In this document: one piece after another, positions 1-64,000 of the stretch
Layout of the letters: the number at the start of each line of letters is the position of its first letter
Position numbering within the stretch: the first letter of the stretch is position 1
Assembly (NCBI GenBank): GCA_937889595.1
Contig: CALAOR010000075.1
Coordinates: forward strand, 1-64,000
Length of the DNA: 64,000 nt
Origin: an uncultured bacterium
Lineage (GTDB): Bacteria > Oederibacteriota > PGYV01 > Palsa-1178
Direction: 5' to 3'
Made by a program: the position numbers and the translations under genes
Notes under the pieces: model-generated
Told to the model about the DNA's origin: nothing
Databases searched by the model: none
What the model saw: only the letters and a program-made list of their open reading frames with translations

Positions 1-3000
1 TCATGGTGCCTGAGAACGTAGGTGAAGGCGTGTTTGTGCGTGTATAAGTATTTGTGAAGGAATTCGTGGCGCTTGGCGTCACTGTAGGCGTCCTTGAAGG
101 CGTAAATGTCGGCGTTGTTGCCACGCAATTGACCTTGACCACTGTTGCGGCTATTATGGGGGTTGTTATCCCCTGCGGGAACACACGCACGGTATTTGTC
201 ACGTTCTGGCACGAACCTGTGATTGTTCCCCACCATTTGTAAGTGATTGCCTGGTTTAAATTAAGCACCGGTATGGTCGGCCAGCTGACTATTCCGCCGC
301 CTGAAGCGGCGCCATTATCCCCGGCGAGGAATGAAACCCCGTTAGGGATCGTGTCTATGATGGCGGTATTATATGATGTATCGAGCTGGGTTTGCCAGGA
401 AGAAATATAATGGCCGTTTGAATAAATATCCGTGTTTGCCGGCGTCCCGTTTATCACACCCGCGTAACCTGACTGCACTGTCATGCCTGCCATGGAAACA
501 GGGGTGGAGAAACCTTCAAAACTCTGGGTAAGCGTATTGTCTATATAACATACAATGGTCCCGCCTGTCATAACAATCTTAAGGTCAAAATCATTGTTTA
601 TAAGTATACTTTGCATGGCGCCGACCTGTGTGGTCCCGTTCCAGAACCTGACTTCGCCGTTGCTCGGCGGGTTCGGCTTGAAAGTCACATAACCCCCGTT
701 TGCCATTCCAGCCACAGCCGTGTGCCTTAAAGCCACGCCAAACACAGCGCTGCCCACCACGTGCATTCGCGCGATAATGGTCCCGTTTGTGCCGCTTGAA
801 TTATTCGCCGTCATGACCGTGTTCTGGTTGGTGACGCTTGTCACCCTGCCTGAGCCCACGGTTAGATCCGTGCCTGTTCCCCGGTTAGTCCAGGTAGCGG
901 CAGACGTCATGGGGTCGTTATTGATCGAACCATAAGTATTCGCGTAGTTTATGGTATAGGTTATGGGGTCGCCGTTATTGTAAACCGCGGCGTTTGCTGT
1001 CTTGGTAAGGGACGCAGGAACCGGCGTAGGAGTTGGCACTGCCGCGCACGTGATGGTCACGCGCACCGCGTCTGATACGGGGAATTCATTGTCAGCCGAC
1101 ACAAATGCTATGTTGTCCGCGTGCTGGTCAAGGCCGGGGCACCCTATGGCGTTTACGGTTACCCAGTATTTTCTTGTCTGGCACTCATTTACAAGCATGG
1201 ATGGCGTTGTCCAGGATAAGTTGCGCCCCGCCTGTGCGCCTGCCGTTCCTATCCATCCGCCGAACGTAACCTGAGTGGGCAGCGAATCCGTGACAACAAC
1301 ATTTGCAACCTGCCTGCCGGGCTGGGGTCCGTTGCCGAAAACCCTGCGCCATGTGTAACCGTCGAATTCCTCTATTAAAATATTGTTTATACTGTGCCCC
1401 GCTGTCTCGCACGCGTCCGCGTTTATTTTTATGACAGGCACTGATGTGCCGTCGCCTTTTGTCCAGTCAGGGGATATGGGCCACAGCGGGTCATTTTGCG
1501 TTGCTGTATCCAGGGGCCCGGGTTGCGACCAGTCGTCTGTCCAGTCCTGACTGTTAAACGCCGCGTGTATCCTGCCTTTGATTATGAAAGGCATAAGCGT
1601 CGAACCCTGGTGTATGAGCCCGGGCACACCCGCGACATTAAAGAGCTGGTGTGTTGGTATGGTTGTCGCGTTTCCAAACTGCAGCATGATCCTCTGGTTC
1701 CATGAACCCTGGGCGTCAGAACCCGGGACTAAATCTTCCGTCGTGACAATCTGCGTGCCTGCGGGAAAACCGTCGACATAATCAAGGTCAACGTTCCATG
1801 AAGCGCCATGATAAGATGAATTTAAAAAGTATGATATCCTGTAATTTGCCCAGTTGATGACCGGCTCAGCTGCAGCGTGGTTCGCGCGCAGATAAAATGT
1901 AAGCGTATTGTCGGTGGTCCCGGGTATGGCGTCGACGCCAAAGGAAAAATTAACACCCGACCTTCCGCCGTTTATCCAGCCTGCCGTGGCTGAATTGCAG
2001 TACTGAAGGGTGTAAGTAATTGTATCCCCTCCATTGGCAAGGTACTCGCTGGCTGTCTTGGATATCTGCAGGGCCGCCGCAACCAGATCCACGCAGTTTG
2101 TTTCGCATGTGGTGGTGATCTCATTCGGTATATCGTTCGACCTCCAGCCTGTCCCGTTGGCTGCACGTATGTCGGCGGTATTGCAGATTTTTGTCATATC
2201 TGCCGTACTCTTTACCTGTACTGTAATTGTTATGGCTCCCAAAGTAACATTTATGTTCTGATTTTTCATTCCCGTGACCGTAAACGGCCCCCACTCGTAA
2301 ACATTCCCGCCAAGAGCTGTCGCGGCAGGCACTGAAGAAACAAAATTATACTCTGCCGCGAGCGTATCCCTGATATACACGCCCGTTGCGTCTGTATGGC
2401 CATAGTTCCTGTAGTTTATGTAGTATGAGACCGTGTCCCCGGCAAAAGAATATGTTTTGTTGACCGCTTTATATACTTTCATGTTCGCGCCCGAGGCTAT
2501 GGTGCACGGGTTAAAAGCGTTGCCGGTCAGCACTTCAAGCCCGAGCTGCCTGAACCATCCGTGGTAATAATGCGGTACGGATGTTAAGTACCTGTCTCCG
2601 ACAATTATAGCATCCCAAAGTATCATCAGTTCCCTGAAAAATTCCCCTGCCTGCGTGTAACTCCCCGAGGCCTTTGCTCCTACCAGGCAGTCTGCCGCGC
2701 CTGTTCCGAATATCCAGTTCAGGTGAAAAGCCACTCCCGGGACCCCTGCCATACTATAATCCGAGCCTGCGCCCGCGACCCCGTTGTAAGTCACGGGCCC
2801 GCCATAATTCCTGCAGGGTATGCTGGTTTTAAAAAAATTGCTGAATTTGACGGCAGTGTCATATTGGTATGTGTTTGTACCGGCAACAGGCTGGTGCGTC
2901 GTCGCATTCCATGTTTCAACCGGGTTGCCGAACCATAAATTATCGATCCCTTTTCTCCAAACGCTCCTGAAATCCTCGCCGCTGTTGAAAACGGAAAATG

Positions 3001-4078
3001 AAGCGGTGTGTGCGGCTTCATTGACCTGGTAAATGCCGGCCACGGGATAAAGATTCGCGCCCTGCAGCTGGTTTTGAAGCCAGGCATCCGCTGCGGCCGC
3101 GCGCCTGAATTGATTTACATTTGACCAGCCTCCGGTCCCTGTGGCGTTATCCCTTGCGTCGCCATTGGCTGTCAGGGCGCATGCAAAAGCGTCCAGGTAC
3201 CCCGAGCCCGTATAATCGTAGTAATTGGGGGACGGCCCTCCATACTGCGGTCCTGCTCCGTAAAGCGCAAGCCCCGTAGTTGCGCCCCAGTTTGTAGTTT
3301 CACCGGCGAATCCTCCGCCCGTATTACCGCCGCGCGCGTATCCATCAAAGCCTATATCACCCGACGTCCACCATACGTCGTTAATATTATTGCCCTGATC
3401 TTTTTCAACAAGGTACCTCATCATATCAAGGGCCATTTGTTTGAACTGTATCATGTTGCCGCCGGCGCCCGCCGATCCCGTCCCGCCCGGCGCGAAATAC
3501 CCCGTGTCATCGCCCCACTGTTTCCATGCGATCAGGGCGGCCATTGCTATGTCCATATCCCCGTCTGCAGCAGTGTCCGAACCCGCGCCGTAAACACTGG
3601 GAGCGTGCGCGCCGAAATTATATCCGGGGTTAACCATAACACCCGTGGAATATTTTAATGTCTTATTAAAATAGTTGTTCTCATTAAGATAACACCAGAG
3701 ACCCATAAAAGCATCTTTGTCGCACATCATTGCAGCGGCCAAAAGCGCGTAACCATGGCCTTCAGAACAGTAAGGAGTCGAACTGTCCTGAATTAAATTT
3801 ACGGTACTGCCGCCGTATGTTACAGTGCCATTGTAATTGAATTCATTTGAGTGTATTTTCCACGCATCCCGGATCCACTGTTCCATCTCGGCATGGGATA
3901 CGCCGTCAGGCTGGACTGAAGAATCTGAAAGGGATTTTATTCCGTTGGCATAATCAAGGAACTGCGGAAAAGGCATTACAGGATTTCCTGAATTTATGTT
4001 CACAGTAATGGCGGAAAAAGAAAGCACTGGCATAAAAACGCCTGTTATGACTGTGAACAACAGTTTTTTAATGTTCAT
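1..4078 (-). CDS. Secreted glycoside hydrolase family 8 protein, C-terminus beyond window
   Basis: The frame is open from ATG at 4078 to the left edge, so at least 1359 residues are present and the C-terminus is missing. A signal peptide (about residues 1-22) is followed by a GH8 catalytic module (about 30-500): the general-acid motif SEGHGYAL carries Glu106, and the GH8 signature DGDMDIAMAALIAWKQW follows with Asp172 and Asp174. GH8 enzymes cleave beta-1,4 glucans, xylan or chitosan by inversion; the substrate here cannot be told. After it come DUF11-type and other beta-sandwich repeats, and near residue 1320 a Thr/Pro-rich linker begins and runs off the window. GAGGT lies 6 bp before the ATG. 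By analogy with its neighbours the missing end is probably more linker plus FlgD-like domains (inference). It has its own near-consensus promoter. Confidence 0.85.
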   Translation of the reverse strand, partial: MNIKKLLFTVITGVFMPVLSFSAITVNINSGNPVMPFPQFLDYANGIKSLSDSSVQPDGVSHAEMEQWIRDAWKIHSNEFNYNGTVTYGGSTVNLIQDSSTPYCSEGHGYALLAAAMMCDKDAFMGLWCYLNENNYFNKTLKYSTGVMVNPGYNFGAHAPSVYGAGSDTAADGDMDIAMAALIAWKQWGDDTGYFAPGGTGSAGAGGNMIQFKQMALDMMRYLVEKDQGNNINDVWWTSGDIGFDGYARGGNTGGGFAGETTNWGATTGLALYGAGPQYGGPSPNYYDYTGSGYLDAFACALTANGDARDNATGTGGWSNVNQFRRAAAADAWLQNQLQGANLYPVAGIYQVNEAAHTASFSVFNSGEDFRSVWRKGIDNLWFGNPVETWNATTHQPVAGTNTYQYDTAVKFSNFFKTSIPCRNYGGPVTYNGVAGAGSDYSMAGVPGVAFHLNWIFGTGAADCLVGAKASGSYTQAGEFFRELMILWDAIIVGDRYLTSVPHYYHGWFRQLGLEVLTGNAFNPCTIASGANMKVYKAVNKTYSFAGDTVSYYINYRNYGHTDATGVYIRDTLAAEYNFVSSVPAATALGGNVYEWGPFTVTGMKNQNINVTLGAITITVQVKSTADMTKICNTADIRAANGTGWRSNDIPNEITTTCETNCVDLVAAALQISKTASEYLANGGDTITYTLQYCNSATAGWINGGRSGVNFSFGVDAIPGTTDNTLTFYLRANHAAAEPVINWANYRISYFLNSSYHGASWNVDLDYVDGFPAGTQIVTTEDLVPGSDAQGSWNQRIMLQFGNATTIPTHQLFNVAGVPGLIHQGSTLMPFIIKGRIHAAFNSQDWTDDWSQPGPLDTATQNDPLWPISPDWTKGDGTSVPVIKINADACETAGHSINNILIEEFDGYTWRRVFGNGPQPGRQVANVVVTDSLPTQVTFGGWIGTAGAQAGRNLSWTTPSMLVNECQTRKYWVTVNAIGCPGLDQHADNIAFVSADNEFPVSDAVRVTITCAAVPTPTPVPASLTKTANAAVYNNGDPITYTINYANTYGSINNDPMTSAATWTNRGTGTDLTVGSGRVTSVTNQNTVMTANNSSGTNGTIIARMHVVGSAVFGVALRHTAVAGMANGGYVTFKPNPPSNGEVRFWNGTTQVGAMQSILINNDFDLKIVMTGGTIVCYIDNTLTQSFEGFSTPVSMAGMTVQSGYAGVINGTPANTDIYSNGHYISSWQTQLDTSYNTAIIDTIPNGVSFLAGDNGAASGGGIVSWPTIPVLNLNQAITYKWWGTITGSCQNVTNTVRVFPQGITTPIIAATVVKVNCVATTPTFTPSRTPTVTPSATNSFTNTYTRTNTPSPTFSGTM

Positions 4079-4161
4079 AATCTACCTCATTAATAATATA
4101 AACATATAAAGAGACATCTATCCCCATCTTAACCCGGTTCGCTATAAGAAATCCTGTTTTT

Positions 4162-4175
4162 GTTTTACGTAAAAC
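4162..4175. promoter_or_regulatory. Palindromic operator candidate at the GH8 transcription start
   Basis: GTTTTACGTAAAAC is a perfect 14-bp palindrome that starts 1 bp after the -10 box, so it covers the expected transcription start. That is the usual place for a repressor site. The cognate regulator is not identifiable. Confidence 0.5.
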
Positions 4176-4176
4176 C

Positions 4177-4205
4177 ATTATAACCGGAAAAAACACTTAT
4201 GTCAA
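4177..4205 (-). promoter_or_regulatory. Perfect-consensus sigma-70 promoter of the GH8 gene
   Basis: On the minus strand TTGACA (4205-4200) is separated by exactly 17 bp from TATAAT (4182-4177). The start codon is about 100 bp downstream. Confidence 0.85.
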
Positions 4206-4290
4206 ATACTTGTTATTTCGTTTAAACTCATGATAATTAGACTATTAATATAGGGAAATGTTCCGGTGGGAATTCAGGAATGGTTGATAT

Positions 4291-4317
4291 AAAACACCAA
4301 TATAATAAGGGTGTTTT
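4291..4317 (-). terminator. Possible terminator after rsmB
   Basis: AAAACACC and GGTGTTTT form an 8-bp stem with an 11-nt loop, followed by T-rich sequence on the minus strand. The stem is AT-rich and weak. The rest of 4206-4443 shows no gene. Confidence 0.35.
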
Positions 4318-4443
4318 TGCAGGACTTGTACGAAAACATTATTTGTATGTGAAAAGTTTCCGCATATAGCAGTCTTTTATGATGGATGTTTACCGGACTC
4401 AAACATGTTACAAACCCGCATCAGGAAGCAGTATGCAACCCGT

Positions 4444-5793
4444 CTATTTACTCCTTTTCAACCTTGCTATAAAAAACCCGTCCATATTGTCCTTATTTCC
4501 GGGCAAAGACCTGAAGTACTTCCCGTGCTTATACGCTTTCAATTTCGCATTATCCCCAACCGTGTCGGAAAGTTTAAAGCCGTCATTTTTCTCCAGAAAC
4601 TTTTCTATAACAGTCTCGTTCTCAGCCGGGTTTAAGGTGCATGTGGAGTAGAACAGTTCCCCGCCCTTTTTTACCCACTTGCTTACGGTGTTCAGTATGG
4701 CTGACTGCAGCTTTGGGAATTCTTTGAGTTCAGCTTCTGTTAGGCACCACTTTTTTTCCGGGTGCCTGCGTATGACGCCGAGCGCGGAGCATGGGGCGTC
4801 CACTATGACTTTATCGGCCCTGTCATGGAACGCTTCTATGTCCACTGTGGCGTCGTGCTTCATCACTTCCACGTTTGTGATCCCGAGCCTTACAAAGTTG
4901 CGTTCCATCATTTTAAGCCTTACTTCGTTCCGCTCCACCGCCACTATGCCGGCCTTGCCTTTGGAATCCATGGCAAAAAAAGCTGCCTTGCCGCCGGGGG
5001 CCGAACCTATGTCTACAATTGCTTCTTCTTTTTGTGCGGCAACAAGTTCTCCTAATACCTGGGAGGCAAGGTCCTGCACATAAAATAAACCCGATTCAAA
5101 CGAAGGGGTTTTTATCGGATCCCCGCTGACTATCAACAGGGCATTTTTAAAGCCTTTCACGTTCTGCGTTTCCACACCCTGCGCTTTTAAATCTCTTTTC
5201 AGGCCGTCAGTGTCTGTTTTTAATGTGTTTACTCTTAAAAATACAGGCGGTTTTTCATTGCCTGCGGCCATTATTTTTTCGGCGTCTTCCTTATAATTTT
5301 TTAGAAAGAACTCAACCATCCACTTTTCATATGAGTATTTTATCGATAGATATTCCGTCCTTTCCTTACCCTCCGCCTTTCCTTCGCCCTTTATCCTGAT
5401 GCCCCGCCCCTTTTCCCTGAGTATTGAGCGAAGCACGGCATTTACAAATCCTGATGTTTTATGGTGGACATGGTGTTTTGTCATTTCCACGGAAACGTCG
5501 ATTGCCGCATACGGCGGGATGGAATCCATGTACATTATCTGGTAGAAACCCATGCGGAGGATGTTCTGCAGCACGGGATCATTTGCCGGTTTCTTTATAT
5601 ATAAGGAGAGATAGAAATCTATGTAGTTTTTATTTCGCAACACACCGTAAACAAGTTCATATACCTTTTTTATATCGCGGTGTTCCTCATCAATGTCCTT
5701 TATATTGGCGTCAATGCTCTCCTTGGCCCAGCGGCGGGTGGAGAAGACGTCGGCAAGGATCTTTAAGCTTATTTCCCTGAAATCTTTAGACAC
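4444..5793 (-). CDS. rsmB: 16S rRNA (cytosine-967-C5)-methyltransferase RsmB
   Basis: 449 residues, the normal length for RsmB/Sun. The N-terminal 140 residues form a NusB-like helical RNA-binding domain; the rest is a Rossmann methyltransferase. Visible motifs are the SAM-binding DIGSAPGGK, the motif IV DAPCSALG with its conserved Cys, and the motif VI STCTLNPAE with the catalytic Cys. The enzyme methylates C967 of 16S rRNA using S-adenosylmethionine. Translation starts at GTG (5793) with GGAGG 8 bp upstream; no better ATG lies nearby. It stands alone, downstream of a REP element. Confidence 0.92.
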   Translation of the reverse strand: MSKDFREISLKILADVFSTRRWAKESIDANIKDIDEEHRDIKKVYELVYGVLRNKNYIDFYLSLYIKKPANDPVLQNILRMGFYQIMYMDSIPPYAAIDVSVEMTKHHVHHKTSGFVNAVLRSILREKGRGIRIKGEGKAEGKERTEYLSIKYSYEKWMVEFFLKNYKEDAEKIMAAGNEKPPVFLRVNTLKTDTDGLKRDLKAQGVETQNVKGFKNALLIVSGDPIKTPSFESGLFYVQDLASQVLGELVAAQKEEAIVDIGSAPGGKAAFFAMDSKGKAGIVAVERNEVRLKMMERNFVRLGITNVEVMKHDATVDIEAFHDRADKVIVDAPCSALGVIRRHPEKKWCLTEAELKEFPKLQSAILNTVSKWVKKGGELFYSTCTLNPAENETVIEKFLEKNDGFKLSDTVGDNAKLKAYKHGKYFRSLPGNKDNMDGFFIARLKRSK

Positions 5794-5934
5794 GGTAAAA
5801 CCTCCGGTAATGTATATGTAATTATAAACATAAACAGTCCGTTGGTAAATAGGAAAATGGGAGCGACGTTGCTTAAGGGTCGCTCGCCGGGCGACCCGCT
5901 GCGGTTTTACAGCCGGCCGTTAAAGCCATCGTCC

Positions 5935-5959
5935 GGGTGACGCAGCGCGTCACCCCTAC
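5935..5959 (-). repeat. REP element (GTAG plus 9-bp stem)
   Basis: Read on the minus strand, GTAG (5959-5956) is followed by a perfect 9-bp stem GGGTGACGC with a 3-nt loop. Other imperfect palindromes (GAGCGAC...GTCGCTC, GGGTCGC...GCGACCC) fill 5860-5900. This is the layout of REP sequences mobilised by TnpA-REP (RAYT) proteins; no RAYT gene lies in the window. Confidence 0.7.
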
Positions 5960-5981
5960 GCGTTATAAATCAATACTAACC

Positions 5982-6350
5982 TTACTTTATTATTTCCTCG
6001 ATCGCGGCCTTATCTTCCTCTTTTAACACCAGGAACTCGATGCCCGTCCTGTATCTTTTTATATTGTCGTCTTTGGCCGACCACTTTATCTCGGCAAAAG
6101 TAACGATCGGAGCCGGATGGTCAGGGAGTTTTATTTCAAGCCTTACTATCTGTTCGGGCTTAAGCGGGCTGTCGTCTATGAGCTGTATGCCGCCCACGCT
6201 TATATTCGCGGTTTCAGTTTCGTTTTTAACGGCGGCTGATTTTATCTTTTCCAGTTCCGCCGGCATGGATATCACCTTGTATGTTACGGTGATCTTTTTT
6301 TCCACTCTTTTGAACTTTCTTTTTTCCACATAAATCTGCGCGTTTGCCAT
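5982..6350 (-). CDS. PilZ domain protein
   Basis: 122 residues, essentially one PilZ domain. The N-terminal basic stretch KRKFKRVEKK stands where PilZ proteins have the RxxxR c-di-GMP motif, and TANISVGG matches the second (D/N)xSxxG motif. The basic motif is not canonical (Lys and Arg mixed), so c-di-GMP binding is likely but unproven. The frame extends upstream to a GTG at 6365, but the ATG at 6350 is preferred because AGGGGGG lies just 5 bp before it. A single-gene unit with its own promoter. The two GGDEF proteins near 58 kb could supply its ligand. Confidence 0.8.
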   Translation of the reverse strand: MANAQIYVEKRKFKRVEKKITVTYKVISMPAELEKIKSAAVKNETETANISVGGIQLIDDSPLKPEQIVRLEIKLPDHPAPIVTFAEIKWSAKDDNIKRYRTGIEFLVLKEEDKAAIEEIIK

Positions 6351-6400
6351 AATCCCCCCTGACACGGAAAAATTTGTATGTAATATTTTTTGTTATTAAT

Positions 6401-6428
6401 ATTATATTACGTTTTGCGGGGAATTCAA
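6401..6428 (-). promoter_or_regulatory. Promoter of the PilZ gene
   Basis: Minus-strand TTGAAT (6428-6423), 16 bp, TATAAT (6406-6401), about 50 bp upstream of the chosen ATG. Confidence 0.6.
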
Positions 6429-6458
6429 GACATTTTTATCCGGCGTTTAATTTAAATT

Positions 6459-8804
6459 TTAATTCCCGCTGTCAAACTTTTTTAAAAGCGCGAATTTCAG
6501 TGTTTTTACAATTACCCGGCCGGAGACTGTTTTTGCCGTCATTACAAACACATACATCCCGCTTGAAGCCGGCGCCCCGGTGTTTGTCTTTAAATCCCAG
6601 TCAACATAACCGGTTAAAAGCTGGGCATCCATGTTTTTGATCAGCTCGCCGTAAACATTGTATATTTTAATTTCCATGACGCCGTTTGATGAAGTTATCC
6701 AGGCTAAACGCGCTGAAAGCGGGTTTCCATCCCCTGTGACACACGGATTGGGATAAATTTTTTCCCCGGCAAAAACGCCCGTGTTTTTTTGGCTCAGTAT
6801 GGTGATGGACTTTGAAAGGGTTGTTTTTATTCCCGACCCGTTCGTAACCTCAATCACCAATTCATACACCCCGCTTGCCACTGTCAAACCGTCGCAGTTT
6901 TTGCCGTCCCATACCATGGGCATGATCCCGCCGTACGATACTGCCACATTTTCCCCGGGTTTGCCGATCGTTGAAACATCATCTGCTTCCAGGATGGCGT
7001 TGCCCAAAGGCAGGTTTGCGCTTTCCATCACGCTTACGAGCTCACCGGCCGAATTATAGATCGACAGTTTTACCATATAGTCCCGCCTGTAAAGCGATAC
7101 CTCTTTTATTATGGTTTCCGCGTGCCCGTATGTATCCACGGTTGTCAGTTTTATGTAGTAAATTCCCGGCGATACGGCCTGACCCGCGTCCGTAGTTCCA
7201 TCCCAGTTGAAATCAGAGTAATCCCCGGTTGGCTGCCCGGGCGAATTTACACCCGGTATCCTTATCACAAGCGGTCCTGCTGCGGGATTGAATGTTCCGC
7301 CGTCAGCGCCCCCGGCCAGCGCCAATACCGATGTTATTTCTTTTGATGTCAAAGATGCGGCAATTACCTTTACCTTTTCGCCGGCGGAATTGTACGCTTC
7401 CACAAGCAGCGTGTATGGATACGGCGGCTGCGTGGGCGTTATTGTCGGGGTTTTAGTCGCCGTAGGCGTGTCCGTGAAAGATGGCGTGGGGGTAAGCGTG
7501 GGAGTATGTGTCGGCGTTCCTGTATAAGTCAATGTTTCCGTAAAAGTATGCGTCAATGTGAAAGTGGGCGTCATGGTCGGGGTATTTGAAGGCGTGCTTG
7601 TATCCGTATATGTGCAGGTTGCCGTAAACGTCGGCGTGCATGTAAATGAGTTTGTCGGAGTGGGTGTCACAGTGCGGGTAAATACCGGGGTGTCCGTATA
7701 TGTCGGCGTCTGCGTCGGAGTATCCGTAAAAGTGAAAGTCACGGTGTATGTGCCTGTACATGTCGGCGTAAACGACCGGGTCTGGGTATATGTATAAGTG
7801 GGCGTCGCGGTAGGGGTATATGTATCCGTAGCCGTTTTCGTAAATGTGGGAGTATCGGTTGAAGTGGGCGTGGCTGTCGGGGTCCGCGTAAAAGTAGGGG
7901 TGTCTGTCGGGGTGTTTGAGGATACTGTTTCGGTGGACGTCATGGTATAACTTTGCGTAGCTGTTAAAGTATACGTCTTGGTATATGTCTGGGTATAAGT
8001 CGCGGTAAATGTCGGCGAATTTGTATTTGTAAAGGTCGGGGTCGGCGTACGGGTCGGCGTGGACGTAGCTGTTGGCGTATCCGTCAAGGTAAAACTTGGC
8101 GTGGTTGTATTTGTAAAAGTCATGGTTTGCGTGCGCGACGGTGTTGCCGTTAATGTGTACGTCGCCGTCACATTCCCCATTATATACGCCACATAGTTTG
8201 TCAGTCCAAAAGGGCTCCTTCCCACGTTCTGCACGCCCGTGGGCGTGGGCGTGAGCGTCCTTGTGACCGTAGGTGTCGGCGCGGTAACATTTATGGAAAC
8301 GCACTTTTGCGCGTCGACAGAAACGCCCGGGTTTAAATATATATTCCAATCCTTTACCGCGACTATTATATAATATGTCCCGGTCGCGTAACCTGCCGGT
8401 ACGGTCAGGGTCAGTTGGGAGCCTTCATTTACCGATATCTGGTAACTCGTGGCCGCCGCGCATTGCGTTCCGCAAACGCGCTGCCTTCCGCCGTTAGCCT
8501 GGCCACCGGGTGAAAGTATGTTAATGCCCGCGTCCCCCACTATGATGTCCTGCCCGGCAGACGCGGCTGTCAGCGAACATTGCGCCGAGAAAGCCACAAA
8601 GTAGCCTATCTGCCTGCCCGCAATATCGCTGCTGTAAGTGAAGTCAAGGTTTAGACTTTGTCCGGAAATAATGTTTGTCGTACTGGGTGAAACAGCTGAC
8701 AGGGAAAATATCGCCGCTGCTTTAACACTCATAAGCATAAATATCAAAACAAACGCGGTCAAGGTCATGCTTTTGACGGGCCATCCTGCGTTGAGCGCTT
8801 TCAC
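6459..8804 (-). CDS. Secreted surface protein with Thr/Pro linker and three FlgD-like repeats
   Basis: 781 residues. A signal peptide (about 1-31) leads a beta-sandwich N-terminal domain of unknown function. Residues about 175-460 are a low-complexity linker of TPT/TFT/TYT type. The C-terminal 320 residues hold three FlgD Ig-like units, recognisable by [19 protein letters not shown] and IYNVYGELI, the last preceded by IYPNP. This C-terminal region is clearly paralogous to that of the 1468-residue protein at 10070. The GTG start (8804) overlaps the TGA of the upstream gene (GTGA), which suggests translational coupling. A later ATG at 8768 would shorten the n-region of the signal peptide. Probably anchored to or displayed on the cell surface (inference); no catalytic motif is seen. 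Confidence 0.75.
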
Positions 8805-9778
8805 GGGGACAACCCGGCTTTCGCCATTTTTTCATCGCGTTGATTGTTCCATTCAGGCAGCACGCATGGCCCGTGATAGTCCTTGAGCATCGGGTACCTG
8901 TTTGCGGCAACCCACGTGCACACCGAGCCTGACCCGCCGGGCGCGACCGTAACAGGCCAGCTTACTATGACATTGCTGCCGGCCGTCTGTGTCGTGCACC
9001 CGTGATCGCAGCCCGCAAAGTCAGTAACCGCCGGTATCGTGTCCCAGATGTTGAATATCCACGGGGCAGTATCGGTATTTGTGTAATTGAAACAATAAGT
9101 AATGGTCTCTCCGAGCGTCACTATGTTTTTGTTGATTGATTTAGTTATATTGACAAACGGGCAGAGCACATTGAATTTCTGCCTGACCAGCATCGACATA
9201 CCTGCCGTCGGCACGCCGCATCCGCTGTATGCGCTGATATTCGGCACAAAGCCTCCGGTATAGGCTACGTCCGTTATCCTTGACCCCGCGCAGGTGTATA
9301 TGGGAGCCGCCCATGCCGAGTCGTCGTATGCGACGTTATTCCAGCCCGGCGGAAAAACCTGCGTGAGCAGGAGGTAGTTCCCGTTTATCATCTGTTTTTC
9401 ATTGGTCCCGTCGCTGTTTAAAACCACGGTGGATCCGTCGTCAATATGCAGCGTGAGTTTATACGTGAGGGAAACTATGCTGGCAAGGGTGTCGTAATAA
9501 TTAATGGCCAGGACATAATCACCGCAAAAAAAATAACTTGAGACGTCAATGGTATATATGCTTTGCCAGGTGTTCCCGGGCTGGACAGCCGAGTCGAAAA
9601 CCTTTGCCCCGTTTATATAAACGATAAAATCATCATCCGCGTTTATTGTGAGCGTCGCGGAGGTGACGGTAAGGCATGAGGCTGTGTTGGAAAAAATAAA
9701 TATTAACGTGAAAATAAGCGCTGAGAAAATAATTGTCCTTATCTCTCTGGAAGCTTTGTGAAAGTTTTTAAAAAGCAT
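8801..9778 (-). CDS. Secreted protein with C-terminal DUF11-type domain, function unknown
   Basis: 325 residues starting at ATG 9778, chosen over the GTG at 9790 because GAGGT lies 6 bp upstream. A hydrophobic signal peptide (about 15-35) is followed by a Cys-containing beta-rich domain ([14 protein letters not shown] resembles galactose-binding-like folds) and a DUF11-type repeat ([23 protein letters not shown]). It lacks the Thr/Pro linker and FlgD units of its neighbours and stops inside what looks like the end of the DUF11 domain. Its stop codon is shared with the GTG start of the next gene, so both are probably made from one mRNA driven by the promoter at 9854-9882. Function not recognised. 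Confidence 0.65.
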
Positions 9779-9853
9779 AACATACCTCACTGCGGTCCTA
9801 TTGCCTTATAGCTTTCTACAATCAGATAGCATAAAAGTTCACTATATATGCTA

Positions 9854-9882
9854 ATATTAGCAAATTGTGGGGGGTAAGTCAA
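9854..9882 (-). promoter_or_regulatory. Strong promoter of the 9.8-6.5 kb surface-protein operon
   Basis: Minus-strand TTGACT (9882-9877), 17 bp, TAATAT (9859-9854). The -10 box lies inside the perfect palindrome GCTAATATTAGC (9850-9861), so a dimeric regulator could occlude it. Confidence 0.75.
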
Positions 9883-9899
9883 TGTTTCACGATGAAAAA
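9883..9899. promoter_or_regulatory. TGTTTCA-N3-TGAAAAA operator candidate next to the -35 box
   Basis: This 17-bp near-palindrome abuts the -35 hexamer. It differs by one base from the perfect TGTTTCA-N3-TGAAACA site found upstream of dnaK (26782-26798). The shared motif at two promoters suggests a common regulator. Confidence 0.45.
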
Positions 9900-9922
9900 C
9901 ACGATTTCATTTCAATCGTGTT
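9898..9922. repeat. Perfect 9-bp hairpin
   Basis: AACACGATT and AATCGTGTT pair perfectly around a 7-nt loop. It lies between the operator candidate and the next repeat; it has no T-tract and so is not a clear terminator. Confidence 0.5.
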
Positions 9923-9937
9923 CAATGGGCAAATAAA

Positions 9938-10017
9938 CGGTTTATTTTTATTTATTATTGGTTTGTATCAAATAATTATAAGGGTTTTAGTGGCGCACGG
10001 GCCATAAATAAAATCGG
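9938..10017 (-). repeat. Conserved-loop hairpin element, degenerate copy
   Basis: Read on the minus strand it holds the core GCGCCACTAAAACCC followed by TTATAAT, nearly identical to the loop of the intact copy at 57047-57151, including the preceding ATGGCC. The outer arms (TTTTATTTAT and ATAAATAAAA) pair only imperfectly, so this copy looks decayed. Confidence 0.6.
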
Positions 10018-10069
10018 CCTGCACCGGATACGATAAAGAATTTCATGGTTTTATGGGGTTTTCCGGGTA

Positions 10070-13000
10070 TCATATTACCGTCATCTTTATCTTTTTTACT
10101 TCACTCTCACCCGAAACTTTTTTTAGATGTATCACGGCTATGTACATGCCGTTTGAAACCCTTCCTCCGCCCGAGGCTTTTAGATCCCATTGGATCCCGG
10201 CCATACCCGCCGCGATGGAAGTATCTATACTTTTTACCAGTTCGCCGCTTATTGTATATATCTGGATTGTTGCCTGGCCGGTTGACGCTGTCAGCCATTT
10301 TATTGTGACAAAAGAAGCTGCCATATCGGCCGTTAAGATAACCGGGTTCGGGTATATTTTTTCATCAGTTATTATTCCGCCGCCGCCGATGTTCAGTATG
10401 GTCACTGATTTTGTAGCCATAATACTAAACCCCTGCGCTGTCTTTATCTCCACCTGTATCTCGTATACACCCGATTCAACGGTGCTTCCCTGGCTGTTTA
10501 ACCCGTCCCAGGGAATTATTGAGCCGGCCGCGTATTCTATGTTTATGGGAGCCGAGTTCTTGCCTACCTGTACCACGTCTTTCACAGACAGGCTTATGTT
10601 TGTGTTCGCCAGGTTAGACGACTGCAGCCTGCGCACGAGCTCGCCCGCGGAGTTGTATATGTTTATCCTCGCGTATTCCTCCAGCTTGAGTATCTGTACG
10701 CTTTCTATATGGGTGTTCACATGTCCGTATGTGTCTGTAGTGCTTATCTTTATGTAGTACAGCCCCGGGCTAACCTGCTGGCCGCTGTCAGACACACCGT
10801 TCCAGAAGAAGCTGATCGTGTGGTCCGCTCCCGCGCCCAGCTGGTCGGGCGACTGTATGCCCGTGAACTTTATTTCGATCCTGCCCGTATCCGGATTAAA
10901 CGCGGTGGCTGTTACTCCGTTCAACAGCATGCCAATATCTCCCACATCGCCTGATATGGGCGACTGGACTATGAACTTTACTTTTTCGCCTGCTTCATTA
11001 TAAGCTTCTATACTCAGTATATAAGGGAAAGGCACGGGCGTGGGCGTTATGGTTGGCGAACTCGTACTGGTATAGGTGTAGGTCAGTGTATATGTATCCG
11101 TAGGCGACGGCGTATTGGTAGCCGTGTCTGTCGGCGTGAATGTGCATGTGATCGTCGGAGTAACCGTGTTTGTGTAAGTATAGGTAAATGTCGGCGTGTA
11201 AGTGGGCGTATATGTCGGCGAAACAGTGTTGGTATATGTGGGAGTGGCGGTATATGTGGGTGTGTAAGTGTATGTGGGCGTAAATGTTTTTGTGTATGTC
11301 GGCGTCGCTGTCAGCGTAAAAGTCGGGGTTACGGTGAACGTCTGTGTATATGTGGGCGTGTCGGTGCTCGTATTCACGCTCGTCTCGGTCACTGTGGGCG
11401 TGACTGTCTTCGTCGCCGTATATGTAGGCGTCGCGGTCTGTGTGTATGTGTCCGTATAAGTCATGGTATATGTGGGCGTGGCCGTATAGGTCGGCGTATC
11501 TGTGTAAGTATTCGTGTAGGTCGGCGTGACTGTAACCGTATTTACGCTTGTTTCCGTGACAGTCGGCGTTATTGTGCGCGTGGACGTGAAAGTGGATGTC
11601 GGGGTATATGTCGGGGTGAAGGTAAAAGTCGGAGTGTATGTGCTGGTAAAAGACTTTGTGGATGTAAAGGTAAAAGTCGGGGTGGCGGTAAAAGTCGAAG
11701 TGTAAGTGCTGGAAAAAGACTGTGTGGGTGTCGCGGTAAAAGTAGGCGTGACGGTAAAAGTAGGCGTGTATGTCTGCGTGTTTGTGGGGGTATTTGATGA
11801 TATGGTGTTAGTGTAAGTGAAAGTGGGCGTATAAGTATTTGTATCCGACATCGTGGGCGTGGCTGTATATGTGGGCGTGGGAGTGCGGGTGTCTGTCGCC
11901 GTAGGCGTGTCTGTCGGCGAATTTGTATCGGTATATGTTGGCGTTGGGGTGCGTGTGGGTGTGTATGTAGACGAAAAAGACTGCGTGGGAGTCGCGGTAT
12001 ATGTGGATGTCGGGGTGTATGTAGGGGTATATGTGAACGTTGGAGTAGGGCTGTTTGTATTTGTAAATGTCGATGTGGCAGTCCTTGTGGATGTGGCGGT
12101 AAAGGTCGGCGTCGGGCTGTTTGTGTTTGTAAATGTCGGCGTAGCCGTGAATGTAGGAGTGTAAGTCCTGGTGTCAGTCGGAGTGTATGTCATGGTAAAA
12201 GTAGGAGTTGCTGTAAAAGTCGACGTCGGGGTTGCCGTATTTGTGAATGTCGGCGTAGGTGTCCTCGTGAACGTTGACGTGTATGTGGGAGTGTATGTGA
12301 ACGTGGGTGTCGCGGTTTTGGTGACTGTAAATGTCGGTGTGTATGTGTCTGTCCCAAAATAAGTAGGCGTGACCGTAGGAGTCGGGCTCCAGCACAGCAC
12401 GTCGGCTGCCACCCAGTTGGAGGCGATAGGAGCTGAACCTGCTGCATAAAATATTAAACCCTGATTTGATATGGTGGACGAGCAGGTATTTGCCGTTCCC
12501 CACCACGTGAACGACCCTGACTGAAGCGATACCGAACCTATGTTGCAGTTTACCACTCCGCTGCCCTGCGTACAACCTCCCGCCTGACCTACGTATGAAA
12601 CCCCTGACGGCACCGTATCATATACCGCAGTCTGCAACGACGTTGCCCTCGGCGCGTAAACCGTAAAATTGTCATATGAGTCCTGTACTCCCGCTCCGTC
12701 GCCGGTCTGCTGGTTGATTCCCGGCCTCCAGCCGTCATTGGAAGTTGTCCCTGCGCCGCTGCAGTCCCAACTTGCATCCCCGCCAGGGCCGACATTGGGT
12801 ATGACAGTATCTATGTCCCATCCGGTCGGTTCAGCGTCGCCGCGCGCCCAAATTTTTGCCTGTATCCTCTGCCCTGTCCCGCTGTTTGTCACAAGTATTC
12901 GCATCCTGTACCACTTTTTTGACGATATCATGCCGACAAAAGGCGTATTTGTCCACGAGCCTGCCGTGGACCCGCTTATAGTGCCGCAAAACGGCGGCGG

Positions 13001-14476
13001 CACTGTTCCGCCGCATAAAGACACAAACAAATAAGCCGGGTTTGTATCTATGGAAGCTGTCACGCCTATTGACCTTCCGTTTGTGCCCGCTATGTTATTT
13101 GACCTTACTATTACCTGCGCGTCAGCGCCGCTGTAAGCCGCATCCTCGATATAAAAATCAGAAACTATCATTCCCACGCAGAACGCGTCTGTCTGATTGT
13201 TCGGCACACCGTCATCAATCAATAACGCCGGATAGTGGGATGCCTGTCCGCTTCCTGTCAGGAATGTGCCGCCTGTCAAACACGGGTCTTTTATTGTCCA
13301 GGTCCCCGGGTCCCCGTTATGGGGCGACAGCTGCCATCCGGGCGGAGCTACTCCCGCATATGTTCCGATCGCGATATTGTCAAATGGCGCGAAATCCTTC
13401 AGAGCGTAGCCGTTTACATCGTACGAAAGCACATAAGTTATAGTATCGCCTTTCATCAGCGAAGACACGCTCTCGGTTTTTTGTATTGATATGGCCGGCG
13501 CGCCTGCGGTTACCTTCACGGTCGACGGCGGAGTTGCCGGCGCTCCGGGCTGGGTGGCCGTGGCTGTATTGGTATAAACCTTACCGGCTGTATATGTGTT
13601 TAATTTTAACAGCATCCAGACCGTGCCTGACTGCATGCCGGCTTTTGCCGATCTATCGGGAAAAGTCCATTGATATGTCCCTGATGTTTGCCCAATCGCG
13701 GGTCCTGTGACGCTTCCGCTTGGTATGCTGGTCGGCCCGTAAGATACTATGGTAAAATCCCCGCCGCCCGGTACAGCATCGCTGATGGAAAAAACCCCGC
13801 TTCCTCCATAGCTGTAATCCATGGCAAATAAGATTTCATCTCCCGCTACTGCTATTGATCCTTCAAATCTTTTGGTAAGCGAGTTTGACGGCGAAGGGAT
13901 AGTGACAGGTATCGGCACTGATAAATAACTTCCGTTCCCGCACGCGGCAAGCGACGACCAATCCCCGGCGTTAAAACTATATCCCTTCAGCCCGACTATC
14001 ACATAAAAACTTGTCGGGTTGCAGACGCCGGAAAAATAGTCGGCTGACGGCATGTGGACGGTATAAACATATGTCTGGGGCCACCCGTCAGTGCCCCCGC
14101 ATTCCTTGCATGCCCCGACAGGCGCCGGGTTGCTTGTATTTGTACCTGCCAATCCTAAAGCGCTTCCCCCGTTCAAAAAAGCAACATCTTTCCGGTCAAT
14201 ACCGGATGAGTCAACCACAAATATCTGCCCGCCCGCGCCTGCTGTCTGCGGCGCGTTCTGGGTGGATATGGCAACGGTAAGAAAAGGATTATCGTTGTTT
14301 TGGACGCATAAATTAATTGTGATCTGAACAAGGTCTCCGTAACCGGGGTTTGTGGGGATAATTCCAACTGATAAGATTTTTGACGGGCCGTTTGCAAAAA
14401 GGGAAGGAATAAGTAAAATAGCAAATATGATTATTAATGACGAAGTTTTTAGAAAGTTTGCCAGGGACTTTGTCAT
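10070..14476 (-). CDS. Giant secreted surface protein with ~450-residue Thr/Pro linker and FlgD-like C-terminus
   Basis: 1468 residues from ATG 14476, preferred over the ORF's earlier ATG at 14515 because GAAGGGAAA lies just upstream and a clean signal peptide follows. Order: signal peptide (1-29); beta domain with conserved Cys; DUF11-type repeats ([20 protein letters not shown] and a second near 345); a LamG-like domain (about 400-620); another DUF11-type segment; Thr/Pro/Tyr/Phe linker (about 695-1148); then three FlgD Ig-like units ([32 protein letters not shown]) with IYPNP before the last. The linker is coded by a degenerate repeat and probably spans the cell envelope or carries O-glycans (inference). 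No catalytic residues recognised; likely adhesion or polysaccharide binding. It has its own promoter. Confidence 0.8.
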
Positions 14477-14589
14477 AAGTTTCCCTTCTTTTTTATGTTC
14501 TTTTTTCCGTTCCAATAATCCACCATATATTAGAGAGTGAAAACTGGAAAAAGTTGCCTTTTATTATTCCATTATACTTTCCACTTATA

Positions 14590-14618
14590 AGTTTACTATA
14601 TAATATAACTGATGTCAA
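14590..14618 (-). promoter_or_regulatory. Promoter of the giant surface-protein gene
   Basis: Minus-strand TTGACA (14618-14613), 17 bp, TAAACT (14595-14590), about 115 bp upstream of the ATG. The rest of 14477-14775 holds no gene. Confidence 0.7.
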
Positions 14619-14720
14619 ATCGATTTAGCAGGCAGAACGCATTCCCATTTTCGTGTTAAATAGGCCTTGTTTAACGTTTTTAATTGTTTTTTCGGAGGAA
14701 TAAACGGAAATAAACTACAC

Positions 14721-14736
14721 CCAGCAAGCTGCGGGG
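14721..14736. repeat. CAGCAAGCTGCGGGG intergenic repeat, copy 1
   Basis: The string CAGCAAGCTGCGGGG followed by GAATT recurs at 58246-58264, where it is part of a better hairpin. Both copies are intergenic. A second class of small repeat, lacking the GTAG of the REPs. Confidence 0.45.
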
Positions 14737-14775
14737 GAATTGCCCAGCTTATCTTATCTTTAAGCTCAATTTTGT

Positions 14776-16143
14776 TTAATTATTTATAAACGCCGTATAC
14801 AACATGGTATTGCCCCGTTCTATCAGCAATACCACCTGGCCGCCCTGTTTTACTTTTCCGGCCGCGGCCTCAAAATCATCCTTATCCTTTATCTGCGCGC
14901 CGTTCATCTCATGTAAAACGTCGCCTTTCATGACCCCGGCCGTGTCGGCCGCAGAACCTTCTATGACATCAAAAATCACAACACCCTGGTTTGACGCGAG
15001 CCCGTACTGCTGGACTGCTTCATCTGTTATGTCGCCGGCAACCAATCCCAATCCGCTTTCAGCTTTGCCCTGCGTGTTCTTGTTCATGCCCATGTTCTGT
15101 TCCGTGCGCTCTTCCACTTTTACTTTGAATATTTTTTCATTTCCTTCCCTTATCACCCTGATCTCAATTTCTTTTCCCACAGGCTGTTGCGCGACTATAG
15201 ACTGAAGCTCGCGGTATTTCCCCACTTTTTTTCCGTCAATTGCCGTGACCACGTCCCCGCGCTTTAAGCCCCCGTCTGCAGCCGGGCTTCCCGGGTAAAC
15301 CTGCGAAACCAACACCCCGCCTGACACCTTGAAATGTTTCATAAGTTCAGGGGTCATTTCCTGTATTACAACGCCGAGCCAACCGCGCACGGCATGGCCG
15401 CTTTTTATTATATCCGCGTATGTTTTTTTGGCCATGTTGATCGGCATGGCAAAACCGACCCCCTCATACCCGCCCGACATGGATGATATGGCGGTATTTA
15501 TCCCGATCACTTCAGCGTCCATGTTTATCAAAGGCCCGCCCGAATTACCGGGATTGATGGCCGCGTCTGTCTGGAGGAAATCATCATACGGGCCGGCTCC
15601 TATTATCCTTCCCTTGGCCGATATTATTCCCTGTGTTACCGTCTGTTCGAGCCCGAACGGGCTGCCCACTGCCAGCACCCAGTCGCCCACTTCTATTTTA
15701 TCCGAATCGCCCATAAGTATGGGCGTCAAATTCTTGGCTTCCACTTTTATCACGGCAAGGTCGGTTTCCTTGTCCACGCCTATCAGTTTTGCTTTCAGTT
15801 CTTTTTGATTGTAAAATTTTACCGTTATTTCATCGGCTTTGTCAACGACGTGGTTGTTTGTCAGTATGTAGCCGTCCGTGCTTACTATAAAACCGCTTCC
15901 CAGGCTCTGCTTTTTCATCGTACCTTTTGGCACCCCGAAGAATCTTTCATAAAAATCATCATTCATGAAAGGGTCGTTGTACGGGTCCACGGAACGGTGC
16001 ACCACGCTTACGGTTGAGATATTAACGACAGACGGCCTTGCTTTTTCCGCCACATCCTTAAAGGACGCGGGTACATACTGCACCGCGAAAACACCCGATA
16101 CGAGAACCACCACCGCCGACAAAACCAGTATTGTTCTTTTCAT
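14776..16143 (-). CDS. degQ: Periplasmic serine protease, HtrA/DegQ family
   Basis: 455 residues: signal peptide (1-20), trypsin-like domain with the triad His98 (TNNHVV), Asp128 (TDLAVIKVE) and Ser201 (NPGNSGGPLI), then two PDZ domains (about 255-345 and 365-455). This is the usual DegP/DegQ/DegS architecture with two PDZ domains; it degrades or refolds damaged envelope proteins. AGGTGA precedes the ATG, which lies 1 bp after the stop of the DUF4340 gene, so it is the last gene of the ABC operon. The location suggests quality control of exported proteins handled by that system (inference). Whether it is DegP- or DegQ-like cannot be decided. Confidence 0.93.
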   Translation of the reverse strand: MKRTILVLSAVVVLVSGVFAVQYVPASFKDVAEKARPSVVNISTVSVVHRSVDPYNDPFMNDDFYERFFGVPKGTMKKQSLGSGFIVSTDGYILTNNHVVDKADEITVKFYNQKELKAKLIGVDKETDLAVIKVEAKNLTPILMGDSDKIEVGDWVLAVGSPFGLEQTVTQGIISAKGRIIGAGPYDDFLQTDAAINPGNSGGPLINMDAEVIGINTAISSMSGGYEGVGFAMPINMAKKTYADIIKSGHAVRGWLGVVIQEMTPELMKHFKVSGGVLVSQVYPGSPAADGGLKRGDVVTAIDGKKVGKYRELQSIVAQQPVGKEIEIRVIREGNEKIFKVKVEERTEQNMGMNKNTQGKAESGLGLVAGDITDEAVQQYGLASNQGVVIFDVIEGSAADTAGVMKGDVLHEMNGAQIKDKDDFEAAAGKVKQGGQVVLLIERGNTMLYTAFINN

Positions 16144-16144
16144 T

Positions 16145-17506
16145 TTACTTCACCTCAAATCCCGGTAGGCCTAATCCCCGGATTGCGCTCTTATCAACCG
16201 TATATATGGCGCCTGTTGAAGGTATTTTTATATAGAACTCTTCCTTCCCTTCAACCTGCTTTCCTATCAGGAACGAAACCAGATTTAAATCATTATCCCC
16301 GTAAATTTCAATGCCCTGCCCCGCTTTTATTCCATACAGGGTTTCCTCGCTTGCGCCCGGTTTTGACGCGATTTTTTCCCTGTATTCGAGCGCCGAAACA
16401 TAATAAACTATTGAAGCCGGGCTTATCTTCTTTTTCTCGTCATCCTTAAAGCCCTTGGTTTCCTTTACTTCCCACGTCCCTTCGGTGTTTTTAACGGATT
16501 TCTTTAATGCCAGTATCTCCCTGCCCGTGTACCGGATTTTTAATTTCACGGCCCTGGCCTGTTCAAACGCGGTAACGCGCTTTTCAAGGAAAAAATCAAC
16601 CGCGCTTATGCCCGTATACGTGCCCTCGGGGATCTCAATTATATCCTTATGGTACGTGCTGCGGGCAAACCGCTTCATGTCTTTTCCGCCTTTTTTTCCG
16701 AAATACAGCGCAGCTTCCTTCTTCCCGGAACGAAACGCTATGTGCTCCGGAGGTGAAACAAGGCCGTTCTTTAAAAGATTTTCCTGCGACGGGTCGATCA
16801 TTGATATTGCGGACACGTTCTTAAGCTGGTCTATAAGGGATTTCACCCTGTCTGCCCTGGCGGCTGCGTTGCCGTCAGTGGCAACTTTCCAGTCTTCGCC
16901 GGTCCTTGCAAGCGTGTATTTTTTATCTTTCACAGCGACCTCGATCCTGTCTATATCCATGTCCTGCAGGTTAAGGACTTTTTTATCGCGCCAGTCAAAG
17001 ACTTTTTTTTCAAACTGGGTTTTTAACGAAACCTGCACCGTATAAGCGCTGAGGGTATCCCCGGACAGCGCCGCGTACGCGTCCGAGCCCGTGAGGTTTG
17101 CCGCCCCGAAATCTATGCCGTATTTTTTATTATCCGCTCCGGTTATGGAAACCTTAAGCAGCGGCTTTAAAAGCCCGAAGTCGCCGGGATTTATATTCTC
17201 AAGCTTCCTGCTGTATTTCCCGCCGGCAAGCTGCGCAACCGCGTTGTCACAGGCTGAACTGTCGGCCGGAACCTGTATGGGTTTTTCCATGGACCAGCCG
17301 GCTGTGTTTTTTTTCAGCACTATGTTCCCGTTGCCGCCGTCAATTTCCATTTCCACGGCCTGGGTGCCAGAGAGACCGGGAATAAGCATTTCACCTGTTG
17401 CTTTTGTTTTGTCATCCTCGCCTTTCTTCCTTACTTCTATGAAATAAAAATACGCCCCCAATAATGCGAGGACTATGAATGATGCAAGTATCTGCTTTCC
17501 TTTCAT
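16145..17506 (-). CDS. DUF4340 domain protein of the Gld-type ABC operon
   Basis: 453 residues. One N-terminal membrane anchor (about 5-24) is followed by a large extracytoplasmic region with the repeated beta-rich DUF4340 pattern (GWSMEKPIQVPADSSACDNAVAQL and EDWKVATDGNAAARADRVKSLIDQL). DUF4340 proteins commonly lie beside GldG-like proteins and are thought to be accessory subunits of that ABC system; their biochemical role is unknown. The ATG overlaps the stop of the GldG-like gene (ATGA), which argues for coupled synthesis. Confidence 0.8.
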   Translation of the reverse strand: MKGKQILASFIVLALLGAYFYFIEVRKKGEDDKTKATGEMLIPGLSGTQAVEMEIDGGNGNIVLKKNTAGWSMEKPIQVPADSSACDNAVAQLAGGKYSRKLENINPGDFGLLKPLLKVSITGADNKKYGIDFGAANLTGSDAYAALSGDTLSAYTVQVSLKTQFEKKVFDWRDKKVLNLQDMDIDRIEVAVKDKKYTLARTGEDWKVATDGNAAARADRVKSLIDQLKNVSAISMIDPSQENLLKNGLVSPPEHIAFRSGKKEAALYFGKKGGKDMKRFARSTYHKDIIEIPEGTYTGISAVDFFLEKRVTAFEQARAVKLKIRYTGREILALKKSVKNTEGTWEVKETKGFKDDEKKKISPASIVYYVSALEYREKIASKPGASEETLYGIKAGQGIEIYGDNDLNLVSFLIGKQVEGKEEFYIKIPSTGAIYTVDKSAIRGLGLPGFEVK

Positions 17507-19068
17507 GACATCCTCCTTCTAACAAAGACCATGACTCCTATCGCCGCGATCAATAAAGGAAGGAAAACAGCGGGTATAAGGAAAAGCATCCTGCCCTGTA
17601 TTTTTGAAAGGAATAAAGGCTCAAAGGAGTTGTCCTTGGGTTTTATGGCGATTGCGTCCCCTTCTCCCGCCATGAAGTTGAACGCGTTCAGTATAAGATC
17701 CTTGTTCCCGGACGAACTTAAAAATGTATTGTTCACGAAATCAGAGCTTCCGAACACAACAACGGCCCCGGAGGAATTATTTGTCGCAGAAAGCGCGTCC
17801 ACTTTATAGGATGTGTTATTCTGGCTTATTACGGCCGCGACGCAAAGCGGCGCCGGCAGGTCGCCGGGCCCCTGGCTGACCGTCCCCTTTCTGACGGAAT
17901 TTATGTCCGTCTCGCCCCAGCTGCCTGGGCCGGATTTTGCAAGCGAGCTTATGTTTATGCCAGGAATTCCGCCCTTCAAGTCAAAAGTGCGTGTGTTGGG
18001 CATGAAACTTGCCATCCTGAGCGAGTTCGTTATCTCATGGCTGTCATAGGTCGAGATAATCGGCATAAGCGGGTCTCCGCCGAACATCCTTCCCATCTTG
18101 TCCACGATTATATCGTTCTGCGCTATGACCCCGCGCGCCTTTAAAAGGCTGTCTATGTTCCTATTGGTTACCATGGGCGCGTCCAGTATCATCACCCTGC
18201 CGCCCAGGCTTAAAAATTGATTTATCTGCCTGACTTCCTGGTCAAAAAGGTCCGACTGCGGCCCCGCTATCACCAGTATGAAGCAGTCCGGCGGTATCGA
18301 GGGCTGCGTAAAAAGCTGTATTGAAGAAACCCCGTAATTGTAGGATTCGAGCTCTTCCTTCAGCACAGAGTATCCTGTTTTCTCGTTCTTGGGTCCATCC
18401 AGGGCCGGCTCGCCATGGCCTGTTGTAAAATATATTTTTTTCTTCGTGTCGCGCGTGACCCTGATGAGCCCGTTTGTGACGGCAGCTTCGGTCAATGTGT
18501 CGATCTTTTCCTGCGAGCCGTCATCGGGCCTTGACAGCACTATCACTCCGTACTTGTCAACTTTGTACTTCATTGTAAGCGAAGGGTTGCGGTCCGCGTC
18601 AATAGCCAGGAACTTGAATTTCGGGGATTCTTTTGTGTACAGCGCGAGTATGTCCTCCACCTGCGTAACGCGCGCCTTGACAGAGTAAAAATAGTAGGCG
18701 TCCACTTCTTTTTTCATGTTTTTCAGGACCTTTATTGTCTGCTCAGATATGGTGTTTTTCTGGGCTTTTGAAAGGTCAAATGTCTTTGAATGTATGGTAA
18801 AAATAGACTGCACAAGGACTATTATGGCCGCCACGATAAGCGTATAGACAAAGGCTGAAAAACCATAGCGCGTTGATTTGTTCGTCACGGCTTCCTTTAC
18901 TTTTTGGAAGTTCAGGGAAGCATATAGACCCGACGCGATCAGCCCCAAAGCCAGTGGGATAACAGTCACCATATCAAACGCCCCCCTGATCGTGGCGATT
19001 ATGCCGCCTAAAACGAGTAAAACTATGCCTGCTATAAAAACTACATTCATGATTTTTCCGTTTTTCAT
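17503..19068 (-). CDS. GldG-like ABC transporter auxiliary protein
   Basis: 521 residues from ATG 19068; the longer frame from 19095 is rejected because GGAGGGG sits directly before this ATG, 1 bp after the permease stop. Two membrane helices near the N-terminus, a further helix near 95, a large periplasmic domain with the family sequence YFTTGHGEPALDGP and LFTQPSIPPDCFILVIAGPQSDL, and a C-terminal helix with a basic end (FVRRR). This is the layout of GldG-type proteins (ABC_transp_aux). In Bacteroidetes GldA, GldF and GldG are needed for gliding, but relatives are widespread outside gliders, so motility is not implied. Confidence 0.85.
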   Translation of the reverse strand: MKNGKIMNVVFIAGIVLLVLGGIIATIRGAFDMVTVIPLALGLIASGLYASLNFQKVKEAVTNKSTRYGFSAFVYTLIVAAIIVLVQSIFTIHSKTFDLSKAQKNTISEQTIKVLKNMKKEVDAYYFYSVKARVTQVEDILALYTKESPKFKFLAIDADRNPSLTMKYKVDKYGVIVLSRPDDGSQEKIDTLTEAAVTNGLIRVTRDTKKKIYFTTGHGEPALDGPKNEKTGYSVLKEELESYNYGVSSIQLFTQPSIPPDCFILVIAGPQSDLFDQEVRQINQFLSLGGRVMILDAPMVTNRNIDSLLKARGVIAQNDIIVDKMGRMFGGDPLMPIISTYDSHEITNSLRMASFMPNTRTFDLKGGIPGINISSLAKSGPGSWGETDINSVRKGTVSQGPGDLPAPLCVAAVISQNNTSYKVDALSATNNSSGAVVVFGSSDFVNNTFLSSSGNKDLILNAFNFMAGEGDAIAIKPKDNSFEPLFLSKIQGRMLFLIPAVFLPLLIAAIGVMVFVRRRMS

Positions 19069-19069
19069 C

Positions 19070-19846
19070 TTATCCCCTCCACTGTTTGGATTCAAGTACG
19101 CGCAGTGTTAAGAACAAAAATAGCGCGAAGAAACTTATGAAATAAGTTATGTCCGCGGTATCAAGCACGCCTTTGGCAAAACTTCCGAAGTGATCGACTA
19201 CGGACAGGGCCTTGATCACACCGCCCCAGAACGGGCCGGCTGATCCGGCCGCCCACGGTATCACAAGAAAAAATAAAAGCGCCCCGAAAGATATTACGCC
19301 CGCCACTATCTGGCTCTCGGTCAGGGACGAGATGAATAAACCCAGCATTAAAAACGCCGAGCCTATCATGAAAAGCCCGAGGAACCCCGCAAGAACAGGA
19401 AGTATTTCATAAGCAGTGCCGATCCTCAATATTATAAATGAGCTTAAAGAACCGGCCATCATGGCGCCAAAGATAACGACGGCCGAAACAAGCTTGGCCA
19501 GCACTACTGCCAGGTCGGACACGGGGTATGTAAACAGCAATTCCGAGGTACCTTCCCTTTTTTCCTCGGCAAACAGCCTCATGGTGATAAGCGGTATCAT
19601 GAGTATCAGTACCACCACCATGTTCTGAAAGTAAGGCCTGAAAATACCGTCTATCATGGACAGGTCCATCATGCCCCTGCTGTACTGGTTCATGCTGCGC
19701 ATGGATATCATGGCATAGTAGTTTGCTATGCTTGAAAAGAAATATCCCGACAGAATAAGAAAGACCGCGATTACGGCATAGGCGATCGGCAGTGAAAAAA
19801 ATACGGTTAATTCCTTTTTAAGCAAAGCCATAAATTTGTCAAACAT
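19070..19846 (-). CDS. ABC-2 type permease (GldF-like)
   Basis: 258 residues with about six hydrophobic segments. The loop sequence FAEEKREGTSELLFTYPVSD is typical of ABC-2 permeases of the NosY/GldF group. It presumably dimerises in the inner membrane and is driven by the ATPase encoded just upstream, whose stop lies 1 bp before this ATG. Substrate unknown. Confidence 0.88.
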   Translation of the reverse strand: MFDKFMALLKKELTVFFSLPIAYAVIAVFLILSGYFFSSIANYYAMISMRSMNQYSRGMMDLSMIDGIFRPYFQNMVVVLILMIPLITMRLFAEEKREGTSELLFTYPVSDLAVVLAKLVSAVVIFGAMMAGSLSSFIILRIGTAYEILPVLAGFLGLFMIGSAFLMLGLFISSLTESQIVAGVISFGALLFFLVIPWAAGSAGPFWGGVIKALSVVDHFGSFAKGVLDTADITYFISFFALFLFLTLRVLESKQWRG

Positions 19847-19847
19847 G

Positions 19848-20789
19848 TCACAGTTCCTCCCTGGTCACGAGTTTTAAAAATACGTCTTCCAAAGACATCT
19901 GCTGCCGCTTGAATTCAAGCAGGCCCCAGTTGTTCTTTACTATCCTGGAAACTATGTCGCGGCGCACATCCTTTTTTCCGTCCGTGGTTATCATGTATGA
20001 ATACACGCCGTCCCCGATCCTGTTTTCTTCCCTTATTTTTTCTATCCCCTTGATTTTGCCGATCTCATCGATCACTTCTGTTTTGGGGGCCTCGACTTCC
20101 AGATATATTTGCGTTGACTTTGAATCCGGGTCAGTGAGGTTTTTAACCTCGTCCTGGGCTATTATTTTTCCTTCATTTATCACTATGACGCGGTCGCAGG
20201 TCATGGCGACTTCCGGGAGTATGTGTGTGGAAAGTATTATGGTGCGTTCGCCTTTCATGTTCTTTATCAGGTTCCTTATTTCCCTTATCTGTTTGGGGTC
20301 CAATCCCACGGTAGGCTCATCGAGCACCAGCACTTCCGGGTCGTTTAATATGGCCTGGGCGAGCCCCACCCTCTGCTTATAGCCCTTTGACAGTTTTGCT
20401 ATGACCGAGTGCGTCACGGCAGTGAGCCCTGTTTCCTCCATGCATTTCTGCACGCGGCCCTTGATCTCATTCTTTTTCACGCCCTTGATCTCGGCTATGA
20501 ATTTTAAGTATGAATATACTTCCATTTCCTTGTACAAAGGCACATTTTCAGGCATGTATCCTATCTTTGCTTTTGCCGCAAGAGGGTCCTTTGACATGTC
20601 TATGCCCGCGACAATAACTTCACCTTCAGTGGGTGGGAAAAATCCGGTTATCATCCTCATCGTGGTTGTCTTGCCTGCCGCGTTAGGGCCTAAAAAACCT
20701 ATTATCTCGCCTTTTTTTACTTCGAACGAGACCCCGCTTACGGCTGTTTTGTTGCTGAATTTTTTTGTTACGTTTTTCAGTTCGATCAT
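19848..20789 (-). CDS. ABC transporter ATP-binding protein (GldA-like)
   Basis: 313 residues. Walker A is GPNAAGKTT (about 34-42; Ala replaces the usual Gly, as is common), signature motif LSKGYKQRVGLAQ, Walker B VLVLDEPT, and switch His in LSTHI. The C-terminal 80 residues resemble the extension of NatA/GldA-type ATPases. First gene of a five-gene operon ending with HtrA. AAGGAGG lies before the ATG; no convincing promoter was found upstream. Confidence 0.9.
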   Translation of the reverse strand: MIELKNVTKKFSNKTAVSGVSFEVKKGEIIGFLGPNAAGKTTTMRMITGFFPPTEGEVIVAGIDMSKDPLAAKAKIGYMPENVPLYKEMEVYSYLKFIAEIKGVKKNEIKGRVQKCMEETGLTAVTHSVIAKLSKGYKQRVGLAQAILNDPEVLVLDEPTVGLDPKQIREIRNLIKNMKGERTIILSTHILPEVAMTCDRVIVINEGKIIAQDEVKNLTDPDSKSTQIYLEVEAPKTEVIDEIGKIKGIEKIREENRIGDGVYSYMITTDGKKDVRRDIVSRIVKNNWGLLEFKRQQMSLEDVFLKLVTREEL

Positions 20790-20918
20790 GCAAGCCTCCT
20801 TGATTCATTATTATTTATAGTAATGTTTTAACAATAGGCTGATCCTGCAGCAGTTTAGTTATTTAACTGTTTGCTGCCAATTAGTTTACCTTTTTGTCTG
20901 TATCCATGACAACCAAAG

Positions 20919-21016
20919 TACCGGGCTGCGTGTTTACTTTTTTAAGGCCCGGCGACACTAAAACCCTTATAATACCGGTCGACCGATCCTTAAAAAAGTA
21001 AACATGCGGCCCGGTA
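20919..21016. repeat. Conserved-loop hairpin element, intact copy 1
   Basis: A 98-bp inverted repeat: the 29-bp arms (20919-20947 and 20988-21016) match at 27 of 29 positions. The 40-bp interior contains CACTAAAACCC followed by TTATAATA, the same core as in the copy at 57047-57151, although the arms are unrelated in sequence. The rest of 20790-21182 contains one REP and no gene. Confidence 0.75.
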
Positions 21017-21054
21017 TAAAACCACCGCGGCCTTGTTTGGATCTAAACCGCAGC

Positions 21055-21078
21055 GGGCGGGCCAAATCCCGCCCCTAC
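21055..21078 (-). repeat. REP element
   Basis: Minus-strand GTAG (21078-21075) followed by the stem GGGCGG...CCGCCC. A similar palindrome without GTAG (GCGGCCA-TAC-TGGCCGC) lies near 21155. Confidence 0.6.
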
Positions 21079-21182
21079 GTTGCCTTTACAACCGTTTATT
21101 TAAAGACCATAATAGCCAAAATTTTCATAACAGAAGTCAATGCCCGCGTCACGTGCGGCCATACTGGCCGCCGCTAAACAAC

Positions 21183-22346
21183 CTAAACATCCCACTTTTT
21201 GATCTTTGCCCAATTTTTTATGAGTTCTTTTTCTTCTTCGCTTTCGGCTTTTGGGGTTTCCACTTCAACCTGCACATAGAAGTTCCCTTTTTTTCCTGTC
21301 TTTATATTTTTCGCGCCGTGGCCCGACATCTTTATGCTCGTTCCACTTTGTATTCCCACGGGGATTTTTATTTCTATGTTCCCGTCCGGCGTCGGCACTT
21401 CCATGTGGCCGCCGAGTATGGCCTGCGCCATATTGACCTTCACGGAAAAATATACGTCGTCGCCTTTTCTTTCAAATGTATCGCTTTTTTCCACTTTGAA
21501 TATGACATACAGGTCGCCGCGTTCCTTGTTCCACGAACGCATGTTCCCTTCGCCTTTTATCCTTATTTTTTCGCCTTCCTTTACGCCCTCGGGTATGTGA
21601 ATGCGTATTTTCCTTATTTCCTGCGACTCGCCCGAGCCTTTGCATTCATGGCAAAAATCCGTGATAGTGGACCCTTTTCCGCCGCATCTCGGGCAGGTTT
21701 TATTGACCACAAATCCGCCCTGGGAAAACTGCATGGTCCCCGCGCCGTGGCACGCCTCGCATTGCGACACCTGCGCGCCGGGTTCCGCGCCCGTACCCCG
21801 GCACCGTGTGCAGTCGATCGCGCGCGGTACTTTGATTATGGTTTCCCCGCCTTCCATTGCAAGGGCAAAAGGTATCTCTATGCGTATGTTCACGTCCTCG
21901 CCTTTTGCGCCGCGGCCTTCCTGTGTATATTCAGCCTGCGAGAACCCGCGTTTCGGCCCCTGGTCAAAGAACATGTCAAACAAATCCTCAAACCCGCCGG
22001 CCTTGGAGCTCCCGCGGCCTGAAAAAATATCACCGAACATCTCGGAAAAATCCTGCCCCTGCCCCGCGCCCTGTGACGGCTGCCCGTGCCCCCTGCCCGC
22101 ATACTGTGAAAAATCAAAACCACGCGACTGGGCGTCCTTTAACTGCTCATACTTCGCGCGCTTTTCCTTATTGGTTAAGACCTCATATGCTTCGCTTATC
22201 TCTTTGAATTTTTCCTCGGCCGCCTTATTCCCGGGATTGGCGTCGGGATGATACTGCTTTGCAAGGCTGCGGAATGATTTTTTTATCGCAGCCTCATCCG
22301 CGCCCGGTGAAACGCCGAGAATTTTATAGTAATCTTTTATTGGCAT
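21183..22346 (-). CDS. dnaJ: Chaperone DnaJ
   Basis: 387 residues from ATG 22346 (MPIKDYYKIL), with GGGG upstream; the longer frame from 22379 adds an unlikely N-terminus. J-domain with HPD (KQYHPDANPGN), Gly/Phe-rich segment, and four CxxCxGxG zinc-binding repeats (CTRCRGTG, CEACHGAG, CPRCGGKG, CHECKGSG), then the two C-terminal substrate-binding domains. A full type I DnaJ that stimulates DnaK ATPase. It lies after groEL but beyond a terminator, so it probably has its own promoter. Confidence 0.95.
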   Translation of the reverse strand: MPIKDYYKILGVSPGADEAAIKKSFRSLAKQYHPDANPGNKAAEEKFKEISEAYEVLTNKEKRAKYEQLKDAQSRGFDFSQYAGRGHGQPSQGAGQGQDFSEMFGDIFSGRGSSKAGGFEDLFDMFFDQGPKRGFSQAEYTQEGRGAKGEDVNIRIEIPFALAMEGGETIIKVPRAIDCTRCRGTGAEPGAQVSQCEACHGAGTMQFSQGGFVVNKTCPRCGGKGSTITDFCHECKGSGESQEIRKIRIHIPEGVKEGEKIRIKGEGNMRSWNKERGDLYVIFKVEKSDTFERKGDDVYFSVKVNMAQAILGGHMEVPTPDGNIEIKIPVGIQSGTSIKMSGHGAKNIKTGKKGNFYVQVEVETPKAESEEEKELIKNWAKIKKWDV

Positions 22347-22453
22347 GTCATAACCCCTGAAAAAAATAGATTTTAACATCTTAAAAATTGCAAAGATCTT
22401 ATGATTCCATATTGTATATTTAGACGAATAAACTCCCTTTTTTGTTCCCGTTC

Positions 22454-22484
22454 AAAAAAGGGGGCGCGTTCATCACGCGCCCCC
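22454..22484 (-). terminator. Rho-independent terminator of the groESL transcript
   Basis: Minus strand: a 9-bp GC-rich stem (GGGGGCGCG paired with CGCGCCCCC) with a 7-nt loop, followed by six T. Confidence 0.85.
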
Positions 22485-22544
22485 GGTATGTCTTCCACAG
22501 GGTGTGTGCCCCATTTTTGCCTTCCTGTTTTCCTGCCTTTGTCC

Positions 22545-22576
22545 GTCTACTCTCTACTTTCAACTATCTACTCTCT
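22545..22576. repeat. Heptanucleotide array (TCTACT type)
   Basis: Four units of 7 bp (GTCTACT, CTCTACT, TTCAACT, ATCTACT) run from 22545 to 22572. The array sits just beyond the groEL stop codon, next to the palindrome at 22577. Confidence 0.55.
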
Positions 22577-24270
<1,694 letters not shown>

Positions 24271-24330
24271 TCATTAATTTGTTTTTTCTGACTAAGTTGT
24301 CTCAACGACTCATAATCTCAATAGTCTACC

Positions 24331-24618
24331 TTACTCGATCACCGCCAGAACATCATCCTGCGTCATTATAAGGTATTCCACGTCGTCTATCTTAAATTCA
24401 TTTCCGCCGTATTTGGAATAAATAACCTTATCGCCCACTTTCAGTTCCATGGTGATTTTCTTTCCGTCATCGGCTGTCTTGCCCGTTCCAACCGCTGTTA
24501 CCTCGCCTTTGGACGGCTTTTCTTTTGCTGTGTCAGGGATGATGATTCCGCCCTTTTTTACTTCTCCCTCTTCCATGGGCTTTACTACGATGTGATCTCC
24601 TAACGGTCTCAATTTCAT
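24331..24618 (-). CDS. groES: Co-chaperonin GroES
   Basis: 95 residues, the standard length. MKLRPLGDHIVVKP start, mobile loop GGIIIPDTAKEKPSKGEV and the C-terminal DDVLAVIE are typical. Caps GroEL. GGAGGC lies upstream. 96 bp after dnaK; the gap holds a hairpin repeat and a possible TATAAT but no clear -35, so readthrough from dnaK is likely. Confidence 0.97.
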   Translation of the reverse strand: MKLRPLGDHIVVKPMEEGEVKKGGIIIPDTAKEKPSKGEVTAVGTGKTADDGKKITMELKVGDKVIYSKYGGNEFKIDDVEYLIMTQDDVLAVIE

Positions 24619-24688
24619 GCTTCTCTTGCCTCCTTTTTCCGCGTTTTTTTATGTTACTTTTGCTGTTTGATTATACTTTTACAACTCG

Positions 24689-24714
24689 TCCGCCGAAGCT
24701 TCAGCGAAGGCGGA
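24689..24714. repeat. TCCGCC...GGCGGA hairpin repeat at the end of dnaK
   Basis: CCGAAGCTTCAGCGAAGG lies between TCCGCC and GGCGGA arms, directly after the dnaK stop codon. A related sequence, GCCGAAGCGCACTTGCGAAGG, lies at 46702-46722 just after the M23 peptidase gene. Confidence 0.5.
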
Positions 24715-26652
24715 TTACTTTTCTTTCTTTTTCTTTTTATCCTCGTCAACCACTTCATACTCTGCATCAACCACGTCGTCGCCCGATTTCTTTTCTCCTG
24801 CCGGGTTCGGCCCCGCGTTCGGCCCTGCTCCCGGGGCGCCCTGGTCTTTCTTTGTGGCTTCATACATGGCGGTTGAAACTTTGTGCCACTTTTCAGTGAG
24901 CTTTTCCATCTGCTTCTTCAGGTCTTCGGTGTTGGCGCTGTTTTTCAGCATTTCCTTAAGCTTGTCGGACTGTTCCTGCAGTTCTTTTTTGTCCGCTTCA
25001 GGCACCTTGTCGCCGACTTCTTTCAGCGTCTTTTCCGCCTGGTATGTTATTGATTCAGCCTGGTTGCGGGTGTCCACCTCATCCCTTTTCTTTTTATCCT
25101 CATCGGAATGTTTCTCGGCTTCCTTTACTATTTTATCTATGTCGTCTTTTGACAGGCCTGACGAAGCGGTAATGGTTATTTTCTGTTCCCTGCCGGTCGC
25201 GTTGTCTTTTGCCTGCACGTGCAGTATGCCGTTCGCGTCTATGTCAAAAGTAACCTCGACCTGCGGTATGCCGCGCGGCGCCGGCGGTATGCCGTCCAGA
25301 TGGAACCTGCCTATAGTCTTGTTCTCGGTTGCCATGGAACGCTCGCCCTGGAGCACGTGTATTTCAACGCTTGTCTGGTTGTCAGACGCGGTAGAGAATG
25401 TTTCCGATTTTTTCGTGGGTATGGTCGTATTCCTGTCGATTAATCTTGTGAAGACCGACCCGAGCGTTTCAATGCCGAGCGACAGCGGGGTTACGTCGAG
25501 CAGGAGCACGTCTTTTACTTCGCCCTGCAGCACTCCAGCCTGTATTGCCGCGCCTACTGCCACGACTTCGTCCGGGTTCACGCCTTTGTGCGGTTCTTTG
25601 TTGAAAAGTTTCTTGACGAGTTCCACCACGGAAGGCATCCTGGTCATTCCGCCGACCAGGACCACTTCGTCTATGTCTTTCGGCTCCATGCCCGCGTCTT
25701 TCATGGCTTTCTTGCAGGGTTCGATGGTGCGTTCGTTTAAATCTCCTATTAACTGTTCAAGCTTTGCCCTGGTTAAATTCACGACCAGGTGTTTCGGGCC
25801 GGACGCGTCCGCAGTGATGAAAGGCAGGTTTATCTCGGACTGCATTGTGGAAGACAGTTCTATCTTTGCCTTTTCAGCCGCTTCTTTCAACCTCTGCAGC
25901 GCCACCCTGTCATTGCGCAGTTCTATGCCTTCTGATTTTTTGAATTCGTCCGCGAGCCAGTCCATTATCTTCTGGTCATAATCATCGCCGCCTAAGTGCG
26001 TGTCTCCATTGGTTGATTTTACCTCAAATACCCCGTCGCCTATCTCAAGTATGGATACGTCAAACGTGCCTCCGCCCAGGTCATATACGGCTATCTTTTC
26101 ATTTTTCTTTTTGTCAAGCCCGTAAGCCAGCGAAGCCGCGGTCGGCTCATTGATGATGCGCAGCACTTCAAGGCCGGCTATTTTTCCCGCGTCCTTTGTG
26201 GCCTGCCTCTGCGAGTCGTTAAAATAAGCAGGTACAGTGATGACAGCCTGTGTTACTTTTTCCCCCAGGTATGCTTCGGCGTCGGCTTTGAGTTTTCCGA
26301 GTATTATCGCCGATACTTCGGGAGGGCTGTAGCTTTTCCCGGAAATATCCACGTGCGCGTCGCCATTGGCTGACGGCGCCACTTTGTAAGGCACCTTTTT
26401 GAGTTCTTCCGTCACTTCGGAAAACTTCCTGCCCATAAACCGCTTGATAGAGAATATGGTATTTTCAGGGTTTGCCACAGCCTGCCTTTTTCCCGGCAGA
26501 CCCACTATCCTCTCTCCGGTCTTTGTAAAACCTATAACTGACGGAGTGGTCCTATTCCCCTCCGCATTCACGATAACCTTGGGCTCTTTGCCCTCCATTA
26601 CAGCAACGCATGAGTTTGTGGTTCCTAAATCAATTCCAATAACCTTAGCCAT
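24715..26652 (-). CDS. dnaK: Chaperone DnaK (Hsp70)
   Basis: 645 residues. N-terminal ATPase domain ([36 protein letters not shown]), substrate-binding domain, and an acidic/Lys-rich tail ([17 protein letters not shown]) with the conserved EVVD end buried before extra lysines. The alpha-helical lid includes the AAPGAGPN-like Gly/Pro spacer. Works with DnaJ (21.2 kb). grpE, the usual partner, is not in the window. GAGGAGG lies 7 bp before the ATG. Confidence 0.98.
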
Positions 26653-26744
26653 GTTAATTCCTCCTCATATAATAGACATATGTTAATTTCAACTTGGTTG
26701 ATGCCAGATATAGAGCAATAGGCGTGCCATGGAAAGTTAGCTAT

Positions 26745-26773
26745 ATTTTATTGGGGTTTAATTGGATAGACAA
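26745..26773 (-). promoter_or_regulatory. Sigma-70-like promoter of dnaK
   Basis: Minus-strand TTGTCT (26773-26768), 17 bp, TAAAAT (26750-26745). No CIRCE element and no sigma-32-type box is visible. Confidence 0.5.
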
Positions 26774-26781
26774 TAAGTCCG

Positions 26782-26829
26782 TGTTTCAATATGAAACATG
26801 TGTTGGCGTTGATGTTTAATTATGAAACA
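26782..26829. promoter_or_regulatory. Tandem TGTTTCA-N3-TGAAACA operators upstream of dnaK
   Basis: Two 17-bp palindromes: a perfect one (26782-26798) and one with a single mismatch (26813-26829). Their centres are 31 bp apart, about three helical turns, so both lie on the same DNA face. They stand 8 bp upstream of the -35 box, a place that fits an activator or a looping repressor. The second covers the stop codon of the small gene at 26816. Confidence 0.5.
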
Positions 26830-27001
26830 TTTGTTGCTTTACCAGATTCAGCTTAACTGCCTGCATATCAATAATTGCCGCATTCATTTTCACCCGTTCT
26901 TTTTCCAGATAATAACATACAAATATTATTTCGCCGGTGGCTTTGTTTGCGAATTTTTTACTTAAAACTTCGGGGTACTGTTTTTCCACGGCTGCTATCA
27001 T
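26816..27001 (-). CDS. Small hypothetical protein
   Basis: 61 residues, Lys/Ala-rich, no membrane segment, no family recognised. The ATG lies 3 bp after the stop of the large glycosidase and AAGGTAGGA stands before it, so it is positioned to be translated from the glycosidase mRNA. Its 3' end runs into the operator region of dnaK. It could be a chance frame; the spacing and ribosome site are the only support. Confidence 0.4.
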   Translation of the reverse strand: MIAAVEKQYPEVLSKKFANKATGEIIFVCYYLEKERVKMNAAIIDMQAVKLNLVKQQMFHN

Positions 27002-27004
27002 GTC

Positions 27005-29974
27005 CTACCTTATAACCGCCACCTTGCCTTTAGCCCTGTCCCCGTTATTGTCTTCTATTATATATATGTAAACCCCTGACGCCAGCCTTTTTTTCATGTT
27101 TTGGATAGACAGGTTAATACAATAAGACGCCTGTGCAGTGTCTTTTTCGTCTTCAAAAACCGCTTCAGCCTTCATGTTATACAGCCTGATCTTGATATGA
27201 GCCGGAAGGTTATAAAAACACATTTTTTTATCGCCTTTTGACGCGTTAAACGGGGCCGGGGATATATACAGTGAATCAAAATTCTTTTTTGCGCTGATTG
27301 TCGGCGTGGGTATCGGCGGCGTCGGGGTATTCTTGTAGAAGCCTATGTTATCCATGGTGATTTCCCTGTACCCGGCTGTTGGGTAGCCTCCGTTTGCCTG
27401 CATCTGCATAGCCTTTATATTTGTGCCTGTCCACGTGCCGGCGGGATTTCCCCATGATGAGTGCGTCAACGCAGTGAAAGGTATGGAAAAGTAGGCCCAG
27501 TAAGTATTGCCTTTTACATCAAGACCGTAGTTTGCGTCCGACATGTCCGTCTGCACAAACGCCATCCTGCCTGTGCTCCCGTCGCTTTTGTACCAGAAAA
27601 ATACGCCGTCATACATGCTGATATCCGTGCCCACCCAGGAGGGATTTAAGGGTATGTTTACGCCGAAGCTCCATGTGTTATAAGCTGCAGTACCCGTCAC
27701 TTTCATATAGCAGTTGGAGCCTGCGGCTCCTGCGCCGTCGCATGTCATGCCTGTCAGTACCGGGACATATGCGGAAACCGTATTGCCGTATGTGCTCCAT
27801 ATCCCTCCCCATAGGTCCGTAAGGTCCCCGTCCTCACAGTCATCAAGCAATGCTCCACCGTTCGGTATCGGTGTCGGGGTAGTTGAAGGGGTCGGCAGCA
27901 TGGTGGGCGTAGATGAAGGAACAAGCGTTGCCTGCGACGAATCATACATTGTGATGACCTTTATTGAATACGGTTCCACGTTATATGTGAAGTTTGAAGA
28001 CACGCTGTTCAATGCAGAGATAACAGGCGGGGTGTCAGGCGAGGCATATGACTGGGCGCCGTTTGCTATCCATGAATAATTCTGGCTGTTGTAGGTCACA
28101 AGTTCGGCTGAGGCAAGCGGGGAAAAACCGTTTATTGCAATTGCCGCGTTCATGGTGTTGGACTGATCCGTGTTGACGAGCATTATCGACAGTTTCCTGT
28201 CGCCTCTTTTATTTGCGTATACTTTAAGCGCGCTGTTGTTTGATGACGCGGATATTATGTTATTCCCGAAAGAATCATCGGCCGAGAACCTGTTATACAT
28301 CATTTCAAAGGCATAAAAAGAAGAACGCGGTTGGTAACGCAGGCTGGCCAGACTGCCGCTCAATGAACCGCCTTCCAAATATCCGAAATCCGAGAATATT
28401 GTCGCGTCAAACTGCCCGGGTCCGGGCGTGCCAAAAGGCCTGAAGAAGAACGAATAATCCCCCCCGTTTTTCAGGTAATTAAGGGTATATGCTGAAACAA
28501 AAAGCGAATTTGAAAAATGGTTTGTGAACCCGCTGTCTATGCCGTCATTGTATTCTGACAGCCATATCTTTACGTTTGCCGGGTTTGTGGTGCGGTTGTT
28601 TATCCAGGTTTTTAAAAGCGGCAGGTCAGTGTCCCACAGGTCGGTCTGCGCGAGCGTCACTGCTTCGGACGCGGGCATATATGTGGGGTATTTGTGCACG
28701 GACAAGCTTTTTAATATATCGGGCCTGCCCTGCGCCTGAAGGTATTGCAGGAAATCGTCTATGTAATAATCATAAGCGCCGGGATTATTTCCAGCTGTCA
28801 TAGTCACATTCGCGACATCCCTGATGCCGTTAAACTGCGGGGCTATGACTATGGTACTATCCACGGCTGTCATGGCGTCATAAAGTGCTATAAACCGTTT
28901 GCCGTAGCTGATGGGCCCGGCCGGCCCGCCTGCTTCCCAGTAGCCGGCGTTTTCATTCCCTATTTCCCAGTATTTGACATTATAACCTTGTTGAATGTTT
29001 GCATAGTAAACCCAGTCAGCCGCTTCCTGCGTTGTGCCGGTGAAAAAATTTATGGTTATCATTGGTTCTGCCGGGGGCGTAAGCGATTTGCAGATTGAAA
29101 TAAACTGTTCAAAGTCCACAGTGTCGTATTCCTGAAAATTATCGCCTAACCCGACCGATGAAGACACGGATGGCGACTGGTTTACATCAGGCTCGTTTAA
29201 TGTCAGCTGCGTTGTGTTGTTGTATATTTTTATTTCCTTTATGGCAAACTGGTTATGCGTATCCGAAGAGGTGAGGCACCTTACCCTGACGTACTTTGCG
29301 TTAACCTGGGTAAAACTTATGTCAGACTGGGCTCCTGTTCCTGCTATAACGCCCGCAGAAGTGTCTGTCCAGGCCGTATCATTATACGCATACTGTCCGA
29401 GCCCGTTCCAGTTGCCGTTTGAATACTGTATCTTAAACTGCGCGGCATAAGGCACGCCCCAGTCAATGACTATCCTGTTCAGGTTTTTCCCATTGTAGGA
29501 CGCGTCCTCAAGGTCAATATAAATCCATTGGGCTTCGAAGTCATCCGGATATGACAGCCAGTAGGTATTTATATCACCGTCAGTCACAAATGCCCACTTG
29601 CCGTAACCTTTTGAAAGCGAACCCCTGTGAACGCTAAGATTATAAAAACCCCGCTGAAAAGAAGATACAGCCGGGCTGCCGTTCACATGCCATACTTTGT
29701 CGGCATCATAAGAGCCGTTGCCGTTCCAGTGGTATTCATTTGAGTTGGACCCGCCCGGAAAACGCAGGAACCTGGTCCCTGCCTGCTGGAACCGGTAAAT
29801 ATTATCCTTATAAAGCTTGAGGTCCGTCCACTCGCCAAGCGCGTTGGAACCAAAAGCCTTGTCCCTGAGAAAGGCATGAAGGCTGGCGTTACAGTCCACC
29901 GCGACATTGACATTTGCGGCAAAAGACATTGAAGCTGTAAGGATCAAACCGGCAATCAGCAAATTTTTTTTCAT
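27005..29974 (-). CDS. Secreted modular glycosidase, clan GH-A type (GH51-like)
   Basis: 989 residues from ATG 29974 (GAAGG upstream; an in-frame ATG at 29995 is less likely). Signal peptide 1-19. The (beta/alpha)8 catalytic region begins with FLRFPGGSNSNEYHWNG (70-86), as in arabinofuranosidase-like enzymes. It is interrupted by an F5/8-type-C (discoidin) sugar-binding domain (about 120-255). The barrel then resumes with acid/base Glu341 (WEIGNEN) and nucleophile Glu474 (IWLSEYN). After a beta domain and a short Thr/Pro linker comes a CBM11-like domain (about 710-890, DDCEDGDLTDLWGG), and finally a FlgD-like C-terminal module. A retaining enzyme acting on plant-type polysaccharide is likely; GH51 versus a neighbouring family is unsettled. 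Confidence 0.75.
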   Translation of the reverse strand: MKKNLLIAGLILTASMSFAANVNVAVDCNASLHAFLRDKAFGSNALGEWTDLKLYKDNIYRFQQAGTRFLRFPGGSNSNEYHWNGNGSYDADKVWHVNGSPAVSSFQRGFYNLSVHRGSLSKGYGKWAFVTDGDINTYWLSYPDDFEAQWIYIDLEDASYNGKNLNRIVIDWGVPYAAQFKIQYSNGNWNGLGQYAYNDTAWTDTSAGVIAGTGAQSDISFTQVNAKYVRVRCLTSSDTHNQFAIKEIKIYNNTTQLTLNEPDVNQSPSVSSSVGLGDNFQEYDTVDFEQFISICKSLTPPAEPMITINFFTGTTQEAADWVYYANIQQGYNVKYWEIGNENAGYWEAGGPAGPISYGKRFIALYDAMTAVDSTIVIAPQFNGIRDVANVTMTAGNNPGAYDYYIDDFLQYLQAQGRPDILKSLSVHKYPTYMPASEAVTLAQTDLWDTDLPLLKTWINNRTTNPANVKIWLSEYNDGIDSGFTNHFSNSLFVSAYTLNYLKNGGDYSFFFRPFGTPGPGQFDATIFSDFGYLEGGSLSGSLASLRYQPRSSFYAFEMMYNRFSADDSFGNNIISASSNNSALKVYANKRGDRKLSIMLVNTDQSNTMNAAIAINGFSPLASAELVTYNSQNYSWIANGAQSYASPDTPPVISALNSVSSNFTYNVEPYSIKVITMYDSSQATLVPSSTPTMLPTPSTTPTPIPNGGALLDDCEDGDLTDLWGGIWSTYGNTVSAYVPVLTGMTCDGAGAAGSNCYMKVTGTAAYNTWSFGVNIPLNPSWVGTDISMYDGVFFWYKSDGSTGRMAFVQTDMSDANYGLDVKGNTYWAYFSIPFTALTHSSWGNPAGTWTGTNIKAMQMQANGGYPTAGYREITMDNIGFYKNTPTPPIPTPTISAKKNFDSLYISPAPFNASKGDKKMCFYNLPAHIKIRLYNMKAEAVFEDEKDTAQASYCINLSIQNMKKRLASGVYIYIIEDNNGDRAKGKVAVIR

Positions 29975-30001
29975 TTTGTACCTTCTTTTTGGCATGTTAA
30001 G

Positions 30002-30010
30002 ATTATAGCA
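30002..30010 (-). promoter_or_regulatory. Extended -10 promoter of the glycosidase gene
   Basis: Minus-strand TGCTATAAT, an extended -10 motif, about 30 bp before the ATG; no good -35 box. Confidence 0.45.
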
Positions 30011-30116
30011 TGTTTTTATGTTTACACGCTTCCAATATTATAATGCGCGGGCAGGACAAAGGTTGCAGGTTTGTTTTGAAGATAGCGTAGGGACATGCGG
30101 AACTGGTTTTGAACTC

Positions 30117-30223
30117 GTAGAGAGGCTGCTTGCTGCCTCTCTGACGCCGGGTTTAAAGAACACAGGAAATATAAGAATCCGTTTCAAAAGCCGGCGATGA
30201 GCGGCAGCAAGCAGCCGCTCTAC
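30117..30223. repeat. BIME: two inverted REP elements
   Basis: A forward REP (GTAG at 30117, then AGAGGC...GCCTCT) and a reverse REP (stem GAGCGGC...GCCGCTC, ending in CTAC at 30223) face each other across about 60 bp. The region 29975-30339 otherwise holds a short AATTACT-type stretch (about 30246-30270) and a TATAAT (30297-30302) that may serve the kinase gene. Confidence 0.7.
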
Positions 30224-30339
30224 AGGTTTGTTGTTGTGCTGATTGGTAATTTGTAATTAGTAATTTCTTTCCCTGTTTATGCTCCTCTTCTTCTGTTATA
30301 ATGTACCTGATATTAGGTTTCTAAAAGGAGTGAAATTAC

Positions 30340-31494
30340 ATGGTGGATGTAAAATCTCTGAAAGTACTTATAACCGACCCTGATAAAAATGACGCGGCAG
30401 CCTTAAAACAAGAGCTGGAAACCGATACAAAACTTGTTTTCAGCATAAGCATCGCAGGCAGCTTAAGCGAGGCAAAGAATTTTCTGCATACCGACATGTA
30501 TGACATAATAATTTCCTGCCTCGACCTTCCCGACATAAAAGGCTTTAAAACCCTTATTGCATTCCAAAAAGCCGCTTCCGGGGTGCCGTTTATAGCGCTG
30601 CTTAAGCCCGACGAGCACGATTTGGGCGCGGAATTGCTCGATATGGGCGCCCAGGATTTCATCATTAAAGGCACATCGGAACTTACTTTACAACAGCGTT
30701 CGCTGTTTCATGCCATAGAACGCAGGGCTTCTTTTCAGAAGTTGAGGGCTTTGGACGATATAAAAACAAAGTTTACCTCCATGATGACGCACGAACTCAG
30801 GACTCCGCTTGTGTCCATAAAGGGTTTTGTTTCCCTGCTTCTCCATGAGGCCCCGGGAAAAATAAACAGCGAACAGCGGGAGTACCTTGAGATCATACTT
30901 AAAAATACCGAAAGGCAGCTGCGTATGATAACCGAAATGCTCGACAGCGCCAGGATGGAAGCCGGGGTTTTTTCCATAGAAAAAAAACAAGGCGGCTTGG
31001 TCAAACTCATCAACAGGACCGTAAACGAGATCAGGTCCATGGCAACGGAAAAACATATTACGCTGTCAATACAGACGGACGAGCCGGAAATCAGCGTTAA
31101 CATGGACGATTTTAGGATATCACAGGTCATTTTAAACCTTGTAAATAACTCCATAAAATTCGCGCCTGAAAACACCAAAATAACGCTGCGCGCCCGTGTT
31201 TTAGCCTTTGAAGAAATTAAGATCCCGCACGCCGCTGAAGTCCAGGGGTTAGCCCGCGGCAAATACGCGGTTATTTCAATAATCGACGAAGGCGAAGGAA
31301 TTGAAAATGATGACTTAAGCAATGTATTTGCGAGGTTTTCACAGGTCTCAAAATCAAAGGAAAACCGCGAAAAAGGGACGGGCCTGGGATTGAGCATATC
31401 CAAGAGCATCGTGGAAGCCCACGGCGGGATAATTTGGGCCGAATCCGGCGGAAAAGACAAAGGCACAACGTTTACGTTCATACTGCCGGTTTAA
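30340..31494 (+). CDS. Sensor histidine kinase with degenerate N-terminal receiver domain
   Basis: 384 residues. The receiver-like domain (about 7-125) keeps acidic residues at the end of strand 1 and Lys110, but the phospho-acceptor position at the end of strand 3 is Cys60 (DIIISCLDLPD). It therefore probably cannot be phosphorylated. HisKA follows with His151 (MMTHELRTPL), then the HATPase_c domain with N box (ILNLVNNSIKF), G1 (DEGEGIE) and G2 (GTGLGLSISKSIVEAHGG). No membrane segment, so it is cytoplasmic and the receiver probably takes part in sensing or dimer contacts. AAGGAG stands before the ATG. No partner response regulator is adjacent. Confidence 0.88.
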   Translation: MVDVKSLKVLITDPDKNDAAALKQELETDTKLVFSISIAGSLSEAKNFLHTDMYDIIISCLDLPDIKGFKTLIAFQKAASGVPFIALLKPDEHDLGAELLDMGAQDFIIKGTSELTLQQRSLFHAIERRASFQKLRALDDIKTKFTSMMTHELRTPLVSIKGFVSLLLHEAPGKINSEQREYLEIILKNTERQLRMITEMLDSARMEAGVFSIEKKQGGLVKLINRTVNEIRSMATEKHITLSIQTDEPEISVNMDDFRISQVILNLVNNSIKFAPENTKITLRARVLAFEEIKIPHAAEVQGLARGKYAVISIIDEGEGIENDDLSNVFARFSQVSKSKENREKGTGLGLSISKSIVEAHGGIIWAESGGKDKGTTFTFILPV

Positions 31495-31498
31495 AAAC

Positions 31499-31623
31499 AA
31501 TTACTAATTACAAATTACTAATGACTAATTAAATCGAAACAACAGAGACTAAAAATGAGCCTTTTGTTTTGTCGTAATTAGTAATTAGTCATTAGTCATT
31601 AGTAATTAGTAATTTGTAATTTA
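31499..31623. repeat. Inverted heptanucleotide arrays (AATTACT type)
   Basis: The left arm begins 5 bp after the kinase stop codon and has five 7-bp units (AATTACT, AATTACA, AATTACT, AATGACT, AATTAAA). The right arm (about 31575-31623) is the same family in reverse complement. Together they form a long AT-rich hairpin between convergent genes, possibly acting as a two-way terminator. Confidence 0.75.
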
Positions 31624-31647
31624 TACTTGCCCAAACCCTCGTTCGAA

Positions 31648-32235
31648 TCATCCTTTTTTGATGTTCTTGCTTCCTCTTTTGGTTATGGGTATTCCCGCCT
31701 TGCACTCGGGGCAGTCTTTTTCCTCGTATGAATTTACATCTATCCTTGCAAGGGCATATGTTTCTCCGGCTCCAAAATCTATTTCCCTGCCGCTGCGGTT
31801 TATCAAAAACCCTGTGCCGACTATCTCGCACTTATAATTTGCCTTTAACTCTTCTATGAGTTCCATGACCGAACCGCCGGTTGTCACTATGTCTTCCACT
31901 ATAAGGACCCTTTCGCCCTCTTTTATGTCAAAACCCCTTCTTAGTTTCAGTTTGCCTTCTTCCCTTTCCATAAATATGCCCCTGACCCCGAGCTGTTTCG
32001 CGGTTTCAAAAGCCAAAATTATCCCGCCTATGGCGGCCCCTAACACCACATCAGGTTTTTCCGGCCTGAAATGCCTTGCTATCTGCTTGCACAGTTTTTC
32101 CGTGGCTTTCGGGTCCTGAAGCACCGCGAATTTTTCCAGGTATATGGAGCTGTGCTTTCCCGAAGTGAGCAGGAAGTGCCCGGCTAAAAGCGCGTTGGCC
32201 TTCCTGAAAACATCAAGTACTTTTTCATTATTCAT
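31648..32235 (-). CDS. pyrE: Orotate phosphoribosyltransferase
   Basis: 195 residues. The PRPP-binding motif VLIVEDIVTTGGS (110-122) and the flexible-loop region (MEREEGKLKLRRGF) mark OPRTase of the 190-200-residue type with a Cys-containing C-terminal end (CPECKAG). Converts orotate and PRPP to OMP. Its ATG overlaps the end of pyrF by 8 bp, so the two steps of UMP synthesis are translated together. Confidence 0.93.
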   Translation of the reverse strand: MNNEKVLDVFRKANALLAGHFLLTSGKHSSIYLEKFAVLQDPKATEKLCKQIARHFRPEKPDVVLGAAIGGIILAFETAKQLGVRGIFMEREEGKLKLRRGFDIKEGERVLIVEDIVTTGGSVMELIEELKANYKCEIVGTGFLINRSGREIDFGAGETYALARIDVNSYEEKDCPECKAGIPITKRGSKNIKKG

Positions 32236-32983
32236 TGTTGTAGCCCTCTTTTATCATTTTAAGGATCTTTTCGATCATAGCGAGCTTGTCTTCAGCCTGG
32301 AGTATGGGTCTTCCCACGACTATATAGTCCGCGCCCGCGGCTATGGCTTCTTTGGGGTTCATGACCCTTTTCTGGTCGTCTTTTTTGGCGTTATCCATCC
32401 TGATACCCGGCGTCACGACTATAAAATCACTCCCGAGCTCTTTTTTTATCATTTTAATTTCGTGCGGTGAGCATACTATGCCGTCAGCCCCGGCTTTTTT
32501 TGCCATGACCGCCAATCTCAGGACCATATCTTTGGCGCTTAAACGCACATCAAGGATTTTTTTCAGGTCCTTTGTTTCCATGCTGGTCAGGACCGTCACG
32601 GCAAGCAGCAGCGGTTTTTCCACCTGGAGCTTATCCGAGGCCGCCTGTATGCCTTCTTTTGCTTTTGCTATCATGTCAGGGCCGCCCGAGGCGTGCACGT
32701 TCATCATGTTCACGCCGAGCCTGGTTGCTTCATACGCCGCGTTATAAACCGTCTGCGGTATGTCATAAAATTTCGCGTCATAAAATATTTTCAGGCCCTT
32801 GCGCTTTAATGCCATAACCATGCGCGGCCCGTCTTTTGTTATCAACTGCAGCCCTATTTTGTAATACTTCAGGTGAGACGCGAGTTTATCAATAAGGTTA
32901 TAGGCCGCAGCCGCGTCGTCCAGGTCCAAGCTTAAGATCAGCTTTTCCCTCAGGTCATACGCGCTTTTTCCAGCTTTTTCCAT
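32228..32983 (-). CDS. pyrF: Orotidine 5'-phosphate decarboxylase
   Basis: 251 residues. Catalytic motif DAKFYDIPQT with Asp69, Lys71 and Asp74; the phosphate-binding end VVGRPI follows near residue 225. Converts OMP to UMP. The ATG directly follows the stop of the deacetylase gene without a gap; the gene order is deacetylase, pyrF, pyrE. Confidence 0.95.
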   Translation of the reverse strand: MEKAGKSAYDLREKLILSLDLDDAAAAYNLIDKLASHLKYYKIGLQLITKDGPRMVMALKRKGLKIFYDAKFYDIPQTVYNAAYEATRLGVNMMNVHASGGPDMIAKAKEGIQAASDKLQVEKPLLLAVTVLTSMETKDLKKILDVRLSAKDMVLRLAVMAKKAGADGIVCSPHEIKMIKKELGSDFIVVTPGIRMDNAKKDDQKRVMNPKEAIAAGADYIVVGRPILQAEDKLAMIEKILKMIKEGYNNE

Positions 32984-34117
32984 TTATTTCTCCTTTGTGT
33001 CCGTTATTTTTGACAATGCCTCTTCCAGTACGCCTTCCTTGATCGAAATACCTACCACGAAAAGCCAGGCATACCCGCGGTTAGAGCCTTCCGTGCCTGA
33101 CGCGGTTATGCTCGGTTCATGAACCCCCTTCGGCAGGGGCCTGTCATATGTATAGGTCAGTGTCTTTGTATCCGGGTCGTAAACGCTGTCGTCCAGCTTC
33201 ACCCTGCCCATTACAAATTTAATGGTCGCAGTGTTCAATCCGGCGTCTTCTATAAGGACGGCTTTAAGAACCGGTTTTGCGTCAGTTATTATATCACCGT
33301 CTTCGGGATAGACAACTTTAATTTTTATCGGTTTCTTTTCCAGGATAGCTTTTAATTTTTCCACGGTGGTGGAGTTGTATATCATGGTCCTTTTCAGCGC
33401 GTATTTGTAAGTGTCCTTTGTATTATACGACGGGACAACCGACAGCCCGGCTTTGAAACCGGCCTTTTCCATGACTTTGAATATTTCCTTCGAATAGGCG
33501 CCGTACGGATACCCCATGGTTTCCATGGTAACCCCGAGCTTCCTTTCCAGATAGCGCTTGGAAGTTATTATTTCAAGTATCAGGAAGTCGCAGTATTGCT
33601 TATCCGTCATTTTTCCACGCTTTGTCAGTATGGGATGGGTGTGCGAGTGGCTACCGAATTCCATGAGCCCATCCGACATCATCTCCCTGGCGTCTTCCGG
33701 CTTCAGCGAGTTCTTCCCCCCGGGAAGGAACACGGAATATACATACGAGACGGATGGGTATTTGAATTTTTCGAGTATGGGGTAAGCTTGGTCCTTTATG
33801 CTTTTATACCCGTCGTCTATGGATATCACAACGGCCTTTGCCGGCATTTCCTCTTTTCCTTCCATTATTGCCAGATATTCCGACATGGGTATGACCTTGT
33901 AGCCGGCGTCTTTTAAGAACTGCATGTGTTCTTCAAAACGCTTCGGGGTAATGGAGTAAATATCCCCCAGACCTTTGTTCGTCATTTCAGAAGGTTTTCT
34001 TTCCTTGAACCTGTGGTAGCAAAGGACGTTTATGACGTTTTCATCGCCGCAAACGGCGTAAAACGGCAGGGCGGCGGATAAAAACACCGCGAGAAACAAA
34101 AATTTTAGCAGTTTCAT
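32984..34117 (-). CDS. Secreted polysaccharide deacetylase
   Basis: 377 residues. Signal peptide 1-24. NodB domain (about 90-260) with the metal motif Asp101-Asp102 (SIDDGY) and the zinc ligands His157 and His161 (SHSHTHP), which are the metal-binding residues of carbohydrate esterase family 4. The C-terminal 110 residues form a beta domain of unknown role (VVYPEDGDIITDAKPVLKA). Likely removes N- or O-acetyl groups from a cell-wall or exopolysaccharide sugar. GGAGA lies before the ATG. Confidence 0.88.
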   Translation of the reverse strand: MKLLKFLFLAVFLSAALPFYAVCGDENVINVLCYHRFKERKPSEMTNKGLGDIYSITPKRFEEHMQFLKDAGYKVIPMSEYLAIMEGKEEMPAKAVVISIDDGYKSIKDQAYPILEKFKYPSVSYVYSVFLPGGKNSLKPEDAREMMSDGLMEFGSHSHTHPILTKRGKMTDKQYCDFLILEIITSKRYLERKLGVTMETMGYPYGAYSKEIFKVMEKAGFKAGLSVVPSYNTKDTYKYALKRTMIYNSTTVEKLKAILEKKPIKIKVVYPEDGDIITDAKPVLKAVLIEDAGLNTATIKFVMGRVKLDDSVYDPDTKTLTYTYDRPLPKGVHEPSITASGTEGSNRGYAWLFVVGISIKEGVLEEALSKITDTKEK

Positions 34118-34170
34118 GTCAGGCGTCTCCTTTAAATGGATTATCAGTACAAAAAATCAATTCTCACGGG

Positions 34171-34195
34171 TGGCGGCATGATATGCCGCCACTAC
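34171..34195 (-). repeat. REP element with perfect 9-bp stem
   Basis: Minus-strand GTAG, then TGGCGGCAT, a 3-nt loop and ATGCCGCCA. The same stem recurs at 60785-60809 with one loop change. Confidence 0.75.
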
Positions 34196-34208
34196 AGAAT
34201 CCGGAACA

Positions 34209-34760
34209 TTAATACTTTTTCAAATACTTTTTTTTCATAAAATTCATGGCCCTTCCCGTTGTTATCCCCACAGCCAGCCCGGCTATCACATCCGACGGAT
34301 AATGCCCTCCCGTATAAACGCAGAAAAAACCAACAAAAAAAACAAAGGCCGCCAAGTACGGCCTTGCTTCCTTATAATCATCCCACAGCGCCGCGGCTAT
34401 TGCGGCTGCCATGGCTGTATGGGTCGACGGAAAAGCATAACCATTTTTCCTCATAATGACCATAAGGTTGGCGCCGGGCACTTCAAGGTACGGACGCGGC
34501 CTTTTGAAAAGTTCCTTCAAAAGGTTATTGCTTAATACATTTGCGGCTATTATGGACCACAGGGCAAATGCGGTATTTACCTTTTCCTTTTTACCGAAAT
34601 TCCTCGCCAGGACATACAGCCCTGCCGCAAGCACTATGATCAAAAACACGTCGTTTGCCGTAAAACGCATGAGATATGACAGCGGTTTGTTGTACAGAGT
34701 AATATTTATGAATTTAAAGGCGGATATATCCGCCGCTTTGAAAGCGCTTATTATTTTCAT
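34209..34760 (-). CDS. PAP2-family membrane phosphatase
   Basis: 183 residues with about five membrane helices. Motif 1 (KELFKRPRP) and motif 2 (PSTHT, with the catalytic-type His) are intact. Motif 3 reads FCVYTGGHYPSD where the family usually has SRxxxGxHxxxD: the nucleophile His and the Asp are present but the Ser-Arg pair is Phe-Cys. Family members remove phosphate from lipids such as undecaprenyl pyrophosphate. The ATG overlaps the stop of the large glycosyltransferase (ATGA), so recycling of the lipid carrier used by that enzyme is a plausible job. Confidence 0.85.
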   Translation of the reverse strand: MKIISAFKAADISAFKFINITLYNKPLSYLMRFTANDVFLIIVLAAGLYVLARNFGKKEKVNTAFALWSIIAANVLSNNLLKELFKRPRPYLEVPGANLMVIMRKNGYAFPSTHTAMAAAIAAALWDDYKEARPYLAAFVFFVGFFCVYTGGHYPSDVIAGLAVGITTGRAMNFMKKKYLKKY

Positions 34761-37700
34761 CTCACTTTGTAAATTGTGACCTCTTCATTTGTATAAACAG
34801 GGTCGCCTGCAAGCGCGAATTTTTGGGTGTTCGCAAAGGTGGATTTTTCAATGCCGCCCGTGTAAACATATTTTATCCCGTTTAAGTGAAGTAAATTCAA
34901 GAGCGTTTCAGCGTTCATATCGCCTGAGTATATGTAATTTGCCGTGCTTGTCCTGCCGGGCACTTCATCCCTGCCGCTCTGCTGGCTCACCTGGTAACCC
35001 CAGCCTATATAGGCCGGCATACCGGTAAATATGGATACCCTGGACACCCCCGTATACATTCTTTCGCCCGGCGCTTCAAGTATGGTGTCCAGCCGGTTTA
35101 AATTTTTGTTTATCCATTCTATTGCCTGGTAGTCATATTTGTCAAAATCAGTCTGTGTCCCCGGCCTGCGGTCAAGTGTTTTCATGTAAGCCGTCCCGTC
35201 TATATAGGAAGCGTCGTTTAAGGTCACGGGTTTTTTTGGGTTTGTGCTGCACATCGAACCCTTTTCGATAGCGCCGAGCACGGGATAAAGCGCTGCAGGC
35301 ACAAGGATAAATATCATGGCCGCAACAAGTATGTTCCTGCCTATCCTGTCTTTGAGAACGAAGAAAACCGCCGGCGCCATAACCGCTATGGCAAGAAAAA
35401 ACGCCTTAAAAAGCGAGCTGCCTGCCCTGGAATCGGCGAACAAGAGGGCCAGTTCCGCCGCCAGCAGTACAAATACCCCTGCTGACACGAAAACAACGTC
35501 GTGTTTTTTCAGGGCAAATATTTTTTTATACGCCCCGATAACCCTGCTTAAAAGATACGGCACGCAGCATGCGAGCATGGTCCACGCCACCATGTAAAAT
35601 TTGAAAACAGTGTTCATCCTGCCGTCGGCGATATAAAACAGCTCAGTGCCTATTATCATGCCGAGCGCCGTGAATAACAGGGTAAGGGCAAAAGCCTCGT
35701 CTTTGTCAACTGTAACGGCAAGCACCCACACAACAGCGGCCATCATCATGAAGACGAATGAAAAGGTCGGCTGTATAAAAAGCAGGATGATGAAAATAAG
35801 CGCGCAGGCCGCGAAAACAGCCGTGCGCGTGAGCATCCCCGTATTGCCCGTGATTTTGTCAAATACATTGCCCGCATGATCCATAATTTTGTTAAGATTA
35901 AATTTTCTCATTTTAAGCTTGAACATGCCTGTCTTAGCCGCTATTTTTTCAAACGCGCCCGACCAGTACATGAAAATAAAAGAAAATATCACGATGAAGA
36001 ACAGCGCAAAATATTCGAACATCATATAAAGCGAGGCCTGCTCGGGTTTGCTGACCTGCCCTATGGCAGCCTTAAAAGGGGTCTGAAAATTCATGTGGAA
36101 CGGCAGGAAAGCGAGATATGCCAGGATCATGACAACCGCGGCCGACCCGGCAAACTCAAAGCCAAATCCTGCTATTGCCTTCGGCCTCTGCGCGGCCTTT
36201 ATCTTTGCGATCGCCTTTAGATTTCCCTTGAATAGGATCACCGCGAGCATGAATAATGAAAGCATGGAGAAAATCGCCATTGGCGGGAAATTCCATGTGT
36301 TAATTGCGAGCATGGAACCTATGACGACCGACAGCACAAAAATATTGATTCCCGCCTCTATTTTATTTTCCCCGAAACTTTTTATGAAACTAAAGGAATT
36401 GTTGGGTGATTTCATTATGTTGTAAACAAGCGCCACGGCAAGCACTGTCACGGGTATTACTATGTTATGCGCGTGCAGATCGCCGTATAAATAACTGAAA
36501 AAAGGCATCTCAGTTATGACAGGCGATGGGTATATCCTGGTCGGGTCCCATATGAACTGGAAAGACATTATCCCGCCGAATACCCCCTGAACGATCTTAT
36601 CAAAAATAAAATACAAAGTGTGGAAGTTGCCTGCGCAGGCAAGCAGGAACCCGCCGAGCACTCCGTATTTGTACTTTCCCGTCATATTGTACGAAAGCGA
36701 GAATGCCGCAGTGAAAGAAAGCGCAAAAAGCAGGGACAACGAGAGGTTGTAAGTGATCTTTGGGGCGTATCCGAGCGCCTTTGAAACTGTTGCAAGCATA
36801 AGCTGGCCCCAGTAGTAGTAATTAAGGGTGAAACCCGACATCCAGGGGTCATGGGGCGGGAATTTCACGTCATTGTATATGGCGGATAAATACGCCATGC
36901 CCATGGGCTCGCCCCCGCCGTTATAGCCCTGGCCCATCACGTTATGCACGTCGGGGCAGAAAAGTTTTATAAGTATGAAAAGCAGGTACGCGCCGAGGAA
37001 TATTGACTCCGTCACTATTATGTACTTCCTGTTTTGCGCGGTAAAATCCGTTATCTCTTTTTTATTTTTTATTGTAAAGTACACGGCAGCCGCAAAAAGA
37101 GCCGCGATTAATATCCATAAATTTATCTGGTAAAATTTCCAGACATTCAATGACACCAGCATCCAGTTTATCCAGACGAATAAAAATACCCCCGCGACTT
37201 TTGCCAGGCCGTATCCTTTGTCTTTTAAATTTTTGAATATCGTGAAGTTAAGCGGCAGGACCATGAACGCCAAAAGCTGTATAAGCGCATACCACAGGAA
37301 TATGGACAACTGCGGGATTACAGCCGTTATTTTATCTTTTAGCTGCCCCATATTCGGGTTGTTTAAATCCTTTCTTTTCGCGCCGTTAAATGACCTGCCT
37401 GAAACCTGCGTGTTTGCGCTGTATTTTGCCTGTGTTTCGGTTTCGCCGTTCAAAAGCAGCTGCTTTATCTCCTCTTTTTTCAGGTATTTTTCATTTTTGA
37501 ATATGTAAACCCTGGGATGGTCATAAAGCTGAAAACTCTCGTCGGCTTTGTCGTCTTTTATGCTTATCCCCAAAAATGACGGGTAATTGACCTTGTCAAG
37601 CACCATTTTGTATCCGAATATTTCCGCATTTTTTATCATGTTTGAATAGTAGAAAAAGTTTATCGGGTACCTCTGCGGCAGGCGCTGGTAAGTGCCGTAG

Positions 37701-39217
37701 GCGCGCTTGTCGGCCATGACCACATAATCCGTGTATGACAACATTTGGGACAGTTCCTCGATCTTATTCGGGGAGTCGGGTTCCTGCAGGCTCCACTTTA
37801 GGTTGTCAAAATCCCCTGCTCCGTGCCCGTCAACACCAACGGGAAGGTCATCGCCCCACATTTCATTTAACACCCTTGTCCTGTGGGCCAGCTTGTCCGT
37901 ACCCTGGCTCATCACCGGCATATTCTTGAACATCCATCTTGAGGCTTGAATCCAGGAGTGCGAATTTGTATAAACGTTCATGAACGCGAACCCGTAAAAC
38001 ATAGCGGACAGTACCGTCAGCGATATGATTACCGCTCCAATTTTCTTGTTTTTCACCCTGTCATAAAGGTCATAAAGCAACTTGGCTGCCAGTAAGGCAA
38101 GGAACGGAGTGAACGGGATCATGTACCTGTTGAACTTGGCGAATGATACCCCCACTATCAGGAAGTACGGCACGACTCCGGCAAGTATCACGGCTATTTC
38201 CTTGCCCGGGATCTTTCCGTCTTTTAAGTTTTTAAAGAACCCGGCTATGTAAAAGAAAAAAGCGAACAAGGCGATTGCGCCGTACGGCCCCATGGTGTAT
38301 TTCACGAGGTTTTCCATGTAAAACAGATAAGGGGTTGTGTTTATATACTGCCTGTTATAAGGCACGTCCGCTTCGCCCGTTATAAGGATCCTTCTCTGCT
38401 CGTTCTGATCGCGCATGAATGTATCAAAATCCAGGAGCGCGTGTGGCATGCAGATAAAGAACACGCCAAAAGCAGTCAGTGCCGCCCAGCCGAGATTTAT
38501 CCATGAGTCGAGCCTTTCCTGTTTGCCGGCCTTGGTCTTTCCCGGGATGGAAAAAAACCTGAAAAGCTGGGCCGCGAGTATGGCTGCCGCAAAAGGCAGA
38601 GCCGCTGATTTTGAGGCGATCGCCATGCCGTAAAAAGCGCCGGCCAATATGTAATTAACCAGGGTCCCGCGCTTATAGATCCTAAGGGCAAAATACACCG
38701 CGCCAACCGAGAAAAACGTGACAAATGTGTCCACCGTAAAAAAATGCGACGCGTGCAGATGCAGCGCGGTAAAGGCTAAAAGCGCTGACGCGAGCAGCGC
38801 AACGGACGGCGTAAAAACCAGGAGGCATATCAGGAATATAAAAACTATGGTCCCCGTATCAACAAGCCCTGAAATGGCCCTTGCCCCGCCGATTAACGCC
38901 CTGTTCATGTCCATGCGCTGGAACATCGGCGTATTGTGCAGGCTGTTTACAACCCCGTTATAAGTGGCCAGTATATATAAAGGCAGCGAACCGTACTGAA
39001 GCCCTATGGGTTTGTCGCCCCAATACTTAATCATGGGAACAGCGCTGCCGACTATCCAGCGCTCGTCAGGATGAAACTGCCTGTCATTATACCAGTCAGG
39101 CTGCCAGAGGCGCATCACCAGCGCGGCCAGTATTATCACGGAAAATAATATCCAGACCCCAGTCATTTTATTTATTGCCTTGCCGCCCTTTTTCGCTTTT
39201 ACAGGTTTTTTCCCCAT
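34757..39217 (-). CDS. Fusion of GT-C (ArnT/PMT-like) glycosyltransferase and YYY-domain (DUF2298) membrane protein
   Basis: 1486 residues with well over twenty predicted membrane helices. The N-terminal half (about 1-600) is a GT39/PMT-like module with the DRQFHPDE motif in the first periplasmic loop. The C-terminal half (about 640-1486) is a Chlor_Arch_YYY domain, named for the tyrosine run seen here as LNYYYWG, with HAHNIVIP following. Both halves are GT-C-like folds that use polyprenyl-phosphate sugars. It probably glycosylates exported protein or surface polymer; the Thr-rich linkers of the surface proteins are attractive targets (inference). GGAGA precedes the ATG. Confidence 0.85.
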   Translation of the reverse strand: MGKKPVKAKKGGKAINKMTGVWILFSVIILAALVMRLWQPDWYNDRQFHPDERWIVGSAVPMIKYWGDKPIGLQYGSLPLYILATYNGVVNSLHNTPMFQRMDMNRALIGGARAISGLVDTGTIVFIFLICLLVFTPSVALLASALLAFTALHLHASHFFTVDTFVTFFSVGAVYFALRIYKRGTLVNYILAGAFYGMAIASKSAALPFAAAILAAQLFRFFSIPGKTKAGKQERLDSWINLGWAALTAFGVFFICMPHALLDFDTFMRDQNEQRRILITGEADVPYNRQYINTTPYLFYMENLVKYTMGPYGAIALFAFFFYIAGFFKNLKDGKIPGKEIAVILAGVVPYFLIVGVSFAKFNRYMIPFTPFLALLAAKLLYDLYDRVKNKKIGAVIISLTVLSAMFYGFAFMNVYTNSHSWIQASRWMFKNMPVMSQGTDKLAHRTRVLNEMWGDDLPVGVDGHGAGDFDNLKWSLQEPDSPNKIEELSQMLSYTDYVVMADKRAYGTYQRLPQRYPINFFYYSNMIKNAEIFGYKMVLDKVNYPSFLGISIKDDKADESFQLYDHPRVYIFKNEKYLKKEEIKQLLLNGETETQAKYSANTQVSGRSFNGAKRKDLNNPNMGQLKDKITAVIPQLSIFLWYALIQLLAFMVLPLNFTIFKNLKDKGYGLAKVAGVFLFVWINWMLVSLNVWKFYQINLWILIAALFAAAVYFTIKNKKEITDFTAQNRKYIIVTESIFLGAYLLFILIKLFCPDVHNVMGQGYNGGGEPMGMAYLSAIYNDVKFPPHDPWMSGFTLNYYYWGQLMLATVSKALGYAPKITYNLSLSLLFALSFTAAFSLSYNMTGKYKYGVLGGFLLACAGNFHTLYFIFDKIVQGVFGGIMSFQFIWDPTRIYPSPVITEMPFFSYLYGDLHAHNIVIPVTVLAVALVYNIMKSPNNSFSFIKSFGENKIEAGINIFVLSVVIGSMLAINTWNFPPMAIFSMLSLFMLAVILFKGNLKAIAKIKAAQRPKAIAGFGFEFAGSAAVVMILAYLAFLPFHMNFQTPFKAAIGQVSKPEQASLYMMFEYFALFFIVIFSFIFMYWSGAFEKIAAKTGMFKLKMRKFNLNKIMDHAGNVFDKITGNTGMLTRTAVFAACALIFIILLFIQPTFSFVFMMMAAVVWVLAVTVDKDEAFALTLLFTALGMIIGTELFYIADGRMNTVFKFYMVAWTMLACCVPYLLSRVIGAYKKIFALKKHDVVFVSAGVFVLLAAELALLFADSRAGSSLFKAFFLAIAVMAPAVFFVLKDRIGRNILVAAMIFILVPAALYPVLGAIEKGSMCSTNPKKPVTLNDASYIDGTAYMKTLDRRPGTQTDFDKYDYQAIEWINKNLNRLDTILEAPGERMYTGVSRVSIFTGMPAYIGWGYQVSQQSGRDEVPGRTSTANYIYSGDMNAETLLNLLHLNGIKYVYTGGIEKSTFANTQKFALAGDPVYTNEEVTIYKVR

Positions 39218-39241
39218 GTGATCTCCTCTGTTTAAATAATT

Positions 39242-39333
39242 AATTACAAATTACTAATGACCAATGACTAATTAAACAAAAAACAACATCCTTAAGTTCT
39301 AATTAGTAATTAGTAATTTGTAATTAGTAATTT
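39242..39333. repeat. Inverted heptanucleotide arrays (AATTACT type)
   Basis: Left arm: five units (AATTACA, AATTACT, AATGACC, AATGACT, AATTAAA). The right arm, reverse-complementary, ends about 8 bp from the stop codon of the phosphofructokinase gene. Confidence 0.75.
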
Positions 39334-39340
39334 CGCCGTA

Positions 39341-41014
39341 CTACAGCTGTTTTTTCCCGCGTTCATACTGCAACGTCTTCGTTGTCGCGTCTACTACGGT
39401 TGCCGGCCCGAAATACTGTATGGGGCCGGGGAAGAGGTACATATCGTTTACCGCGAGTTCTTCCCTCATTGCCGCTAACGCCTTGAAAGGCTTGCCGTCA
39501 AGTTCAACCAGCGCTTTTTGTATTACGGCTTTGTCTTCGCCCCTTCTTCTTTCTATGTTCATCATCATGGTCAGGGGCACTCCGCCGGCAAGCCAAAGTG
39601 ACGGCGCTTTTGTAAGGTTCCTGATGGAAGACATGTAGCCTGTCAGGCCGTTTGCTATCAGTACAACCGCGTTATAACCCAGCGCGTAGCAGTAATTAGT
39701 GTCAAAATTTGTCGGGAAACCGCAGCGGCCTTCGTAACCGAAAAAGTGCGTGATCGCGGCGAATTTGCCATTGTACGCGCCTTCTTTTTTCATGGCTTTT
39801 AACTGCTTTTCAAGCATCTCAACAAGCAGCTTTTCCGTTTCTATCTGTGATACCATGACATTGCCGTGCGGGTCGCGGTCAAGGATAAGCTGTGTTTCTA
39901 TCCCGTCGGGAAGGGATTTCATAAGGTCCGATAATCCCGGTTCCAGGACCTTATATACAAATTCTTTTTTTTCCTTCAGGCCGTCAATTTGCTTTAACTC
40001 GCCTTCATGTTTGACCAGCAGGTCGTTTAAAGTTTTAATAAGTTTCTTTATTTCCGGAATGAATTCAATCAAACCTTCGGGCACGAGTACGACGCCGAAA
40101 TTTTTTCCCGCCTCCGCCCTTTTGACCACGACTTTTGCCAATGAATCCACCACCTGGGCCAGGGTCATTTCCTTTTTCAGGACTTCCTCGCCGATCAGGG
40201 TAATATTCGGCTGTGTCTGGAATCCGACTTCAAGGGTTATGTGCGAGGCGCTCCTGCCCATCAAACGTATGAAATGCCAGTATTTTGTCGCCGAGTTTAC
40301 GTCCCTGCATATGTTGCCGACCATTTCCGAGTAAATTTTGGTTGCTGTGTCAAATCCGAAAGATGTTTCTATCATGTCATTTTTCAGGTCGCCGTCTATT
40401 GTCTTGGGTACGCCGATAACCTGCACCGGCGCGCCTTGTTTCGCGAAATATTCCGCAAGCAAAGCCGCGTTCGTGTTTGAATCGTCCCCACCGACAACCA
40501 CAAGCGCGTCAAACTTATTTTTCAGCATTGTATCCCTGGATTTTAAAAACTGCTCCGGCGTCTCTATCTTGGTCCTGCCCGACTTTATCATGTCAAATCC
40601 GCCCGTGTTCCTGTACTCCGCCAGGAACGCCAACGTTATTTCCCTGAACTTACCGTCAATGATCCCCGCCGGACCGCCCAAAAACCCGAACAATTTGTTT
40701 TTAGGATTGGCTTTTTTAAGCCCGTCAAAAAGCCCGGCGATAACATTATGGCCGCCTGCTGCCTGGCCTCCGGATAGAACAACTGCCGCCCTTATTGGTT
40801 TCTTATTATAGGAAGGATTTTTGCCTTTTCCAAAAGTTACAACCGGCTTCCCGAAATTGACAGGGAACATCTTTTTTATTTTATCCGGGTCTGATATGGC
40901 GGAAGTAGGCGCGCCTGCTTTCGGTTTTATTGATGAGAACGGGGATTTTAGTATTGCCGGCAATGCGGGTTTGTACTTAAGACGAAGCGCCTGTAATTCC
41001 GATAATTTTTTCAT
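39341..41014 (-). CDS. pfp: Pyrophosphate-dependent phosphofructokinase
   Basis: 557 residues from ATG 41014, with AGGAGG 5 bp upstream; the ORF's earlier start at 41056 is rejected. Motifs GGDDSN and PKTIDGDL are those that set PPi specificity (Asp for Gly in GGD, and Lys in PKT). Substrate motifs (MGRSASHITLE, GYEGRCGFPTNFD) follow. Length fits the long clade of PFP related to the plant beta subunit and spirochaete enzymes. It phosphorylates fructose 6-phosphate reversibly with PPi, which saves ATP in glycolysis and allows gluconeogenesis. Stands alone. Confidence 0.92.
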   Translation of the reverse strand: MKKLSELQALRLKYKPALPAILKSPFSSIKPKAGAPTSAISDPDKIKKMFPVNFGKPVVTFGKGKNPSYNKKPIRAAVVLSGGQAAGGHNVIAGLFDGLKKANPKNKLFGFLGGPAGIIDGKFREITLAFLAEYRNTGGFDMIKSGRTKIETPEQFLKSRDTMLKNKFDALVVVGGDDSNTNAALLAEYFAKQGAPVQVIGVPKTIDGDLKNDMIETSFGFDTATKIYSEMVGNICRDVNSATKYWHFIRLMGRSASHITLEVGFQTQPNITLIGEEVLKKEMTLAQVVDSLAKVVVKRAEAGKNFGVVLVPEGLIEFIPEIKKLIKTLNDLLVKHEGELKQIDGLKEKKEFVYKVLEPGLSDLMKSLPDGIETQLILDRDPHGNVMVSQIETEKLLVEMLEKQLKAMKKEGAYNGKFAAITHFFGYEGRCGFPTNFDTNYCYALGYNAVVLIANGLTGYMSSIRNLTKAPSLWLAGGVPLTMMMNIERRRGEDKAVIQKALVELDGKPFKALAAMREELAVNDMYLFPGPIQYFGPATVVDATTKTLQYERGKKQL

Positions 41015-41206
41015 AAATCCTCCTGAAAATATATGGTTTTTATCCAGGGGCGTCATATATAACCCCGAAATACAAATATTGGAACATTATACGGAAAAAG
41101 AAGGAAAATTCAAGTAATTTTACGGTTGGTATTTGGCGCGAATCAATTAAATCAACCGCCCTGCTCAGGCTGCGGGGCGGCTGGCCCGTGTAATTTAAAA
41201 AATAAT

Positions 41207-41236
41207 TCAACATTTTCCGGATTTTTCCGATATAAT
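41207..41236 (+). promoter_or_regulatory. Promoter of the small gene at 41301
   Basis: TCAACA (41207-41212), 18 bp, TATAAT (41231-41236). The rest of 41015-41300 shows nothing else. Confidence 0.45.
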
Positions 41237-41300
41237 TAGTATAAGATAAACTTTAGTTCCTGAAAGAAGTCATAACAACTTCTGTAAAAGGAGCACAGCC

Positions 41301-41498
41301 ATGAAGGTAAAAGTTGCGATGTATAAAATGAAGATAAAGGACATCAAGAAAGTAATGACCGTGGCTGAACTGGATTCATGGGAGCAGTACCCGGGCGATT
41401 TCTTTTCCTCTTTTTCCAGCGACGTAAAAAACGAAACAAATAAAAAGTATGTCTATGGTTATCACGGGAAAAGGACCATATACCTGTCGTCAAACTAA
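41301..41498 (+). CDS. Small hypothetical protein
   Basis: 65 residues, basic, rich in Lys and Tyr, with no membrane segment. AAAAGGAG lies 9 bp before the ATG and a promoter-like sequence further up, so it is probably expressed. No family recognised. It is the only plus-strand gene between 31.5 and 48 kb. Confidence 0.55.
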   Translation: MKVKVAMYKMKIKDIKKVMTVAELDSWEQYPGDFFSSFSSDVKNETNKKYVYGYHGKRTIYLSSN

Positions 41499-41513
41499 GG
41501 TTTAAATCCCGGG

Positions 41514-43028
41514 CTATCTTACAGGTTTATTGAACAAAACCCTTATTATTCTTTCTGTTATTTTCACTATTCCCTGCACGTTCCATTTCCAATCGAACGG
41601 CTTTACCTGCCTTAGCAGATACATGGGCCGCAATAGTATGGAGGAATATGCTTTTGCCCTCAAACCTATAAGTTCTTCAGCTGTCAGGCTTTGGGTGCGT
41701 ATGACCGGTTCGCCGGATAGTGGAAAATACTTGGACCAGTCTTTGGTCAGAAGAAAGTTGTTTTTTTCATAGTATTCATATATATCCGTATTCGGGAACG
41801 GCGTTGAAAAGCAGAATTGTGTGTAGAACGGGTCTATTTCTTTTATAAAGTTCACTGTTTCCTTAACTGTTTCTTTTGTCTCCCCGGGCAGGCCTATGAT
41901 TGCCAGGCCGTAGAACATTATGCCCAACTCGTGGCACCACTTCGCGGCCCGCCTTATTTCATCAAGGGTCACGCCCTTCATGGTGCTTTTCAGGATTGTT
42001 TCCGAACCTGTTTCGATTCCTATGGCTATTTCCTTCATGCCTGCCTTTTTCATGATTTTCAGCATCTCATAAGTTACCAGGTTTGCCCTTGTACAGCATA
42101 CCCATTTTAAGGAATTTAATTTTTCTTCTATCATCCTCTGTGCGAGTTCTTCTATCCTGCCCTTTTTTATTGATATGGTATCGTCAAAGAACAGGAATGA
42201 CTTTATTTTGAATTTATCCTTCAAATATTTTAATTCCGATATGACGGATTCCACGCTTCTTTCCCTGCATTTTGTCTTTCCGAAGGAACAGAATGTGCAT
42301 AAAAAAGGGCAGCCCCTTGTTGTCTGCACGAGCGCGAACGGTGAGTTCATAACTCCGGTATGGTAGGGTTTCAGCGACGGCAGCAGGTGGTATGCCGGAT
42401 ATGGAAGTGTGTCTATGTCGCTTATTTCTTTTGCCGGAAGCGTGGTGACTATCTTGCCCCTGTTATAAAAGGAAATACCCGGTACATTGACAAGAAAATC
42501 CAGTTCCTCTTTTACCCCGCCGTCAGGGTCGCGCACACACGTAAAAGGCTGGGGCTGTTTGGATATCACAGCCTTGTTCTTCAAAACTTCCATAGCGAGT
42601 GTTTCAATCACTGCTTCGGGTTCTGAGTTTATGAACACATCCACACTGCTGTTTTTGAGTATTTCATCGCGCAGGGCCGGCACATCGGCTATGATCTTGC
42701 TCCGCAGGACAGTAACGGCCCCCAGGCACTTGGCTATATGCAATACCTGCAAATCCGGCTTTTGAGTGTCAAAACCGCACCGGGAAAAAACCAGGTCCGG
42801 GTTAATCCTCGTAATTTCATTGTGTACCCGGGTTATATTCATGTCAAAACCGTTCGCGTCAAGAACCGTGACTTCATAATCGGGGTTTTTCTCCAGGACC
42901 GCTGCCGTATAAAGAATTGATAAAGGCGGGTAAACAGAACCTATGTCTTTATGTTCAAAACGCTCTTCCCTGACCACTGGAAAGCCGTCTACTCTGGGGG
43001 GATTTATCAGCATTATTTTTAGTTTCAT
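41514..43028 (-). CDS. B12-binding-domain radical SAM protein
   Basis: 504 residues. The N-terminal 150 residues are a cobalamin-binding-like Rossmann domain that lacks an obvious DxHxxG. The radical SAM core has Cys240, Cys244 and Cys247 (GCPFLCTFCSF), which bind the 4Fe-4S cluster, and later IGIETGSE and YGLAIIGLPGET, typical of the BchE/Elp3-like group. Such enzymes perform methylations or rearrangements on lipids and antibiotics; the substrate here is unknown. AAGGAG precedes the ATG. Confidence 0.85.
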   Translation of the reverse strand: MKLKIMLINPPRVDGFPVVREERFEHKDIGSVYPPLSILYTAAVLEKNPDYEVTVLDANGFDMNITRVHNEITRINPDLVFSRCGFDTQKPDLQVLHIAKCLGAVTVLRSKIIADVPALRDEILKNSSVDVFINSEPEAVIETLAMEVLKNKAVISKQPQPFTCVRDPDGGVKEELDFLVNVPGISFYNRGKIVTTLPAKEISDIDTLPYPAYHLLPSLKPYHTGVMNSPFALVQTTRGCPFLCTFCSFGKTKCRERSVESVISELKYLKDKFKIKSFLFFDDTISIKKGRIEELAQRMIEEKLNSLKWVCCTRANLVTYEMLKIMKKAGMKEIAIGIETGSETILKSTMKGVTLDEIRRAAKWCHELGIMFYGLAIIGLPGETKETVKETVNFIKEIDPFYTQFCFSTPFPNTDIYEYYEKNNFLLTKDWSKYFPLSGEPVIRTQSLTAEELIGLRAKAYSSILLRPMYLLRQVKPFDWKWNVQGIVKITERIIRVLFNKPVR

Positions 43029-43043
43029 TTGGCTCCTTGGATT

Positions 43044-43085
43044 GTTCTCTGTTCTCTGTTCTCTGTTCTGTGTTCTTTGTTCTAT
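43044..43085. repeat. Heptanucleotide array (GTTCTNT type), six units
   Basis: Six perfect 7-bp steps: GTTCTCT three times, then GTTCTGT, GTTCTTT and GTTCTAT. The last unit contains the stop codon of the DUF1232 gene (43082-43084). Confidence 0.85.
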
Positions 43086-43345
43086 TTCGCCTTCAAATAA
43101 TCCTTCAGAACTTCCGGCGGTACCAGTTTCGATATTATAAAAATGCCAACTGCGGCCACTGCCGCGTCGTCAAGCCAGCCTAATATCGGAATGACGTCCG
43201 CTATAAAATCAAACGGGAAAACAACATAAGCGAGCACCACTATCCCTGTCATCTTGGCTAACCAAGGAGTGCGTTTGTCCAGCAGTCCCCTGAACAGGGC
43301 ATAACACTGCTTTAAAAATGAAGGAGCCGAGTTTCTTGTTTTCAT
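43082..43345 (-). CDS. DUF1232 (YkvA-like) membrane protein
   Basis: 87 residues with two hydrophobic segments and the family signature VFPFDFIADVIPILGWLDDAAV. Function unknown. On the minus strand TGATATAAT, an extended -10 promoter, ends only 8 bp before the ATG and there is no ribosome site, so the mRNA may be leaderless. The stop codon lies inside a heptanucleotide array. Confidence 0.85.
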   Translation of the reverse strand: MKTRNSAPSFLKQCYALFRGLLDKRTPWLAKMTGIVVLAYVVFPFDFIADVIPILGWLDDAAVAAVGIFIISKLVPPEVLKDYLKAK

Positions 43346-43380
43346 GTTTTTATTATATCATATCGGCTTTTAATGAGGAT

Positions 43381-43456
43381 GTTCTTTGTTCTTTGTTATT
43401 GTTTTTTCACAGAACACAGAGAACAAAGAACAGAGAACAGAGAACAAAGAACAAAG
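43381..43456. repeat. Inverted heptanucleotide arrays (GTTCTTT / CAAAGAA)
   Basis: Two GTTCTTT units, a short AT-rich spacer, then seven units in the opposite orientation (CAGAACA, CAGAGAA, CAAAGAA and variants) ending 6 bp from the stop codon of the S23 gene. Confidence 0.85.
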
Positions 43457-43462
43457 ACCCCC

Positions 43463-43855
43463 CTACTGCTTATGCTTGAATCCCTTATTATTTGAATTTT
43501 TCAGGTATTTGATCAGAGCTGTTGTTTTATTTATAATTTCGTTGAGGGAAGAAATAAAGTCCTCAAATTCCTTTTCACAAATATAACCTACATCAAACGC
43601 GACAAAGACATGACTTTTTGTTTCTCCAGCCGAACCTTTGGCTATAGATAGAAATTGTATAAATTCCGGATTTCCATCCCGATAGAATCCTTCCGCAATA
43701 TTTGCCATCACGGATATAATAGACCTTCGTATTTGATCTCTTAACGCATAATCTCTTGCAAAATCTCCGTTCTTGGTAATTCCATAAATCTTTTTTGTAA
43801 GAAGCCTTGACTGCTGCCATATCTCTAGATCTTCAAAACTATTAAATCCTGCCAT
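43463..43855 (-). CDS. S23 / four-helix-bundle protein
   Basis: 130 residues, all helical. FEDLEIWQQSRLLTKKIY and RRSIISVMANIAEGFYR are hallmarks of the 23S rRNA-intervening-sequence (S23) four-helix-bundle family. Known relatives form pentamers; some are coded inside rRNA intervening sequences, many others (like this one) stand alone. Function unknown. GGAGGGG lies before the ATG. It is enclosed on both sides by inverted GTTCTNT heptanucleotide arrays. Confidence 0.88.
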   Translation of the reverse strand: MAGFNSFEDLEIWQQSRLLTKKIYGITKNGDFARDYALRDQIRRSIISVMANIAEGFYRDGNPEFIQFLSIAKGSAGETKSHVFVAFDVGYICEKEFEDFISSLNEIINKTTALIKYLKNSNNKGFKHKQ

Positions 43856-43881
43856 TACGCCCCTCCGCGTATGTTTTGATT

Positions 43882-43974
43882 GTTCTATGTTCTATGTTCT
43901 ATGTTCTATGTTCTATGTTCTATGTTCTGTGTTAAAACAAAGAACAAAGAACAAAGAACAGAGAACAGAGAACA
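43882..43974. repeat. Inverted heptanucleotide arrays (GTTCTAT / GAACAAA)
   Basis: Six GTTCTAT units and one GTTCTGT, then GTTAAAA, then about five reverse-oriented units. The two arms can pair into a long hairpin. Confidence 0.85.
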
Positions 43975-43985
43975 AGCCGCCCCTA

Positions 43986-44020
43986 AAAAGAAAAAGCCCC
44001 AGCGGAAAACCGCCAGGGCT
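43986..44020 (-). terminator. Rho-independent terminator of cspA
   Basis: On the minus strand GCCC-TGGCGG-TTTT-CCGC-TGGGGC forms an imperfect GC-rich hairpin followed by a run of ten T interrupted once by C. Confidence 0.8.
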
Positions 44021-44042
44021 CTTAAGGCTATATGTGGCTGAA

Positions 44043-44243
44043 TTAGCCCTTCTGAACGTTTGAAGCCTGCGGCCCTTTTGCGCCTTCGACTACGTCAAAA
44101 GTAACTTCTTCGCCTTCTTTTAAAGTTTTGAAGCCTTCCATCTTGATCGCGTCAAAATGTACGAATACATCTTTTCCGCCTTCCTGTTCGATGAAACCGT
44201 AACCTTTCTTGTCGTTAAACCATTTTACTTTTCCTTTTGCCAT
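44043..44243 (-). CDS. cspA: Cold-shock protein
   Basis: 66 residues, one cold-shock domain. RNP1 is KGYGFI and RNP2 is VFVHFDAI. Binds single-stranded RNA and DNA as a chaperone. GGAGG precedes the ATG and a strong promoter lies about 60 bp upstream, leaving a short leader. Single-gene unit with its own terminator. Confidence 0.97.
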
Positions 44244-44302
44244 GAATCTGGAACCTCCTGCGTATTAAAATCATGCGGCACTTCTTCCGCATTTGTGAAG
44301 AG

Positions 44303-44331
44303 TATTTAACCATATTTCAGGGATTTGTCAA
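44303..44331 (-). promoter_or_regulatory. Strong promoter of cspA
   Basis: Minus-strand TTGACA (44331-44326), 17 bp, TAAATA (44308-44303). Confidence 0.8.
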
Positions 44332-44358
44332 GGTATTATTTCAAAAATCAATCAAAAT

Positions 44359-44730
44359 TCAGTACCCGGGAATTATTTCCCTTAACCGGCTGTCGGGATA
44401 ATGCTTCTTATTACGGGTAATAATAGCCTGCTTTTCTGTGATTGCAGTCGCGGCTATTATGCAATCATACAACTCCAGATTATGGCCTTTTGCCTTCCTT
44501 TTCACTTCATAAGCCAACTCAACTGTTTCTTTACCGGCGGCTATCACCTGAAAACCAGATAAAAAAAACAATGTTGGCTGTATTTCGTGTTCTCTCATTC
44601 CAAACAACAATTCCCCATATGTTATAACGCTGATTGAGTTGTGCTTGCCGTACTGTTTAAACATAAATTCCCTGGAGCCTGGCACTCCACGTAATACATC
44701 TATCAGCACATCAGTATCAAAAAGGCTCAA
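44359..44730 (-). CDS. vapC: VapC-like PIN-domain toxin
   Basis: 123 residues, one PIN domain. Acidic metal-binding residues Asp5 (FDTDVLIDVL), Glu40 (ITYGELLFG) and Asp89 (LYDCIIAATA) are present, with TRNKKHY near the end. Such toxins cleave tRNA or rRNA. Start is TTG (44730) with GAGGAAG upstream, 1 bp after the antitoxin stop; the weak start may help keep toxin below antitoxin. Confidence 0.88.
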   Translation of the reverse strand: MSLFDTDVLIDVLRGVPGSREFMFKQYGKHNSISVITYGELLFGMREHEIQPTLFFLSGFQVIAAGKETVELAYEVKRKAKGHNLELYDCIIAATAITEKQAIITRNKKHYPDSRLREIIPGY

Positions 44731-44731
44731 A

Positions 44732-44980
44732 TTATAACTTCCTCGCCTTTCTCAGTTTTCTTATGTAAGAATCCGTGCCGGCTATTAGTTCAGGGTGATC
44801 CTTGTCTTTCCAGGCGCCATACCCGGTATTCACAGCCTCGGAAAAATGCTGGGCCTTTATATAATCTTCCAGGGCTTCGGTTACTAAAGCCGAAAATCCC
44901 GCCTTTTTCTTTTTCATAATAGGCAGCAGCTCGTCCATTATCGTTTTTTCAAGCCTGACAGCTTTTAATTGTGTTTTCAT
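44732..44980 (-). CDS. vapB: VapB-like antitoxin
   Basis: 82 residues. N-terminal ribbon-helix-helix-like segment (LKAVRLEKTIMDELLPIMKKKKAGFSALVTEALEDYI) for DNA binding and a C-terminal tail that should wrap the toxin. AGGAGG lies before the ATG. Directly upstream of vapC, the usual order. Confidence 0.8.
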   Translation of the reverse strand: MKTQLKAVRLEKTIMDELLPIMKKKKAGFSALVTEALEDYIKAQHFSEAVNTGYGAWKDKDHPELIAGTDSYIRKLRKARKL

Positions 44981-45079
44981 TGTATTGCCTCCTTTTCATA
45001 ATAATCATAGCATACGCCGGAGGCTTTGTAAAACAAAAACATCAATTTTGTTATACATGTATTTTGAAGTTTTTTTTAT

Positions 45080-45167
45080 GTAGAGAGGGGGCTTGCCCCC
45101 TCTCATCGTTGGCTTGACCCACGGCATTTAAAATCCCTCGATGAGAGGGGGCAAGCCCCCTCTCTAC
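45080..45167. repeat. BIME: two facing REP elements with identical stems
   Basis: Forward REP: GTAG at 45080, stem AGAGGGGGC-TT-GCCCCCTCT. Reverse REP: the same stem with AA loop, ending in CTAC at 45167. About 40 bp separate them. Confidence 0.8.
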
Positions 45168-45188
45168 AAAATCCTTTTTAAACCGGAC

Positions 45189-46655
45189 TTAATAATCCTT
45201 ATTATGTCCTACCAGCGACTTTACCCCACGCAACGCCAACCCGACATCCCTAAGGGACCGTATCGATAAAGCGCTTTTAATAAGGAACAACGGGTCCTTA
45301 TGTATGTTCCACATTTTCTTGCACCAGAACTGGTTATCATAGTTTGATTTCAGGATATCGTGTTCCATATCCATCTTTTCGTAATTTTTGCCGTCTTCAG
45401 TCAGCCAGCCGTGTTTTTCCGCGTCCCTGTAAAGCGGGGTTCCCGGGTATGGCATTATAATGGAAGCCTGCAAAGAATCCCCGAAATGGGTTTTATACAG
45501 CATTAGTTCTTTCGCGACTTTATAGGTCTGTTTGACATCTTTTAAGTCTTCCCACGGATAGCCAACCATCATGGTAAGCATTACCTTAAACCCGTATCTT
45601 TTGGCGCGTTTTACGTTTTCTATTATATCCTCAATATTTTCCAGCTTGCCAATCCTGTGCAGGGAGTCTGAAGTTCCGGCTTCGAGGCCGACTTTTAACA
45701 GCCTGTATCCTATGGATCTCATTAACCTGCATTTTTCCTCTGTAAGATTTTCAGCGCGCGCGTTTGACGAGATTATGAATTTACCTTTTAACGCCCGCTT
45801 TTCCAGCTCAACCAGGAAACCCTCAAGCCACGCCTGGCTCCAGACAGCGCCTGATTCATTGTCGTCAAACACTTCGTACACTTTGTATTTTTTCACCAGT
45901 ATTTCAATTTCTTCGGCCACGTTTTTCGGCGAGCGCAGGCGCGCTCTTCTCTGCCAGAATGCGTGCTGCCAGATACAGAAAGTGCATACCCCTCCGGTTC
46001 CTTTTCCTTCCCGGCCGCAGCCCCGGCCGGTAAGTATATACGCGCACGGCCTGTAAAGATACGCTTCCCCGTATAATTTCCATCGTGTCAGGTCCCTGTC
46101 TATAAAAGGAAGGCTGTCAAGATCCTCAAGCAGCGAGGCAGGGCCCATGCTTTTAATTTCCATGCCGTTCCTGAAGTACACGCCTTCGGGCATGATTGCT
46201 TTTCCTTCGAGATGCTGTACCAAGGCGGCCAAAGTCACATCAAAATCACCGCCGGTAATTACAAAATCAACCCTGGATTTTTGTATGGATTCTCCGGGAA
46301 AAAAACTCACATGGTCGCCGCATATCGCAAACCGCGCGCTGTCCAGCTGGGGCTTGAAATAATCGATCCATTCCCAGTGAAATTTTATAACAGGGGTTTT
46401 GGTTTCAAGCACTACAAGCTCGGGTTTGAAAGCCTTTAATTCCTTCTCAAAAGCCTCCCCTGTCATACCGCGGTTTATGGCGTCCAGAAAAAGAACTTCA
46501 TGCCCCGCCTGTTTTAAAATGGTAACTGCATACGCGGGGATAAGCGGGAAAATTTTTATTTCTTTTGAGTGGGTGAATTTAAACTGCCTGTTCTGCCCCA
46601 AAAGCGGTATCTTGCCGTCCATAAAAAGCGGGGGATATACAAAAGCTACGCGCAT
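45189..46655 (-). CDS. B12-binding-domain radical SAM protein with unusual cluster spacing
   Basis: 488 residues. N-terminal cobalamin-binding-like domain (about 1-150), then a radical SAM barrel. The cluster motif reads GRGCGREGKGTGGVCTFCIW: Cys213, Cys224 and Cys227, so the first gap is ten residues instead of three, filled by a Gly-rich loop. Later segments (ISSNARAENLTEE, LKVGLEAGTSDSL, MLTMMVGYPWED, IMPYPGTPLY) are typical of the BchE-like group. Substrate unknown. It is not closely similar to the other radical SAM protein at 41.5 kb. Confidence 0.82.
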   Translation of the reverse strand: MRVAFVYPPLFMDGKIPLLGQNRQFKFTHSKEIKIFPLIPAYAVTILKQAGHEVLFLDAINRGMTGEAFEKELKAFKPELVVLETKTPVIKFHWEWIDYFKPQLDSARFAICGDHVSFFPGESIQKSRVDFVITGGDFDVTLAALVQHLEGKAIMPEGVYFRNGMEIKSMGPASLLEDLDSLPFIDRDLTRWKLYGEAYLYRPCAYILTGRGCGREGKGTGGVCTFCIWQHAFWQRRARLRSPKNVAEEIEILVKKYKVYEVFDDNESGAVWSQAWLEGFLVELEKRALKGKFIISSNARAENLTEEKCRLMRSIGYRLLKVGLEAGTSDSLHRIGKLENIEDIIENVKRAKRYGFKVMLTMMVGYPWEDLKDVKQTYKVAKELMLYKTHFGDSLQASIIMPYPGTPLYRDAEKHGWLTEDGKNYEKMDMEHDILKSNYDNQFWCKKMWNIHKDPLFLIKSALSIRSLRDVGLALRGVKSLVGHNKDY

Positions 46656-46700
46656 ATGATGATCTTCCTTTAATTATTTTGTGTTTTGGGATGCCGGGTC

Positions 46701-46725
46701 AGCCGAAGCGCACTTGCGAAGGCGG
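46701..46725. repeat. GCCGAAG...GCGAAGGCGGA repeat after the M23 gene
   Basis: Related to the hairpin repeat at 24689-24714 that follows dnaK, and again placed at the 3' end of a gene. One arm is mutated. Confidence 0.4.
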
Positions 46726-46726
46726 A

Positions 46727-47767
46727 TCACCACAAATACTTAAGCGGGTCCTGAAGGCTCCCGTTTTTATATAACGCGAAGTGCAGGTGTGGCCCTGTTG
46801 TCCTGCCTGAATTGCCTGTCTTTGCGATCAGCTTGCCCGCGAAAACATTCTGTCCGGGATGTACAAAGATCTTGCTTAAATGCCCGTAAACCGTCATGTA
46901 CCCTTCTTTATGCGCTATCTTCACGCAGTACCCGAGGTTTCCGCCCCATCCCGCGAATATTACCTTGCCGTCAGCCGACGAGCCCACCCAGCTCCCCATG
47001 TCGGCCCTTATATCCACTCCCTGATGAACTGATTTCTCGCCGGTAACCGGATGCACCCTGATGCCGACCAGGGAAGTGTAACGGCCTGCCAGGGGGGAGC
47101 GGAACATATTACGTTTGGCAAACAGGCTCTTGAGGTTGTCGTTGATAAAAACCGGCCTGGTATCGGGAATAAAAAGCAGGTCGCCTTTTGCCAGTGTCCC
47201 AAAAAACAGCTTGTTATGTTTTTTAATTTCCTCTTCGTTTACTTTATATATTTCCGAAAGCTGTTTTATATTCTCATTTCCCGACATAACCTCATGTATG
47301 ACCCCCTTTTTTGAAAGGATCACAACCTGCTTGTTCAAAAAAGCCCTTAAATCTTCAAATTCGGGATTTGCGCCTATTATAGTGTCTATATTAATATTAT
47401 ATTGTTTGGCAATACCCCAAAAGTTCTCGCCGGTTTTTACCCTGTACATGGTATAACTGACATCTATTCCCCTGAATTTGTCCTTTAAATATATGTAAGC
47501 CAGATCCTTGTCGCGTTTTGAAAGCCCGGCATAAGAGTCTTTATAAACCGCCTCTATATTCTGCCCCTTGTCTTTCATTATTTCAACGAAGGTCTCGGGC
47601 TTGACAGGCGCGTAGGCAATTGACTCGCCCGTGTTAAAAAACACGCTCGCGAATACTATGACCGAAGCAAAAGCAACAAAGCCGGCAAGTATCAGCACCC
47701 GCTTAAAAGAAACAGACTTTATTGATTCCTCTAATTTTACCTTTATTTCCTTTATTTTCTCTTCCAT
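46727..47767 (-). CDS. LysM/M23 peptidoglycan endopeptidase
   Basis: 346 residues from ATG 47767 (GGAGG 9 bp upstream), not the earlier in-frame start at 47791. One N-terminal membrane helix (about 25-45), two LysM domains (about 110-155 and 160-205), then an M23 metalloprotease domain with zinc ligands in HPVTGEKSVHQGVD and HLHF. Cuts peptide cross-links in peptidoglycan, or acts as an amidase activator if catalytically silent; all visible ligands are present. Divergent from the TCA-cycle block. Confidence 0.92.
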   Translation of the reverse strand: MEEKIKEIKVKLEESIKSVSFKRVLILAGFVAFASVIVFASVFFNTGESIAYAPVKPETFVEIMKDKGQNIEAVYKDSYAGLSKRDKDLAYIYLKDKFRGIDVSYTMYRVKTGENFWGIAKQYNINIDTIIGANPEFEDLRAFLNKQVVILSKKGVIHEVMSGNENIKQLSEIYKVNEEEIKKHNKLFFGTLAKGDLLFIPDTRPVFINDNLKSLFAKRNMFRSPLAGRYTSLVGIRVHPVTGEKSVHQGVDIRADMGSWVGSSADGKVIFAGWGGNLGYCVKIAHKEGYMTVYGHLSKIFVHPGQNVFAGKLIAKTGNSGRTTGPHLHFALYKNGSLQDPLKYLW

Positions 47768-47850
47768 GTTAAAGCCTCCATAGAATAACAATATATACGA
47801 TTATTCCGTTTAAATCAACAGCAAATTCGATTGGATAAGACGAAAGTAAT

Positions 47851-47978
47851 AATTCAAAATTAAAAATTCAAAATTTAAAATTATGGTCTATTGCTGCGGG
47901 CTTTGCCCTTGCAATATTATAATTAAGGTCGCAAGGCGACTCCATAATTTTAAATTTTTAATTTTGAATTTTTAATTG
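47851..47978. repeat. Inverted heptanucleotide arrays (AATTCAA type)
   Basis: Left arm: AATTCAA, AATTAAA, AATTCAA, AATTTAA, AATTATG (47851-47885). The right arm (about 47944-47978) is the reverse complement. Between them two small hairpins (GGGCTTTGCCC and GTCGC-AAG-GCGAC). It lies between the divergent M23 and TCA-block genes. Confidence 0.75.
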
Positions 47979-47997
47979 CCCCTCTCCCCTTTTATTA

Positions 47998-48026
47998 TTG
48001 ACTTAAATATACTCTTCTTATATAAT
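47998..48026 (+). promoter_or_regulatory. Near-consensus promoter of the TCA-cycle operon
   Basis: TTGACT (47998-48003), 17 bp, TATAAT (48021-48026). A leader of about 100 nt precedes the first gene and contains the small hairpin GGCAT-CTGTT-ATGCC. Confidence 0.85.
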
Positions 48027-48130
48027 CCTTTTTAGCTTTAACGCCGGCATTCACATACGCATGTATTTTCCTTATTATATATGGCATCTGTTATGCCGTT
48101 TGAACTAATTTCTAATTATGGAGGTGTGCC

Positions 48131-49531
48131 ATGTCTTTGAATTACAACAAGAAAATAAACCTTTTTGAGGAAGAATTTTACCATTACGAACTTCAGGATG
48201 TCAAAGAGCCCGAACTATACAGGGATATGTTCCCCTATGACGAAGTGCCGCGTATAATTTTCAACCAACGCATAGTTCCCATGAACGTTGCCGAGAATAT
48301 CTGGATCACGGACACCACGTTCCGCGACGGTCAGCAGTCACTCCCGCCATTTAAGGTCGAGCATATAGTCAAGCTCTACGACTTAATGAACAAACTTGAC
48401 GGCGGCACGGGATTAATACGGCAGACTGAGTTTTTCCTTTATACAAAAAGGGACCGTGAAGCTGTGGAGAAGTGCCTGTCCCGCGGGTACAAGTACCCGG
48501 CGGTTACCGGCTGGATCAGGGCCGTCGAATCCGACTTTAAGATCGTAAAAGAAATGGGGTTAAAAGAAACAGGCATACTCACGTCGGTCTCCGACTATCA
48601 CATTTTTTTAAAGTTAAAATGGACCCGCAAACAGGCCCTGGAGAACTACCTGAAAATAGTGCGCGCGGCTTTGGATAACGGCATCATACCCCGCTGCCAT
48701 TTTGAGGACATCACACGCGCCGACATATACGGTTTTGTAATTCCCTTCGCGCGCGAACTCATGAAACTTTCAAAAGAATACAAAATGCCCGTAAAGATCA
48801 GGGCCTGCGATACCATGGGTTACGGTATTGCCATAGCAGGCGCGGCTCTGCCGAGAAACACACACGGCATAATATACGGTTTGAACAAGCATGCCGAGGT
48901 CCCGTCCGAGTGGCTCGAATGGCACGGCCACAATGATTTTTACCGCGGTTTGACCAATGCCTCGCACGCATGGCTGTACGGATGCTCTGTTGCCAATGGC
49001 GCATGGCTCGGCATCGGCGAAAGGACAGGAAATACGCCGATCGAAGCCCTGATCATGGAATACCTTTCGTTCCGCGGCAGGACCGGCTTTGAAAAAATGG
49101 ACACAACGGTAATTACAGAGATAGCGGATTACATGCACCATGAAATGGGCATAGAGATAGCTTCCAACAGGCCTTTTGTGGGGAAGAATTTCAACCTCAC
49201 AAAAGCCGGGATACACGCTGACGGCATATCAAAGAGCGAGGAAATTTACAACATATTTGATACGGAAAAAATACTGAACAGGCCCCCCATGGTCAGCATT
49301 ACGGACAAATCAGGCACGGCGGGCATCGCCTACTGGGTAAACAACTTTTTCAAGGTTTCGGAATCGGATAAGGTAACAAAAGACACCGAAGCCGTAAAGA
49401 TCATCAAAACAGCGGTGGACAAAGCCTATGAAGGCGAGCGCACGATAGGGATTTCCGACGAAGAAATGATCGAATTCACGCAGAAACACCTGCCTGAAAT
49501 TTACACAAAATATTCCAAAAACGCGGAGTAA
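48131..49531 (+). CDS. Re-citrate-synthase-like acyltransferase (homocitrate / isopropylmalate synthase family)
   Basis: 466 residues. The HMGL-like TIM barrel starts with DTTFRDGQQ (Asp61, Arg65, Asp66) and has the metal-binding HGH pair His265/His267 (WHGHNDF) and the GIHADG motif near 405. It lacks the long leucine-binding regulatory domain of LeuA. Known Re-citrate synthases (Clostridium kluyveri and relatives) belong to this family and have this length. The neighbours are isocitrate dehydrogenase, malate dehydrogenase, fumarase and aconitase, and no leucine or lysine genes, so citrate formation from oxaloacetate and acetyl-CoA is the best call. Homocitrate synthase remains possible. AUG with GGAGG upstream. 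Confidence 0.75.
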   Translation: MSLNYNKKINLFEEEFYHYELQDVKEPELYRDMFPYDEVPRIIFNQRIVPMNVAENIWITDTTFRDGQQSLPPFKVEHIVKLYDLMNKLDGGTGLIRQTEFFLYTKRDREAVEKCLSRGYKYPAVTGWIRAVESDFKIVKEMGLKETGILTSVSDYHIFLKLKWTRKQALENYLKIVRAALDNGIIPRCHFEDITRADIYGFVIPFARELMKLSKEYKMPVKIRACDTMGYGIAIAGAALPRNTHGIIYGLNKHAEVPSEWLEWHGHNDFYRGLTNASHAWLYGCSVANGAWLGIGERTGNTPIEALIMEYLSFRGRTGFEKMDTTVITEIADYMHHEMGIEIASNRPFVGKNFNLTKAGIHADGISKSEEIYNIFDTEKILNRPPMVSITDKSGTAGIAYWVNNFFKVSESDKVTKDTEAVKIIKTAVDKAYEGERTIGISDEEMIEFTQKHLPEIYTKYSKNAE

Positions 49532-49534
49532 ACA

Positions 49535-50737
49535 ATGGCTGAAAAAATCACATTAAACGAAAAAAATGAACCAGTAGTGCCGGAAAACCCGATAGTGGCA
49601 TTCATAGAAGGCGACGGCATAGGGCCGGATATATGGAAGGCCACGCAGGGAGTAGTTGACGGGGCTGTCGCGAAAGCTTATAACGGCTCGCGCAAAATCG
49701 AATGGAAGGAAATATATGCCGGGGAAAAAGCAAACCAGAAGTTCGGCACTTATCTTCCTGAAGAGACCATAGAAGCGATCAAGGAATATGTGGTTTCGAT
49801 AAAAGGGCCGCTTACCACGCCTATCGGCGGCGGGATCAGGTCGCTTAACGTAACCTTGAGGCAGAGGCTTGACCTTTATGCCTGCGTAAGGCCCGTCAGG
49901 TATTTTACAAATGTCCCCTCGCCTGTCAAGCACCCGGAAAAACTCAACATAATTATTTTCAGGGAAAATACCGAGGACGTATATGCCGGCATAGAGTGGG
50001 AGGCGGGTTCGGCTGAAGCCAAAAAGATCATCTCTTTCATCAATGATAATTTTAACAAATCAATACTCTCAGGGAGCGGCATCGGCATCAAACCCATGAG
50101 CGAATTTGGCTCGCGCAGGCTCATGAGGATGGCGCTGCAGTATGCCGTTAAAAACAAAAAAAGATCGATCACAATAGTCCACAAGGGAAACATCATGAAA
50201 TACACGGAAGGCGCGTTCGCGAAATGGTGCTATAAGGAAGCGGAAGAAAATTTCCGCGACGTTGCCATAAAAGAATCCGACGTAAAACCCGGCGTGCCGG
50301 TTGAAGGTAAGATAATAGTCAAAGACAGGATAGCTGACGCCATGTTCCAGCAGATACTGCTGCGGCCCGACGAATATGAAGTCCTGGTAACCCCGAATTT
50401 AAACGGTGATTATTTATCCGACGCTGCCGCGGCGCAGGTCGGGGGATTAGGCATCGCGCCCGGCGCCAATATAGGTAAATATGCCATGTTTGAAGCCACA
50501 CATGGCACGGCCCCGAAATACACGAATCTGGATAAGATCAATCCGGGCTCCCTGATACTTTCAGGCGTCATGATGCTTGAACACATGGGCTGGATAGAGG
50601 CCGCAAAGCTTATCATAAGCGGCCTTGAAAAAACATTCCTGCAGAAGTTCGTAACATATGATATGGCCCGCCAGATGGAAGGCGCGACGGAAGTAAAGTG
50701 TTCGGAGTTCGGGCGGAAGATAGTGGAGAACATGTAA
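49535..50737 (+). CDS. icd: NADP-dependent isocitrate dehydrogenase
   Basis: 400 residues, similar layout to the E. coli enzyme. Substrate loop [23 protein letters not shown] carries the regulatory Ser and Arg residues. The coenzyme site has HGTAPKY and, later, TYDMAR: Lys, Tyr and Arg in the positions that bind the 2'-phosphate of NADP in E. coli Icd. Converts isocitrate to 2-oxoglutarate. It starts 3 bp after the previous stop, so the two genes are co-translated. Confidence 0.94.
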
Positions 50738-50855
50738 GGCAGTCTCAGTAGTCAAACCGGTCTAAAACGGCTCAATGTTAAGGTTTGTTTTCCCTGTTGG
50801 GACTTCTGAGATCATTGAGATTAACGAAATAAAAAAAATTAGGAGTTCACAACCA

Positions 50856-51788
50856 ATGAAAACCAAGATAGGCATCATCGGCGCAGGCAACGTCGGCGCC
50901 ACTACGGCACACATCGCGCTTATGAAAGACCTCGGTGACATATACCTGCTGGACATAGCAGCCGACATGGCCCGGGGCAAGGCAATCGACTTGAACCAGT
51001 CAAAGTTCCTTTTTGATTCGGACGCCAAGGTTGAAGGCGGGGACGACTATTCCAGGATTAACGAGTGCGATATCATCGTCGTGACAGCGGGACTCGCGAG
51101 GAAACCCGGCATGACAAGGGACGACCTGCTTTTTAAAAATTTTGACATTATAAAGGACATATCCATTAAGATAAAGCTGTCCCAGAAAAGCCCCATTGTA
51201 ATAGTTGTTTCCAATCCTCTTGATGTCATGGCTTACACGGCCTGGAAAGTAACAGGCTTCCCTAGAAACAGGGTGCTTGGCATGGCCGGGATTTTGGACA
51301 CCTACAGGTTTTATCATTTCCTTCAGAATAAGTTTGAAGTTCCGAGCAGGTATGTAGAATCCATGATCCTGGGTTCGCACGGCGACACCATGGTTCCCCT
51401 GCTCTCACACACAAAGGTGGCGGGCAAAGACCTGACTTCAAGGCTTTCCCAGGATGAAGCGATTGCTTTGGCCGACAGCGCGCGTAACGGCGGCGCCGAA
51501 ATAGTCGCGCTTTTAAAAACAGGGAGCGCTTACTACGCTCCCGCAGCATCGGTGGTCAGGATGCTTGAAAGCATCATATCAGGCAGAAAAGGCACTATTC
51601 CCTGCTCGGTCCTTGCCGAAGGCGAATACGGCTATAGGGACCTGTTTTTAGGGCTGCCTGTTACCTTAGGTCCGGCCGGACTGCAGAAAATAATAGAATT
51701 AAAAATGACCGATCCCGAGAAAAAACAACTCGACGATTCAGCCGCGGCCATTAAAGAACAGATCAATAAAATAAAAGACAAAATTTAA
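50856..51788 (+). CDS. mdh: Malate dehydrogenase (LDH-like type)
   Basis: 310 residues from ATG 50856, chosen because AGGAG lies 10 bp upstream and the Rossmann fold (KIGIIGAGNVGATTA) starts there; the longer frame from 50775 has no such site. The mobile loop ARKPGMTRDDL carries Arg82 and Arg88, with Arg at the specificity position that selects oxaloacetate over pyruvate. Catalytic His in SMILGSHGDTMVP. Interconverts malate and oxaloacetate with NAD; feeds the citrate synthase candidate. Confidence 0.95.
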   Translation: MKTKIGIIGAGNVGATTAHIALMKDLGDIYLLDIAADMARGKAIDLNQSKFLFDSDAKVEGGDDYSRINECDIIVVTAGLARKPGMTRDDLLFKNFDIIKDISIKIKLSQKSPIVIVVSNPLDVMAYTAWKVTGFPRNRVLGMAGILDTYRFYHFLQNKFEVPSRYVESMILGSHGDTMVPLLSHTKVAGKDLTSRLSQDEAIALADSARNGGAEIVALLKTGSAYYAPAASVVRMLESIISGRKGTIPCSVLAEGEYGYRDLFLGLPVTLGPAGLQKIIELKMTDPEKKQLDDSAAAIKEQINKIKDKI

Positions 51789-51806
51789 GAGTTTAAGGGG
51801 CATTAA

Positions 51807-52646
51807 ATGAGGCTTATTAAATGCGAGAAAATCACGGGTGTTGTTGAAAGGATGGTAATTGACGCCAATCATTACCTGCCATATGACATATTTAACTGCA
51901 TGAAAGACGCGGCTGATAAGGAAACTACAAAAAAACCCAAAACAATACTTTATAAGATCCTTGAGAACCATAAAATAGCCAAAAAAGGGACATATCCGCT
52001 CTGCCAGGATACCGGCATTGCTGTTGTCTTTCTTGAAGTCGGCAACGAGACTGCGACTGACGGCGACATATATAAGGCCGTTAATAAAGGCGTGGAAGCC
52101 GGCTATTCAAAAGGTTTTTTGAGGAAATCCATGGCAGACCCCTTAACCCGTGAAAATACCGGGACAAACACCCCGGCCATAATACATACAAAACTTGTCA
52201 AGGGCCCGCATATTAAAATATCGCTCATGACCAAAGGCGCGGGCGCTGAAAATAAATCAGCCTTGAAAATGCTGAACCCATCGGATGGCATTGAAGGGAT
52301 AAAAAAATTTGTCATTGAAACAGTCAAAAAAGCCGGGGCCTCCGCCTGCCCGCCTTTTGTTATCGGGATCGGCATAGGCGGCAACATGGAAACATGCGCC
52401 CTGCTTGCCAAAAAATCCCTTATGCGCGAACTGGACGATTATAACAAAAGCGACAAGAACGCGGCAAAACTGGAGAACGAACTTTTTAAGGAAATAAACA
52501 GATTAAACATAGGCCCGCTCGGATTCGGCGGCGACACGACTGCGCTCGGCGTAAAAATTGAAACAAAGCCGTGCCATATAGCCAGCCTCCCTGTCGCCGT
52601 CAATATTCAGTGCCATTCGTCAAGGCATAAGACGTTTACGATTTAA
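51807..52646 (+). CDS. Class I fumarate hydratase, alpha subunit
   Basis: 279 residues, the usual size of the split N-terminal subunit of the 4Fe-4S fumarase. Conserved Cys in LCQDTGIA, in GGNMETCALLAKK and in CHIASLPVAVNIQCH match cluster ligands. Hydrates fumarate to malate and is oxygen-sensitive, in line with an anaerobic lifestyle. 18 bp after mdh. The family also contains L-tartrate dehydratase, but the context favours fumarase. Confidence 0.92.
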   Translation: MRLIKCEKITGVVERMVIDANHYLPYDIFNCMKDAADKETTKKPKTILYKILENHKIAKKGTYPLCQDTGIAVVFLEVGNETATDGDIYKAVNKGVEAGYSKGFLRKSMADPLTRENTGTNTPAIIHTKLVKGPHIKISLMTKGAGAENKSALKMLNPSDGIEGIKKFVIETVKKAGASACPPFVIGIGIGGNMETCALLAKKSLMRELDDYNKSDKNAAKLENELFKEINRLNIGPLGFGGDTTALGVKIETKPCHIASLPVAVNIQCHSSRHKTFTI

Positions 52647-52652
52647 AAAATT

Positions 52653-52834
52653 GTTCTCTGTTCTGTGTTCTGTGTTCTATGTTCTGTGTTCTATGTTCTA
52701 TGTTCTGTGTTCTATGTTCTGTGTTCTATGTTCTGTGTTCTCTGTTCTTTGTTCTGTGTTCTGTGTTAAAACGAACATAGAACATAGAACATAGAACATA
52801 GAACAGAGAACAGAGAACAGAGAACAGAAAACAA
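52653..52834. repeat. Largest heptanucleotide array, inverted (GTTCTNT / AGAACAN)
   Basis: About sixteen GTTCTNT units in a row (N = C, G, A or T), a short turn around 52767-52775, then about eight units in the reverse orientation. It starts 6 bp after the fumarase alpha stop codon and ends about 15 bp before the beta subunit's start, so it separates the two subunits of one enzyme. Confidence 0.88.
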
Positions 52835-52848
52835 ACCCAAGGAGTTTT

Positions 52849-53385
52849 ATGAAAAGGATCACAGCACCGTTAGACGCAGAAACCATAGATGACCTGGAAG
52901 TCGGGGATGAAGTGCTCATATCCGGCGTAATATACACCATGCGCGACGCGGCGCATGCAAAAGTTGTTGAAATAATCAAAAAAAACGGCAAGCTCCCTTT
53001 TGACCTGCAAAACCAGGTCATATACTATTGCGGCCCGACTCCCACAAAGGAAGGCAATGTAATCGGGTCCTGCGGCCCGACCACATCGTCAAGGATGGAT
53101 GTATTCACCCCCCTCCTGCTTGAACACGGATTAAAAGGCATGATAGGAAAAGGCGAACGCTCTGTCGCGGTCAAAGACGCCATTGAAAAGTACGGCGCCG
53201 TGTATTTTTCAGCAATGGGCGGCCTTGGCGCGGAATACGCCAGGGATGTAAAAAAATCAGATGTCATAGCTTTCCCCGAGCTTGGGCCGGAAGCCATATA
53301 CAAAATGGAAATAGAGGATTTCTACGCGGTTGTTATAAACGACGCGAAGGGGAACGATTTTTTCGTTATAAACCAATACAATTGA
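52849..53385 (+). CDS. Class I fumarate hydratase, beta subunit
   Basis: 178 residues, the split C-terminal subunit. GPTPTKEGNVIGSCGPTTSSRMD and MIGKGER are family hallmarks. Pairs with the alpha subunit encoded upstream. AAGGAG stands before the ATG, in the last bases after the repeat array, which suggests that the array inserted between two once-contiguous genes (inference). Confidence 0.92.
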   Translation: MKRITAPLDAETIDDLEVGDEVLISGVIYTMRDAAHAKVVEIIKKNGKLPFDLQNQVIYYCGPTPTKEGNVIGSCGPTTSSRMDVFTPLLLEHGLKGMIGKGERSVAVKDAIEKYGAVYFSAMGGLGAEYARDVKKSDVIAFPELGPEAIYKMEIEDFYAVVINDAKGNDFFVINQYN

Positions 53386-53392
53386 AAAACGA

Positions 53393-53493
53393 AATTACTA
53401 ATTACTAATGACTAATTACAAATTAAACCTCACGACAACCCGCTCTTTGTGGTTTTCCTTAATTAGTAATTAGTAATTGCTAATTAGCAATTG
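53393..53493. repeat. Inverted heptanucleotide arrays (AATTACT type)
   Basis: Left arm: five units (AATTACT twice, AATGACT, AATTACA, AATTAAA) starting 7 bp after the fumarase beta stop. The right arm (about 53459-53493) includes the last codons and stop codon of the convergent TetR gene. Confidence 0.78.
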
Positions 53494-54061
53494 CCTTATT
53501 TGTTATCCCGGTCAGAAATATTTTCAGCATTATCCCGACTTTTCTCTCCACTTCCACGGGGGTTTCAAGCGCCAGCTGATACTCCATGCCTTTGATGGCC
53601 TGTACAATTACAAAAGCGGCGAAGTCCGGGTCTTCGATCCGGAACAAATTCTTTTCCACCCCTTCTTTTATAAACTGCGTTATATTCCCCATTTCAAAAT
53701 CCCGGTATTTCTCATAAGCTTTTCTTATGTATCCGTAATAATCTATGTAATCTTTTCTGAACATCTGATAAAACCCCGAGAACCTTGACATAAACTTCAT
53801 ACGACCCATGATATAGGCCGCCAGTTTTTTGTCAGGCGTGCTTTCGGCCGCAACCAGTTTCTCAAGTTCTTTTTTTATCTCATCCATATCCTGTTCAATT
53901 ATCAGGCAGTAAATCTGCTCTTTTGAATCAAAATAATGGTATATGGTCCCTTTTCCTATGTGCGCCTCTTTAGCCACGTCGTCCATGGTGGTATCGGTCA
54001 ATCCGTTCCTGGCGAACAACTTTTTCGCGACCCTAAAAATAAGGTCTCTTGTTCCTTTCAT
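53480..54061 (-). CDS. TetR-family transcriptional regulator
   Basis: 193 residues. N-terminal helix-turn-helix (TTMDDVAKEAHIGKGTIYHYFDSKEQIY) is classical TetR; the C-terminal 140 residues form a ligand-binding helical domain without recognised relatives. The promoter overlaps a perfect palindrome, so it probably represses itself, and possibly neighbouring TCA genes. The last codons (Ala-Ile-Ala-Asn-stop) are formed by heptanucleotide repeat sequence, so the original C-terminus may have been replaced. Confidence 0.9.
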   Translation of the reverse strand: MKGTRDLIFRVAKKLFARNGLTDTTMDDVAKEAHIGKGTIYHYFDSKEQIYCLIIEQDMDEIKKELEKLVAAESTPDKKLAAYIMGRMKFMSRFSGFYQMFRKDYIDYYGYIRKAYEKYRDFEMGNITQFIKEGVEKNLFRIEDPDFAAFVIVQAIKGMEYQLALETPVEVERKVGIMLKIFLTGITNKAIAN

Positions 54062-54087
54062 GAAATACTCCTTTTAATTCTGGTTTT

Positions 54088-54129
54088 CGACTATTTTTAA
54101 ATAATAGTCGGTTTTCGAATGAAAGTCAA
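54088..54129 (-). promoter_or_regulatory. TetR gene promoter with overlapping operator
   Basis: Minus-strand TTGACT (54129-54124), 17 bp, TATTAT (54106-54101). The -10 box lies inside the palindrome CGACTATT-N7-AATAGTCG (54088-54110), a typical TetR-family operator. The 9-bp direct repeat GGTTTTCGA flanks it at 54082 and 54110. Confidence 0.8.
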
Positions 54130-54194
54130 TATGTTTATGAATCTCGAAAAACGCTATAGCCTTTGATATAGAACCACTGCGATTTCAGAATACA

Positions 54195-54405
54195 CCTATA
54201 TACAACCACTATTGTGATTTTACAAATAGAACAAATATGTTTATATGTGTTTTTTAGAACTCGTAGAGAGGGGGCTTGTCCCCCTCTAAAATGCTGGCCC
54301 CAGTTATCCGCCCAGCCCAGATTGAGAAGGGGACGAGCCCCTTCTCTACGAAAATCGTTTTGTTTATAACTATTGTGTTTAGTTACAATAGTGGTTGTAT
54401 ATAGG
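54195..54405. mobile_element. MITE-like element with 21-bp terminal inverted repeats
   Basis: Perfect 21-bp inverted repeats (54195-54215 and 54385-54405; both contain ACCACTATTGT or its complement) bound a 211-bp unit with no gene. Inside it lie two facing REP elements (GTAG at 54263 with stem AGAGGGGG; reverse REP with stem AGAAGGGG ending in CTAC at 54349). No target-site duplication could be made out. Together with the next REP and the aconitase promoter it fills 54062-54626. Confidence 0.65.
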
Positions 54406-54406
54406 A

Positions 54407-54431
54407 TGGCCGAATTATATTCGGCCACTAC
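54407..54431 (-). repeat. REP element
   Basis: Minus-strand GTAG, then the 9-bp stem TGGCCGAAT-N3-ATTCGGCCA. A fragment GGTTTTAGTGTCG at 54442-54454 matches part of the conserved-loop hairpin core and may be a decayed copy. Confidence 0.7.
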
Positions 54432-54538
54432 AGGCCTGTATGGTTTTAGTGTCGTGTCGTTTTGTTTTGTTTTTGCATTTGCGTAGCCGCACCCCTGTGA
54501 AGCCAATTCACAAAATGAAAAAATATGTAAAAAATATG

Positions 54539-54567
54539 TTTACAATTTTCCTCTTTTATCTTAATAT
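54539..54567 (+). promoter_or_regulatory. Promoter of the aconitase gene
   Basis: TTTACA (54539-54544), 17 bp, TAATAT (54562-54567), about 60 bp before the ATG. Confidence 0.6.
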
Positions 54568-54626
54568 TATTTGCCCGGTATCATTTGTCCGGATAATCAT
54601 TGAAAAACAAACCCAAGGAGAACGCG

Positions 54627-56933
54627 ATGAAAGGCACACTGACCGAAAAAATACTTAAAAAACACCTGGAAGCCGGCAAGCTTGAACCCGGCACCGAGAT
54701 TTCAATCAGGATCGACCAGACTTTGACGCAGGACGCAACCGGAACCATGGCTTACCTGGAATTCCTTAATTTTAACCTCCCTAAAATATCAACCAAGTTG
54801 TCAGTAAGCTATGTTGACCACAACACTTTGCAGACAGGATTTGAAAACGCGGACGACCATCTCTTTTTGCAGTCTGTCGCCGAGAAATTCGGACTGTATT
54901 TTTCCAAACCCGGCAACGGCATATGCCACCAGGTACATTCCGAAAGATTCGCTAAACCCGGCGATACATTGATAGGTTCAGACAGCCACACACCCACTGC
55001 CGGGGGCGTGGGCATGCTTGCGATAGGCGTAGGCGGGCTTGAAGTCGCCTCGGCTATGGCAGGATACCCTTATTCGCTTACCTGCCCCGAGGTCGTCGGC
55101 ATAAAACTAAAAGGGAAGCTTCCCGCATGGTCATCCGCAAAGGACATCATACTTACCGTGCTTAAGAAATACACGGTAAAGGGCGGGGTTAACAGGGTAT
55201 TCGAGTATTTTGGCGACGGCGTAAGATCATTGTCAGTGCCTGAGCGGGCCACTATCACAAATATGGGCGCTGAACTTGGCGCCACTACATCAATATTCCC
55301 GTCTGACATTAATACCCAGAAATTCCTAAAAACATTTGGCAGGGCAAAAGATTATAAAGCATTCGCGGCGGATAAAAAAGCCCAATATGTGGAAGTCTTC
55401 GAGATTAATCTCGCAAAAGTGGAACCTATGGCCGCTATGCCGCACTCGCCTGACGCGGTCAAGGAAGTTAAAGAAATCAAAGGCCAGAAAGTCAGCCAGG
55501 TTATCATAGGCAGCTGCACCAATTCATCATATAAGGATTTGATGACAGCGGCGCTTGCGCTTAAAGGCAAAAAGGTGCACAAGGATGTTTCTTTCATAGT
55601 GGCCCCGGGCTCCAAAACCATACTTAACGCCCTGATACAGAACGGCGCGCTTTCCTACTTCATAGAAGCCGGGGCAAGGATCGTGGAATCCGCCTGCGGC
55701 CCATGCATAGGCATGGGGCACGCGCCTGCCTCAGGTTCTGTTTCGGTCCGGACTTTTAACAGGAACTTCAAGGGCCGTTCAGGGACTGCCGACGCCTCAA
55801 TATTTCTGGCAAGCGTGGAAACCGCGGTTGCCGCGGCAATATTCGGGGAAATAACAGAACCTAAAAAACTCGGCAAGTATCCGACAGTTGCTCCTCTCGC
55901 CAAATTTCCCGTTGATGACGCGCTCCTTTTAAGGCCGCTCCCTTTGGCACAGGCAAAAAATGTCAGCATAATAATGGGCCCGAACATCAAGCCTATCCCG
56001 ATGGGCAAACCTATTGCTGATATTTTGACAGGCAAGGTCCTGATAAAGACCGGCGACAATATAACAACGGACGACATCATGCCCGCAGGCGCCAAGATAC
56101 TCCCTCTGCGCTCGAACATACCCGAGATATCCAAGCATGTGTTCATCAAGATTGACGCGGCTTTCTACGACCGCGCCATTAAGGAAAACGGCGGGTTCAT
56201 AATCGGCGGGGACAACTATGGCCAGGGGTCCTCAAGGGAACACGCAGCCCTGGCCCCCATGCATCTGGGCGTGAAAGCGGTCATTACAAAATCCTTTGCC
56301 CGCATACACAAGGCCAACCTTATCAACTTCGGGCTGTTGCCGCTTAACTTCACAAACCCCAAGGACTATGACAAGATACAGCCCGGCGACAGGCTTGAGC
56401 TTATTGATGTTGCGGCTAATGTGAAGGACGGAAAGAACATAATGTGTAAAATTAACGGGAACATTGAAATAAAACTTTTCTGCCAGTTGTCTGAACGCGA
56501 GCGGGAGATCATCCTGATCGGCGGAAAGATTAATTATATTAAATACAAGCTGACAGGAATAAAGCCGACACTTGCCCGTGAAGAACATAACGAAGGGCAT
56601 AAAACCCAGGCTTCAAGTGCGGTCAATAACAAACCCTCTCCCACTACTGCACAAAACCCGCAGCCTCAGCAACAGGTTTCAAAACCGAATCAGCATTTTT
56701 CAAAGCCCCATCAGCGGTTTTCAGGGCCGCATCAGCGGTTTCCAAAGCCCAATCAGCATCCTCCAAAGTTTCACAAGCAGTTTTCACAGCCTTTGAAGCC
56801 GGTCTCAACACCGCAGCAACGGGCCGCAACACTTCAGCAGCAGGTTTCAAGTCCCCCGATACAGCAGCCGGCTGAAGTTAAACATAAATCACCTCAAAAA
56901 CAAACTACAAAAAATAAAATAAGCAAAAAATAG
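54627..56933 (+). CDS. acn: Aconitate hydratase with repetitive C-terminal tail
   Basis: 768 residues from ATG 54627 (AAGGAG upstream). The enzyme proper (about 1-645) resembles the compact Aquifex-type aconitase. The cluster ligands are Cys297 (GSCTN), Cys357 and Cys360 (SACGPCIG), and the swivel-domain motif GDNYGQGSSREHAA follows. Converts citrate to isocitrate, linking the citrate synthase candidate and isocitrate dehydrogenase. The last 115 residues are foreign to the family: a Gln/Pro/His/Lys-rich tail with a seven-residue period (SKPNQHF, SKPHQRF, SGPHQRF, PKPNQHP), coded by 21-bp repeats and ending in a basic stretch. It is probably disordered; role unknown. Confidence 0.9.
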   Translation: MKGTLTEKILKKHLEAGKLEPGTEISIRIDQTLTQDATGTMAYLEFLNFNLPKISTKLSVSYVDHNTLQTGFENADDHLFLQSVAEKFGLYFSKPGNGICHQVHSERFAKPGDTLIGSDSHTPTAGGVGMLAIGVGGLEVASAMAGYPYSLTCPEVVGIKLKGKLPAWSSAKDIILTVLKKYTVKGGVNRVFEYFGDGVRSLSVPERATITNMGAELGATTSIFPSDINTQKFLKTFGRAKDYKAFAADKKAQYVEVFEINLAKVEPMAAMPHSPDAVKEVKEIKGQKVSQVIIGSCTNSSYKDLMTAALALKGKKVHKDVSFIVAPGSKTILNALIQNGALSYFIEAGARIVESACGPCIGMGHAPASGSVSVRTFNRNFKGRSGTADASIFLASVETAVAAAIFGEITEPKKLGKYPTVAPLAKFPVDDALLLRPLPLAQAKNVSIIMGPNIKPIPMGKPIADILTGKVLIKTGDNITTDDIMPAGAKILPLRSNIPEISKHVFIKIDAAFYDRAIKENGGFIIGGDNYGQGSSREHAALAPMHLGVKAVITKSFARIHKANLINFGLLPLNFTNPKDYDKIQPGDRLELIDVAANVKDGKNIMCKINGNIEIKLFCQLSEREREIILIGGKINYIKYKLTGIKPTLAREEHNEGHKTQASSAVNNKPSPTTAQNPQPQQQVSKPNQHFSKPHQRFSGPHQRFPKPNQHPPKFHKQFSQPLKPVSTPQQRAATLQQQVSSPPIQQPAEVKHKSPQKQTTKNKISKK

Positions 56934-56963
56934 CCGGAACAGCGGCGCTGTTGGCGCAGCAAT

Positions 56964-56996
56964 AAAAAAGGCCAGCCTGCAGGCTGGCTTTTTTTA
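56964..56996 (+). terminator. Rho-independent terminator of the aconitase gene
   Basis: GCCAGCCTG paired with CAGGCTGGC, followed by seven T; the preceding A-run would let it work in both directions. Confidence 0.9.
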
Positions 56997-57046
56997 TTGC
57001 TGAAATGAGACTGCCGGAAAACCTTATATATCCATGAAATTCTTTA

Positions 57047-57151
57047 TCGTGTCCGGTACGGATGAAATTTTTCCATGGCCTGTGCGCCACTAAAACCCCT
57101 TATAATACAAGCGCACAATCCATGGAAAAATTTCATCCGTGCCGGACACGA
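57047..57151. repeat. Conserved-loop hairpin element, intact copy 2
   Basis: A 105-bp inverted repeat: 32-bp arms (57047-57078, 57120-57151) with a single mismatch. The interior has a second 7-bp stem (TGTGCGC/GCGCACA) that presents the loop CACTAAAACCCC followed by TTATAATA. The arms share no sequence with copy 1 at 20919-21016. Confidence 0.78.
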
Positions 57152-57209
57152 CCTATCATTAAAAACTTTTCCGCCGGCACCAATATACGCACCAAACAGC
57201 ATAAACCGC

Positions 57210-57318
57210 CATGTACCATCATGTACCATCATGTACCATTCGCAGTAGCTCAGGTACATGACACGGTTCGCAGTAGCTCAGGTACATGACACGGTTCGCA
57301 GTAGCTTAAGGTACATGG
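57210..57318. repeat. Two tandem repeats: 10 bp x 3 and 28 bp x 2.8
   Basis: CATGTACCAT is repeated three times (57210-57239). Then a 28-bp unit beginning TTCGCAGTAGCTCAGGTACA occurs twice exactly (57239-57294) and once incompletely. GGTACAT inside the long unit is the complement of ATGTACC in the short one, so the two arrays can pair. There are no spacers, so this is not CRISPR. 56934-57349 holds no gene. Confidence 0.75.
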
Positions 57319-57349
57319 TATGATTTTCCCGGAACAAAACATTGTTTAA

Positions 57350-58213
57350 TTATAAATGCTGTACTTTATACTTTATATTATTTTTTCCCGACTTTTTTAC
57401 CTCATACATGAGTGCGTCCGCGGCCTTTAGCATGTAATGAACGCTTAATGGCGGATTCATAAAGGTCACAACTCCGGTGCTGAAAGTCACCGGCCATTTA
57501 TATTTGCCTATTTCAACCCTTAATATCCGCAAAAGATGCTCCATAAAAGGAATTGCCGGCTCCGGAGGCATTTCAGGGAGCAGGATGGCAAACTCGTCGC
57601 CGCCGAGCCTGGCAACAGCGTCAGTTGCCCTGATGTTGGCCCGCAGGAAAGCCGCTGTGACCATCAGAAGTTTATCGCCCTCCAGATGCCCCTTTGCGTC
57701 GTTTATCTTTTTAAAATTGTCTATGTCGAGATAAGCTATGGTAAGCGGTTTGTTGTATCTTTTTATCCTGTTTATTTCTATGGCTGCGTAATTATAAAAG
57801 GCCCTGCTGTTGGAAGCCTTGGTCAAAAAATCTTCCATGGCAAACTGCCTCTCGGTCCTGATCTCCCTGCGGAGCGCTGATAATATTACGGCAAAAGCGG
57901 AACAGAATATTACACCGGCCGCGCCGCTCCACACATAAAAGAATATCATCGTATGGTCTATCCCGATCTTATACCCGGTGGCAAAAAGGGCTGCGCCTGA
58001 CAGGATTGAAATACATATTCCCGTTTTCCTGCCTATATACCAGGATGTCATACCAACGGGAATCAGGTAAAAAAAGATAAAAGGCATATCATGCCCGATG
58101 GCCTTTACAACCGCCCTGTCAAAAAAAATCAGGCATATTATTATTATAAGGGATGTTATTAAAATAAATATTTTATTTTCCCTTGATTCTCTTTCCGTTG
58201 TATTTACGTTCAT
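57350..58213 (-). CDS. Membrane diguanylate cyclase (GGDEF)
   Basis: 287 residues. Four or so membrane helices in the first 115 residues, then a GGDEF domain with GGDEF at 204-208 and the inhibitory I-site RATD at 195-198. Makes c-di-GMP from two GTP and is feedback-inhibited by it. AGGAGA precedes the ATG. Sensory input is probably membrane-borne; no known sensor domain. Paralogous to the next gene. Confidence 0.92.
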   Translation of the reverse strand: MNVNTTERESRENKIFILITSLIIIICLIFFDRAVVKAIGHDMPFIFFYLIPVGMTSWYIGRKTGICISILSGAALFATGYKIGIDHTMIFFYVWSGAAGVIFCSAFAVILSALRREIRTERQFAMEDFLTKASNSRAFYNYAAIEINRIKRYNKPLTIAYLDIDNFKKINDAKGHLEGDKLLMVTAAFLRANIRATDAVARLGGDEFAILLPEMPPEPAIPFMEHLLRILRVEIGKYKWPVTFSTGVVTFMNPPLSVHYMLKAADALMYEVKKSGKNNIKYKVQHL

Positions 58214-58245
58214 GACATCTCCTGCTTAAGTACAGCAATGAATTA

Positions 58246-58264
58246 CCCGCAGCAAGCTGCGGGG
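58246..58264. repeat. CAGCAAGCTGCGGGG intergenic repeat, copy 2
   Basis: CCCGCAGC-AA-GCTGCGGG is a perfect hairpin between the two GGDEF genes; the copy at 14721 has a damaged left arm. Confidence 0.55.
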
Positions 58265-58282
58265 AATTTGATCCGTGTATTA

Positions 58283-59098
58283 TTAAAATACCGTGAGTTT
58301 TATCATGTCTTTGCCGTCTTTTTTTACTTCATACATCAGTTTGTCGGCTATTTTTACCATATCATCGGCTGAAGAAGGCATCTTTGTGAATACGACCGCG
58401 CCTATGGAAAAAGTCACGGAATATCCGTTTTTGCGCATGGAATTGGAAAGCGACTGTTTTAATTTCTCAAGTATCACGGCCGCGTCTTTCATGCCAAGCA
58501 GCGGAAAGAGCACCGCAAACTCGTCCCCGCCAAGCCTTGCTATACTGTCCATCTTCCGCGTATGTTCCTTTAGAATCCCGGCGGTTATCTGCAGTACCAT
58601 GTCGCCGGCATAGTGCCCCAACGTGTCGTTCACATGCTTGAAATTATCCGCGTCAAAATACGCCAGGGTAAAAAGGCCGTCGGACCTGCCTGTGCGGCTC
58701 ATTTCAGATTCCAGAATTTCCATAAAATACCGCCTGTTTGCGATGCCGGTAAGATAATCAGTCCTGGCTGTAAGACTTTCTTTTTCAAGGAGTTTTTTAA
58801 CCGCGTCAAGAAGAAAAGCGAAAATTATCATAAAAGAGAAAAATATAAAAGTATCCCAATAGAGTATCCCCCGGCTCGAATATGCCGTTCCTGATATTAT
58901 CTCGATGTAATACCATATGGAGGAACAAAACATGCACATAATGATGCCGTATAATAATTCCGAAAACCATACGGCTATGGCAACGGGGATCAGGTAAAAT
59001 GTGGTCAATAATATTTCCTGCCCGGTTGCGTAATCTATATACCCTATAATGCCGGAGATGATAACGGCTATTGTAAAAACGATTATTCTCTTTACCAT
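58283..59098 (-). CDS. Membrane diguanylate cyclase (GGDEF)
   Basis: 271 residues with the same plan as its neighbour: membrane helices in the first 105 residues, GGDEF at 190-194, I-site RKMD at 181-184. The two N-terminal halves share FYLIPV and similar spacing, which fits a tandem duplication. GGGGAA lies before the ATG. Both could act on the PilZ protein at 6 kb. Confidence 0.92.
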   Translation of the reverse strand: MVKRIIVFTIAVIISGIIGYIDYATGQEILLTTFYLIPVAIAVWFSELLYGIIMCMFCSSIWYYIEIISGTAYSSRGILYWDTFIFFSFMIIFAFLLDAVKKLLEKESLTARTDYLTGIANRRYFMEILESEMSRTGRSDGLFTLAYFDADNFKHVNDTLGHYAGDMVLQITAGILKEHTRKMDSIARLGGDEFAVLFPLLGMKDAAVILEKLKQSLSNSMRKNGYSVTFSIGAVVFTKMPSSADDMVKIADKLMYEVKKDGKDMIKLTVF

Positions 59099-59169
59099 GA
59101 CTTTTCCCCGATGATTTTAGCGTTCTATTTTAAGGAAATATTGTAATTTATATTACCCCTGCCCGGACA

Positions 59170-60450
59170 TCATGCCTTAAGTATCTGATCCCTTTCGGGC
59201 CCGACCGATACTATGGATACTTTTACGCCCGTGTATTTTTCTATGAATTTTATGTAATTTTTGGCTGCTTTTGGAAGATCCTGATATTTCCTCGCTTTTG
59301 TCAGGTCCGTTCCCCAGCCTTTCAGCTTTTTATACACCGGTTTCACAGTGTATAATTCCTCGCCGTCGGAAACAAAATTCTGTGTTTTCTTTCCTTTATA
59401 GATGTAATGGGTGCACACGTTAATGCCGGAAAATATTGACAGCACGTCTATCTTTGTCAGGAGTATATCGCTTAACCCGTTCAACTCGCATACATATTTT
59501 AAGGCCACAAGGTCAAGCCAGCCGCACCTGCGAGGCCTGCCTGTGGTGGCTCCGTATTCCCCGCCTGCTTCCCTGACTTTATTGCCCAGGTCTTCGTCCA
59601 TCTCGGTCGGTAAAGGACCGTTCCCAACCCTGGTCTGGTACGCTTTTGTGATACCCCAGACTTTTTTGATGTCCCTGTGGGATACCCCTGTGCCGGTCAT
59701 GACCCCGCCTATGGTGGGATTTGAGGATGTGACATACGGGTAAGTCCCGAAGTCTATGTCAAGCAGCGCTCCCTGCGCTCCCTCAAAAATGACTTTCTTG
59801 CCTTTCTTGAGCAGATCATGAAGGACGCTTACCGTGTTTGCCATATATGGTTTAATAAATTTTGCGTGTTTTTTTGCCTCGGCGGCCACTGTTTTAGCAA
59901 CCAGTTCCTTTTCAGAGTAAAAATTTTTCAAAAGGAAATTCTTTTCCTCAAGATTTTCCTCCACCTTGGCAAGCAGTACCGCGTCATTGTAGAGGTCGCG
60001 CAGGCGCACCCCGATCCTCACGTATTTATCCGTATAAGCCGGACCTATTCCGCGTCCGGTGGTGCCTATTTTTTTGCCGCCCTTTTTCCTGGCTTCTTTT
60101 GCCTTATCGATCATCTTGTGGTAAGGAAGGACTATGCTGGCATTTTCGCTTATCAAAAGGTTCTTAGGACTGATCGATATGCCGCGTTTCTGCAGGCTTA
60201 TTATCTCTTCCACCAGGGACTCCACGTCCAAAACTACCCCGTGCCCTATGATATTGATTTTATTTTTATGGAGCACCCCTGAAGGCAAAAGGTGCATTAC
60301 ATATTTTTCTTTCCCCACTATCACAGTATGCCCGGCATTGGCGCCGCCCTGGTAACGCACTATCACATCGTATTTTTCCGAAAACAGGTCAACTATCTTG
60401 CCTTTTCCTTCATCGCCCCACTGAGCGCCCAAAATAACGTCTGCCGGCAT
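59170..60450 (-). CDS. purA: Adenylosuccinate synthetase
   Basis: 426 residues from ATG 60450, where the family sequence MPADVILGAQWGDEGKGK starts and GAGGT lies upstream. An ORF extending to 60657 only reads through REP sequence and is rejected. P-loop GDEGKGK with catalytic Asp and the His-containing GHTV follow. Joins aspartate to IMP with GTP, the first step to AMP. Confidence 0.96.
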   Translation of the reverse strand: MPADVILGAQWGDEGKGKIVDLFSEKYDVIVRYQGGANAGHTVIVGKEKYVMHLLPSGVLHKNKINIIGHGVVLDVESLVEEIISLQKRGISISPKNLLISENASIVLPYHKMIDKAKEARKKGGKKIGTTGRGIGPAYTDKYVRIGVRLRDLYNDAVLLAKVEENLEEKNFLLKNFYSEKELVAKTVAAEAKKHAKFIKPYMANTVSVLHDLLKKGKKVIFEGAQGALLDIDFGTYPYVTSSNPTIGGVMTGTGVSHRDIKKVWGITKAYQTRVGNGPLPTEMDEDLGNKVREAGGEYGATTGRPRRCGWLDLVALKYVCELNGLSDILLTKIDVLSIFSGINVCTHYIYKGKKTQNFVSDGEELYTVKPVYKKLKGWGTDLTKARKYQDLPKAAKNYIKFIEKYTGVKVSIVSVGPERDQILKA

Positions 60451-60602
60451 AAAAATACCTCGCATGTTATAAATTAGCATTAGGGAAAATATGAAATTGC
60501 CTTTAATGCCAAATAATAATATATCATTTCTGGATAATTTGCAACGGATAATATGGGGCCCGGAAAACGCCGCTGTGTCATATGGGTAAAACCAAAAATC
60601 CC

Positions 60603-60809
60603 GTAGAGCGGCTGCTTGCTGCCGCTCACCGTCGGCTTTTGAAACAGCTGTTTGCATGGTTCCACGTTTTGTAAGGCCTGCATTTTAGAGGGGGCAAGCC
60701 TCCACATTCAAAACAAAAACCTGTAGAGCCTGCGTCAGAGAGGCAGCAAGCAGCCTCTCTACGGGGACACGCCGAAACAACGTGTGGCGGCATAATATGC
60801 CGCCACTAC
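60603..60809. repeat. Cluster of three REP elements
   Basis: Forward REP at 60603-60626 (GTAG, stem AGCGGC...GCCGCT), reverse REP at 60739-60762 (stem AGAGGC...GCCTCT) and reverse REP at 60785-60809 (stem TGGCGGCAT-N3-ATGCCGCCA). A damaged palindrome (GGGGGCAAGCC) lies between the first two. The first two stems match those of the BIME at 30117 with orientations exchanged. 60451-60881 holds no gene; a GC-rich hairpin GGGCGCG...CGCGCCC with T-run (about 60829-60852) may end serA transcription. Confidence 0.75.
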
Positions 60810-60881
60810 AAAACAAATAAAAACAAAGGGCGCGGTTTCCCGCGCCCTTTTTATCCGGACCCTTTGATCTTTTTATATTGA

Positions 60882-62471
60882 TCACAACGTTATGTATTTC
60901 ACCTCTAATACATCTTCCATGTTTTTTATCGAGTCAATTACCGTCTTCGGCACTTCATTGTCGACCGTAACCACTCCGAGCGCCACTTTTTCCTGTTTGT
61001 TACGGCCCAAAACAAAAGACGCTATGTTAATATTGTTTGCGCCTAAGACTGTCCCCATCCTGCCTATTACGCCCGGTTTGTCGTTATTCTTGTAAACTAT
61101 GATATTCTTTTCCGGGGCTATTTCGATCTCAAACTTGTCCACCTGGACTATCCGGGCCTCTTTTTTGATCGACAGGCTCCCGTAAACGCTGCGCTTGTCT
61201 GTTTCGGTTTCCACGGTCACGCTTATCAGGTTCGGAAAATCCGTTGTAACTGTTGTTGTTTTCTCCACTACCGCGATGCCCCTTTCTTTTGCTATAGGCA
61301 GGGCGTTGACAAAGTTGACACTGTCGCCCATGGCCGGGAAAAGGAACCCTTTCACCGCGCCTATGGTCAGGTACTTCATATTATATTTTGTCGCGTCTCC
61401 GCTGTACTCTATGGCAATTGATTTTACGTTTCCTGATACCAGTTGCGCCGCGAATTTTCCGAGTTTGTCATTTAGGGTAAGAAAGGGCTGCATTTCTTTT
61501 AACAGCTCCGGGTCAACCGCGGGTATATTCAGGGCATTTTTTACCATGCCGCCGCGGAGTGTTTCTATGACCTGCTCCACTATGACCTTGCCCACGTTCT
61601 CCTGGGCCTCAAAGGTGGATGCTCCCAGATGCGGGGCCATGATAATGACGCCTGGGTCGACCGTGAATAGGTCCGAATCAAAAGGCGGCTCATTTACATA
61701 AACGTCCAGCGCCGCTCTTTTGACGCGTCCGGATTTCAATGCATCGGCCAGGTCTTTTTCATTTACTATCCCGCCCCTGGCGCAGTTTACGATCATGACG
61801 TTTTCTTTCATGGTCGCGATCTCTTTTGCGGTTATCATGTCCGTGGTTTCCTTGTTTTTCGGGACATGAAAAGTTATTATGTCCGCCTTTTTTATGACTT
61901 CAGCCACGGTCATGGTCTCAATACCGAGCTCCTCGGCCTTTTCTTTGGTAATGAACGGGTCATACCCTATGAGGTTCATGCCGAAAGACGCCATTCTTTT
62001 TGCCACTTCCGTCCCTATCCTGCCGAGCCCTATTATCCCCAGTGTCTTTCCATAAAGCTCTATTCCGGTAAACTTATTGCGCTCCCATTTTCTGTTTTTC
62101 AGCGAAGCGTCAGCCTGCGGCAGGTTCCTGGCCATGCCCATGATAAGGGTGATGGTCTGCTCCGCAGTCGACAATGTATTGGCGTCAGGCGTGTTCATGA
62201 CGATCACGCCTTTTGCCGTCGCAGCCGCCATGTCCACGTTATCCACGCCTACACCGGCGCGGCCGATAACTTTAAGCTTTTTGACTTTCTCCAGTGTCCT
62301 TGCAGTCACCTTTGAAGCGCTCCGTATTATCAGGGCGTCATAATTTGGGAGTTCTTCAGCAAGCTGGTCCTCTGTCATTCCGGTCTTTACAGTGCACTCC
62401 ACGTCTTTTTCGGTTTTTATCATATTGATCGCGTCTTCGGATAACTTGTCGCTAACTAGGATTTTGTACAT
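60882..62471 (-). CDS. serA: D-3-phosphoglycerate dehydrogenase
   Basis: 529 residues, the long form with an extra substrate-binding-like domain and a C-terminal ACT domain (about 455-529) that usually senses serine. Catalytic residues lie in NCARGGIVNEKDL (Arg), the following Glu, and the His of APHLGAST; NAD fold LGIIGLGRIGTEVAKR. First step of serine synthesis. AGGAGG before the ATG. It follows the class V aminotransferase, which probably completes a serine or glycine branch. Confidence 0.95.
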   Translation of the reverse strand: MYKILVSDKLSEDAINMIKTEKDVECTVKTGMTEDQLAEELPNYDALIIRSASKVTARTLEKVKKLKVIGRAGVGVDNVDMAAATAKGVIVMNTPDANTLSTAEQTITLIMGMARNLPQADASLKNRKWERNKFTGIELYGKTLGIIGLGRIGTEVAKRMASFGMNLIGYDPFITKEKAEELGIETMTVAEVIKKADIITFHVPKNKETTDMITAKEIATMKENVMIVNCARGGIVNEKDLADALKSGRVKRAALDVYVNEPPFDSDLFTVDPGVIIMAPHLGASTFEAQENVGKVIVEQVIETLRGGMVKNALNIPAVDPELLKEMQPFLTLNDKLGKFAAQLVSGNVKSIAIEYSGDATKYNMKYLTIGAVKGFLFPAMGDSVNFVNALPIAKERGIAVVEKTTTVTTDFPNLISVTVETETDKRSVYGSLSIKKEARIVQVDKFEIEIAPEKNIIVYKNNDKPGVIGRMGTVLGANNINIASFVLGRNKQEKVALGVVTVDNEVPKTVIDSIKNMEDVLEVKYITL

Positions 62472-62500
62472 TTAAAACCTCCTGTTTTATTTAGCTGTTT

Positions 62501-62592
62501 GTTCTGTGTTCTGTGTTCTGTGTTCTGTGTTCTGTGTTCTGCGTTCTGCGTTCTGTGTTCTCACAACTCCGAACTCCGAACTCCGAATTCCG
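62501..62592. repeat. Two heptanucleotide arrays (GTTCTGT and ACTCCGA types)
   Basis: About eight GTTCTGT-type units (62501-62559; some GTTCTGC), then four ACTCCGA-type units. The second array begins 3 bp after the stop codon of the aminotransferase gene. Two different 7-bp families stand side by side. Confidence 0.85.
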
Positions 62593-62598
62593 AACTTC

Positions 62599-63756
62599 TT
62601 ACTTGTAGTTTTCCTCTATGAGTACTTCCATTGCCCTTTTTACGCCTCTTCCTATCTCGATGTTTGCGCCCATTTCTTTCAAGGCCATTTCCGCGGCTGC
62701 GACTCCCATGATGGCGTCAAACCGGTCCGTGTATCCGAGTGTGCCTATCCTTAATAGTTTGCCTTCCATTTTGCCCTGGCCGCCGGCCATGGATATGCCG
62801 TACTCGTCCCTGATTTTTTTCATAAGTGCCTTGCCGTCAATGCCGTCCGGCACCAGTATCGAGCACAGAACCACTGCCGGGTTTTCCATTGCGAAAAGTT
62901 TAAGCCCCAGTGCCAGCATGGCCTCGCGCACGGCGCGGGCCAGTTTCCTGTGGCGGTCCCAGATATTTTCAAGGCCTTCTTCCCTTATCATCCTCAAGGC
63001 AACCGCCTGCTGGCACACCAGGGACACCGCGGATGTAAACGGGGTATCCGGCATTTTTTCTTTTGTAGCGGCCTTTTCGTATTTTTTCAGGTCAAAATAA
63101 AATTTCGGCGATTTATTTGCTTCCACAACTTTCATGGCTTTGGGGCTGGCTGCAAGATAAGCGAGTCCCGGAGGTATCATAAGGCCTTTCTGCGAACCGA
63201 CAGCTGTGATATCCACGTTCCACTTGTCCATGTAAAACGGCTGGGCCCCTATGCCTGATATCCCGTCCACGACAAGTATGGCTTTGTGATTTAAGGTCAG
63301 CTTTCCAAATGCTTCAATATCATTGTAAACGCCTGTTGATGTTTCGTTTAAGGTGGTGAACACGGCCACTGCATCGGGATTCTCATCCAGCGCTTTTTTA
63401 AGTTCCGCGGGTTTTACCGCAAATCCCCATTCAGCCGCTATTTTTACGACATTGGCCCCCCATGCCTTGGCAATTGCTTCCCATCTGTCGCCAAATACCC
63501 CGATGGTTGCCACTATCACCTTATCCCCGGCATTGACTGTATTGGCCACGGCCATTTCCATGGCGCCTGTTCCCGAAGAACCGATTACATATACATTATT
63601 CACGGTTCCAAGCACATACTTTAAACCCTCCACTACTTCCGTGAGTATCTTCCGGTACTGTGGCGTTCTGTGATGCATTACCGGTTTTGCAGCTTCCACC
63701 AAAACGTCTGCCGGTACTTCAGTCGGACCAGGTGCCATGATGTATTTTTTCCTCAT
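62599..63756 (-). CDS. Class V aminotransferase (serine-pyruvate / alanine-glyoxylate type)
   Basis: 385 residues. PLP-dependent fold type I. Schiff-base Lys in AVGSQKGLMIPPG; PGPTEVP at the start and ETSTGVYND are family marks. Such enzymes act as serine-glyoxylate or alanine-glyoxylate aminotransferase, and in some organisms replace phosphoserine aminotransferase next to serA, which the context suggests here. AGGAGG precedes the ATG; strong promoter upstream. Confidence 0.9.
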   Translation of the reverse strand: MRKKYIMAPGPTEVPADVLVEAAKPVMHHRTPQYRKILTEVVEGLKYVLGTVNNVYVIGSSGTGAMEMAVANTVNAGDKVIVATIGVFGDRWEAIAKAWGANVVKIAAEWGFAVKPAELKKALDENPDAVAVFTTLNETSTGVYNDIEAFGKLTLNHKAILVVDGISGIGAQPFYMDKWNVDITAVGSQKGLMIPPGLAYLAASPKAMKVVEANKSPKFYFDLKKYEKAATKEKMPDTPFTSAVSLVCQQAVALRMIREEGLENIWDRHRKLARAVREAMLALGLKLFAMENPAVVLCSILVPDGIDGKALMKKIRDEYGISMAGGQGKMEGKLLRIGTLGYTDRFDAIMGVAAAEMALKEMGANIEIGRGVKRAMEVLIEENYK

Positions 63757-63807
63757 TTTACTGCCTCCTAATAGAAGTATGTGAAATTTTGAACTATCTT
63801 GCTATAA

Positions 63808-63836
63808 TATATAACAAATGAACCTTTATTTGTCAA
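63808..63836 (-). promoter_or_regulatory. Promoter of the aminotransferase-serA unit
   Basis: Minus-strand TTGACA (63836-63831), 17 bp, TATATA (63813-63808). Confidence 0.75.
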
Positions 63837-63864
63837 CATGTTTTTTGATGAAAATTATCGTTTT

Positions 63865-63884
63865 CTTGTGAATTATTTCACAAG
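63865..63884. promoter_or_regulatory. Palindromic operator candidate upstream of the serine genes
   Basis: CTTGTGAA-N4-TTCACAAG, a perfect 20-bp palindrome about 30 bp upstream of the -35 box. Confidence 0.45.
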
Positions 63885-63894
63885 TTCTTCCATA

Positions 63895-63926
63895 AAAAAA
63901 CCCCGCAACTGCGGGGGTTTTTTATT
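63895..63926 (-). terminator. Rho-independent terminator of the gene at the right edge
   Basis: CCCCGCA paired with TGCGGGG, followed on the minus strand by seven T. Confidence 0.9.
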
Positions 63927-63927
63927 T

Positions 63928-64000
63928 TTACTTCCTTTTATCGTCCATTATCTTTTTTCTCATCTCAACTTTTTCAAATATCTCTTCCACCTTTTCAATC
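63928..64000 (-). CDS. C-terminal end of an unidentified gene
   Basis: The last 23 codons and stop (TAA at 63930) of a minus-strand frame, rich in Lys and Glu and likely helical or coiled coil. A good terminator directly follows, which supports a real gene end. Too short to identify. Confidence 0.5.
   Translation of the reverse strand, partial: IEKVEEIFEKVEMRKKIMDDKRK

Follow-up and report, generated by a model that had tools for sequence, protein, structure and literature searches.

The regulation of dnaK and groESL is usually ascribed to sigma-32 or to repressors (HrcA, HspR, CtsR), and HrcA with its operator CIRCE controls dnaK together with groES-groEL in many bacteria. Both dnaK and groES are normally essential genes. 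Sigma-54 polymerase cannot start by itself, and at E. coli glnA two NtrC sites lie about three helical turns apart. Sigma-54 at chaperone genes is already known elsewhere. Enhancer sites lie about 80–150 bp upstream of sigma-54 promoters (PMC4987338). Chlamydia hrcA-grpE-dnaK has tandem sigma-66 and sigma-54 promoters, and heat lowers rpoN expression in this organism (PMC8762339). In Bacteroidota and Planctomycetota, sigma-54 control is predicted, by enrichment, for GroEL, GroES, GrpE, DnaJ and DnaK, and sigma-54-dependent grpE and groES of B. thetaiotaomicron are cited in the same account (PMC12316311). The HsfBA-lonD system of Myxococcus places an NtrC-like regulator on a heat-shock gene, but it works through a kinase phosphorelay and its target is the Lon protease, not dnaK (PMC9109919).

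The window analysed here is a stretch of 64,000 nucleotides from the 3.42 Mb genome (G000, 93 contigs) of a Goldiibacteriota/FCPU426 relative, whose DnaK has its nearest named matches in candidate division FCPU426 (palsa_1178, 96%; bog_1181, 88%), the next matches including Candidatus Goldiibacteriota Gw_SlDig_bin_230 (79% identity). Its chaperone locus comprises the following features:

26813..26829, no strand: putative distal enhancer palindrome with one mismatch (TGTTTAATTATGAAACA; minus strand TGTTTCATAATTAAACA)
26782..26798, no strand: putative promoter-proximal enhancer palindrome, perfect TGTTTCA-N3-TGAAACA (minus strand TGTTTCATATTGAAACA)
26745..26773, minus strand: weak sigma-70-like hexamers TTGTCT-17-TAAAAT, a possible basal promoter
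26715..26729, minus strand: predicted sigma-54 promoter TGGCACGCCTATTGC, an exact consensus match, with an inferred transcription start near 26703
24715..26652, minus strand: dnaK (Hsp70; Pfam HSP70, E 1.3e-270)
24331..24618, minus strand: groES, the sole GroES match in G000
22597..24255, minus strand: groEL (Cpn60; Pfam Cpn60_TCP1, E 2.6e-82)
22460..22484, minus strand: terminator-like hairpin between groEL and dnaJ
21183..22379, minus strand: dnaJ (Pfam DnaJ, DnaJ_C), after the hairpin

A sequence-only reading of this DNA had reported two copies of TGTTTCA-N3-TGAAACA before the dnaK promoter, 31 bp apart on one face of the helix. Both are indeed present at 26782–26829, one of them exact and the other with one mismatch, and the 31-bp spacing is correct and corresponds to about three helical turns. 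At up to two mismatches the window holds three palindrome sites against a shuffle mean of 0.28, and none of 100 dinucleotide shuffles reached three. The pair does precede the promoter, but that reading missed that the conserved promoter is of the sigma-54 type: the palindromes start 69 and 100 bp upstream of 26729–26715, and their centres fall at about −87 and −118 relative to the inferred transcription start. Paired palindromes on one face, about 80–150 bp upstream, are the layout of an NtrC-type enhancer, and with its sigma-54 promoter and two sites about three turns apart the locus resembles the NtrC enhancer at glnA. The likeness extends to the site itself, as the E. coli NtrC box (TGCACCAnnnTGGTGCA) is also a 17-bp palindrome with 7-bp arms, an N3 centre and the skeleton TGnnnCA-N3-TGnnnCA, but the middle of the arm reads CAC in the NtrC box and TTT here (PMC8743547). 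The Salmonella PrpR enhancer (CGTTTCATGAAACG) shares the arms GTTTCA/TGAAAC and likewise serves a sigma-54 activator, whereas it is without the N3 centre and belongs to propionate genes, PrpR sensing 2-methylcitrate (PMC4987338). Between the palindromes and the sigma-54 promoter sits an AT tract, CC-TTTAAAAATA-AGG (window 26736–26756), which by eye recurs in several relatives (at the matching place in L043-L046) and is perhaps the site of a bending protein.

Sigma-54 promoters were scored against TGGCACG-N4-TTGC with GG and GC, the scan itself requiring GG and GC. Among the eight sigma-54-like sites of the window, the dnaK promoter has the top score, and it alone has a palindrome (up to three mismatches) in the 250 bp upstream. 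Across G000, matches to the consensus with at most one mismatch show no enrichment (45 sites versus 41 in the control). Thirty of the 45 sites were kept as loci and 20 passed a stricter score; as to further targets, a palindrome within three mismatches in the 250 bp upstream was found among these 20 only at dnaK. The genome encodes RpoN (C34:14083-14556, E 1.1e-46), which was detected in 39 of the 41 genomes searched, G000 included, but not in G009 and G010, perhaps owing to assembly gaps.

The comparison covered an order set of 14 genomes (G000 and 13 order-level relatives) and 27 genomes outside the order. Twelve dnaK upstream regions were readable in the order, those of G000 and 11 relatives, G009 and G012 being without a proper dnaK start. 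In all 12 a sigma-54 promoter with a score of at least 20.5 lies 54–108 bases before the start codon, and in 11 a palindrome is found at up to three mismatches; in the twelfth, that of G007, the contig ends 135 bases upstream of dnaK. At up to two mismatches there are 16 palindrome sites across 10 of the 12 regions; in 2000 rounds of dinucleotide shuffling the average was 0.021 and no round gave more than 2. A second copy stands 30–34 bp from the first in eight order genomes. The nearer palindrome starts 58, 67–69 or 88 bp before the promoter (11 genomes), distances that are about whole helical turns apart (R = 0.88 at 10.5 bp), although these spacing classes partly follow kinship and the genomes are not independent cases. 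Outside the order the promoter occurs in eight of the 25 genomes whose dnaK was read (G017, G018, G020, G028, G031, G034, G037, G040), six of which also have a palindrome within three mismatches, at more varied distances (about 280–300 bp from the promoter in G020); none within three mismatches was found upstream of dnaK in G017 and G037. In G002 a small ORF that by eye reads as STAS-like (anti-anti-sigma) lies upstream of dnaK (L192:1684-2067).

In the window dnaK, groES, groEL, the hairpin and dnaJ follow one another in one direction, and dnaJ is perhaps a separate transcription unit; terminator-like hairpins number 18 in the region against 9.6 expected. The best GroES match also adjoins dnaK in five other order genomes searched (G003, G004, G005, G010, G013), of which G013 has a second, weaker match. 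HrcA was found in none of the 14 order genomes, G000 included, whereas it was found in 15 of the 27 genomes outside the order; among 14 control genomes this search picked it up in 7. Nor does CIRCE (TTAGCACTC-N9-GAGTGCTAA) occur within five mismatches upstream of dnaK in G000, the best match in 3.3 kb around groES having seven mismatches; the earlier statement that this dnaK is without CIRCE thus holds. A CIRCE variant, TTAGCAGTC-N9-GACTGCTAA, lies near groES in the HrcA-bearing genomes G020, G028 and G037 (L352:1444, L353:1835, L356:1441), and in the sister families CIRCE was seen only at groES (3/3 genomes): at their HrcA-linked dnaK none was found within five mismatches in the 15 stretches read, which mostly leave the upstream of hrcA outside. 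Four genomes (G020, G028, G031, G037) carry two kinds of dnaK, one HrcA-linked and lacking the promoter, the other of the sigma-54 type with an adjacent activator; the order genomes show only the sigma-54 dnaK, apart from a divergent paralogue (in G000 at C76). In a DnaK tree built from 41 of 43 rows, two partial copies shorter than 240 aa having been dropped, the sigma-54-type dnaK genes do not come out as a single clade, those of f13 and f7 grouping with the HrcA-operon copies, so that we claim no single origin for them. HrcA, as a repressor, differs in kind. In this order the sigma-54 device apparently stands where HrcA/CIRCE stands elsewhere, and it may have replaced it. Chlamydia, which resembles the present case in having a sigma-54 promoter at dnaK, differs from it in retaining HrcA/CIRCE, in its activator AtoC and in the lowering of sigma-54 by heat (PMC8762339). 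The Bacteroidota and Planctomycetota case differs in concerning other phyla, and the available part of that article names no enhancer or activator (PMC12316311).

Candidates for the protein that may read the palindromes are the sigma-54 activators, or bacterial enhancer-binding proteins (bEBPs), of which G000 has seven full ones; an eighth, weak match reads like a ClpC-type ATPase. When the 91 activator ORFs of the 14 order genomes were grouped by reciprocal best hits, a single group, L096, was present in all 14:

G000 contig C20, 55946-57319 (L096:1039-2412), outside the window, minus strand: candidate activator with receiver-like domain, AAA+ domain and Fis-type HTH LGVSRSTLWRKMK

The groups L097, L099, L101 and L102, each in at most 11 of the 14 genomes, were set aside as activator, as was L100, which was not found in G001, G005, G010 and G013, all of them with the enhancer. 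L100 (L100:1075-2958 on G000 contig C66; 9/14 order genomes) has a zinc-ribbon-like start and TPR repeats before its AAA+ domain. L096 has the domains of a bEBP (Pfam Sigma54_activat, E 7.6e-74; HTH_8, E 1.7e-10), with GAFTGA in 12 of the 14 order proteins and GAFSGA and GAYSGA in the remaining two. Its receiver is degenerate (Pfam score 25.1, below the cut-off of 30.2): visual inspection shows the first acid missing from 13/13 receivers and the switch lysine from 5/13, with the acceptor aspartate kept. For this reason we do not file L096 as NtrC itself, from which the present case also differs in its chaperone targets and in that no kinase gene was seen beside L096 in G000; the degenerate receiver, moreover, speaks against simple control by a kinase. 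In 13 of the 14 order genomes the activator gene is immediately preceded by a TPR gene, while in G008 the contig starts inside the activator gene and this position is off the contig; together with the degenerate receiver, this neighbour suggests that L096 may answer to a signal other than a kinase.

In a tree of phylum activators, L096 falls together with phylum members in a single supported clade (100/99), the tree representing 18 of the 27 non-order genomes, two of the 20 phylum loci (G014, G034) being without an ORF and seven phylum genomes without a locus. The order members and the phylum clade all share the recognition helix LG(I/V)SRSTLWRK(M/I)K, as expected if the clade reads one motif. 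In G020, G028, G031, G037 and G040 a clade member precedes dnaK by 0.25–1.3 kb on the same strand, and all five of these activator-linked dnaK genes carry a sigma-54 promoter. No ORF of at least 70 aa is listed between activator and dnaK in G020 and G031; in G028 a small ORF, STAS-like by eye, stands there (L348:2275-2685). The named G020 record has what looks like an HtrA-type protease gene next after dnaK. Activator gene and dnaK are unlinked in G000. The correspondence is not complete: in G018 (89% complete) promoter and palindrome are present and a close activator match was not found, and a clade member without a sigma-54 promoter at the dnaK copies read occurs in G016, in G025 and in seven genomes of f8/f16, where the reading covered those other than G032 and G035. 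The f8/f16 clade member is receiver-less, 321–324 aa long and has a nearly identical HTH (L294, L296, L300-L303, L305). In 12 of the 14 order genomes the activator gene also has palindrome-like sequences (up to three mismatches) 147–226 bp ahead of it, but we rejected autoregulation, since by our reading of the frame they overlap the TPR-gene codons V-F/Y-H-F-K-T and L-S-E-N-E-T, and no sigma-54 promoter was seen at them; we take them as coding.

Two other readings of the dnaK upstream region were weighed. The palindromes could be a sigma-54 enhancer bound by another NtrC-type regulator, for instance the L098 group, which has a canonical receiver, occurs in 13 of the 14 order genomes and in G000 adjoins a histidine-kinase-like ORF. 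Yet L098 was not found in G008 (89% complete), which has a perfect palindrome and the sigma-54 promoter, and near the dnaK genes of relatives no full L098 match was found (one receiver-only match, L118) where L096 is matched at six loci in five genomes; we consider this reading quite unlikely. It is less probable still that an ordinary repressor or activator uses the palindromes as operators to act on TTGTCT-17-TAAAAT, with the sigma-54 match secondary. Such hexamers do exist in G000, but they match the consensus at only 9 of 12 positions and the region holds 13 such sites against 6.5 expected, whereas the sigma-54 promoter is conserved in 12/12 regions and the spacing of the palindromes tracks it by whole turns.

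We favour, with a probability of roughly 0.8, the reading that the palindrome pair is an enhancer for an NtrC-type activator, most likely L096, at a sigma-54 promoter that switches on dnaK-groES-groEL. Two dimers of this dedicated bEBP would occupy the pair as an upstream activating sequence. With the DNA looped and ATP hydrolysed, they would open the sigma-54 RNA polymerase stationed at 26729–26715 and so switch on dnaK-groES-groEL and perhaps dnaJ too. The proposal draws on what can be read from sequence: the site and the promoter, their conservation and phasing, the gene order, the candidate and its linkage to dnaK in relatives, and the search that found no HrcA. Binding of L096 to TGTTTCA-N3-TGAAACA is suggested by co-occurrence and linkage, and activation of the promoter is proposed with it. 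The signal may be heat or unfolded protein, heat being deduced from the genes controlled, and the TPR protein encoded just upstream of L096 may, speculatively, carry it; the lowering of rpoN expression by heat in Chlamydia implies that sigma-54 and heat induction need not go together (PMC8762339).

The sequence-only reading had further proposed that an unknown regulator may link heat shock with surface proteins, citing the missing CIRCE at dnaK and a third palindrome copy with one mismatch that abuts the −35 box of a surface-protein operon:

9883..9899, no strand: third palindrome copy TGTTTCACGATGAAAAA, one mismatch, role doubtful
9854..9882, minus strand: sigma-70-like promoter TTGACT-17-TAATAT, directly beside the third copy and kept in sister genome G001

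That a regulator other than HrcA acts at dnaK is very likely, but a single regulon is unsupported. The description of the site is accurate as read from the sequence: one mismatch, then TTGACT and 17 bases to TAATAT. G001 keeps the adjoining −35 and promoter and 15 of the 17 bases (two mismatches). One regulator could on this basis serve both dnaK and the surface-protein operon, the activator repressing or aiding the sigma-70 promoter at a true third site, and in G000 alone there are three off-dnaK palindromes at up to one mismatch versus none in the control. Over the 14 order genomes, however, the genome-wide scan went against the idea: at up to one mismatch there are 21 sites, 10 at dnaK and 11 elsewhere, and a reversed-pattern control gives 9 in all, so that off-dnaK sites are at about chance and a heat-shock/surface-protein regulon is not supported. 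The more distant homologues of G003 and G004 showed no upstream palindrome within three mismatches, and the third site is a single copy at a promoter of another class. We thus set aside the third site as part of one regulon with dnaK and judge shared control unlikely, although the partial conservation in G001 speaks the other way. At up to two mismatches G000 has 34 sites versus 9 for the reversed pattern, but 25 of the 34 are inside ORFs of at least 100 aa, the reversed control differs from the palindrome in dinucleotides, and the window-shuffle rate scaled up would give about 15 per genome. The palindrome is above all a dnaK element, to judge from these counts, and not the mark of a wide regulon; the third site may be that of some regulator, its tie to dnaK being resemblance alone. 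A larger inverted repeat, AACACGATT-N7-AATCGTGTT (window 9898–9922), adjoins it and is not conserved in G001.

In the literature searched, which partly covered the phylum names, nothing was found on sigma-54 control of this phylum's dnaK, and this enhancer, the dnaK-linked activator family and the swap from HrcA appear to be new. Normally essential dnaK and the sole groES appear to depend here on sigma-54 with an enhancer-bound, ATP-driven activator, and the finding puts forward a candidate regulator with its site, and a swap from HrcA that can be tested. We put forward only tentatively, at less than even odds, the broader idea that a pseudo-receiver sigma-54 activator with its upstream-encoded TPR protein, sensing the folding state and not a kinase, replaced HrcA for dnaK, groES and groEL across the whole order, and that sigma-54 enhancers at dnaK are more widely common and overlooked, with a second type (TGTGACA repeats) in Lentisphaeria and Verrucomicrobia. 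Sigma-54-like promoters precede dnaK in 13 of 68 named loci from other phyla, versus 0/68 on the reverse strand, a hint that sigma-54 promoters at dnaK recur across several uncultured phyla. These promoters stand upstream of dnaK in:

L117, L129, L130, L142, L152, L155, L160, L166, L169, L171, L181, L182, L183

Six of these loci (L166, L169, L171, L181-L183), from Verrucomicrobia, Lentisphaerae and two uncultured RUG records, have 3–4 TGTGACA-type repeats within 400 bases, where the 55 loci without the promoter average 0.05, the repeat pattern having been chosen after viewing the sequences; these repeats are perhaps a second type of enhancer.
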